Below are positions 1 through 31,696 of a DNA stretch of 31,696 nt, piece by piece. Source of the DNA: a virus. The first letter of the stretch is position 1, and each line of letters starts with the position of its first letter. The position numbers and the translations under genes were made by a program. The stretch is taken from positions 1 to 31,696 of IMG/VR virus record IMGVR_UViG_3300005613_000268, one strand, 5' to 3'. The notes below the pieces were generated by a model. The model had not been told where the DNA came from. It worked only from the letters and a program-made list of their open reading frames with translations, and ran no database searches.

Positions 1-275
1 AGTTGGTTGAGTTGTATCAACTTGAGGTCGCGGATCGCGACTCGGCAAGAAAACGCGAGGTTGAGATTGCCAAGACTGGGCGCTTTGATTTTATGTTTAA
101 TTTAACCGGTATCATAGGACTTGCCGCGTTTGGTTTTATATTATATGCCATTGTGTATTTGAGCATCCCGGAAAACAACAAGGAGGTATGGATTCATACC
201 ATTGGCATTATTGAGGGCATTGTGCTTTCGATATTTGGATATTTTTATGGCAGCGCAGTAAAACAAAATAAGTAA
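1..275 (+). CDS. Holin-like membrane protein, C-terminal part cut by the contig start
   Basis: This is the second half of the gene seen whole at 31089-31535, and its codons are read from base 3. It encodes the end of a charged helical stretch and two membrane segments, then a short lysine-rich tail. The four differences from the right-hand copy (5, 116, 128, 251) are all silent. It is not a separate 90-residue gene: the TTG at base 3 is an internal leucine codon. See the full-length entry for function. Confidence 0.85.
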   Translation, partial: LVELYQLEVADRDSARKREVEIAKTGRFDFMFNLTGIIGLAAFGFILYAIVYLSIPENNKEVWIHTIGIIEGIVLSIFGYFYGSAVKQNK

Positions 276-412
276 TGGCAAAAAAGCAATCACAATTTGT
301 AAAAGAGGAAACGCCCAAGGTAAAGCGTAAAGGAGTACACGCCAAAACAAAATCCTCAAAGGTTAAAACGAGCAAAAAATATAAGAAGCCATACCGCGGT
401 CAAGGGCGGTGA
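275..412 (+). CDS. Small very basic protein, 45 residues
   Basis: The ATG overlaps the stop of the holin-like gene (TAATG), suggesting translational coupling. The product is rich in lysine and arginine throughout and ends in a PYRGQGR tail; it has no cysteines and no hydrophobic segment. In the other copy of the terminal repeat (31535-31672) the two differences are a silent threonine change and a stop-to-stop change (TGA versus TAA), which supports real coding. A nucleic-acid-binding or membrane-surface role would suit the charge, but I do not recognise the family. Confidence 0.75.
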   Translation: MAKKQSQFVKEETPKVKRKGVHAKTKSSKVKTSKKYKKPYRGQGR

Positions 413-430
413 GGTCAAATTTTAAATTGT

Positions 431-438
431 TATTTTTG
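431..438 (+). promoter_or_regulatory. Bacteroidota-type -7 element TATTTTTG
   Basis: TATTTTTG matches the TAnnTTTG -7 element used by the Bacteroidota primary sigma factor. It lies 17 bases before the ATG at 456, in the gap after the basic protein. No clear -33 TTG sits at the usual distance, so the assignment is moderate. It would drive the fibre region. Confidence 0.5.
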
Positions 439-455
439 TAGAAAATACATTCATT

Positions 456-728
456 ATGGGATCAAATTTATATTATTCAGCAGATTTTCAAAAATTAAGC
501 TTTGGCGATAATGGTTTGCGTTATTTAGCCGCTGGCGATACAAGCGTATCGGGTGAGAGTTTTGGCGCAATTCAAGTGATTGATTCTGCGGTTATTTCTT
601 GCGACATTGATGCCGCGGGAGGTGATGCATCGCTAACATCAATTGCATTGTTTGCCGGTACAATTATCTATGGCAATTTTGACGATATAAGCGTTACAAG
701 TGGGAAAGTCATAGCGTATTTACGATAA
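456..728 (+). CDS. Small probable virion-associated protein, 90 residues
   Basis: The product is short, rich in Gly, Ser, Ala and Asp, with alternating hydrophobic residues (for example SVSGESFGAIQVIDSAVISC, then ALFAGTIIYG) that suggest an all-beta fold. There is no signal peptide or membrane helix. It sits behind a -7 element and one base before the next small gene, upstream of the two fibre genes. Position and composition suggest a small structural or fibre-associated protein; I do not recognise a named family. The start follows AT-rich sequence typical of this phage. Confidence 0.7.
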   Translation: MGSNLYYSADFQKLSFGDNGLRYLAAGDTSVSGESFGAIQVIDSAVISCDIDAAGGDASLTSIALFAGTIIYGNFDDISVTSGKVIAYLR

Positions 729-729
729 T

Positions 730-879
730 ATGATTGGGTTAGGTTTAAATGTTGCAAATCCGATTGCGGTTTTAGCGGTTACATATGACGATTATTATGC
801 GTTAAGAGTGGCGGCTGATGGCGGCACAATGGAGGCATTCGGTTGCGTTATTGAGGCGATTTTAGATTTACCACAATAA
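730..879 (+). CDS. 49-residue protein carrying the RVxxDGGxxExxxC module
   Basis: The ATG begins one base after the stop of the preceding gene. A hydrophobic N-terminal stretch (residues 2-18) is followed by a module at residues 22-48 with R26, V27, D30-G31-G32, E35 and C39. The same pattern with the same spacing occurs twice at the C-terminus of the fibre encoded at 3254. About ten of 26 positions agree with the first fibre copy, including the closing Leu-Pro. This shared module is the main evidence that the short frame is a gene. It may be a small partner of the fibre, or a remnant of a fibre C-terminus; the function is unknown. Confidence 0.65.
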   Translation: MIGLGLNVANPIAVLAVTYDDYYALRVAADGGTMEAFGCVIEAILDLPQ

Positions 880-936
880 TATAAATGTGGGCATAAAAAC
901 ACGAGGTTGTTGTATAAAAAAATTAAATAATTTATT

Positions 937-2673
937 ATGAGTCTTTTTGAGGATGCAAGTTTAGTAATGATCCCAAGCGGATATAAGGCGGGCAAAGTTT
1001 ATTCCATTAAACCCAGCAACGGAGATGGTGATTTCGACTTTACAAGGGCAAGTGCTGCGACAAGGGTAAACGAACAGGGGTTAATTGAGAAGGAAAGAGG
1101 AAATCTTTTGACCTACTCTAACGACTTTAGTAATGCGGCTTGGTCTAAAACGAGGATTACTATTACGGGCGGACAAGCGGATAAAGACGGTGGAACCGAT
1201 GCTTTTCTTTTAAATTCAACCGCAACTGCTCAAAGTTCTGTTATCATTCAGTATTATGTATCTTCCGATGTTGCCACTCGGTCGGTTTATGCTAAAGCTG
1301 GTAGTGTTAACTTTATAGCGCTTTTTACTACTAATAATCAAAGTGCATACTTTGACCTTTCAAATGGTACTATTGGCACAACTACAAGCGGTATTATATA
1401 TGCTAAAATTGAAAGCGCAGGAAATGGTTGGTACAGATGTTCTATTGCGGTAAATAATGAAGATAATATTTATATTTTCTTATCTCAATCTAATGGTTCT
1501 ACTTCAACAAATACTGGGGATAACATCTACATCCAAGATGCCCAACTTGAAGAGGGACTTGTAGCAAGGGACTACATAGAAACGACAACAACCGCAGTTT
1601 ATGAAGGTATTACAGACAATGTACCAAGATTAGATTATACGGATGCTTCGTGTCCTGCGCTGAAACTTGAGCCGCAGAGAACGAATCTTGTAACGCAGTC
1701 GGAGTACTTTGATGATGCGGCTTGGACTAAACAAACTGGCGTAACCATTGTGCCAAATAGCGCAACATCGCCAGACGGATACCAAAACGCAGATTTGCTG
1801 TATTCAACAACTGGTGCAAATAAGCGTATTTATCAAACCGCTGCAATTAGTAGTGGAGCGTCTTATACATTTAGTGTTTTTGCAAAATCTGCTGGTAAGG
1901 ACTTTGTATTCTTTGTAGATATTGACAATGTCCAAAACACTATTTGGTTTAACCTTTCAAACGGCACATTTTCAACGCCTGTTGAAGGAACAGCTACTAT
2001 GGTAGATTATGGAAACGGCTGGTATCGATGCTCTTTGACAACTACCTCAACAAGTACAACTGGTTTCTCTTACTTTGGCGTATCGGACACAAGCGGCAGC
2101 GTCACTTTTACTGAAAGCGGCACAGATGGCGTGTTGTTTTACGGAGCACAACTCGAAGCTGGGTATCTAACATCTTACATACCTACCTATGGGACAAGTG
2201 TGACATTTGCGAGTGATTCTTGTACTAAAACTGGTGCAAGTGATTTGATTGGGCAGACGGAGGGAACTTTGTTTGTTGAAGCGTCAGCGTTATCAAATGA
2301 ACCAACAAACAAAAGAATTTCTTTAAGTGACGGCACAAACGCCAACCGAGTTACTTTGAATTTTGCTTTAGATGTAATAGGATTTGTTGTTGTGGTAAAC
2401 AATGTGGCTTCGGTTTCAACAGCTCATACAATAAGCCCAAATATAAATCACAAAATAGCATTCGCCTATAAAGAAAATGATTTTGTGGCATATATTGATG
2501 GTACGCAAGTGATTACGGATACTTCGGGTTCAACATTTAGCGGTGCATTAAACTCTTTCCGTTTTAGTGATGGACAAGCGGGAGTTTCTTTGTTTGCGGG
2601 AAACACAAAACAAACCCTCCTTTTCAAGACCCGACTATCAAACGAAGAACTCGAAGCATTGACACAAGTGTAA
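937..2673 (+). CDS. Modular lectin-like tail fibre or receptor-binding protein, 578 residues
   Basis: Probable virion adhesin that contacts cell-surface glycans. Residues 1-55 form an anchor-like segment with an FTRASAATRVN motif. Two homologous beta-sandwich modules follow: about 56-220 (NLLTYSNDFSNAAW, GNGWYRCS near 163-169, QLEEG) and about 247-425 (NLVTQSEYFDDAAW, GNGWYRCS near 359-366, QLEAG). A concanavalin/LamG-like module fills about 440-578 (ISLSDGTNANRVTL). There is no signal peptide. The start MSLFEDASLVMIP resembles the start of the second fibre at 3254, so the two are paralogues. Arg (AGA/AGG) and Pro/Ser codon choice differs from the core genes, suggesting recent exchange of this region. 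The fold assignment is by motif style and was not checked by search. Confidence 0.75.
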   Translation: MSLFEDASLVMIPSGYKAGKVYSIKPSNGDGDFDFTRASAATRVNEQGLIEKERGNLLTYSNDFSNAAWSKTRITITGGQADKDGGTDAFLLNSTATAQSSVIIQYYVSSDVATRSVYAKAGSVNFIALFTTNNQSAYFDLSNGTIGTTTSGIIYAKIESAGNGWYRCSIAVNNEDNIYIFLSQSNGSTSTNTGDNIYIQDAQLEEGLVARDYIETTTTAVYEGITDNVPRLDYTDASCPALKLEPQRTNLVTQSEYFDDAAWTKQTGVTIVPNSATSPDGYQNADLLYSTTGANKRIYQTAAISSGASYTFSVFAKSAGKDFVFFVDIDNVQNTIWFNLSNGTFSTPVEGTATMVDYGNGWYRCSLTTTSTSTTGFSYFGVSDTSGSVTFTESGTDGVLFYGAQLEAGYLTSYIPTYGTSVTFASDSCTKTGASDLIGQTEGTLFVEASALSNEPTNKRISLSDGTNANRVTLNFALDVIGFVVVVNNVASVSTAHTISPNINHKIAFAYKENDFVAYIDGTQVITDTSGSTFSGALNSFRFSDGQAGVSLFAGNTKQTLLFKTRLSNEELEALTQV

Positions 2674-2760
2674 CAATTACACCTATAATAATAACAAGGG
2701 TAAATTTTTACATAAATTACACATATACATACAATAGTTATAACCATTATACAATATAAA

Positions 2761-3153
2761 ATGAACACATTCAGAAAATACTCTTTTGGCAGCAAAGGTG
2801 CAGCCACAACAAAATTGAACGCATTGGGTACTGAAACAACTCCCGAAGGAGATGTAGTACCAACACACAAACACGCTATTGTCCATTTAGGTAATATTGT
2901 AGTAACTCCTGCAACCTTTGACGAAGAAGGAAACATTCTTACAGAGGCGGTATTGTCAGATACCTATCACATCGATGTATTATGGGATGGTGAGCCTAAC
3001 GCTGATTGGGATGGTCAAATGATTTGGCCAAATCCAAATGTTCTTGGCATTCACGTTTTTGGTTCGTCTAGTGCTATTGCCGAGTATATGGCAAAGGTTA
3101 AAGAATTACATCCAGAGTATTTCCCAGAGCCGAGTGAGGAAGAATTGGTATAA
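2761..3153 (+). CDS. Fibre-associated protein of unknown function, 130 residues
   Basis: A soluble protein without membrane segment or signal peptide. It has a His-rich patch (THKHAIVHLG, near residues 35-44), a Trp- and Asp-rich middle (VLWDGEPNADWDGQMIWPNP) and an acidic end (EPSEEELV). It sits between the two fibre genes, after an 87-base AT-rich gap. Position after a fibre gene and the acidic tail would fit a fibre assembly factor or a tail-tip accessory protein, but that is inference from context. Codon use resembles the preceding fibre gene, so the two may have moved together. Confidence 0.7.
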   Translation: MNTFRKYSFGSKGAATTKLNALGTETTPEGDVVPTHKHAIVHLGNIVVTPATFDEEGNILTEAVLSDTYHIDVLWDGEPNADWDGQMIWPNPNVLGIHVFGSSSAIAEYMAKVKELHPEYFPEPSEEELV

Positions 3154-3160
3154 AATTCTT

Positions 3161-3244
3161 TTGGCTTTAGGGTTATTATTTTTGGCATTAAGGGGTTTTT
3201 GGTTTCTTGTTTTGTTGATCGCCATAGTCCGATTAATATCTTAA
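3161..3244 (+). CDS. Possible 27-residue single-span membrane peptide
   Basis: This frame encodes an almost wholly hydrophobic peptide (LALGLLFLALRGFWFLVLLIA) that would form one membrane helix. The best start is a TTG at 3161, since no ATG lies close by. It fills the gap between the 130-residue gene and the second fibre. A frame this AT-rich can look hydrophobic by chance, so support is weak. If real it could be a small membrane-active lysis helper. Confidence 0.25.
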   Translation: MALGLLFLALRGFWFLVLLIAIVRLIS

Positions 3245-3253
3245 ATTTGTTGT

Positions 3254-4969
3254 ATGAGTTTATTAGACAAGGCAAGCATAATTTCAATCCCAATCGCATA
3301 CGACGAGGGGACATATAATAATGCCAAGCCGCAACAAATTATTGGCCCAGCCAATGAGGTAACCAATGGCACATTTGATTTTAATCTTGATTGGACATTA
3401 GGCACAAAATGGTCAATTAGCGGAGGTAAATTAAATTCCGTAGGTACGGCATCGGTGGATACCGCATCGCAAGCCACAAGCATTGTAATTGGCAAAACCT
3501 ATAAAGTAGAATACACCATATCGGAATATGCCTTGGGAGGCGTTCGCATTAAGTTAGGAACGGCCGCCGGGACAACGCGCACAGATGATGGCATATATAC
3601 CGAGTACATAACTTGCGCCGGATCATCAACCATTTATTTTGAGGGGACTGCGGTAGCCAATACAATGGCCATTGACAACGTATCGGTTAAATTGGCAACG
3701 GCATCGGATTTTACATTTTCGCGATCAAGTATTGGCACAAGAATAAACGAGGCCGGATTGATTGAAACAATGGCCGCAGATATTCCGCGCATCAATTACG
3801 ATAATGGTATTGGCGCATTGCTACTTGAGCCACAATCAACCAACCTTTGCACCGAATCGAGCAACGTAGATAGTTGGTCGAATTTATCCAATGTAACGGC
3901 AACGGCAAATTATGATTATTCGCCAACAAGTGATTTTAACGCAAATCGTTTATTGTTCAGCGCCAATGGTTATGCATACCATAACGATGCGCAAGTGGCT
4001 TGGACAGAGTACACCATATCGGTTTGGGCCAAGCGAAACAATGATGGGGAGCAAAATGTTGGGTTTTTTATTAATGGCGTAACCGGGACCATCGTATCGC
4101 CATTTAAATTGACCGATCGTTGGCAACGATTTACCTACACATATACGGCAACCAATACTGGGTTTGCGGGAATCGCCGGAGAGTCAAAAGCGGATATTTC
4201 ATTTTATGGATTTCAGCGCGAGGCATTGCCATACGCCACAAGTTTAATTGAAACATCGGGATCGGCCGTAACAAGATTAAAAGACGAGTGCAATAATGCC
4301 GGGAATAAGTTTTATATAAATAGCACCGAGGGCGCATTTTATGCGGAGATTGCCGCGTTATATGACGATGGGACAAGCCGCATCATATCATTATCAGATG
4401 GCACAAGTGCCAACGTAGTGAGTTTATTATACTCATCAACGTCAAATGAATTGCAAGCGTGGGTGCGTTTAAGCGGCATATTACAAGCGCAATTGACTCA
4501 TACGTTAGATGATGCAACAACCGCCGTTAAAATAGCGTTAAAATACCGAAATAACGAGTTTGGTTTATGGGTAAATGGTGAGAATGTCGGTTGGGATTAT
4601 TCCGGATCTGTATTTAGTGCCGATACATTAAAGTCATTAGATTTTCATAATGGCGGAGGTTTGAATGATTTTTATGGCAATGCCAAATCGGTAATTGTAT
4701 TTGAGGAGTTTTTATCCGATACAGAGATGCGATCATTGACCGGCGGCAATTTATCCAATGATGAAATATTAAGCCGATTTAGAGGGAGGGTGTCATTCGA
4801 TGGTGGTATTTTTGAGGGTTCTTGTTGTGTATTGACAAAATTAGAATCATTACCGGAGGCAGATGAGGGCCGCAGATTGTTTGACATATACAATGGGCGT
4901 TGTATTGCTTTGGGCGGAAGCACCGAAGCGCGAGCGTGTACGATCGCCGCAATCAATAATTTATTGTAA
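3254..4969 (+). CDS. Second modular lectin-like tail fibre with tandem Cys repeats, 571 residues
   Basis: A paralogue of the fibre at 937, sharing the MSLxxxAS start and the FTFSRSSIGTRINEAGLIE motif (residues 153-171). The modules in order are: a CBM4/9-like beta-sandwich at about 34-148 (NEVTNGTFDF, W53, SGGKL), the TRIN linker, a second beta-sandwich at about 197-340, a LamG/concanavalin-like module at about 358-500 (IISLSDGTSANVVSL) and a C-terminal region at 505-571 with two copies of a 37-residue repeat. In the repeats R512/R549, GG 517-518/554-555, E521/E558 and C525/C562 are each exactly 37 apart. Codon use matches the core genome, unlike the first fibre. The likely role is host recognition on the tail. 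A TAAATTTG -7-like element ends 4 bases before the ATG. Confidence 0.75.
   Translation: MSLLDKASIISIPIAYDEGTYNNAKPQQIIGPANEVTNGTFDFNLDWTLGTKWSISGGKLNSVGTASVDTASQATSIVIGKTYKVEYTISEYALGGVRIKLGTAAGTTRTDDGIYTEYITCAGSSTIYFEGTAVANTMAIDNVSVKLATASDFTFSRSSIGTRINEAGLIETMAADIPRINYDNGIGALLLEPQSTNLCTESSNVDSWSNLSNVTATANYDYSPTSDFNANRLLFSANGYAYHNDAQVAWTEYTISVWAKRNNDGEQNVGFFINGVTGTIVSPFKLTDRWQRFTYTYTATNTGFAGIAGESKADISFYGFQREALPYATSLIETSGSAVTRLKDECNNAGNKFYINSTEGAFYAEIAALYDDGTSRIISLSDGTSANVVSLLYSSTSNELQAWVRLSGILQAQLTHTLDDATTAVKIALKYRNNEFGLWVNGENVGWDYSGSVFSADTLKSLDFHNGGGLNDFYGNAKSVIVFEEFLSDTEMRSLTGGNLSNDEILSRFRGRVSFDGGIFEGSCCVLTKLESLPEADEGRRLFDIYNGRCIALGGSTEARACTIAAINNLL
4772..4966 (+). repeat. Tandem 37-residue Cys repeat at the fibre C-terminus
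   Basis: Two degenerate copies of a 111-base coding repeat. At protein level the copies share [FY]xGR, GG, E and C at identical spacing. DNA similarity is low, so the duplication is old. A third copy lies in the small gene at 730-879. Confidence 0.6.
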
Positions 4970-5022
4970 TTTTACAAGGCGTTGCAAGGGGTAACGCCAA
5001 AAATGATTTAAAATAAAATAAT

Positions 5023-5030
5023 TATATTTG
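5023..5030 (+). promoter_or_regulatory. -7 element TATATTTG for the tail tube gene
   Basis: TATATTTG followed by TAACAT lies 23 bases before the tail tube ATG, in an 84-base gap. The same octamer stands before the gene at 25951. No TTG sits at the usual -33 position. Confidence 0.55.
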
Positions 5031-5053
5031 TAACATATTAAAAAGAAAAAATT

Positions 5054-5464
5054 ATGGCAACAACATCAGTATTTAACGGAACTAATTTATTGCTTTCAGT
5101 CGAGGGCAGTGTATTAGGTCACACCACATCTTGTAGCTTGTCTTTGTCAAATGATTTGCCAGAGGCAACCACAAAAGATTCAAATGGTTTTCAAGAAGTG
5201 ATCGCCGGTGTGATTTCCGGAGAATTATCTTTTGATGGCCTTGTAGATTATAGCGATACGGCCAACGCGATTGAATTAGCCGATTATCTTTTAGCGCGTA
5301 CGCAAATTACTTGTGTTTTCGGAACGGCCGAAACCGGTGATGCGATTTATACCGCTGAGGGGTATCTTTCAAGCGTTGAGCAATCAGCCGAAATGGAATC
5401 GCCGGTATCTTATAGCGGATCGATTACATTGACCGGTGCAATCACCAAATCAACAAACCCATAA
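5054..5464 (+). CDS. Major tail tube protein, 136 residues
   Basis: A tail tube protein of the TP901-1/phage_tail_2 type, expected to stack as rings around the tape measure. The sequence shows the usual small beta-rich form: FNGTNLLLSVEG start, TTSCSLSLSNDLPEATTKDS, a GELSFDGLVDYS strand pair and a C-terminal YSGSITLTGAI strand. The length is normal for the family. It is followed by the frameshifting chaperone pair and the tape measure gene, the standard siphovirus order. It has its own -7 element and a possible terminator downstream, in keeping with high expression. Confidence 0.85.
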   Translation: MATTSVFNGTNLLLSVEGSVLGHTTSCSLSLSNDLPEATTKDSNGFQEVIAGVISGELSFDGLVDYSDTANAIELADYLLARTQITCVFGTAETGDAIYTAEGYLSSVEQSAEMESPVSYSGSITLTGAITKSTNP

Positions 5465-5476
5465 TTTAAGGGATTA

Positions 5477-5527
5477 GCCTACTAGGGATGAGTCATCGTC
5501 ATTAATTTGGCGGTGGCTTTTTTTTGT
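5477..5527 (+). terminator. Weak terminator-like region after the tail tube gene
   Basis: AGCC at 5477-5480 can pair with GGCT at 5515-5518, just before a run of T. The long loop contains the near-palindrome GATGAGTCATC (5487-5497). The stem is short, so this is tentative; the palindrome could instead be a protein-binding site. Confidence 0.3.
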
Positions 5528-5537
5528 GCTATTTTTA
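5507..5537 (+). promoter_or_regulatory. Promoter: TTG, 20-base spacer, TATTTTTA
   Basis: TTG at 5507-5509 and TATTTTTA at 5530-5537 fit the -33/-7 layout of Bacteroidota. The -7 element lies 17 bases before the ATG at 5555 and directly after the T run of the possible terminator. Because a transcript would begin near 5544, the in-frame start further upstream at 5507 is unlikely. Confidence 0.5.
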
Positions 5538-5554
5538 CAAAAAATATTTACACA

Positions 5555-5932
5555 ATGGCAAACAAAAAACGAGGATATATTGATATCCAATTAGGTGGCA
5601 AAAAAAGAACGCTACATTTTTCAATGAATTTTTGGGTTGAGTTTACAGAGCAACTCGGCGTATCATTAACCGACATCGGCAATGTATTTAATGGCGGTAT
5701 GTCATTGAGCGGCATTAGAGCATTAATTTATTCAGCGGTTCGCGCCAATGATTTAGAGCAAGGCAATGATATTGATTACACATTGTATTCCGTAGGCGAA
5801 TGGCTTGAGGAATTGGAGGCAGAGGCAATAAATGACATCGTTGCCGTTATGATGGAGTCAAAAATACTCGGCAACTCATTGAGCGATTCTAACGCGCCAA
5901 AAAAGCCGAAGCCGCCGAGAGTACAGAATTAA
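5555..5932 (+). CDS. Tail assembly chaperone, zero-frame product (gpG-like), 125 residues
   Basis: The product begins MANKKRGYIDIQLGGKKRTL, has a helical core with a FWVEFTEQLG segment and ends in a Lys/Pro-rich tail. Position between tail tube and tape measure is the canonical place of the lambda gpG/gpGT-type chaperones, which coat the tape measure during tail assembly. An A AAA AAG heptamer at 5899-5905 lies in the correct phase near the end of the frame, and the -1 frame is open from 5893 to 6267. I chose the ATG at 5555, preceded by AT-rich sequence and a -7 element, over the earlier in-frame start at 5507. Ribosomes that do not shift finish at the TAA at 5930-5932. Confidence 0.8.
   Translation: MANKKRGYIDIQLGGKKRTLHFSMNFWVEFTEQLGVSLTDIGNVFNGGMSLSGIRALIYSAVRANDLEQGNDIDYTLYSVGEWLEELEAEAINDIVAVMMESKILGNSLSDSNAPKKPKPPRVQN
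5899..5905 (+). other. Programmed -1 frameshift site A AAA AAG
   Basis: In the zero frame the codons are CCA AAA AAG, giving the X XXY YYZ heptamer A AAA AAG, the same as in E. coli dnaX. A -1 slip continues as AAA AAA GCC GAA and joins the chaperone to the frame ending at 6267, giving a fused product of about 237 residues. The -1 frame has a stop at 5890-5892, so overlap between the two frames is only about 40 bases. Confidence 0.8.
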
Positions 5933-6267
5933 GTTTTGAGTCCGTTACGGAGTACTATATTGGGCAAATTGGCATAATGCCCGATGTCTTTTGGCGGCAA
6001 ACTTGGCGTGAAAATGCGCTAATGGCCGAAGCATACCACAACCAAATCAATTTGAATTGGGAGCAAACCAGATATTTGGCAACAATGGTATACAATGTCA
6101 ATTGTCAAAAGAAATCACAAATGGTAAAGCCAGAGGATTTATTTCCATTGCCATCGGATAAAAAAAGAAATCCGGACAAGGGCAAGCCCAAATCAACTCA
6201 AGAGCAATTCGAGGCGTTTAAAGAGAAATATCAGAGTGCCATACCACAAAAGACGTTTAAATTATAA
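5905..6267 (+). CDS. Tail assembly chaperone, frameshift extension (gpT part of gpGT)
   Basis: This is the C-terminal part made only after the -1 slip at 5899-5905. It reads on as AEAAESTELSFESVTEYYIG and then MPDVFWRQTWRENALMAEAY, clearly coding upstream of the ATG at 5977, which shows that the ATG is not the natural start. Trp- and Tyr-rich helices follow, then a charged Lys/Pro linker and a helical end. In the lambda scheme the T domain binds the tail tube protein while the G domain binds the tape measure. Independent initiation at 5977 (96 residues) cannot be excluded. The stop lies inside the terminator hairpin at 6248-6276. Confidence 0.78.
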   Translation, partial: AEAAESTELSFESVTEYYIGQIGIMPDVFWRQTWRENALMAEAYHNQINLNWEQTRYLATMVYNVNCQKKSQMVKPEDLFPLPSDKKRNPDKGKPKSTQEQFEAFKEKYQSAIPQKTFKL

Positions 6268-6281
6268 GCGTCTTTTTTTTT
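6248..6281 (+). terminator. Intrinsic terminator after the tail chaperones
   Basis: AAAAGACG at 6248-6255 pairs with CGTCTTTT at 6269-6276, and the stem can extend inward by about four more pairs. A T run follows. The hairpin overlaps the stop codon of the frameshift extension. Confidence 0.7.
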
Positions 6282-6282
6282 G

Positions 6283-6290
6283 TATTTTTG
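6283..6290 (+). promoter_or_regulatory. -7 element TATTTTTG for the tape measure gene
   Basis: TATTTTTG lies 19 bases before the ATG at 6310 and directly follows the terminator T run. The same octamer occurs at 431. No -33 TTG is visible upstream because the hairpin fills that position. Confidence 0.5.
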
Positions 6291-6309
6291 TTACTCTACA
6301 TTTTAGATT

Positions 6310-8619
6310 ATGGCACAACAAGATTTAAGGGTAAACATTAAGGGTGATGCATCTGGTTTAACCAATGCATTAAGCACCGCGCAAGGTAAATTAAAAGCAT
6401 TTGGCAGTAAATTACAAAGTGTAGGGGGTGGCCTTACGCGATCACTTACCTTGCCATTAGTTGCCGCCGGAGGTGCAGCCACAAAAATGGCGTTTGACTT
6501 TGATAAGTCGATGACAATGATAAAATCCCTTGTAGGGGTTGCCGGGGATGAGGTCGATGCAATGGGTGAAACCGCCAAACAAATGGCATTGGATACTGGC
6601 AAAAGTGCCTCAGAAGCCGCAGAGGCTTTGTTTTTTATTACATCCGCTGGTTTGCGTGGCGATGAAGCGATGCAAACATTGGAGGCATCACTTAAAGCCG
6701 CCGCAGTTGGTTTGGGTGAAACCAAGACCATTGCCGATTTGGCAACGTCAGCAATGAACGCATACGGATCGGATACGCTTGGCGCATCGGATGCCACAGA
6801 TATATTGACCGCCGCGGTTCGTGAGGGTAAATTAGAGGCTAGCCAATTAGCTGGTGCAATGGGTGGAGTAATTCCGATTGCATCGAATATGGGTGTAAGG
6901 TTTGACGAGGTTGCCGCCGCGATGGCCGCAATGTCAAGAACCGGAACGGATGCCGCAAGTGGAGCAACGCAGTTAAATGCCATATTAGCATCAATTAAAA
7001 AGCCGACAACACAAGCAGAAGAGGCATTGGGTTTAATGGGGTTATCATTTGCCGATGTGCAAAAGTCATTGACTGAAAAAGGATTGATTGCAACTCTTGA
7101 GCAATTGCAACAAGGTTTGGCGCAAACCGGACAAGATGCTTCGGCAATATTTCCAAATATTCGAGCATTAAAAGGATTTTTGGATTTAACCGGTGCTGGA
7201 CTTGAAACAAACAAACAGATATTTGATTCTTTAACCGAATCGATGGGTGCAACAAACCAAGCGTTTGAAATGACCGCTCAATCTGCATCGTTTAAAATGA
7301 CCAAGTCGCTAAATGAAATGAAAGGATCATTGCTTGAGGTCGGATCGGTTTTATTGGAAATGCTTGTGCCAGTGGTTACCAAATTGGGGAATTTCTTACG
7401 AGGTGCAAGTGATGCGTTCAGAGAATTAGACCAAGGCACAAAAGAAATGATTATCACCATTGGTGGCATTGTGGCCGCAGTTGGGCCGATGCTTTTGTTT
7501 ATTGGAAAAATTGTTAGTGTATTTGGCCAACTTGCGCCATTGTTGCCGGTTATTGCAACTGGCTTTAGGGTATTAACCGCGGCGATGATGGCAAACCCAA
7601 TTATCGCAGTTGCAACGGCAATTGTCGCACTTGGTACTGCCATATACGCATATACACAATCGCAAAAGGATGCATTGGCCGAGGTCAATACAATGGAGGA
7701 GGTTGAAACGGCGTTGGCAGAGAAGCGCAAAAAATTCCTTGAGGAAAGCGCGAAATTAGCCGATGGCTATGGCGGTAAGACCAGAGAGAATGTCAGAGTA
7801 CTACAAGACGAGATTCGCGCGTTAGAAGATAAAAAAAGAGCATTGGAGGCCATTGCGCAAGCAACTGCACCAACAACCGCATCAACACCAACAACCGGAG
7901 GCGGTGGAGCGCCAAGCACAGATGCAACAACATCCGCAAACACAAGCAACCGAGCAATAGAATCCGTTGCATCTTCATTAACGGAATTGGGAGCGGTTCA
8001 AATTGGTAACCCACTCGATGGATTAACTAATGCGGTTGTGGCAAATTCAGAAACGATTAACACATCGTTAAAAAGTAATGTTGATCAATTGGCGTATTTA
8101 CAAGAAACGGCATTTTTGGTTGGTGGCGAGGTTGCCAATGCAATGAATAATTTGGCAGCTGGAGCAATCGGGGCCTTGGGCCTTGCAAAAAACGGACTTG
8201 AAGGTTTTATTGGCGGCTTATTGCAAGTGGCCGCACAGGCCATTTCCGCATTTTTAGGACAAGCCATTGCGGCGGCAATTGCTGGAGCAAATATCGCGGC
8301 ATCATTTACCGGTGCGGCGGCTATCTTTACACAACCGGCATTTATGGCGCAAATGGTTGGTGGCGTATTAGCGGCATTCGCGGCAATTCCAAAATTTGCC
8401 GATGGTGGTATTGTTAGCGGCCCAACAATGGGTTTAATGGGAGAATATCCCGGCGCAAAGTCAAATCCTGAAGTAATTGCGCCATTGAATAAATTGCAAT
8501 CTATGATTGGGAACAAAGGCCCAAGCAATGTAAATGTAGGCGGTGAGTTTGTGATGCGCGGATCGGATTTAGTTGTCGTATTAGACCGAGCCAATAAAAA
8601 CCGAAATCGTTTAATTTAA
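6310..8619 (+). CDS. Tail tape measure protein, 769 residues
   Basis: A TP901-type tape measure. The N-terminal part (about 1-340) has the family pattern: DASGLTNALSTAQGKLKAFG, then FDKSMTMIKSLVGV, ALFFITSAGLRG and AAMSRTGTDAASGATQLNAI. A long hydrophobic stretch spans about 380-460 (IGGIVAAVGPMLLFIGKIVS onward), followed by a charged helix, a Thr/Ser/Gly-rich linker (about 515-550), and a second Ala/Gly-rich hydrophobic region (about 605-700). The end has the usual FADGGIVSGPTMGLMGEYPG signature near 700. The protein fixes tail length and helps DNA entry; 769 residues implies a short to medium siphovirus tail. It is preceded by a terminator and its own -7 element. Confidence 0.92.
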   Translation: MAQQDLRVNIKGDASGLTNALSTAQGKLKAFGSKLQSVGGGLTRSLTLPLVAAGGAATKMAFDFDKSMTMIKSLVGVAGDEVDAMGETAKQMALDTGKSASEAAEALFFITSAGLRGDEAMQTLEASLKAAAVGLGETKTIADLATSAMNAYGSDTLGASDATDILTAAVREGKLEASQLAGAMGGVIPIASNMGVRFDEVAAAMAAMSRTGTDAASGATQLNAILASIKKPTTQAEEALGLMGLSFADVQKSLTEKGLIATLEQLQQGLAQTGQDASAIFPNIRALKGFLDLTGAGLETNKQIFDSLTESMGATNQAFEMTAQSASFKMTKSLNEMKGSLLEVGSVLLEMLVPVVTKLGNFLRGASDAFRELDQGTKEMIITIGGIVAAVGPMLLFIGKIVSVFGQLAPLLPVIATGFRVLTAAMMANPIIAVATAIVALGTAIYAYTQSQKDALAEVNTMEEVETALAEKRKKFLEESAKLADGYGGKTRENVRVLQDEIRALEDKKRALEAIAQATAPTTASTPTTGGGGAPSTDATTSANTSNRAIESVASSLTELGAVQIGNPLDGLTNAVVANSETINTSLKSNVDQLAYLQETAFLVGGEVANAMNNLAAGAIGALGLAKNGLEGFIGGLLQVAAQAISAFLGQAIAAAIAGANIAASFTGAAAIFTQPAFMAQMVGGVLAAFAAIPKFADGGIVSGPTMGLMGEYPGAKSNPEVIAPLNKLQSMIGNKGPSNVNVGGEFVMRGSDLVVVLDRANKNRNRLI

Positions 8620-8623
8620 TCGT

Positions 8624-10729
8624 ATGAGCAAAAACACATTAGTTGACCAAGTCGAAAGTCGATCAGAGTCCATCGAGAATGATTTAAATGCAAGGGGGAT
8701 ACTTACTGATTTAGAGGATAGGTTTACCACAAAATATCGGCTTGAGTTTGGCGATGATTATAGTGCTTTTAAATATCGCGTTTTAATTCAACAACGCGGA
8801 TATGTTGGTGCTATATTACCAATAATTGGTACTAATGATCCGGTTGTTTTACAATGGGAGGGCGATGATGATTTTTACGAGCCAATAAAAGGGTCGCAAT
8901 GCACCATCAATATAATGGTGACGGATTCGGTAACTTATGATGATTTTTATAGTCAGCCAGAGAAAACGTATAAAGTTTTATTGCAATGGTATGGGTATAA
9001 TGGCGAGGGTAGTGGCCCATCAATTTGGAATACGTTTTGGAGCGGTTGGTTGGTTTACGATTCTTATAAGGAATTTATAACGACAACGCCGTATCCCATA
9101 ACACTAACGGCTATTGATGGATTAGGAGTATTGGATGAATATAATTTAAACCCGGTTACATATAGACCGCAGTTTGGCGCATCCAATCAATACCCATCGC
9201 AAATAAAATTAATTGCCGATATATTGCGAGAGATTAATTTGGATTTAGAAATTATCGCAACGCACGAGTGGTTAAAGTATCAGAGTCAGTTTTATATATA
9301 CAACACCGCGGCGTTTGATTCTTTTTTGTCTAACGGCAAAGAAATGAACGCCAAAGAAATATTAACGGCGATACTGCAATCAACCAACTCACGCATATTT
9401 CAATCCGATAATCGTTGGTGCGTCATTCCAAATAGTTGTTACGATCCAACGCAATGGTCAGACAACATATCAAGTTATGCCGCATTTTTAGGCTATCAGC
9501 CGCCGGATATTCGTAGTTTAAAAACTACTCATTTAATTACACAAAATACTGAGGTTGTCGAGTTTGAGCGATTTAATAAGTATGGTAGTTATTTGGGCGT
9601 ATTTTCTAATGATGCGCATATTGCAATGCCCGCAGATGTTCAGAATATTGGAAACGATTTAATTGTGGAGTATTTGCCGCCTTATAAGGAGGTGAGCATA
9701 AATTACAATGTCGAGTCATATAATAAGAGGAAATATCAGTTATCGCCAAATCAATTTTTTAGTTATGGCGATACAAATTACGATGTAAGTGAGGGGTATA
9801 TTGGGCAGTTTGAATATACTTTAGAGGATTCAAAATATTGTTTTCGAGGATTGCAAGCGGTTACCAATCCGACATTTTACATTGAAATGATCAGGACTCA
9901 ATTACCGCAAACGGCAGAAAATGGATTGTCAAAAAGAAAGCATAATTTGACAATACAATATTTGTACGATGCAGATCCGGCATTTCATACCAATGTAACT
10001 TTTGAGTTTAGATATTCGATAAAATACACCGCGCCAAGTGGCATTAAATATTACGATTCAGATACAGAAACTTGGGAAACTACAATAAGATATATAACAG
10101 AAACAAGCGACCATTTGAATTATAATAATTTATGGGAAACGGCCGAAATTGATTTTGAGTTGCCATCGGTAAATTATGATAATTTAGAGGTTATTATATA
10201 CCGGCCAAAAGTACCATACACCGCTGGTTATTACGGAATATATATTGGTCAAATATCAATTCAAGGTATAGATTTGTCGGAGCAAAAAATATTAAATTAT
10301 AAGTCAGTACAAGCCGACAATTCAGATGTTTATGAAAAGGATCGTAAAGATGTCGAAAATATATCGGGATACAACTCACTTGCTCAAGGCGAGGTATCTA
10401 ATGGCTTTGTGGCACGCAGACCGCGAGATAATTATGCCACGTGGACACCAACCAACAGAGCGCAAGTCATTAATCGCGAAATAATGAACGATTTTAGATC
10501 GTCAATGCATCGTTATGAGGGGACATTTAAAAACAATCATTACAAGCCATTATCGATGCTCAACCGCCTATGGATTAATTTTGGCGCAAGTGTAATGCAG
10601 TTGCCCGATAGTTGTATGATTGATACCATAGAGGCCAATTTAAAGCGCAATGCCTATAAAATAAATATGCATTTGCCGAACATTGATAGCGACCAACTTG
10701 CCGTTGAAACCAATCAATTCAAAAAATAA
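8624..10729 (+). CDS. Distal tail / baseplate protein, 701 residues
   Basis: The gene starts four bases after the tape measure gene, where siphoviruses encode the distal tail and tail-tip hub proteins. It is a large beta-rich protein with many Tyr, Trp and Asn residues. The N-terminal part (about 30-190) contains KYRLEFGDDYSAFKYRVLIQ, GYVGAILPIIGT, PIKGSQCTINIM and FWSGWLVYDSYKEF, a pattern I associate with large tail proteins of Bacteroidota phages. The C-terminal part has RPRDNYATWTPTNRAQVINR and WINFGASVMQLPD. It probably combines Dit/hub functions at the tail tip. No lytic domain is visible. Function is inferred from position and overall style. Confidence 0.7.
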   Translation: MSKNTLVDQVESRSESIENDLNARGILTDLEDRFTTKYRLEFGDDYSAFKYRVLIQQRGYVGAILPIIGTNDPVVLQWEGDDDFYEPIKGSQCTINIMVTDSVTYDDFYSQPEKTYKVLLQWYGYNGEGSGPSIWNTFWSGWLVYDSYKEFITTTPYPITLTAIDGLGVLDEYNLNPVTYRPQFGASNQYPSQIKLIADILREINLDLEIIATHEWLKYQSQFYIYNTAAFDSFLSNGKEMNAKEILTAILQSTNSRIFQSDNRWCVIPNSCYDPTQWSDNISSYAAFLGYQPPDIRSLKTTHLITQNTEVVEFERFNKYGSYLGVFSNDAHIAMPADVQNIGNDLIVEYLPPYKEVSINYNVESYNKRKYQLSPNQFFSYGDTNYDVSEGYIGQFEYTLEDSKYCFRGLQAVTNPTFYIEMIRTQLPQTAENGLSKRKHNLTIQYLYDADPAFHTNVTFEFRYSIKYTAPSGIKYYDSDTETWETTIRYITETSDHLNYNNLWETAEIDFELPSVNYDNLEVIIYRPKVPYTAGYYGIYIGQISIQGIDLSEQKILNYKSVQADNSDVYEKDRKDVENISGYNSLAQGEVSNGFVARRPRDNYATWTPTNRAQVINREIMNDFRSSMHRYEGTFKNNHYKPLSMLNRLWINFGASVMQLPDSCMIDTIEANLKRNAYKINMHLPNIDSDQLAVETNQFKK

Positions 10730-10766
10730 ATTTCTTGTTTTAGGCGATTTTTAGGAAAATATTTTT

Positions 10767-10774
10767 TAAATTTG
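10767..10774 (+). promoter_or_regulatory. -7 element TAAATTTG of the early region
   Basis: TAAATTTG followed by CCATAATTAAACAAGAAACAA leads into the ATG at 10796. The leader AAACAAGAAACAA is repeated before the primase-helicase gene (15958-15970). It begins the DNA-metabolism half of the genome. Confidence 0.5.
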
Positions 10775-10795
10775 CCATAATTAAACAAGAAACAA

Positions 10796-11017
10796 ATGTT
10801 TGAAGATTATTTCAAAGGCGAAATGAAACGCCTATCATTGAAGCGTTACGAGGTATGTGGCATACTTAATTGCACAATGCCAACGCTCAAATCAAGATTG
10901 CAGAATCCGCAAAACTTTACAATTGAGGAAATATCCATTTTATTGGATAAGGGATTCAATATGTCAAGTTTGAACGATATGTTTAACTTTAAAATTCAGT
11001 ACAATGAAAACGATTAA
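10796..11017 (+). CDS. Small helix-turn-helix protein, 73 residues
   Basis: Residues about 8-50 form a compact helical domain, with MKRLSLKRYEVCGILNCTMP followed by TLKSRLQNPQNFTIEEISIL. This resembles a Cro/XRE-type helix-turn-helix in which the recognition helix is TMPTLKSRLQ (28-36). It is the first gene after the tail genes and probably a regulator of early transcription. The next gene starts 14 bases before its stop. No divergent repressor gene is present, so a classical lysis-lysogeny switch is not suggested. Confidence 0.6.
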   Translation: MFEDYFKGEMKRLSLKRYEVCGILNCTMPTLKSRLQNPQNFTIEEISILLDKGFNMSSLNDMFNFKIQYNEND

Positions 11018-11483
11018 CATCAAAGGCAAGGAGTACATCCCGGTCAATGAGCGTTTGTTACATTTTAGATCCAACGAGGATTATAAGATGTGGCAGATTC
11101 ACGAGGAGGTTGTCAGCGTTAATGACAACGAAGGTATTTTCAAGGTAACCATTTGCGATAATAATGGGGTGGTAATTGCCTCGGCACATTCCCAAGAATA
11201 TCGCGACTCGAGTTACATTAACAAAACGTCATTTTTAGAGAATGGGTTTACATCGGCATTGGGTCGAGCATTGGGTTATTTAGGTATCGGCATTGATGTC
11301 AGCATAGCCAGCGCCAATGAGGTGAATAATGCCGTAACCAATCAAGATGATAAAAAATGGCTTACCGAGCAACAATTAAACGCCACGTTAAAAGGAACGG
11401 CAGAACAAGCGCAAAAGGTATTGGGCGCATTCAAAATGAAAAAAGAGTACCGAGAGAAAATTAGTAATAAGTTTAATATTTAA
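11004..11483 (+). CDS. Putative single-strand annealing / recombination protein, 159 residues
   Basis: Residues 1-110 carry a conserved pattern: INIKGKEYIPVNERLLHFR, YKMWQIHEEVV, VTICDNNGVVIASAHSQEYR, and then SSYINKTSFLENGFTSALGR with ALGYLGIGIDVSIASANEV. The ENxxTSALGRALGxLGIG block is typical of phage proteins placed beside SSB and exonuclease genes and is reminiscent of ERF/Sak-type annealing proteins. A charged helical tail follows. It lies directly before an SSB-like gene, and a RecE-like nuclease lies about 1 kb on, so a two-component recombination role fits. The family assignment is from memory of the motif and is moderate. Confidence 0.5.
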   Translation: MKTINIKGKEYIPVNERLLHFRSNEDYKMWQIHEEVVSVNDNEGIFKVTICDNNGVVIASAHSQEYRDSSYINKTSFLENGFTSALGRALGYLGIGIDVSIASANEVNNAVTNQDDKKWLTEQQLNATLKGTAEQAQKVLGAFKMKKEYREKISNKFNI

Positions 11484-11493
11484 AATTCAAGCA

Positions 11494-11730
11494 ATGAGTT
11501 ACGAACACAAAAACGGAAACGGAAGTTTATTTAAAAACGAGTACAAAAAATCTGATGCACAACCGGATTATCAAGGCACAATAAAATTGCCCGATGGAAC
11601 GGATCAGCAAATCGCCGCGTGGGTTAAGGATGGCACAAAAGGCAAATATTTTAGTTTGAAATTGAGTGCGCCATACGCAAAAGACGAGGCAAAGGCAACG
11701 GCAGAGGTCAATGATGATCTGCCATTTTAG
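11494..11730 (+). CDS. SSB-like / DUF736-like protein with DDLPF tail, 78 residues
   Basis: A short protein with GNGSLFKNEYKKSDAQPDYQ and WVKDGTKGKYFSLKLS blocks, which resemble the DUF736 family often found beside mobile DNA. The C-terminus is acidic and ends DDLPF, similar to the tip through which bacterial SSB recruits partner proteins. It sits ten bases after the putative annealing protein and before a terminator. A role in binding single-stranded DNA or in docking replication and repair proteins is likely but not proven. Confidence 0.6.
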   Translation: MSYEHKNGNGSLFKNEYKKSDAQPDYQGTIKLPDGTDQQIAAWVKDGTKGKYFSLKLSAPYAKDEAKATAEVNDDLPF

Positions 11731-11753
11731 TAGTTTTTTTCATAGTGGAAAAG

Positions 11754-11783
11754 TGCGGTTCAGAAATGGGCCGCATTTTTTTT
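11754..11783 (+). terminator. Intrinsic terminator after the SSB-like gene
   Basis: TGCGGTTC at 11754-11761 pairs with GGGCCGCA at 11768-11775 (with G-U pairs), loop of six bases, followed by eight T. Confidence 0.7.
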
Positions 11784-11802
11784 AAAAAAAATTAAATAAA
11801 TG

Positions 11803-11833
11803 TTTGGTAATTGAAAAAAAATTTTTAATTTAG
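11803..11833 (+). promoter_or_regulatory. Promoter: TTTGG, then TAATTTAG
   Basis: TTTGG at 11803-11807 and TAATTTAG at 11826-11833 are about 19 bases apart, matching the -33/-7 layout. The -7 element with the following CCAA is repeated before the primase-helicase gene (15948). It would restart transcription after the terminator at 11754 and leave an untranslated leader of about 40 bases. Confidence 0.55.
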
Positions 11834-11881
11834 CCAATGTAAAACAATAACAATTAACGCTGGCGAGCAACGCACAAGATT

Positions 11882-12064
11882 ATGACAACAACACAATTAA
11901 TTGAATTAAACACAAGAAAAGCCGAATTTTTAGATACGCTTATTAATGATTTTTTAATGCGAAATGGAGATTGGCCTACTCAATTGGATGTATTGCAAAT
12001 GGCTTGGGATACAGATACCGATTTGCTCATCACAATGGAGGATGTAAAAAAAATGTTTGAGTAA
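11882..12064 (+). CDS. Small acidic protein of unknown function, 60 residues
   Basis: A soluble, mostly helical acidic protein (LNTRKAEFLDTLINDFLMRN, then DTDTDLLITMEDVKKMFE) without cysteines or membrane segments. It is the first gene after an early promoter and is followed by a GC-rich hairpin. First-position early genes of phages often encode host-takeover proteins, but nothing in the sequence shows that here. No family recognised. Confidence 0.6.
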   Translation: MTTTQLIELNTRKAEFLDTLINDFLMRNGDWPTQLDVLQMAWDTDTDLLITMEDVKKMFE

Positions 12065-12071
12065 TTAATTA

Positions 12072-12090
12072 GGGCCGCATGACGCGGCCC
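12072..12090 (+). other. GC-rich hairpin GGGCCGC-atgac-GCGGCCC
   Basis: A perfect 7-bp stem with a five-base loop, between the genes at 11882 and 12105. It has no T run, so it may be a processing or attenuation element rather than a full terminator. Similar GGCCGC stems lie at 11754 and 26209. Confidence 0.5.
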
Positions 12091-12104
12091 ATAAACTTTA
12101 AACA

Positions 12105-12221
12105 ATGGCAAAATTAGGCAAGTTATTCAAGAAGGCACAAATTACATTTTTGGTATTTTCATTTATGTACGTTGTGGGACAATTATTAGGAATTTTATAC
12201 ATCGAGTTATGGCAGAGTTAA
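12105..12221 (+). CDS. 38-residue single-span membrane protein
   Basis: MAKLGKLFKKAQ is followed by one hydrophobic helix (ITFLVFSFMYVVGQLLGILY, residues 13-32) and a short end. The gene overlaps the start of the next one by 13 bases. The positive N-terminus predicts the C-terminus outside the membrane. Compact packing between neighbours supports it as real; the function is unknown. Confidence 0.55.
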   Translation: MAKLGKLFKKAQITFLVFSFMYVVGQLLGILYIELWQS

Positions 12222-12460
12222 ACGATTTATATCGCCATCAAATTGAGGCATTGCAAAAGCAAATAAAATCATTACAAGCGCAAAACGAATCGCTCAGAGC
12301 GCAACTGCGAGGCGAGCGCCGAGGGGTTGATTTTCGCGATGAGGAAATCGAAAAAATCGTTAAAGCCATATTAGATCATCACGAGTTAATTATTGGCATC
12401 ACCGACAAGGTAAATGCCGCCATTATTTCAAGACTTAAAAACTTAATTAGCAATGATTAA
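12209..12460 (+). CDS. Coiled-coil protein, 83 residues
   Basis: Residues 5-37 form a Gln/Leu-rich heptad coiled coil (IEALQKQIKSLQAQNESLRA), followed by a basic turn and a second helical segment (EIEKIVKAILDHHELIIGIT). It probably forms dimers or trimers. The gene overlaps the preceding small membrane protein gene and, by eight bases, the RecE-like gene, which suggests co-expression. No catalytic motif; function unknown. Confidence 0.6.
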   Translation: MAELNDLYRHQIEALQKQIKSLQAQNESLRAQLRGERRGVDFRDEEIEKIVKAILDHHELIIGITDKVNAAIISRLKNLISND

Positions 12461-13208
12461 AAAACAAGACACAAACGAGGTGTATCATTCTCATAAGGGG
12501 ATTAGTGCATCGGGATTAAAAAAGATATACAAAAAATCAGTGTATCATTATTTACACCAACAACCATTTGAATCGTCATCAATGGCATTTGGTTCAGCGG
12601 TGCATTGCGCGATGCTAGAGCCGGAAACATTCTTTAATGAGTATCATATTATGCCGCGATTAGATCGGCGCACAAAGGCCGGCAAAGAGGCATTCGAGAT
12701 AGAACAAAAAAAGGCCGAAGGCAAAGCGTTATTAACGCCAGATGATTACGAGCGCATCGAGTCAATACTAACGAATTTTCGCAACGATGATTTGGCTCAG
12801 AATTATTGCAAAGGGCAAATCGAATTATCGCATTATGGTGAGCATGAGGATTTACCGATCCGAGTGCGGCCCGATTGTTTAAACCGCGTGGAAAATTTTA
12901 TATCGGATGTCAAGACGTGCCAAGATAACTCACCGCAAGCATTCAAAAGAGATGTTTACAAATATGCCTATCATTTGCAAGCGGCATTTTATATGGATAT
13001 GCTGGGTGTGGATAATTTCCGATTTATTGCCGTTGAAACCAACTATCCATATAGCGTTGAGGTTTATAGTTTGAGCGATGAGATGATTGAGCAAGGCCGC
13101 CAAGCGTGGAAACAAGCGTTTTCGGATTGGAGGCTTTACAATGAAACCGGCATCGTGAGCAAGCACAATTGGTTTGAGTTTAATGAAGATGGGAGCAAAG
13201 TATTATGA
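12453..13208 (+). CDS. RecE/exonuclease VIII-like PD-(D/E)XK nuclease, 251 residues
   Basis: The residues expected of a RecE/DUF3799-type exonuclease are visible: GSAVHC (H51) in the N-terminal helix, RPDCL (D141), ISDVKT (D152, K154) and the Q motif YHLQAAFY (Q176). Such enzymes resect double-stranded ends so that an annealing protein can load on the single strand; the candidate partner is encoded at 11004. The start overlaps the coiled-coil gene, and the stop overlaps the next ATG (ATGA). The length suits the catalytic domain alone, without the long N-terminal region of E. coli RecE. Confidence 0.8.
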   Translation: MIKKQDTNEVYHSHKGISASGLKKIYKKSVYHYLHQQPFESSSMAFGSAVHCAMLEPETFFNEYHIMPRLDRRTKAGKEAFEIEQKKAEGKALLTPDDYERIESILTNFRNDDLAQNYCKGQIELSHYGEHEDLPIRVRPDCLNRVENFISDVKTCQDNSPQAFKRDVYKYAYHLQAAFYMDMLGVDNFRFIAVETNYPYSVEVYSLSDEMIEQGRQAWKQAFSDWRLYNETGIVSKHNWFEFNEDGSKVL

Positions 13209-13501
13209 CCGCAAAAGATAGAAAACAACGGCCGGTATATTCCGGGGTGCTAAAATATTTTCCTGATGCAATTATGGAGGTGGCATTTGTCAGTTATATT
13301 GGCAATCAGCAACATCATCCGGATAAAGAGTTGCATTGGGATCGCAACAAATCAACCGATGAGCTAGATGCGTTAATGCGCCATTTAATATGCGCCGGCA
13401 CAAAAGATAAAGATGGGGTTCGACATTCCGCAAAAGTGGCGTGGAGGGCATTGGCTAACTTACAAAAGGAAATCGAAAATGACACCAGAGCAGAAAATTA
13501 G
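13205..13501 (+). CDS. DUF5664-type nucleotide pyrophosphohydrolase-like protein, 98 residues
   Basis: The pattern KYFPDAIMEVAFVSYIGNQQ, then HWDRNKSTDELDALMRHLIC and HSAKVAWRALANLQKEIE is that of the DUF5664 family, which Pfam-type resources relate to dATP/dGTP diphosphohydrolases. The acidic residues in DELDALMRH and the all-helical form suit a MazG-like dNTP pyrophosphatase. It could adjust nucleotide pools for phage replication. No PurZ-like gene for 2-aminoadenine DNA was seen. It is coupled to the RecE-like gene by an ATGA overlap. Confidence 0.65.
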   Translation: MTAKDRKQRPVYSGVLKYFPDAIMEVAFVSYIGNQQHHPDKELHWDRNKSTDELDALMRHLICAGTKDKDGVRHSAKVAWRALANLQKEIENDTRAEN

Positions 13502-13895
13502 ACAATTAGTTGAGCAAATATATAAATTGGATTTAACCAATAATTGCCGCGAGTCAAGATTTGTGCAAGCGCGATTGATTTATTACAAGTTATGCATTCA
13601 ATTTGGCACATTAAACCAAAGCAATATTGCCAAGAGCATTGGGCGCAATCACGCCACATTGATCCACGCATTAAAGCAATGGGATGTTTATATCAGATTT
13701 TTTGAAGGATTTGAGAAAAATTACAACTTTGCAAGGGCGGCATTATTGGAGGCAAAAATGTTTCCCAATGTCAAAAAGCGCATCACATTGGATGAGTTAT
13801 TGATAAAATACAATGCGCTTATGGTTGAGAATGAGCAATTAAAAATTAAATTAGGGCAATCAAAAAAATGTAAGTGTGGTAAATGCGTTTCATAA
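13479..13895 (+). CDS. DnaA domain IV-like DNA-binding protein, 138 residues
   Basis: Residues 35-70 (YYKLCIQFGTLNQ, then IAKSIGRNHATLIHALKQW) closely follow the DnaA C-terminal domain, in which the loop and helix of the (G)RxHxTxxHA motif read DnaA boxes. There is no AAA+ domain. A helical tail follows and the protein ends in a Cys cluster (CKCGKC, residues 131-136) that could bind a metal. It is encoded among recombination and replication genes, just before the iteron-bearing initiator, so a role in origin recognition or in diverting host initiation is plausible. I chose the ATG at 13479 over an earlier in-frame start inside the DUF5664 gene. Confidence 0.7.
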   Translation: MTPEQKIRQLVEQIYKLDLTNNCRESRFVQARLIYYKLCIQFGTLNQSNIAKSIGRNHATLIHALKQWDVYIRFFEGFEKNYNFARAALLEAKMFPNVKKRITLDELLIKYNALMVENEQLKIKLGQSKKCKCGKCVS

Positions 13896-14247
13896 ATATT
13901 TAACCGGAGAGGATAAATTACAACACAATGTGATATTATATTTGCAGATGCAATACCCATCGGCATTGTGGACTCATACGCCAAATGAGGGAAGGCGCAC
14001 ACCATTTGAGCGGTTCAAATTAAAATACTTGGGCGCAAAAAGTGGCGTGCCGGATCTGCTCATATTTACGCCAAATAAAAAATATAATGGATTGGCCATT
14101 GAATTAAAATATAAGAAAAACAAACCAACCGAAAACCAAAAAAAATGGCTTGACCAATTGGCACAAAATAATTGGCTTGCCTTGTGGCTCAATGATTTTG
14201 ATGATTGTTGCCAAATAATAGATAAATATTTCAGAGATGAAGCATAA
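13876..14247 (+). CDS. VRR-NUC domain nuclease, 123 residues
   Basis: A stand-alone VRR-NUC (PD-(D/E)XK) nuclease. The active site is visible as GVPDLLIF (D60), AIELKYKK (E76, K78) and the following Q88-W91 helix. Upstream, THTPNEGRR is the usual family N-terminal motif. Phage members of this family are thought to act on branched DNA. The start is probably the GTG at 13876, inside the end of the preceding gene, since no suitable ATG exists until well into the domain. The stop overlaps the next ATG by 11 bases. Confidence 0.8.
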   Translation: MVNAFHKYLTGEDKLQHNVILYLQMQYPSALWTHTPNEGRRTPFERFKLKYLGAKSGVPDLLIFTPNKKYNGLAIELKYKKNKPTENQKKWLDQLAQNNWLALWLNDFDDCCQIIDKYFRDEA

Positions 14248-14479
14248 AAATGTTTATTTCGATCACGTCAATCAAAAGGTTAGATGGACTCAATCCACGA
14301 CCGATGATGTCCCGGTTCAATACAATTACATTGGCTCAATGTCGCGTGTTGAATTTGATTTATTGGTGGAGGTTCTTTGGGAAATATTTGACGATTCAGA
14401 TATTACTTTGGAAGAATTTTTGCGTTATTACGGACAGATTCGCGAGTTTTGTGATGACATAAAACGATTGATCGACTAG
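14237..14479 (+). CDS. Acidic protein of unknown function, 80 residues
   Basis: It begins with a short beta-like segment (YFDHVNQKVRWTQS), followed by acidic helices (RVEFDLLVEVLWEIFDDSDI and FLRYYGQIREFCDDIKRLID). It has no membrane segment or known catalytic motif. The start overlaps the VRR-NUC gene and the replication initiator gene begins 15 bases after the stop, so it belongs to the replication operon. Function not recognised. Confidence 0.6.
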   Translation: MKHKNVYFDHVNQKVRWTQSTTDDVPVQYNYIGSMSRVEFDLLVEVLWEIFDDSDITLEEFLRYYGQIREFCDDIKRLID

Positions 14480-14494
14480 TAAAAAAACAAGACA

Positions 14495-15520
14495 ATGAAG
14501 ATTAACAAGATTATCCGACCGGCTCACACCGAGCAATGGTCAATGATTCCGACCGCAATATTTAAAAATAAGGATGTTTCAATGGCCGCCGTTGGGATGT
14601 ATTGTTGGCTATATTCCAGACCGCCATTGGAAGAAATAACTAAAGATGCCGTTTTAACGCATTTTAAGATAGGTTTAAGCGCGTTTTATAGCAGAGTGAG
14701 GGAATTAATCAACTCGGGATTTTTAATGCGGGAAAACGCACGAAATGAAGGCAAGTTTGCCGGGACTAATTATTTATTGTTAAATGAGCCGTTTGTTGAT
14801 TTACCGCATACGGATAATCCGCATACGGATAATTTAGATCAAGGGATATATAATAATATATATAATAATAATAATATAACCTTAGATAATATAAACTTAG
14901 ATAAGAATATAATCTTAGATAATATAAACTTAGATAATAATATAAACTTAGATAAGGATATAAATAAGGATAATATAAACTTAGATACTAATATAAACTT
15001 AGATAATAAGATATATACTGATAATAAAATAAACAAAAAAACTTATATCCCTCGAAATCAAAAAAATGCATTTTCAGATGGCACAATTAAAGCATTTGAG
15101 CATTTTGTGGATTTGTTTCCGGATAAGTACAAACCAAAATCCGAGGCACAAAAAAACAAGTGGATGGATTGCCTTGACAAAGTCCAGCGGATTGATGGTT
15201 ATGATTTGCGTGATGTTTATTTGATGGTTAAAAAAATGCGCCAAGATGATTTTTGGCAAGGTAATTTTTTGAGCATTTTAAAACTGCGCAACACAGATAA
15301 AAACGGAATCAAATACATTGACCGATTTATGGATCAACAAGATAATTATTTGCAAACGGCAAAAAATAAAATACAAGGCGTATATCGATTTTATAAATAC
15401 ACAACGCCAAATGGTGATATTCAGATTGGCGCAAAAACAAAAGATGGTGATATGGATCACAACATATTGGCGCAGAAATTAACGCAAAAGGAAATCGAGA
15501 AAATAATCAGCACACTATGA
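14495..15520 (+). CDS. Winged-helix replication initiator with internal iterons, 341 residues
   Basis: The N-terminal domain (about 10-100) has the winged-helix pattern of phage replication proteins: AAVGMYCWLYSRPP, LTHFKIGLSAFYSRVRELIN, SGFLMRENARNEGKFAGTNY. Residues about 104-182 are low complexity (PHTDN twice, then NINLD-type repeats), encoded by an iteron array in the DNA. The C-terminal domain (about 185-341) contains HFVDLFPDKYKPKSEAQKNK and FWQGNFLSILKLRNTDKNGI, as in replisome-organiser proteins. This layout, a DNA-binding domain, an iteron-encoded linker and a C-terminal partner domain, parallels lambda O. The protein probably binds its own iterons and recruits the primase-helicase at 15975. 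It overlaps the next gene by ATGA. Confidence 0.75.
   Translation: MKINKIIRPAHTEQWSMIPTAIFKNKDVSMAAVGMYCWLYSRPPLEEITKDAVLTHFKIGLSAFYSRVRELINSGFLMRENARNEGKFAGTNYLLLNEPFVDLPHTDNPHTDNLDQGIYNNIYNNNNITLDNINLDKNIILDNINLDNNINLDKDINKDNINLDTNINLDNKIYTDNKINKKTYIPRNQKNAFSDGTIKAFEHFVDLFPDKYKPKSEAQKNKWMDCLDKVQRIDGYDLRDVYLMVKKMRQDDFWQGNFLSILKLRNTDKNGIKYIDRFMDQQDNYLQTAKNKIQGVYRFYKYTTPNGDIQIGAKTKDGDMDHNILAQKLTQKEIEKIISTL
14804..14833 (+). repeat. Tandem repeat CCGCATACGGATAAT x2
   Basis: Two perfect adjacent copies of a 15-bp unit, encoding PHTDN twice, immediately upstream of the AT-rich iteron array and with the same unit length. Confidence 0.85.
14873..15040 (+). repeat. Iteron array, unit AATATAAACTTAGAT; probable replication origin
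   Basis: Five exact copies of the 15-bp unit start at 14888, 14921, 14939, 14972 and 14990. One-mismatch copies start at 14873 and 14906, and degenerate copies at 14957, 15008 and 15026. Some copies are adjacent and others are separated by exactly one codon, so spacing is 15 or 18 bp and the reading frame is kept (NINLD). The array is almost wholly A+T apart from the CTTAG core. Iterons inside an initiator gene are the classical lambdoid origin arrangement. Confidence 0.7.
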
Positions 15521-15933
15521 CAAGGGATGATATTTACGAATTAGAAAAGCAACTCATTTTTTTGCTCAATCTTGATGGTTGGCAAATCAAATGGTCAGAG
15601 GATAAATATTGCCATTACGATGCAATTGGCACAGACATAAACGGCAAGGAGTGCATTTTAGAGTTTAAGTTTCGCCGGGCATATTACAAGACCAAAATAA
15701 TGGAATGCAAGAAGTGGAACAATTTAACGCAGTATAAAACCGATGAGATTTATTATTGCGTGATTGACCAAAAAGGATGTTTTGTTTATGACATTGGCGA
15801 TATTGATCACCAGAGCGTGATTGAATTGCCATTGCCAAAGGAAACAATTACCGAAAAAATAGTTAAGGAGAAACGATTTGTATATGAGTTAAAAAAGCCG
15901 CCAAAATATTTTTATGAATACAATTTTTTTTAA
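15517..15933 (+). CDS. Putative PD-(D/E)XK nuclease-like protein, 138 residues
   Basis: The N-terminal half shows the fold signature: YDAIGTDINGKECILEFKFR, with D35 in a strand and E49-x-K51 in the next, which could be the metal-binding site. A basic helix follows (RRAYYKTKIMECKKWNNL). The C-terminal half has a beta strand (DEIYYCVIDQKGCFVYDIGD) and a charged tail. It sits between the initiator and primase-helicase genes, overlapping the former by ATGA. It could be a replication-linked or recombination nuclease. The assignment is from the motif only. Confidence 0.5.
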   Translation: MTRDDIYELEKQLIFLLNLDGWQIKWSEDKYCHYDAIGTDINGKECILEFKFRRAYYKTKIMECKKWNNLTQYKTDEIYYCVIDQKGCFVYDIGDIDHQSVIELPLPKETITEKIVKEKRFVYELKKPPKYFYEYNFF

Positions 15934-15947
15934 AATAAATTTTTATT

Positions 15948-15955
15948 TAATTTAG
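15948..15955 (+). promoter_or_regulatory. -7-like element TAATTTAG for the primase-helicase gene
   Basis: TAATTTAGCCAA here repeats the sequence at 11826, and the following AAACAAGAAACAA repeats the leader at 10784-10796. The last base of the octamer is G as in TAnnTTTG, but position 7 is A. Confidence 0.45.
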
Positions 15956-15974
15956 CCAAACAAGAAACAAGACA

Positions 15975-17654
15975 ATGTACAGACAAGAATTAGAGCAGCT
16001 CGGCATAATAGTCAAGGGCAATGCCGGGATGACCAAAACAAAATGCCCGAAGTGTTCGCACGAGCGCAAAAAGAAATCCGACCCTTGCCTATCGGTAAAC
16101 TTAGACAAAGGATTATATAATTGCCATAATTGTGGATGGGCCGGGAGCGTAAAATTTAAAGCCAAAGCCGAGTACACCATACCTGAAAAAGAAAATGCCA
16201 ACGTATCGGAGCGCGTATTGAAATACTTTGAATCACGAGGCATAAGCGAGCCAACATTGGTGCATTGGAAAGTGGGCGAATCATTGGAATATATGCCGCA
16301 AGTGCAAAAGAATCGCCGCGTAATTAATTTCAATTACTACCGCGAGAATAAATTGGTCAATGTGAAATACCGAGATTCAGAAAAGAATTTCAAGATGGTC
16401 AGCGGCGCGGAGTTAATTTTTTACGGCCTTGACAATATCAAAGAATTGGACAAGGTGTACGTTGTTGAGGGCGAGATGGATGCATTGTCATTGCACGAGG
16501 CCGGCGTTTATTCGGTTTGTAGTGTACCCAATGGCGCATCCAAAGGCAATCAAAAATTAGAGTATTTAGATAATTGCTGGCAATATTTTAAAGACAAGAA
16601 GGAAATAATTATTTGCACCGACAACGATGATGCTGGGTTAATGTTGCGCAATGAATTGGCGCGTAGGTTTGGGCGTTATAAATGCAAATACGTTGATTTT
16701 GGGCAGTATAAGGATGCCAATGAGGCATTGATGGCCGAAGGCACAAAGGCATTGCGTCAGTTTGTTAATGATGCCAAATCATTCCCATTGGAGGGGGTTT
16801 TGAACATTGATAATATTTGGCAAAACGTACTTAATTACAACGAGAAGGGTGTTGTGAATTATAGCATTGGATTGGGTGAATCGGATAGTTATTTTAAGAT
16901 GGCATTTGGTGAGTGGTCGGTGGTAACCGGGATACCCAATAGCGGAAAATCCGACATTGTGGATCAGATTTGCGTTAATATGGCAACAAAATATGGGTTT
17001 AGAAGCGCGATGTTTTCCCCGGAGTCATTCCCTTACGAGGGCCATATAAAACGCATTGCCAATAAGTTAAACGAGCGCAATTGCAACAATGACGATTTAA
17101 ACAATACAAAGGATTTTATTAGCGAGCATTTCCATTGGGTCAAGATTGATTTGGAAAACTTAACGCTCAAGGGTATATTAACGGCATTTCGCGAGTTAGT
17201 ATTTCAAAGGGGGATTAATATATGCGTGATTGATCCTTGGAATATGCTGGATCATTCAGCGCAAAAGGATTACGCGTACATTGGGCGGTTATTATCCGAG
17301 ATTACGCAGTTTTGCCAGCAAACCAATGTGCATTTATTATTGGTGGCGCATCCAAGAAAAATTGAGTCAATTGATGGGACATATAAAAAACCCACGTTGT
17401 ATGATATAAGCGGATCGGCGGACTTTTTTAATAAAACATATAATGGCATAATTTGTTACAGATGCATTGGGCAAAAGTCAAGTTATAAGTCCGACATCGT
17501 TAAGATTTATATCGAAAAGGTCAAGCGAAAAGAAAACGGCCAATTGGGTGATTTTGAAGTAGCGCCGGATTTTTACAATGGCGGAGTGTATAAACCCATT
17601 GACCAGAACAACAAACGATTCGAGGTAATAAAGGATAATAATATACCATTTTAA
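15975..17654 (+). CDS. T7 gp4-type primase-helicase, 559 residues
   Basis: A bifunctional replication enzyme with three recognisable domains. The zinc-binding primase domain has CPKC (C24, C27) and CHNC (C50, C53). The TOPRIM domain has VVEGEMDAL (E165) and CTDNDDAG (216-221). The DnaB/RecA-like helicase has Walker A GIPNSGKS (319-326), Walker B ICVIDPWN (416-423) and the LLLVAHPRK motif (454-462). The length fits the family. It would unwind the fork and make primers; no phage polymerase was seen, so it presumably works with the host replicase. It begins after an early-type -7 element and a leader also found upstream of 10796. Confidence 0.92.
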   Translation: MYRQELEQLGIIVKGNAGMTKTKCPKCSHERKKKSDPCLSVNLDKGLYNCHNCGWAGSVKFKAKAEYTIPEKENANVSERVLKYFESRGISEPTLVHWKVGESLEYMPQVQKNRRVINFNYYRENKLVNVKYRDSEKNFKMVSGAELIFYGLDNIKELDKVYVVEGEMDALSLHEAGVYSVCSVPNGASKGNQKLEYLDNCWQYFKDKKEIIICTDNDDAGLMLRNELARRFGRYKCKYVDFGQYKDANEALMAEGTKALRQFVNDAKSFPLEGVLNIDNIWQNVLNYNEKGVVNYSIGLGESDSYFKMAFGEWSVVTGIPNSGKSDIVDQICVNMATKYGFRSAMFSPESFPYEGHIKRIANKLNERNCNNDDLNNTKDFISEHFHWVKIDLENLTLKGILTAFRELVFQRGINICVIDPWNMLDHSAQKDYAYIGRLLSEITQFCQQTNVHLLLVAHPRKIESIDGTYKKPTLYDISGSADFFNKTYNGIICYRCIGQKSSYKSDIVKIYIEKVKRKENGQLGDFEVAPDFYNGGVYKPIDQNNKRFEVIKDNNIPF

Positions 17655-17668
17655 AAAAAAACAAAGTA

Positions 17669-18391
17669 ATGCAAGTAAATAAAATATACATTGAAGATTG
17701 TTTAAAGACGATGGCAAAAATGCCAAATGATTTTGTTGATTATTCCTTGACATCTCCACCATATAATGTAGGTAATAATTCATTAAATGGTGAAGGAAAA
17801 AAGTATAATTCAATAGATGATAAAATGAGCGATCACGATTATTTACAAAACCAAATAAATGTTATAAATGAACTTTTACGAGTTACAAAAAATCATATTT
17901 TTTATAATATCCAACTTTTGTCAGCGAACAAAAGATCAGTTTTAAAATTATTAGGCCACTTTAATAACCAAATTAAAGACGTTTTTATTTGGAATAAAAA
18001 ATATGGTGTTCCTCAAATGGAGGCTGGTGTTTTCAATTCGGCTTATGAATTTATAATCATTTTAAGTAATCAAAAACCGGAAAAAAGAAAGTTTTATGAT
18101 TGTGATTTTCAAGGAACACAAAATAATGTGTTCCAATTAAAAAATAAACATTCTAATCCATTTGCAAAGCAACATAAGGCAATAATGCCCTTAGATTTAC
18201 CAAGGCATTTTATGCAAATTTTTGGATTTGAAAATGATATTTGGTATGATCCATATATGGGAACTGGCACAACAGGAGTTGCTGCAATTTTAGAAAAAAA
18301 ACAATACATTGGAAGTGAAATATTTAAGGAGTATGGTGATATTTCAGAAAAAAGAATATCGCAACACAAAGCACAAACAAGATTATTTTAA
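17669..18391 (+). CDS. Beta-class DNA N6-adenine or N4-cytosine methyltransferase, 240 residues
   Basis: The catalytic TSPPY motif is at 28-32 and the AdoMet-binding DPYMGTGTTG at 194-203. The order, catalytic motif first, is that of the beta class (N6_N4_Mtase). The TSPPY form occurs in both m4C and m6A enzymes, so the modified base cannot be named. No restriction enzyme gene is next to it; a solitary phage methyltransferase most likely protects against host restriction. The gene is noticeably richer in A+T than its neighbours and prefers AGA and TTA codons, suggesting recent acquisition. It begins 14 bases after the primase-helicase stop. Confidence 0.85.
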   Translation: MQVNKIYIEDCLKTMAKMPNDFVDYSLTSPPYNVGNNSLNGEGKKYNSIDDKMSDHDYLQNQINVINELLRVTKNHIFYNIQLLSANKRSVLKLLGHFNNQIKDVFIWNKKYGVPQMEAGVFNSAYEFIIILSNQKPEKRKFYDCDFQGTQNNVFQLKNKHSNPFAKQHKAIMPLDLPRHFMQIFGFENDIWYDPYMGTGTTGVAAILEKKQYIGSEIFKEYGDISEKRISQHKAQTRLF

Positions 18392-18438
18392 CATAGTCAT
18401 ACAATAATGATACAAAACCAATACAAATTGCATTAATA

Positions 18439-18672
18439 ATGAAACAAACAACGAGCGTACTGGTAACCGATGAGCATCATTTGGCAATGAGTTGGTGTAT
18501 AAGGCACAACATTTTTATTTATCCAAAAGTTGCCAAAGATGGGTACAGAATCGAGGTAAATGATAACGGCAAGTTAATACGATCACCAAAAATTTATACC
18601 AAATCCGAGATGGAAGCAAAAGGTTGGGAATTATATTTGTATTTTTATAGAAAATTTAAAAATGAATCTTGA
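18439..18672 (+). CDS. Hypothetical protein, 77 residues
   Basis: A small mixed alpha/beta protein with aromatic-rich ends (WCIRHNIFIYPKVAKDGYRI and GWELYLYFYRKFK) and no catalytic or metal motif. It lies between the two methyltransferase genes and overlaps the next small frame by 11 bases. Codon use is like the core phage genes. No family recognised. Confidence 0.6.
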   Translation: MKQTTSVLVTDEHHLAMSWCIRHNIFIYPKVAKDGYRIEVNDNGKLIRSPKIYTKSEMEAKGWELYLYFYRKFKNES

Positions 18673-18814
18673 AATACATTTTTATCCCATTTATGGTTGC
18701 GCCGTTGGGATTGATTATTTTGATAACGACCACGATACACAAAGCGATTGGAGCATCAAAACAATATGCGTTCAATTATTTGTAGTGGGCATTAATTTTA
18801 ATTTTTATGAATAA
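18662..18814 (+). CDS. Hypothetical protein, 50 residues
   Basis: The frame starts inside the end of the preceding gene and ends inside the next, the tight packing typical of this phage. The product (IHFYPIYGCAVGIDYFDNDH, ending in a hydrophobic strand) has no recognised motif. Support is the overlap pattern and the absence of any other use for this stretch. Confidence 0.45.
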   Translation: MNLEIHFYPIYGCAVGIDYFDNDHDTQSDWSIKTICVQLFVVGINFNFYE

Positions 18815-18911
18815 CAGAAACAGACAAAAACAAGATTCGTATCGCATTACTTTTTATGCGATGATTGCAATGATTGGTTTATTTTTAATCGAAATAATCC
18901 GATCGGTATGA
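18807..18911 (+). CDS. 34-residue single-span membrane protein
   Basis: A basic N-terminus (MNNRNRQKQ) is followed by one membrane helix (ITFYAMIAMIGLFLIEII, residues 14-31). The start overlaps the previous frame, and the stop overlaps the next ATG by ATGA, so it is likely translated in the same chain. Function unknown. Confidence 0.5.
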   Translation: MNNRNRQKQDSYRITFYAMIAMIGLFLIEIIRSV

Positions 18912-20035
18912 AGAAATTAGTAAACATTGCCAAGGTAAAAGAAAACCCAAGCAATCCGAGATTTATAAAGGATAGCAAATTTAAGAAGTTGGTTCAATCA
19001 ATCAAGGCATTCCCTGAGATGCTTGAGAAGCGCCCAATTGTTGTGGATGAGGATATGATTGTGTTGGGTGGCAATATGCGTTTAAAGGCGTGCAAATCGG
19101 CTGGATTGTTTGAGGTGTGGGTTGATATTGCAGAGGGATGGACTAAAGAACAAAAGAATGAATTTATCATAAAAGATAATGTTGGATTTGGTGAGTGGGA
19201 TTGGGACATATTAGCTAATGAGTGGGATGTGGAGGCGTTAGATGATTGGGGTTTGGATTTGCCGCCAATGTTTGATGATCCGGAGCCAGAGGCCGCAGAG
19301 GATGATTACGAGGAGCCAGACCAAATGCAAGTGGATGTTGTGCTTGGCGATTTAATAGAGATTGGCGAGCATCGTTTGCTTTGTGGGGATAGTACAGACT
19401 CAGACCAAGTGGCAAAGTTGATGAATGGGGAGAAAGCGGATATGGTATTTACAGACCCACCTTATGGAATAGGCTATGAATACAACTCACACAAAGACGC
19501 AAAAGGAGAGGAGTATCTTAAATTCTGCGAGGAGTGGTTTAATAACTTAAAATTGTATTCTGAATTTATATTTATATCGACAGGTTGGTCTTATCAAAAA
19601 TTCTGGTGGAATAAAGATCCTAAAGATTGTTTTTATTGGATAAGTAGAAATAAAAGAAGCGGCGGGAGTATTTCTCATTTTAGAAAAATAGAGCCTTTAT
19701 TTATTTGGGGTAAACCTAAAAATAAATATGATTTTGATTTTTTTGAGGAAAATACAAAACAAATAGAAGGTTTAAGAGATTTACACACTTGCCCAAAACC
19801 TATCGATTTAATTTCAAACATAATAAAAGGCGTAAATAAAAAAGATCTCATTTTAGATATATTTTGCGGATCAGGAACAACTATGATTTGCGCCCAGCAG
19901 CTCGATCGCAAATGCTACGGAATGGAACTTGACCCAAAGTATTGCCAAGTTATAATCGACAGAATGCATAAACTTGACCCATCTCTTAAAATAAAAATCA
20001 ATGGACAAGAATATACTCCAAATGTCAATGACTGA
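18908..20035 (+). CDS. ParB-domain / DNA methyltransferase fusion, 375 residues
   Basis: Residues 1-115 form a ParB/Srx-type domain (NPSNPR at 13-18, GGNMRLKA at 54-61). A strongly acidic linker follows at about 122-140. The methyltransferase part has the catalytic DPPYG motif (183-187) and the AdoMet motif DIFCGSGTT (317-325), again beta-class order. Such fusions are common in phages as orphan methyltransferases. Codon use changes within the gene: the ParB half uses GAG and CCA like the core genes, while about 19470-19870 uses AGA, CCT and TCT. That middle part covers the likely target-recognition region, so it may have been exchanged. Part of the genome's DNA-modification pair with the gene at 17669. 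Confidence 0.85.
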   Translation: MKKLVNIAKVKENPSNPRFIKDSKFKKLVQSIKAFPEMLEKRPIVVDEDMIVLGGNMRLKACKSAGLFEVWVDIAEGWTKEQKNEFIIKDNVGFGEWDWDILANEWDVEALDDWGLDLPPMFDDPEPEAAEDDYEEPDQMQVDVVLGDLIEIGEHRLLCGDSTDSDQVAKLMNGEKADMVFTDPPYGIGYEYNSHKDAKGEEYLKFCEEWFNNLKLYSEFIFISTGWSYQKFWWNKDPKDCFYWISRNKRSGGSISHFRKIEPLFIWGKPKNKYDFDFFEENTKQIEGLRDLHTCPKPIDLISNIIKGVNKKDLILDIFCGSGTTMICAQQLDRKCYGMELDPKYCQVIIDRMHKLDPSLKIKINGQEYTPNVND

Positions 20036-20080
20036 GCGATTTAAATATCTTAACGAGCAAAAAAAAATTAAATTTAACAA

Positions 20081-20428
20081 ATGGACAAAACCGAACAACA
20101 TAAAAGAGCAATGTTAAAGGCACTTGAGCAATCGCTTGGTGTTGTTACAACGGCGGCCAAAATTGCTGGGGTTGCTAGGACAACCCATTACGAATGGCTT
20201 AAAACGGATGAGGATTATAGACAAAAGGTAATTGATTTGGAAAATGTAACGCTTGACTTTGCGGAGAGTCAATTGCATAAACAAGTCAAGGAGGGCAACA
20301 CAACCGCGACAATATTCTTGCTCAAAACCAAAGGCAAAAAGCGCGGATATATTGAACGTCAAGAAATCCAAATGGATGGCGCGATTGAATCAAAAATAAT
20401 TGAATGGAACCCGGCAAAAGAAGAGTAA
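20081..20428 (+). CDS. Terminase small subunit, 115 residues
   Basis: The N-terminal helix-turn-helix (about 17-45: GVVTTAAKIAGVARTTHYEW) is followed by a helical oligomerisation region (VIDLENVTLDFAESQLHKQV) and a short tail, as in many small terminase subunits that recognise the packaging site and regulate the large subunit. The large-subunit gene starts 25 bases before its stop. The length is normal. The packaging site itself was not identified. Confidence 0.85.
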   Translation: MDKTEQHKRAMLKALEQSLGVVTTAAKIAGVARTTHYEWLKTDEDYRQKVIDLENVTLDFAESQLHKQVKEGNTTATIFLLKTKGKKRGYIERQEIQMDGAIESKIIEWNPAKEE

Positions 20429-21582
20429 AAGAATTTTGCAACATCCAATTTTATCAAACGCTCAATTCTAAAAAGCGTATTAAAGTACACCAAGGCGGTA
20501 CACGATCCGGTAAGACTTATGCCATTGTGCAGTATTTAATATACCGCATGACAACCGCCAAAGAGCCATTGACCATTAGTATTGTGCGTAAGACATTGCC
20601 AGCGCTTAGGCGATCGGTAATGCGTGATTTTATCAATATAGCCGATAAACTCGGCATTTATTACTTAGGCGAGCATAACAAGAGCGAAAACATTTTTAAA
20701 TACAATGGGCATACCATTGAGTTTTTATCCACAGATGAGCCGCAAAAGATACGCGGAGCAAAGCGAAATATTTGTTTTATCAATGAGGGTAATGAGTTGC
20801 ATTATGAGGATTTCCGCCAATTGTCAATGCGGACAACTGACGAGATAATTATTGACTTTAACCCATCGGATCCGGTGCATTGGTTATATGAGGAAATAAT
20901 CGACCGCGATGATTGCGATTTATTCATCACCACATATAAAGACAATAAATTTTTGCCATCGGAATTGGTCAAAGAAATAGAGCGCATCAGAGAGCGCGAT
21001 CCGGATTATTGGTTGGTTTATGGTGAAGGGCAAAGGGCCGTATTTAGTGATCGCCAAATATTCAAGGGATGGCAATATATTCCGCTCAAGGATTTTCCAG
21101 AGTTTGATGATACCACGATAGGCATTGACTTTGGATTTAGCAATGACGAGTGTGGCATTATTGAGATTGGCAAAGTAGGCGACAAGATATACATCAATGA
21201 GTTATGTTACCGCAAGGGAATGACCAACCGAGATATAGCAGAGTTTTTAAAATCCATTGGCAAAAATAATGTGTTGGCATTTTGTGATTCAGCAGAGCCA
21301 AAGAGCATCGAGGAACTGCGCCAAATGGATATATGGGCCAAGGGAGCAACCAAAGGCGCGGGGTCAATTAACGCCGGCATATCGCTTTTGAAGGAGTTTG
21401 ATATTATCGTAAGCAACGAATCAAAGAATATTAAAAAAGAGCAACAGACGTATTTTTGGCATCAGTTAAAAGATGAAACAATCATCAACAAACCGATTGA
21501 TAAAAATAACCATTTGATGGATGCCATACGATACGCGGTTTATTCCCAATATCGCAATCGCAATGACTTTTTCGTTGTATAA
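20404..21582 (+). CDS. Terminase large subunit (PBSX/Terminase_3 type), 392 residues
   Basis: The DNA-packaging motor and nuclease. The ATPase domain has Walker A GGTRSGKT (31-38), and Walker B with catalytic Glu in ICFINEGNE (E128). The C-terminal RNase H-like nuclease has acidic residues at IGIDFGF (D242), AFCDSAEP (D295) and HLMDAIRY (D373). Length is at the short end but complete. It overlaps the small subunit gene and is followed by a promoter and the portal gene, the standard packaging order. Confidence 0.94.
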   Translation: MEPGKRRVKEFCNIQFYQTLNSKKRIKVHQGGTRSGKTYAIVQYLIYRMTTAKEPLTISIVRKTLPALRRSVMRDFINIADKLGIYYLGEHNKSENIFKYNGHTIEFLSTDEPQKIRGAKRNICFINEGNELHYEDFRQLSMRTTDEIIIDFNPSDPVHWLYEEIIDRDDCDLFITTYKDNKFLPSELVKEIERIRERDPDYWLVYGEGQRAVFSDRQIFKGWQYIPLKDFPEFDDTTIGIDFGFSNDECGIIEIGKVGDKIYINELCYRKGMTNRDIAEFLKSIGKNNVLAFCDSAEPKSIEELRQMDIWAKGATKGAGSINAGISLLKEFDIIVSNESKNIKKEQQTYFWHQLKDETIINKPIDKNNHLMDAIRYAVYSQYRNRNDFFVV

Positions 21583-21601
21583 TAAACAATTTTTAATTTT
21601 G
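21575..21601 (+). promoter_or_regulatory. Promoter: TTG, 16-base spacer, TAATTTTG
   Basis: TTG at 21575-21577, inside the end of the terminase gene, and TAATTTTG at 21594-21601 precede the portal ATG at 21632. A second, weaker TATTTTTA follows directly at 21602. Confidence 0.55.
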
Positions 21602-21631
21602 TATTTTTACACAAAATTTCATTAAGCAGAT

Positions 21632-23029
21632 ATGGCATCACTAATTGACCGGCTGAAATTCCTTGTTTCTAAAAACGCACAACAAACATCAGAGCAATAT
21701 AATAGAGCCATTTATAATTGGCTTGGCGAATCGATCGTATGGAATCCGGAGAATGATGATTCATATATCACAGAGGGGTATCGCAAAAACGCCACGATTT
21801 ATTCATTGGTTAATATCATAACCAAGGCAGCGACCACAATCCCATTTCAAGTTTACGAGATACAAAACCAAAACGATTACAAAAGATACAAGGCCATAAC
21901 AAGCGGCACGTTTGACTCTAATGTAATGCACAAGGCCGAGTTATATAAAAACCGATCATTGGTTGAGTTAGATGCAACGCCATTGCATGAGTTACTTAAT
22001 AGACCAAACCCGGCGCAATCTTACGCGAGTTGGCTCACCGAACTCATTGCCTTTGGGAAATTAACCGGCAACCGATACATTTATGGTATTGGGCCGGATA
22101 CCGGAATGAACGCCGGCAAATACACCGAATTATATGTTATGCCATCGCAGATAATGGAAATCGTCAGCGGTGGGATAATGCAACCGGTGCAGAAATACAA
22201 AATCGAATATAACGGCACTTACGAAATAGCGGCTGAAGATATTTGCCACATAAAAGATTTTAACCCTTATTACGATGGTACTGGATCGCATTTATATGGG
22301 CAATCGCCATTGCGTGCGGGCCTTAGAATGCTCACCACAAACAACGAGGCGGTGCAGACCGGAGTAAAGTATTTACAGAATCAAACGGCGCGCGGGATAT
22401 TAATGAGCGAGGAAGGTGATTTGAACGAGGTGCAAGCGCAACAATTAAAAGATAAATTTCGCCAACAACACCAAGGCGCAAACAATGCCGGTGATGTGAT
22501 CATCACGCCCAAGAAACTCAGCTGGGTAAACTTTGGACTCAATGCCTCGGATGTATCCCTTATTGAGCAATACAATGCATCGATAAAGGATTTATGTAAT
22601 ATTTACAATGTGCCGGTGCAATTATTAAACAATACCGATTCATCCACATATAACAATATGAAGGAGGCCAAAAAAGCGTTGTATCAAAACGCGGTAATTC
22701 CCGAATTGGTAAAAGTGCGCGATGAGTTAAACAGATGGTTAGCACCACAATACGGCCCAAATATCTGCATTGAATTTGATTTCTCGATGATACCGGAAAT
22801 GTCAGAGGATACTGACAAAATGGTTGATCAGTTGTCAAAAGCGTGGTGGATTACGCCAAATGAAAAGCGCGAGATGATGTCGTATGGTATTGATGAGGAA
22901 AACGAGCAACTCAACGATTATTTTATTCCGGCAAACTTAATCCCAATGAAGGCCGCAGAAATGGATATGGATGCCGTAGCCAATGCGCCAATAGAGTTGG
23001 ATGTTTCAAAGTTTATGGATAAAGGGTAA
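21632..23029 (+). CDS. Portal protein, HK97 family, 465 residues
   Basis: The dodecameric ring through which DNA enters the head. Family landmarks are visible: NATIYSLVNIITKAATTIPF near the N-terminus, LHELLNRPNPAQSYASWLTE and GNRYIYG, a PLRAGLRMLTTNNEAVQTG stem-like helix, and VPVQLLNNTDSSTYNNMKEA with a final helical region. Length is normal for this family. It lies between terminase and MuF-like genes and is preceded by its own promoter. Confidence 0.93.
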   Translation: MASLIDRLKFLVSKNAQQTSEQYNRAIYNWLGESIVWNPENDDSYITEGYRKNATIYSLVNIITKAATTIPFQVYEIQNQNDYKRYKAITSGTFDSNVMHKAELYKNRSLVELDATPLHELLNRPNPAQSYASWLTELIAFGKLTGNRYIYGIGPDTGMNAGKYTELYVMPSQIMEIVSGGIMQPVQKYKIEYNGTYEIAAEDICHIKDFNPYYDGTGSHLYGQSPLRAGLRMLTTNNEAVQTGVKYLQNQTARGILMSEEGDLNEVQAQQLKDKFRQQHQGANNAGDVIITPKKLSWVNFGLNASDVSLIEQYNASIKDLCNIYNVPVQLLNNTDSSTYNNMKEAKKALYQNAVIPELVKVRDELNRWLAPQYGPNICIEFDFSMIPEMSEDTDKMVDQLSKAWWITPNEKREMMSYGIDEENEQLNDYFIPANLIPMKAAEMDMDAVANAPIELDVSKFMDKG

Positions 23030-23031
23030 TA

Positions 23032-23871
23032 ATGGCGTTCGATAAAGATAAATACCAAAGGGCGTTTGAAGGCCAATTGGATATTGTTGAGCGGCGCAAT
23101 ATTGCCAAAATCAAAAGATATTACCGCGAGAATTACAACAAAGGCATCGAGTCATTTTTAAGCGGCAACCAAACCGATTTTAGTTTTTTATTTCCAGTCA
23201 CCGAATTGCTAAAGATGTACCGCGATTTATATGTCGATATTGGTATGCAGTTTGCCAAGTGGTATCCTAAGAATTACGATCGTCTACTTAAAAAGAATTT
23301 TGATGTTGAGCAATTCCTTGACCAATGGGAGGTGCGATTTGCGGCCTTTGGAGATGCCATTGCTGGTCAAAGGGTTACATTGGTAAGGGGAACGGCATTA
23401 AAGACATTGCAACGCATTACATTGGGATTATTAGAGGATCCGGATTTTATGATGCTTGGCACAAATCAAAAGGCAACGATATTGCGCCGACAATTCAGCA
23501 CATATACACAATACCAAGCCGAGCGATTGGTGCGTACAGAATCAACATTGGCGGCTAACTTTGCAAGCGGTGTATCGGCGCAAACGATATTTGCCGGTGA
23601 ACAATTAATGAAGGAATGGATTGCATCGTTTGATGATAGGACAAGAGATACGCACGCGGAGGCCGGTGCTGGTGAGCCAATAAAAGAAAATGAGGCGTTT
23701 ATGGTTGGGGGTAATATGATGATGTACCCCGGTGATCCAGCCGGAGGCGCGGCAGAGGTAATTAATTGCCGTTGCAGTATTGCGTATTTTCCATTGGCAC
23801 CAGTTGCAGTACAAGGTGATTATACCGATATTGGGTTTGGCATTGGTGGCGGTTCGACCTTTGGCATTTGA
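23032..23871 (+). CDS. Minor head protein with MuF-like domain, 279 residues
   Basis: The N-terminal half is helical. The C-terminal half (about 140-255) has the Mu gpF pattern: YQAERLVRTESTLAANFASG, then WIASFDDRTRDTHAEAGAGE, and the closing INCRCSIAY with two cysteines. MuF-type proteins bind the portal and help head assembly; some carry toxin domains, but no extra C-terminal domain is present here. It starts three bases after the portal stop. Confidence 0.88.
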   Translation: MAFDKDKYQRAFEGQLDIVERRNIAKIKRYYRENYNKGIESFLSGNQTDFSFLFPVTELLKMYRDLYVDIGMQFAKWYPKNYDRLLKKNFDVEQFLDQWEVRFAAFGDAIAGQRVTLVRGTALKTLQRITLGLLEDPDFMMLGTNQKATILRRQFSTYTQYQAERLVRTESTLAANFASGVSAQTIFAGEQLMKEWIASFDDRTRDTHAEAGAGEPIKENEAFMVGGNMMMYPGDPAGGAAEVINCRCSIAYFPLAPVAVQGDYTDIGFGIGGGSTFGI

Positions 23872-23895
23872 TAAAATCAAAAAATCTTATCTTTG
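23868..23895 (+). promoter_or_regulatory. Promoter: TTG, 17-base spacer, TATCTTTG
   Basis: TTG at 23868-23870 and TATCTTTG at 23888-23895 are at near-ideal spacing for the Bacteroidota consensus. The element lies 13 bases before the protease ATG, so the leader is very short. Confidence 0.65.
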
Positions 23896-23908
23896 AAAAA
23901 AATATATT

Positions 23909-24598
23909 ATGAGTACAATTTTATATAAAGCATCGCCAGTTGGTGAGTTATTGGATGCCGATGAGGCCGCCGGTATTGTTAAAGGGTACGGATCGTATTT
24001 TGGCAATAAGGATTCCGATATGGATGTTATTACCAAAGGCGCATATACAAAAACCATTAAAGAGAATGGCGAGCGCGTGAAGTATTTATATCAGCATGAT
24101 ATGATGCAACCCATTGGCAAAATGCGCGAGTTATATGAAGATGACAAAGGATTGGTATTTGTGGCAGAGATTGCCAAAACGCAATTGGGCCGCGATGTTG
24201 TGGAGTTAATGAAGTCAGGAGTAATTACCGAGAATAGTGTCGGGATTATGCCAATACAAAAACAAAACAAAAGCGATTACCGAGAAATCACCGAAGTAAA
24301 ATTGTATGAGATTAGCGCCGTAACATTAGCGGCCAATGATCAAGCCAAAATTTTAGATGTTAAGGGAAATATTGACTTGGATAAATTAACCAAGCGTTAC
24401 GATAATCTTGCGAAATTAATCCGCAAGGGTAGTATTTCTGATGATATGGGTTACGCCATTGAGGCAGAGATATTGAAACTAAAATCATTATTTGTGGAGT
24501 TCACAAAGCCATCCGATGAGGATACTTTGCCGAATGTCGAGGCAAAAAATAATGATGCCGAAATTTTAAATTATTTGTTTAATTCCATAAAAAAATAA
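23909..24598 (+). CDS. Prohead protease, HK97/U35 family, 229 residues
   Basis: A serine protease that matures the capsid. The pattern is GYGSYFGNKDSDMDVITKGA, then KYLYQHD (H63), ITENSVGIMP (S110) and LYEISAVTLAAN (E134), which give the likely catalytic residues. A charged C-terminal tail of about 70 residues follows. It has its own promoter and lies three bases before the capsid gene, the usual order. Confidence 0.93.
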   Translation: MSTILYKASPVGELLDADEAAGIVKGYGSYFGNKDSDMDVITKGAYTKTIKENGERVKYLYQHDMMQPIGKMRELYEDDKGLVFVAEIAKTQLGRDVVELMKSGVITENSVGIMPIQKQNKSDYREITEVKLYEISAVTLAANDQAKILDVKGNIDLDKLTKRYDNLAKLIRKGSISDDMGYAIEAEILKLKSLFVEFTKPSDEDTLPNVEAKNNDAEILNYLFNSIKK

Positions 24599-24601
24599 GA
24601 A

Positions 24602-25789
24602 ATGGAAGAAAATGTGAAAAATCAATTAGATGCCATTAGCGGTGCTATTGATTCAAAAATCGAAAAGAGCAACGCACAAGCCGTTGAACTTGCCTCACAA
24701 AAATCAGCCGAATTGGTAAAGGAGCAAGTTGGTGATGTTGTTGCCAAATTTAATGAGCGTATGGATGCAATGGAAGTTGCAAACAAAAAGCAAATGAACG
24801 CCGGTAAAAAAATGACATTCAAAAGCGCATTGCAAGAAGCCATCGAAGGTGGAGCAATCGAAGGGATGTTGAAAGGAAATAGCCGTAGCGCATCATTGGT
24901 TGTTAAAGCCGATATGACTACTGGCGCAGATTTCACCGGAGAAGTTATCCCAGCCGATCGCGTACCCGGTTACAAATATGACCCAACGCGCCCGGTACAC
25001 GTTCGTCAATTGATTCCTCAAGGATCAACTGCATCTGACGTTGTTCGTTTTGTAAAAGAGAGCGGATATTCAAATGGTGCTGCTGCAACTGCTGAAGGGG
25101 TAACTCTTACTCAGTCGGATTTTGATATGACTGCAAGCGATGCTAACGTTCGCAAAATTGGTACTTATTTCCGTATCTCTGAAGAGATGTTGGCCGATAC
25201 GCCACAACTTACATCATATCTTTCTGCGCGTGCGCCAGAGAAATTATTGGAGGTTGAGGATACTCAAATCATCTCAGGAAGTGGAACCGGTGCAAACCTA
25301 AGTGGTATTACAACTGATGCCGCCGCGTTTGATTTGACTGGTGAGTTTGCTGATGCCGTTGATTCTGCAAATGAGTTTGATGTACTTATTGCTGCGCTTA
25401 ACCAATTGGCAATCGCTAATTATTCAGCCGATACGATTATGCTTCACCCAACAGATTTTCACAAAATCTTGTTATTGAAGGATAGCACCGCCGAGTATAT
25501 CAAAAAAGATGTTTATCAAGGATTGCAACCGCAATTTAATGGTGTGCGCGTGGTATTAAATACTGCGATTACATCAGGTACTTTCTTGGTAGGTAACTTT
25601 GCACAAGGTACTCAACTTTGGGTTCGTGACAACGTTAATGTCGAATTCTTTAGAGAAGATGGCACTAACGTACGCGATGGGTTCGTAACTGTCCGCGTTT
25701 CTGAGCGTGTGGCTCTTACCAACTACTTGCCTAATGCTTTTGTATATGGGACATTCTCAACTGCAATTGCATCGCTTGAAACTCCATAA
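24602..25789 (+). CDS. Major capsid protein, HK97 fold, 395 residues
   Basis: The N-terminal 75 or so residues are a charged helical scaffold-like (delta) domain (AISGAIDSKIEKSNAQAVEL, VGDVVAKFNERMDAMEVANK) expected to be removed by the protease. The mature part follows from about residue 95 to 110 (ADFTGEVIPADRVPG) with RISEEMLADTPQL, IISGSGTGANLSGI and a closing FVTVRVSERVALTNYLPNAF. The length suits the family. From about 25000 the gene shifts to CTT, ACT and GGT codons, unlike its neighbours, as expected for a highly expressed protein. A strong terminator follows. Confidence 0.95.
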   Translation: MEENVKNQLDAISGAIDSKIEKSNAQAVELASQKSAELVKEQVGDVVAKFNERMDAMEVANKKQMNAGKKMTFKSALQEAIEGGAIEGMLKGNSRSASLVVKADMTTGADFTGEVIPADRVPGYKYDPTRPVHVRQLIPQGSTASDVVRFVKESGYSNGAAATAEGVTLTQSDFDMTASDANVRKIGTYFRISEEMLADTPQLTSYLSARAPEKLLEVEDTQIISGSGTGANLSGITTDAAAFDLTGEFADAVDSANEFDVLIAALNQLAIANYSADTIMLHPTDFHKILLLKDSTAEYIKKDVYQGLQPQFNGVRVVLNTAITSGTFLVGNFAQGTQLWVRDNVNVEFFREDGTNVRDGFVTVRVSERVALTNYLPNAFVYGTFSTAIASLETP

Positions 25790-25807
25790 TCATTGGCATA
25801 GTGAATT

Positions 25808-25836
25808 AAAGAGAGGCCTCCGGGCCTCTTTTTTTT
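25808..25836 (+). terminator. Strong intrinsic terminator after the capsid gene
   Basis: AGAGGCC (25812-25818) pairs with GGCCTCT (25823-25829) around a four-base loop TCCG, with A-T pairs extending the base, followed by eight or more T. Confidence 0.85.
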
Positions 25837-25876
25837 GCGCCAAGAAAAAATAAATTAAATTTTTTTTTGTTTTTAT

Positions 25877-25908
25877 TTGGTGGAATTAAAAAAATTCTTT
25901 TATATTTG
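25877..25908 (+). promoter_or_regulatory. Promoter: TTG, 21-base spacer, TATATTTG
   Basis: TTG at 25877-25879 and TATATTTG at 25901-25908 fit the Bacteroidota layout. The start of transcription would fall near 25915, so the gene must start at the ATG at 25951 and not at the upstream in-frame start at 25867. Confidence 0.65.
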
Positions 25909-25950
25909 TATCAAACAAACAAGGAAACTAACTTTTTAATTTTAGAAATT

Positions 25951-26199
25951 ATGAACTATCAAAGATTTAACCGCCACGCAATTTTTACATCAGAAGATCG
26001 TACGCTTGTATTTAACGCCATTAATGAGGTAGAGGATAGAAACGATCGCGAAACTGCAAATATGCTTTTTGGCCTTTTCGATGGCTATTTATACGCAGAT
26101 CTTTACAAGGCATTAGATAGTCAATTGCGAATCAAAACGCTAAAGCAAATGACTGATTTGATTTGGAAAATTGAAGATCACATTTTATTTAAAAAATAA
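25951..26199 (+). CDS. Hypothetical helical protein, 82 residues
   Basis: A soluble helical protein (FTSEDRTLVFNAINEVEDRN, then FGLFDGYLYADLYKALDSQL) with no cysteines or membrane segment. It stands alone between a strong promoter and a GC-rich hairpin, directly after the capsid gene. Independent regulation suggests an accessory (moron-like) role, but no function can be read from the sequence. Confidence 0.7.
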   Translation: MNYQRFNRHAIFTSEDRTLVFNAINEVEDRNDRETANMLFGLFDGYLYADLYKALDSQLRIKTLKQMTDLIWKIEDHILFKK

Positions 26200-26207
26200 T
26201 TAAACAA

Positions 26208-26228
26208 GGGCCGCCTCGCGCGGCCTTT
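26208..26228 (+). terminator. GC-rich hairpin, weak terminator
   Basis: GGCCGC (26209-26214) pairs with GCGGCC (26220-26225), followed by only three T. It is probably a partial terminator or attenuator between the gene at 25951 and the small genes after it. Confidence 0.5.
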
Positions 26229-26239
26229 ACCTTTTACCT

Positions 26240-26389
26240 ATGGCACAAGACAAGAAAAAACAAGAGGCAGTAAAGCAATTGGAAAAGTTGCTTTATTATT
26301 TCCCTTATATGAGTGAGAATATTTTATTAAGGGATCAAATCATCGAAATATATAATTTATTAAGCGACCAAGATTATGCAAAAGACTAG
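26240..26389 (+). CDS. Hypothetical protein, 49 residues
   Basis: A charged N-terminus (MAQDKKKQEAVKQ) leads into amphipathic helices (LEKLLYYFPYMSEN, RDQIIEIYNLLSD). The next small gene starts 14 bases before its stop. Codon use and overlap support a real gene; function unknown. Confidence 0.55.
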   Translation: MAQDKKKQEAVKQLEKLLYYFPYMSENILLRDQIIEIYNLLSDQDYAKD

Positions 26390-26519
26390 CACCGGATTGT
26401 ATATCATACGCAAGGGCAAGCGCGTTAATGTGTACACAGAAAAAGAGTTAAAAGAATTGTTTAAACCAACATTGCGCAACCGCATCGAGAGATGGTTTGA
26501 CCGCAATATAAATTTGTAA
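26376..26519 (+). CDS. Basic hypothetical protein, 47 residues
   Basis: A short beta-like start (GLYIIRKGKRVNVYTEKEL) is followed by a basic helix (FKPTLRNRIERWFDRNINL). The positive charge would suit nucleic-acid binding. It overlaps the preceding gene by 14 bases and ends 3 bases before the next start. No family recognised. Confidence 0.55.
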   Translation: MQKTSTGLYIIRKGKRVNVYTEKELKELFKPTLRNRIERWFDRNINL

Positions 26520-26522
26520 ATT

Positions 26523-26648
26523 ATGTCAGCAGATTTAGACTTTTTGAATCCGTATAATATGCCGGATCACAATTGCCCAGAGTGTGGGCGGCCCCAACAT
26601 TACGATGGGTATTGTTCGAGTAATTGCGCCAATGCATCAGATGAATAG
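26523..26648 (+). CDS. Small zinc-ribbon protein, 41 residues
   Basis: Four cysteines (C18, C21, C31, C35) in CPECGRP and YCSSNC form a likely zinc-binding knuckle. The rest is a short acidic lead and tail. It may be an adaptor that contacts nucleic acid or protein. It overlaps the next gene by 8 bases. Confidence 0.6.
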   Translation: MSADLDFLNPYNMPDHNCPECGRPQHYDGYCSSNCANASDE

Positions 26649-26784
26649 AAAAGAGATAATAAAATTAGTACTGCAAATGTCATTTTTGATTATGGCATTG
26701 CGCCAATACTTATTGCTTGGCGATTGGTTTGGTTGTTTGTTTTTAAGTTTGATTTTACTATCTTTGGTAATATCAGAAAATTGA
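26641..26784 (+). CDS. Small membrane protein, 47 residues
   Basis: MNRKEIIKL is followed by a hydrophobic helix (VLQMSFLIMALRQYLLLG) and a second (WFGCLFLSLILLSLVIS), giving one or two membrane spans. I chose the ATG at 26641, which overlaps the zinc-ribbon gene; an in-frame ATG at 26632 is also possible. It resembles a small holin in form, but it lies outside the lysis region, so function is open. Confidence 0.5.
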   Translation: MNRKEIIKLVLQMSFLIMALRQYLLLGDWFGCLFLSLILLSLVISEN

Positions 26785-26813
26785 TTGGTTAGTTATTTGT
26801 TTTTCAGAGGAGA

Positions 26814-26844
26814 ATGGGTCAGCGCAAGCGGCCCATTTTTTTTT
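26814..26844 (+). terminator. Intrinsic terminator before the endonuclease gene
   Basis: ATGGGTC (26814-26820) pairs with GGCCCAT (26830-26836), including one G-U pair, followed by a run of nine T. Confidence 0.75.
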
Positions 26845-26848
26845 GCAT

Positions 26849-26856
26849 TATCTTTA
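26849..26856 (+). promoter_or_regulatory. -7-like element TATCTTTA
   Basis: TATCTTTA directly follows the terminator T run and lies four bases before the ATG at 26861, so the transcript would be nearly leaderless. The same octamer precedes the gene at 27311. Confidence 0.4.
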
Positions 26857-26860
26857 TCGT

Positions 26861-27232
26861 ATGGACATCAACATTGTTGGTTGCACCGCTGAATATAGAT
26901 TTGCAGTAATGGCAATGGAGAACGGATTGCGCGTATCAATGCCGCTGGTTGATTCATCGCCTTATGATGCCATTGTAGAAACGCCCAATGGATTGCGTAA
27001 GATTCAAATAAAATCCACAAAGCAAAAGATTATCCGAAATGCCGTTTCGCTTACCATAAAGCGCACCGGTGATCCTTATTCCAAACACGATGTGGATTAT
27101 TTCGCCGTTTGGGTTGATGCCTTTAAAGGCTTTTATATTATCCCAAATAATGGCACGCAACGCAAATTTAGTTTCAACATTAATGGAAAAAAATATTCAG
27201 AAAATTTCAATAACTTTGGGGTTCTTGTTTAA
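26861..27232 (+). CDS. PD-(D/E)XK endonuclease, group I intron-type (homing-like), 123 residues
   Basis: The pattern VGCTAEYRFAVMAMENGLRV (E11), SPYDAIVE (D36) and RKIQIKST (Q49, K51) is that of the PDDEXK_5 family, typified by the group I intron endonuclease I-Ssp6803I; related proteins resolve branched DNA. It is a free-standing gene bounded by its own terminator, its own -7 element and a following terminator, and it interrupts the normal run from capsid to head-tail connectors. That fits a free-standing homing endonuclease, or a moron. No intron was seen in the neighbours. The start at 26861 is preferred over one 18 bases upstream, which lies on the T run side of the -7 element. Confidence 0.65.
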   Translation: MDINIVGCTAEYRFAVMAMENGLRVSMPLVDSSPYDAIVETPNGLRKIQIKSTKQKIIRNAVSLTIKRTGDPYSKHDVDYFAVWVDAFKGFYIIPNNGTQRKFSFNINGKKYSENFNNFGVLV

Positions 27233-27254
27233 TTCTTTGTTTTCATTGTCTTGG

Positions 27255-27289
27255 AAAGCGCTGCAAATTTATTGTGGCGCTTTTTTTTT
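27255..27289 (+). terminator. Intrinsic terminator after the endonuclease gene
   Basis: AAAGCGC (27255-27261) pairs with GCGCTTT (27277-27283); the stem extends inward through TGCAA/TTGTG with G-U pairs, leaving a loop of about five bases. Nine T follow. Confidence 0.75.
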
Positions 27290-27296
27290 ATCTTTA
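27289..27296 (+). promoter_or_regulatory. -7-like element TATCTTTA for the connector operon
   Basis: TATCTTTACAAAAAATA lies 14 bases before the ATG at 27311 and closely resembles the element at 5530 (TATTTTTACAAAAAATA). Confidence 0.45.
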
Positions 27297-27310
27297 CAAA
27301 AAATAAAATT

Positions 27311-27547
27311 ATGGCTTTGATATGTTTAACGGAATTAATTTATAAGGGCAAGAAGTACCGCGAGGGTGATGCCATTAAAGTTGATCCGGCAAAAGTTTCC
27401 GTATTTATCGCAAAGGGTTGGGCCGCTGATGAGGTTGCCGCAGTTAAGGAGATAAAGGTTGATGCCAAGGAGGTAAAAGTAAAGCGCGAAACAAAAGAGT
27501 TTAAGGTCGAAATTAATACCAAAGACGATGAGGCAGATCAAGATTAA
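27311..27547 (+). CDS. Small head-region protein, 78 residues
   Basis: The N-terminal part (LIYKGKKYREGDAIKVDPAK) resembles a small beta domain with a conserved GKKYxxGD turn. The C-terminal half is a highly charged Lys/Glu/Val region (KEIKVDAKEVKVKRETKEFK) and ends acidic. It precedes the gp6-like connector gene, overlapping it by 20 bases, where phages often encode a small head or decoration protein. I used the ATG at 27311, after the -7 element; the longer frame upstream would run through the terminator. Confidence 0.65.
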   Translation: MALICLTELIYKGKKYREGDAIKVDPAKVSVFIAKGWAADEVAAVKEIKVDAKEVKVKRETKEFKVEINTKDDEADQD

Positions 27548-28040
27548 TTCGACGTTAGGCAATGAGATATTGTCCGTTCAAGAAGTTAAGGATTATGTGC
27601 GTATTGATACAAGTGCAGATGATGCGCTTTTATTAGGCATGATATCACAAGCGCGCATCTGGTGTGAGAATTATATCTCACGCGACATCGTAAGCAAAAA
27701 CCGCACATATTACATTGACATAACGCCAAGCGGATTGTTTGATTTGCCATTTGGGCCAATTACAAGCATTGAGGAGGTTACCATTGAAGGAACGGCAACA
27801 ACGGCATACGAGATATTAGGACTGGATAACGAAACAATTGAACTCGATCAAGGGAGTGCCGAGCGCGTTAAGATTACATATATCACCGCAGGCTTAAATG
27901 ACTCATTATTAAAGCAAGCGATGTTGCAACTTATTTCGACGTATTACGACAATAGAGCCGAGTTTGTGGAGGGAAGCGTAAGCGAAGTACCAACCAATGT
28001 GCGCGTGATATTATCATCATATAAAACGATGTTTATTTAA
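27528..28040 (+). CDS. Head-tail connector, HK97 gp6-like, 170 residues
   Basis: A connector (adaptor) ring protein that binds below the portal. The family pattern is LSVQEVKDYVRIDTSADDAL, LLGMISQARIWCENYISRDI and a C-terminal helix AMLQLISTYYDNRAEF. Length and position, first of the connector series, agree. The stop overlaps the next start as TAATG. Confidence 0.85.
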   Translation: MRQIKINSTLGNEILSVQEVKDYVRIDTSADDALLLGMISQARIWCENYISRDIVSKNRTYYIDITPSGLFDLPFGPITSIEEVTIEGTATTAYEILGLDNETIELDQGSAERVKITYITAGLNDSLLKQAMLQLISTYYDNRAEFVEGSVSEVPTNVRVILSSYKTMFI

Positions 28041-28366
28041 TGAATGCCGGCAGATTAAATACACGCATCAGCGTAAACCGATACACAAAGGTTGCCGATG
28101 ATTTTGGTGGATACAATAGCACCGAGGCGGTACTCAAGAACGTATGGTGCCATTTAAAAGAAATTAAAGGCGATGTAAGCGCGGAAAACGGAATGACCCA
28201 GCGAAGGGTCACCGCCGAGTTAATATTGCGTAAGAAGGCCGCAGATGAAATATTGATTGGCGATACGATAGCCATTGAGGGTCAAAGCGGTCAATTTAAA
28301 ATCAATGACAAATACGAATCGCAATTGGATTTTTACACAACAATAACCGCGACAAAAATATCATAA
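28040..28366 (+). CDS. Head closure / head-tail adaptor protein (SPP1 gp16-like), 108 residues
   Basis: A small beta-barrel stopper protein by pattern: MNAGRLNTRISVNRY, then FGGYNSTEAVLKNVWCHLKE, RVTAELILR and GDTIAIEGQSGQFKINDKYE. Normal length for the family. It is joined to both neighbours by one-base TAATG overlaps, so the connector proteins are probably made in fixed ratio. Confidence 0.85.
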   Translation: MNAGRLNTRISVNRYTKVADDFGGYNSTEAVLKNVWCHLKEIKGDVSAENGMTQRRVTAELILRKKAADEILIGDTIAIEGQSGQFKINDKYESQLDFYTTITATKIS

Positions 28367-28818
28367 TGGCCGGAGTCAATGCATCGATGAAGATTAACCA
28401 AAGGGATTTAGCCAAACTCAATAAAAAGTTGGCATATCTCAAGGGTTATGATCGTAAGGAGTTGAGCAAAGAGTTGGCATTTACGGCGGCCCATATTGTC
28501 AGAACGGCAAAAAAAAGCGTGGTAGTTGATACCGGTAATTTACGCCAGAGCATCAATTATGAGGCCAATGGCAAAACAATATCAGTTTATGCCTCGGCAA
28601 AGTATGCGCCCTATGTTGAATTTGGGACTGGTGGATTGGTAGAGTTTACAGATATGAGCCAATTAGGCATCCCGGAATCATACGCGGCCCAATTTAAAGG
28701 GGAAGGCAAACGCGAGGTGAATTTACCAGCGCGGCCGTTTTTCTTTTCATCGGTACGCATTGAATACAAAAAACTATTGGAACGCATAGGTAAAAAAATA
28801 AACAGAAATTTAAAATAA
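28366..28818 (+). CDS. HK97 gp10-like tail completion protein, 150 residues
   Basis: The family pattern is ELAFTAAHIVRTAKKSVVVD, TGNLRQSINYEANG, SVYASAKYAPYVEFGTGG and PARPFFFSS with a C-terminal helix. Proteins of this family act at the head-tail joint. It lies between the head closure gene and the tail terminator candidate, joined to both by TAATG overlaps. Confidence 0.88.
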   Translation: MAGVNASMKINQRDLAKLNKKLAYLKGYDRKELSKELAFTAAHIVRTAKKSVVVDTGNLRQSINYEANGKTISVYASAKYAPYVEFGTGGLVEFTDMSQLGIPESYAAQFKGEGKREVNLPARPFFFSSVRIEYKKLLERIGKKINRNLK

Positions 28819-29303
28819 TGCTAGAGGCAATTCAATATATCCGCAGAGCGATTCTGCAAAGGTTAAATGGTCAAGTCATTGTTGATGGCGTTGCCGCACC
28901 GGTTTATGGGAGAGTGCCAAACGATGCCACATTTCCACATATACGCGTTTATAGCGTATCCAATAACGAGATAGACCAAAATGCCCAGTCATACAATATG
29001 GAGGTCATAACGCGCATTGAATGCATTACAAGATACGCAAGCGATGATGGAGGGGAAACCGACGTTAATTTTATGGCATCAAAATGCTTGGAATTATTAC
29101 GCACAAGGTCATCGGAGTATTTCGATTTAAGTGCCGTTGGTTTTAACGTTTATACAAGTGTAAACGAGGGCGTGACATATTTACAAGATGATTTAAGCGA
29201 CCGCACATATTTTCGGGCCGTTATCGAATTATCCAATAGAGTGGAGCAAGTGCCGCCGAGTGGTGGGTTGCAAAGCGAATTACAAAACAATCTACAATCA
29301 TAA
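28818..29303 (+). CDS. Tail terminator / tail completion protein (DUF3168-like), 161 residues
   Basis: The fold pattern is one N-terminal helix (IQYIRRAILQRLNGQVIVDG), VPVYGRVPN-type strand region and FPHIRVYSV, then EVITRIECITRYASDDGGET and a helix with LELLRTRSS, as in DUF3168 and gpU-like tail terminators, which cap the tail tube. A Ser/Gln-rich end follows. Assignment is by length, position and style. Confidence 0.7.
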   Translation: MLEAIQYIRRAILQRLNGQVIVDGVAAPVYGRVPNDATFPHIRVYSVSNNEIDQNAQSYNMEVITRIECITRYASDDGGETDVNFMASKCLELLRTRSSEYFDLSAVGFNVYTSVNEGVTYLQDDLSDRTYFRAVIELSNRVEQVPPSGGLQSELQNNLQS

Positions 29304-29306
29304 GTT

Positions 29307-29897
29307 ATGGCAAAAATTGCATATTCATCAAAGAGCGACAACGTTACAACTGCATTACCGGAAATAAACAAGGTAACCGCGGCCAATATGAACGAGATAA
29401 AAACAAGCGTCAATGCGGTATATGATACATTGGGAGGGTTTGCCTTTTATGAGGATGCCGCAACGGCGGTAACGCCAATTGCAATCGTTGCCGATACTTG
29501 GACAGATTTAACCAATGACAAGGCCGGGAGTGGCACATTGACCACATATAAGCCCAGTTATGTGAGCGGTGATTTGTGGGATACGGCAACCAATACCATT
29601 GATTTGGATGAGTTGGCCAACGGCAAGGTGGTAATGATCCGCACCGATTTTGAATACACGCCATCGTCATCAAATCAGCATATTGATGCGAGATTGTATT
29701 TTTCAGATGTGCCAAAGGAGTTGCATTTTTTACACGCTGATGTTGGAAACCAACACGCGGAGCATCATTTTGTGCATACGTCAATGTTTTATGTGGCTTC
29801 AAATATCCAGACATCCGATGTTAAGATACAAGTGCAATCTAGTGGCGCGGGATCGGTTAAAGTAAATGGGTTTTTAATTTCTGTTTTAAGTTTCTAA
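29307..29897 (+). CDS. Probable fibre-like virion protein, 196 residues
   Basis: The N-terminus (INKVTAANMNEIKTSVNAVY, about 21-40) resembles the attachment helix seen near the start of phage fibre proteins. The rest is beta-rich (VVMIRTDFEYTPSSSNQHID, ARLYFSD, and a His-rich HADVGNQHAEHHFVHTSMFY) and ends in alternating strands, similar to a jelly-roll or TNF-like head domain. It lies between connector and lysis genes, so it may be a head or neck fibre rather than a tail-tip fibre. Function is inferred. Confidence 0.6.
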   Translation: MAKIAYSSKSDNVTTALPEINKVTAANMNEIKTSVNAVYDTLGGFAFYEDAATAVTPIAIVADTWTDLTNDKAGSGTLTTYKPSYVSGDLWDTATNTIDLDELANGKVVMIRTDFEYTPSSSNQHIDARLYFSDVPKELHFLHADVGNQHAEHHFVHTSMFYVASNIQTSDVKIQVQSSGAGSVKVNGFLISVLSF

Positions 29898-29900
29898 AAA

Positions 29901-30068
29901 ATGCTATCAATCACCGACTTAAAAATATACGCCATAAACGCCATCGCAATGGTAATTAATTTTGCCAATGTTGATTTGGGACTAAAGATAATTTTAACGA
30001 TTGTTGCCATTGGGTATACCATTAATAAGTGGTGGTATATGATACAAGAAAAGCGTAAAAAGAAATGA
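29901..30068 (+). CDS. Small membrane protein, holin candidate, 55 residues
   Basis: Two hydrophobic segments (IYAINAIAMVINFA, about 9-22, and LGLKIILTIVAIGYTI, about 27-42) are followed by a basic tail (QEKRKKK). This form suits a class II holin. The stop overlaps the next ATG by ATGA. It lies at the start of the lysis region and is one of two holin candidates, with the gene at 31089. Confidence 0.6.
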   Translation: MLSITDLKIYAINAIAMVINFANVDLGLKIILTIVAIGYTINKWWYMIQEKRKKK

Positions 30069-30340
30069 GCCGGGAATTGTCAAAGGATACAAAGTTTGCC
30101 ATTAGCATTGAAACATTAGGCGCTTTGGCGGTAGCCATTGCTACATTGGTGGGGATGTATTACGCATTGCAATCGGATATTGACGAGGCAAAGCGTTTGC
30201 CACCAGCAGAGGTAAGCCGCACCGAGTATGATTTAAAGGATCAATTAATCCGCGAAACGATTATTAACATTGAGGAAAAGGTTGACGATAACGGCCTTAA
30301 ATTAGATAAAATCGAGGAGCGATTATATAAAATGCAATGA
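30065..30340 (+). CDS. Membrane-anchored coiled-coil protein, 91 residues
   Basis: One membrane helix near the N-terminus (LGALAVAIATLVGMYYAL, about 18-35) is followed by a charged coiled coil (DLKDQLIRETIINIEEKVDD, then LKLDKIEERLYK). This is the form of an inner-membrane spanin (Rz-like) or of a holin regulator. It is coupled to both neighbours by four-base overlaps. Role in lysis is inferred from form and place. Confidence 0.6.
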   Translation: MSRELSKDTKFAISIETLGALAVAIATLVGMYYALQSDIDEAKRLPPAEVSRTEYDLKDQLIRETIINIEEKVDDNGLKLDKIEERLYKMQ

Positions 30341-30648
30341 GGGTTTTAATTTTCATATTGATGTTTATGCCAATGGCGATGATGGGCCAAATTAAGGTGA
30401 TCCAAGTCAATTCAACTTGGAATCGGCAAAACGACGTTAAGTTAAATTTAAAGCATTGCCAATATCAATTTGTTTTATTAGAGGATTTAAACGACAACGT
30501 AAAAAACAAAATTAAGAGTGTGCCGTTTTTATATGTCATTAAAGATGGGCATATTGTGCGCCAATACCAAGGAGGTTTACGCATGAGATTAAACGTAACC
30601 GAGGAAGAATTGCAAGCATATATAAATCAATTGAACAATGATCAGTAA
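30337..30648 (+). CDS. Exported thioredoxin-like protein without catalytic cysteines, 103 residues
   Basis: A signal peptide is clear (residues 1-17, MRVLIFILMFMPMAMMG). The remainder follows the thioredoxin fold order: a strand and STWNRQN where an active protein has WCGPC, then FVLLED, the SVPFLYVIKDGHIVRQYQGG block with the cis-proline at P63, and a final helix. The CxxC pair is absent; the only cysteine is C41. It would act in the periplasm as a binding or chaperone-like protein, not as an oxidoreductase. It lies between the coiled-coil membrane protein and the endolysin, overlapping both, so a role in lysis or in outer-membrane disruption is possible. Confidence 0.55.
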   Translation: MRVLIFILMFMPMAMMGQIKVIQVNSTWNRQNDVKLNLKHCQYQFVLLEDLNDNVKNKIKSVPFLYVIKDGHIVRQYQGGLRMRLNVTEEELQAYINQLNNDQ

Positions 30649-31099
30649 AAATATATCATATAAAGAGGCAACCCATTCGACAACGGCAAAACGATTAGGA
30701 ATTGACAACACGCCCAATGCCGAACAAATGAGCAATATGAGATATGTCGCTGAGAACGTTTTTCAGCCCATTAGAGAGCATTTTGGCGTACCGATATATA
30801 TATCATCGTTTTATCGTTCAGAGGCGTTAAATAAAGCCATACGCGGTTCATCATCATCAACACATATTAAAGGCGAGGCAATGGATTTGGATGCCGATGT
30901 ATTTGGGCGCATAAACAACGCGCAAATATTTAATTATATAAAAGACAATTTAGAGTTTGATCAGCTTATTTGGGAGTTTGGAACGGATGACAACCCGGCG
31001 TGGGTTCACGTTAGTTTGTCCAAAAGAAACAACCGCAATCAAATATTAAAAGCCATTAAAGTTGGTGGCAAAACCCATTACGAGATTTATGCCGACTAA
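30638..31099 (+). CDS. Endolysin, peptidase M15 (D-Ala-D-Ala carboxypeptidase type), 153 residues
   Basis: A zinc peptidase that cleaves peptidoglycan cross-links or stems. The zinc ligands are visible in STHIKGEAMD (H76, D83) and WVHVS (H124), with SSFYRSEALNKAI upstream, as in the M15_3 group common among Bacteroidota phages. No signal peptide is present, so release depends on a holin. It overlaps the previous gene by 11 bases and the holin-like gene by 11 bases. Confidence 0.9.
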   Translation: MISKNISYKEATHSTTAKRLGIDNTPNAEQMSNMRYVAENVFQPIREHFGVPIYISSFYRSEALNKAIRGSSSSTHIKGEAMDLDADVFGRINNAQIFNYIKDNLEFDQLIWEFGTDDNPAWVHVSLSKRNNRNQILKAIKVGGKTHYEIYAD

Positions 31100-31535
31100 G
31101 AAAAAATTTTCAGAAACCGCCGTTGGCAAGTTTATATTAAACAAAGTGCCGGATTTTGTGGGCGATGTATTGCCGGATAAAGGCGTTTTGGGTATTGTGA
31201 AAAATTTAATCGATTCGGATCCCGATATGAGTGCCGAGCAAAAGGCGCAATATCATCGCGAGTTAGTTGAGTTGTATCAACTTGAGGTCGCGGATCGCGA
31301 CTCGGCAAGAAAACGCGAGGTTGAGATTGCCAAGACTGGGCGCTTTGATTTTATGTTTAATTTAACCGGTATCATTGGACTTGCCGCATTTGGTTTTATA
31401 TTATATGCCATTGTGTATTTGAGCATCCCGGAAAACAACAAGGAGGTATGGATTCATACCATTGGCATTATTGAGGGCATTGTGCTTTCGATATTTGGAT
31501 ATTTTTATGGTAGCGCAGTAAAACAAAATAAGTAA
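31089..31535 (+). CDS. Holin-like membrane protein, 148 residues
   Basis: A basic, helical N-terminal part (about 1-85, with ELYQLEVADRDSARKREVEI) is followed by two membrane spans (about 89-112 and 121-143) and a Lys-rich end. The arrangement resembles the 3TM/GTA-type holin families, in which a charged DSARxRE-like helix precedes the membrane part. It directly follows the endolysin gene. I chose the ATG at 31089; an in-frame start 27 bases upstream lies deeper inside the endolysin gene. The C-terminal half is repeated at the left end of the contig. Confidence 0.7.
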   Translation: MPTKKKFSETAVGKFILNKVPDFVGDVLPDKGVLGIVKNLIDSDPDMSAEQKAQYHRELVELYQLEVADRDSARKREVEIAKTGRFDFMFNLTGIIGLAAFGFILYAIVYLSIPENNKEVWIHTIGIIEGIVLSIFGYFYGSAVKQNK

Positions 31536-31696
31536 TGGCAAAAAAGCAATCACAATTTGTAAAAGAGGAAACGCCCAAGGTAAAGCGTAAAGGAGTACAC
31601 GCCAAAACAAAATCCTCAAAGGTTAAAACAAGCAAAAAATATAAGAAGCCATACCGCGGTCAAGGGCGGTAAGGTCAAATTTTAAATTGTTATTTT
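31261..31696. repeat. Right copy of the terminal direct repeat
   Basis: This is the second copy of bases 1-436, differing at six positions. It stops inside the -7 element seen at 431-438, so the contig end is an assembly cut and not a biological boundary. The unit genome is bases 1-31260. Confidence 0.9.
31535..31672 (+). CDS. Small very basic protein, second copy of 275-412
   Basis: The same 45-residue protein as at 275-412, in the right copy of the terminal repeat, ending in TAA instead of TGA. It is the same gene on the circular genome, not a duplication. Confidence 0.75.
   Translation: MAKKQSQFVKEETPKVKRKGVHAKTKSSKVKTSKKYKKPYRGQGR

Follow-up and report, generated by a model that had tools for sequence, protein, structure and literature searches.

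A probable replication origin inside the initiator gene of a marine phage, and the exchange of its iterons together with a winged-helix domain

Origins of replication that are embedded in the gene for the initiator protein are already known from phage lambda, phage SPP1, plasmid pSK41 and, as an annotation, phage 80alpha. In lambda, the position of the origin within the initiator gene is established, and two iterons together with the AT-rich region form the minimal unit that is competent for unwinding (PMC7466680). The SPP1 gene 38 / oriL system has direct repeats and an AT-rich unwinding element, the oriL repeats being inside the initiator gene (PMC6316719). In pSK41, the ori is central within rep, and the central segment of the protein is dispensable; in the Rep of pPR9, about 500 bp comprising the N-domain and the origin have been exchanged for a pfam13730 (HTH_36) version, with >97% of the C-domain kept (PMC5703833). 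In RK2 oriV, the 13-mers of the unwinding element to which TrfA binds lie in the AT-rich region, are needed, and are bound as single strand (PMC4081077). In 80alpha, which has a Rep of the phiETA type, a putative replication origin is annotated inside the gene (NC_009526, 9674-9899) and reads CCAACGTTGGAAAAA-CCGTTAACGGTAAAA-CCAACAATGGAAAAA-CCGTTAATGGTAAA, followed by three 15-bp AT-rich repeats. A literature search found no paper describing the origin of the phage group to which the present phage belongs.

The DNA considered here is a stretch of 31,696 nucleotides from a marine phage (an IMG/VR virus record), the whole of which is called the window. The middle of its initiator gene is very probably the replication origin, at which a winged helix would bind CCG-type iterons, the adjoining AT-rich DNA would melt, and the C-terminal domain of the initiator would load the phage primase-helicase. 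An origin inside this gene had been proposed in an earlier note, and is strongly supported by comparison with 150 related loci from IMG/VR and genome contigs, grouped in 27 protein clusters. The two ends of the window (1-436 and 31261-31696) repeat each other at 98.6%, so that, despite the linear class of the IMG/VR record, the genome is probably near complete, at about 31.26 kb, and circular or terminally redundant. The GC skew is monotonic across the window and gives no marker of an origin; it is uninformative because nearly all genes are on the + strand. One phage-like relative (L149) lies on a contig of a metagenome-assembled genome (MAG) labelled Candidatus Woesearchaeota, which is probably mis-binned, and another (L150) lies on a Flavobacteriaceae MAG contig, a hint at the host group.

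The initiator gene (14495..15520, + strand) is an open reading frame of 341 amino acids, the product of which matches, as a whole protein, the PHROG families of DnaD-like helicase loaders or replication initiators. There are three parts: a winged helix (residues 1-101), a disordered linker (residues 102-190), and a helicase-loader-like C-terminal domain (residues 191-341). In an AlphaFold prediction from an alignment of 32 relatives, residues 1-101 and 191-341 are confident and pLDDT is <50 for exactly residues 102-190, i.e., for the segment coded by the repeats, which is predicted to be disordered. This pattern of order and disorder bears out the earlier placement of the repeats between a winged-helix domain and a C-terminal domain, and all of the repeat copies are, as had been said, in frame within the gene.

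The N-terminal domain (14495..14797, + strand) is predicted to be a DNA-binding winged helix, and forms one when folded alone (AlphaFold, pTM 0.76). Its best match among PDB structures in Foldseek is primosomal DnaB of Geobacillus (E 5e-4), with weaker matches to domain 1 of RctB and to the N-domain of DnaD. The window's own N-domain falls below the Pfam HTH_36 model, which aligned homologues reach (L064, 4e-8; L111, 1e-7); judged by these homologues and by the predicted replication-type fold, it is a winged helix of the HTH_36 type. The C-terminal domain (15065..15517, + strand) matches phrog_2514, a family of DnaD-like helicase loaders, and is found in relatives that have another N-domain and other iterons. 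When O-like families were tested, its matches to phrog_277 and phrog_391 were weak (E about 1e-3). A sequence search of solved structures with the initiator gave nothing useful, and a search of NCBIfam gave no family for the protein.

The DNA that codes for the linker consists of three blocks, in the order (a) two 15-bp CCG-N4-CGG units, (b) an AT-rich block, and (c) an array of AATATAAACTTAGAT units. The units of block (a) are near-palindromic and follow directly after the part of the gene coding for the N-domain. Candidate iteron 1 (14804..14818, + strand) is CCGCATACGGATAAT, i.e., CCG-N4-CGG with an A/T tail, and is picked out by its near-palindromic form and by the density of such units in relatives; candidate iteron 2 (14819..14833, + strand) is a second CCGCATACGGATAAT, the unit being of the type present in the annotated 80alpha origin. 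These are the two perfect copies of another 15-bp unit that had been seen upstream of the array, and they lie in tandem (14804-14833). In the relatives, the strict form of the unit (CCG-N3/4-CGG) is present at 13.1 per kb in the linkers versus 0.12 per kb elsewhere in the same loci. Block (a) is kept as DNA down to 31% protein identity, the peptide it codes for changing from PHTDN to PRTEK, to TVAEK and to GPVN.

There are two classes of N-domain (A and B), both of them Pfam HTH_36, on one family of C-domains, and each has its own unit. Linkers of class A have the CCG unit in 62 of 80 non-redundant genes and the class B unit in none, whereas linkers of class B have a CCTATTGAAGAAAAG-type unit in 22 of 23 genes and the CCG unit in none. 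In a tree of 60 C-domains, six changes of class are needed, five of which are forced by supported branches. In the pair L029 (class A) and L116 (class B), identity is 95.7% across 3.3 kb of upstream DNA and 93.0% across 3.7 kb downstream; the two are unrelated only across the N-domain and the iterons, the similarity resuming in the AT-rich DNA. Such near-identical phages, differing only in winged helix and iterons, amount to a natural domain-swap experiment, and paired natural variants of this kind make the recognition code between initiator and iteron testable. As the two are exchanged together, the type of iteron follows the DNA-binding domain, as it must for a pair of origin and initiator. 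The earlier note had suggested asking, by comparison of related phages, if a change of DNA-binding domain brings a change of DNA unit; the answer is yes for the CCG units and no for the NINLD-coding array of block (c). Cellulophaga phage phi18:3 (L152) has only the C-domain in common with these phages and has another N-domain and an 11-bp AAAGGGCAAGC repeat. Four repeats of this type lie inside its DnaD-like gene (L152, 2850-2904); they make a further pairing of N-domain and iteron and are probably the origin of phi18:3. L095, L094 and seven other class B genes have, near codons 10-15, a palindrome that resembles the core of the class A iteron (in L116, ACCGGCGCCGGT); it is in the coding sequence of the N-domain and outside the linker.

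The CCG-type unit occurs in all three reading frames among the relatives, and single genes that read the DNA unit in at least two frames number 24 of 59 in class A (a few of these cases resting on a degenerate unit) and 21 of 23 in class B. For example, CCGCGACGG in L057 is read inside K-N-R-D-G-K in one frame and K-T-A-T-V-K in another, and the class B unit CCTATTGAAGAAAAG is read once within P-L-L-K-K-S and twice as P-I-E-E-K. Identical units read in several frames show directly that conservation acts on the DNA rather than on the peptide; units in different frames thereby separate selection on DNA from selection on peptide without a bench experiment. In the window, all copies of both unit types are in a single frame, and thus the argument from frames reaches block (a) by homology and does not reach block (c). 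The window, with two CCG units, is at the low end. In the 18 class A genes in which the strict unit is missing, degenerate units can be read in most, and none in L005. The iterons, i.e., the repeats bound by the initiator, are most likely the CCG units of block (a) rather than the NINLD-coding repeats.

Block (b), ATATATAATAATATATATAATAATAAT (14846..14872, + strand), is the core of a predicted DNA unwinding element, to judge by duplex stability and codon bias. Whether stability is taken over 50, 100 or 150 bp, the weakest stretch of the whole window contains this block. Nowhere in the genome is the duplex weaker than within blocks (b) and (c): over the 31.7 kb, the minimum for 100 bp is at 14846-14945, with -0.906 versus a mean of -1.307 (sd 0.079), or about 5 sd from the mean. 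In the low-complexity blocks of the cluster representatives, codon usage is biased towards A and T, with ATA at 77% for Ile, AAT at 92% for Asn and TAT at 96% for Tyr, versus 41, 65 and 63% elsewhere in those genes (p = 8e-9, 2e-12 and 1e-6). Of 47 loci, only 12 have their stability minimum in the linker, which is unremarkable in some relatives; a minimum at this place was rejected as a general rule across the relatives. As relatives with short AT blocks are not exceptional in this respect, the case for the unwinding step is better in the window than in the family as a whole.

Block (c) (14873..15004, + strand), delimited by a repeat scan and a period test, is AT-rich, codes for NINLD, and comprises seven 15-bp AATATAAACTTAGAT units and a degenerate one. 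Five copies are exact (14888, 14921, 14939, 14972, 14990) and two have one mismatch (14873, 14906), as had been reported. The reported steps of 15 or 18 bp are correct for the successive steps of 15, 18, 15 and 18 bp and for the last one, of 18 bp, but not for one step of 33 bp, in which the degenerate copy, GATATAAATAAGGAT, lies at 14957. Allowing up to three mismatches, AATATAAACTTAGAT has nine matches in the window, versus a shuffle mean of 2.97 (0 of 100 shuffles reach nine), and the periods of 33 and 18 in the block were reached by 0 of 2000 codon-order shuffles. The block is specific to lineages. NINLD is found in the window, in L001 and in L002/L003; its counterparts are NIQD or NVQD at 12 bp in L006-L011, TNKS in L005 and a ATATGTAATGATAAT-like unit in L020, and L004 and L013 have no array. 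A search for further relatives of the window's clade found the NINLD unit in tandem in only three contigs, of two lineages. The earlier note had taken the NINLD peptide to be a tolerated by-product of a DNA element, and this is supported: relatives that keep the peptide while its codons vary freely were not seen, the peptide being lost in relatives and the codons, where kept, barely varying.

As AT-rich repeats that change freely and do not follow the recognition helix, the units of block (c) are placed in the unwinding element and not among the main binding sites. However, copy number and unit turn over quickly among close relatives, as would also be expected of neutral slippage in a tolerant AT-rich linker beside the real origin, with AT content as the only function of the array, and the copies, all in one frame at steps that are multiples of three, are what intragenic slippage leaves. 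Against this, periodic AT-rich arrays recur in independent replicons, and in RK2 the repeats of the unwinding element are required and are recognised in single-stranded form (PMC4081077). In the NIQD-type arrays, moreover, the Ile or Val codon before Gln is RTA in 22 of 22 cases versus 52 of 212 elsewhere (p = 9e-13), Ile and Val interchanging while RTA stays, although this count is inflated by recent duplication. Between the window and L001, the linker has four nonsynonymous and no synonymous differences and the rest of the gene two and ten (p = 0.008), and one of the differences makes the first AATATAAACTTAGAT unit perfect in L001; this test, like that of the RTA codons, is weakened by recent duplication and small numbers. 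Between the window and L003, 18 of 19 codons of the NINLD array are identical, versus 99 of 121 in the C-domain, which is no significant difference (p = 0.20). Neutral slippage is thus unlikely but deserves to be taken seriously, and a place for block (c) in the unwinding element is clearly favoured over it; possibly, by analogy with RK2, the block is a docking array for the single strand. Apart from block (c), neutral slippage is compatible with an origin in the middle of the gene.

Another reading of the same array, as expressed in the earlier note, is that the AATATAAACTTAGAT repeats themselves are the iterons, bound as duplex by the winged helix, with the CCG units secondary. These copies are the most numerous and the most exact, AT-rich arrays like them stand beside CCG units in unrelated replicons, and the two AATATAAACTTAGAT copies common to the window and L003 are base-identical. 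Yet the array is absent in L004 and L013, is replaced by other units in L005, L010 and L020, and does not follow the N-domain as the CCG units do. In L020, the recognition helix is nearly that of the window (HFKIGLTAFYSRVREL versus HFKIGLSAFYSRVREL) and the CCG units are kept while the NINLD array is absent, which argues against the array as the duplex target of the winged helix. This role for the NINLD repeats is therefore unsupported, and improbable.

The gene for the primase-helicase, presumed to be the partner loaded at the origin, lies downstream (15975..17654, + strand; phrog_239, E 8e-92), as it does in almost all relatives checked; between it and the initiator gene is an open reading frame (15517-15933) with no family match. 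This setting bears on whether the CCG units could instead be an autoregulatory operator, or an incompatibility or partition site, of the winged-helix protein, without an origin. A winged helix with palindromic sites would fit a repressor as well, but the sites are deep inside the gene and beside the weakest DNA of the genome, that gene is an initiator followed by a primase-helicase, sites of the CCG type lie in the annotated 80alpha origin, and the ori of pSK41 is likewise central within rep (PMC5703833), so that such a role is very improbable. Least credible of all is selection of the repeats as a repetitive, flexible peptide linker, their DNA identity reflecting only recent duplication: the copies in the window are all in frame and low-complexity linkers are common, but the linker is predicted to be disordered and takes nonsynonymous changes freely, and the relatives' units read in several frames within one gene contradict it for the CCG-type and class B units.

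Upstream of the initiator gene is a DnaA domain IV-like gene (13413..13895, + strand; Bac_DnaA_C, E 1e-6; identified also by synteny and comparison of its helix-turn-helix, HTH), which is conserved in most relatives, where it precedes the genes for a VRR-NUC nuclease and the initiator. Its true start is probably at 13479, since the homologous frames in L003 and L004 are interrupted by stops ahead of residue 23. The earlier note counted this neighbour in favour of the origin; no role for it has emerged. There are seven TTWTNCACA sequences in the window, versus 5.6 expected by chance, none in the initiator gene and without a cluster, and an origin of the DnaA/oriC type was rejected, perfect DnaA boxes being at chance level. 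The DnaA-like protein was also rejected as the binder of the NINLD repeats, its HTH (NHATLIH) being nearly constant while block (c) changes completely. Elsewhere in the window, a DNA methyltransferase gene with a ParB-like N-terminal part (18908-20035) is preceded by an open reading frame (17669-18391) that reads like another methyltransferase.

In relatives, but not in the window, the initiator ATG is closely preceded by a conserved leader, about 75 nt long (e.g., L029:3913-3998, L131:2185-2275, L012:3489-3579, and further examples). An alignment of 20 distinct rows gives two interleaved helices in the order a-b-a'-b', i.e., that of a pseudoknot, with 99.3% of cells paired (28-54% in slid controls) and four pairs changed on both sides; a run of U comes after helix b, which is a terminator-like feature. 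The leader matches no Rfam family, and a scan of IMG/VR with its exact pattern found 24 contigs, most of them already known from the initiator search. Possibly, it is a new structured RNA controlling the initiator gene. Part of the leader, CAATACCCTATTGATGAAG (L029:3949-3970, and likewise in L063 and L012), resembles the class B iteron CAATACCCCTATTGAAGAAAAG; most genes with a leader of this type carry a class A N-domain, and the resemblance may be chance, a remnant or a second site.

Taken as an origin, the middle of the gene would work as follows. The N-terminal winged helix, probably as a dimer, would bind the two near-palindromic 15-bp iterons at 14804-14833. The AT-rich DNA that adjoins them, made up of the ATATATAATAAT block and the NINLD-coding repeats (14846 to about 15005), would be strained by this binding and would melt; the NINLD-coding repeats may, in addition, be bound in single-stranded form. 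Recruitment or loading of the phage primase-helicase (15975-17654) by the C-terminal domain would come next. The peptide coded by the origin would be a disordered, tolerated linker.

The homologous N-domain is found, with different C-terminal parts, well beyond these relatives. CCR-N4-YGG units lie in the same place in six of the six N-domain-matched database phages examined, including 80alpha, and in three plasmids; the hosts of the six phages are Staphylococcus, Arthrobacter, Enterococcus, Bacteroides, Parageobacillus and Vibrio, and PT1-4, with an annotated gene of only 228 bases, was left out of the count. A CCG-type unit follows a homologous N-domain in phages or plasmids from four bacterial phyla. 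Beside the units, AT-rich arrays with a 15-bp period are present in 80alpha, Parageobacillus, Exiguobacterium and Brevibacillus (p <=0.01, codon-order shuffles), whereas the array of L010 has a period of 12 bp and that of the window has periods of 18 and 33 bp; these examples were picked by eye, and other members are without such an array. Perhaps, then, the HTH_36 winged helix and the 15-bp CCR-N4-YGG-AAAA iteron form a portable "address" cassette that, in phages and plasmids of several phyla, has moved as one block from one C-terminal domain to another, unrelated one, the adjacent 12-, 15- or 18-bp AT-rich arrays being sequence-specific docking repeats for the single strand in the unwinding element, a proposal to which slightly under an even chance is given. 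If it is true, the origins of many uncultured phages could be located from one gene; the units provide a simple sequence signature for locating origins in such phages.

Of the known systems, 80alpha is closest: its N-domain is homologous (30% identity in tblastn, with phrog_22134 in common), and 15-bp CCR-N4-YGG-AAAA units directly after the N-domain are followed by 15-bp AT-rich repeats, all within the gene. Its C-terminal domain (Phg_2220_C) is unrelated, however, its units number four as against the window's two, and the gene downstream codes for a DnaC-like loader where the window has a primase-helicase. With the RepA_N replicons, as described in PMC5703833 and PMC7145576, there are in common a central origin, semi-palindromic direct repeats and an A tract, and pSK41 has its Rep boxes central in rep and a DnaD-like N-domain. 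However, no match of the window's N-domain to the RepA_N model (PF06970) was reported at E up to 10, at which the HMMER filters drop most very weak matches, and the relatives gave none either, related phages giving HTH_36. By sequence, the system of the window therefore belongs with the HTH_36 (80alpha-type) initiators and not with RepA_N.

In lambda O and ori-lambda, the iterons are similarly in the middle of the gene, between the DNA-binding and partner-binding halves, with the AT-rich region on the C-terminal side, and the four annotated iterons are read in three frames; the iteron sequence is another one, the N-domains have no clear sequence similarity, and no P-like loader was recognised in the window. 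SPP1, by description, likewise combines an AT-rich element with direct repeats, those of oriL lying within the initiator gene, but has a separate helicase-loader gene (gp39). RK2 resembles the window in having repeats within its AT-rich region, which makes it a possible model for the NINLD array; its initiator is of another family, and its origin is not within the initiator gene. The chimeric Rep of pPR9 is a swap of the same kind as that between L029 and L116. Thus, the principle of the embedded origin is already known, and what is new is the breadth of the pairing between N-domain and iteron, and natural swaps as clean as these.
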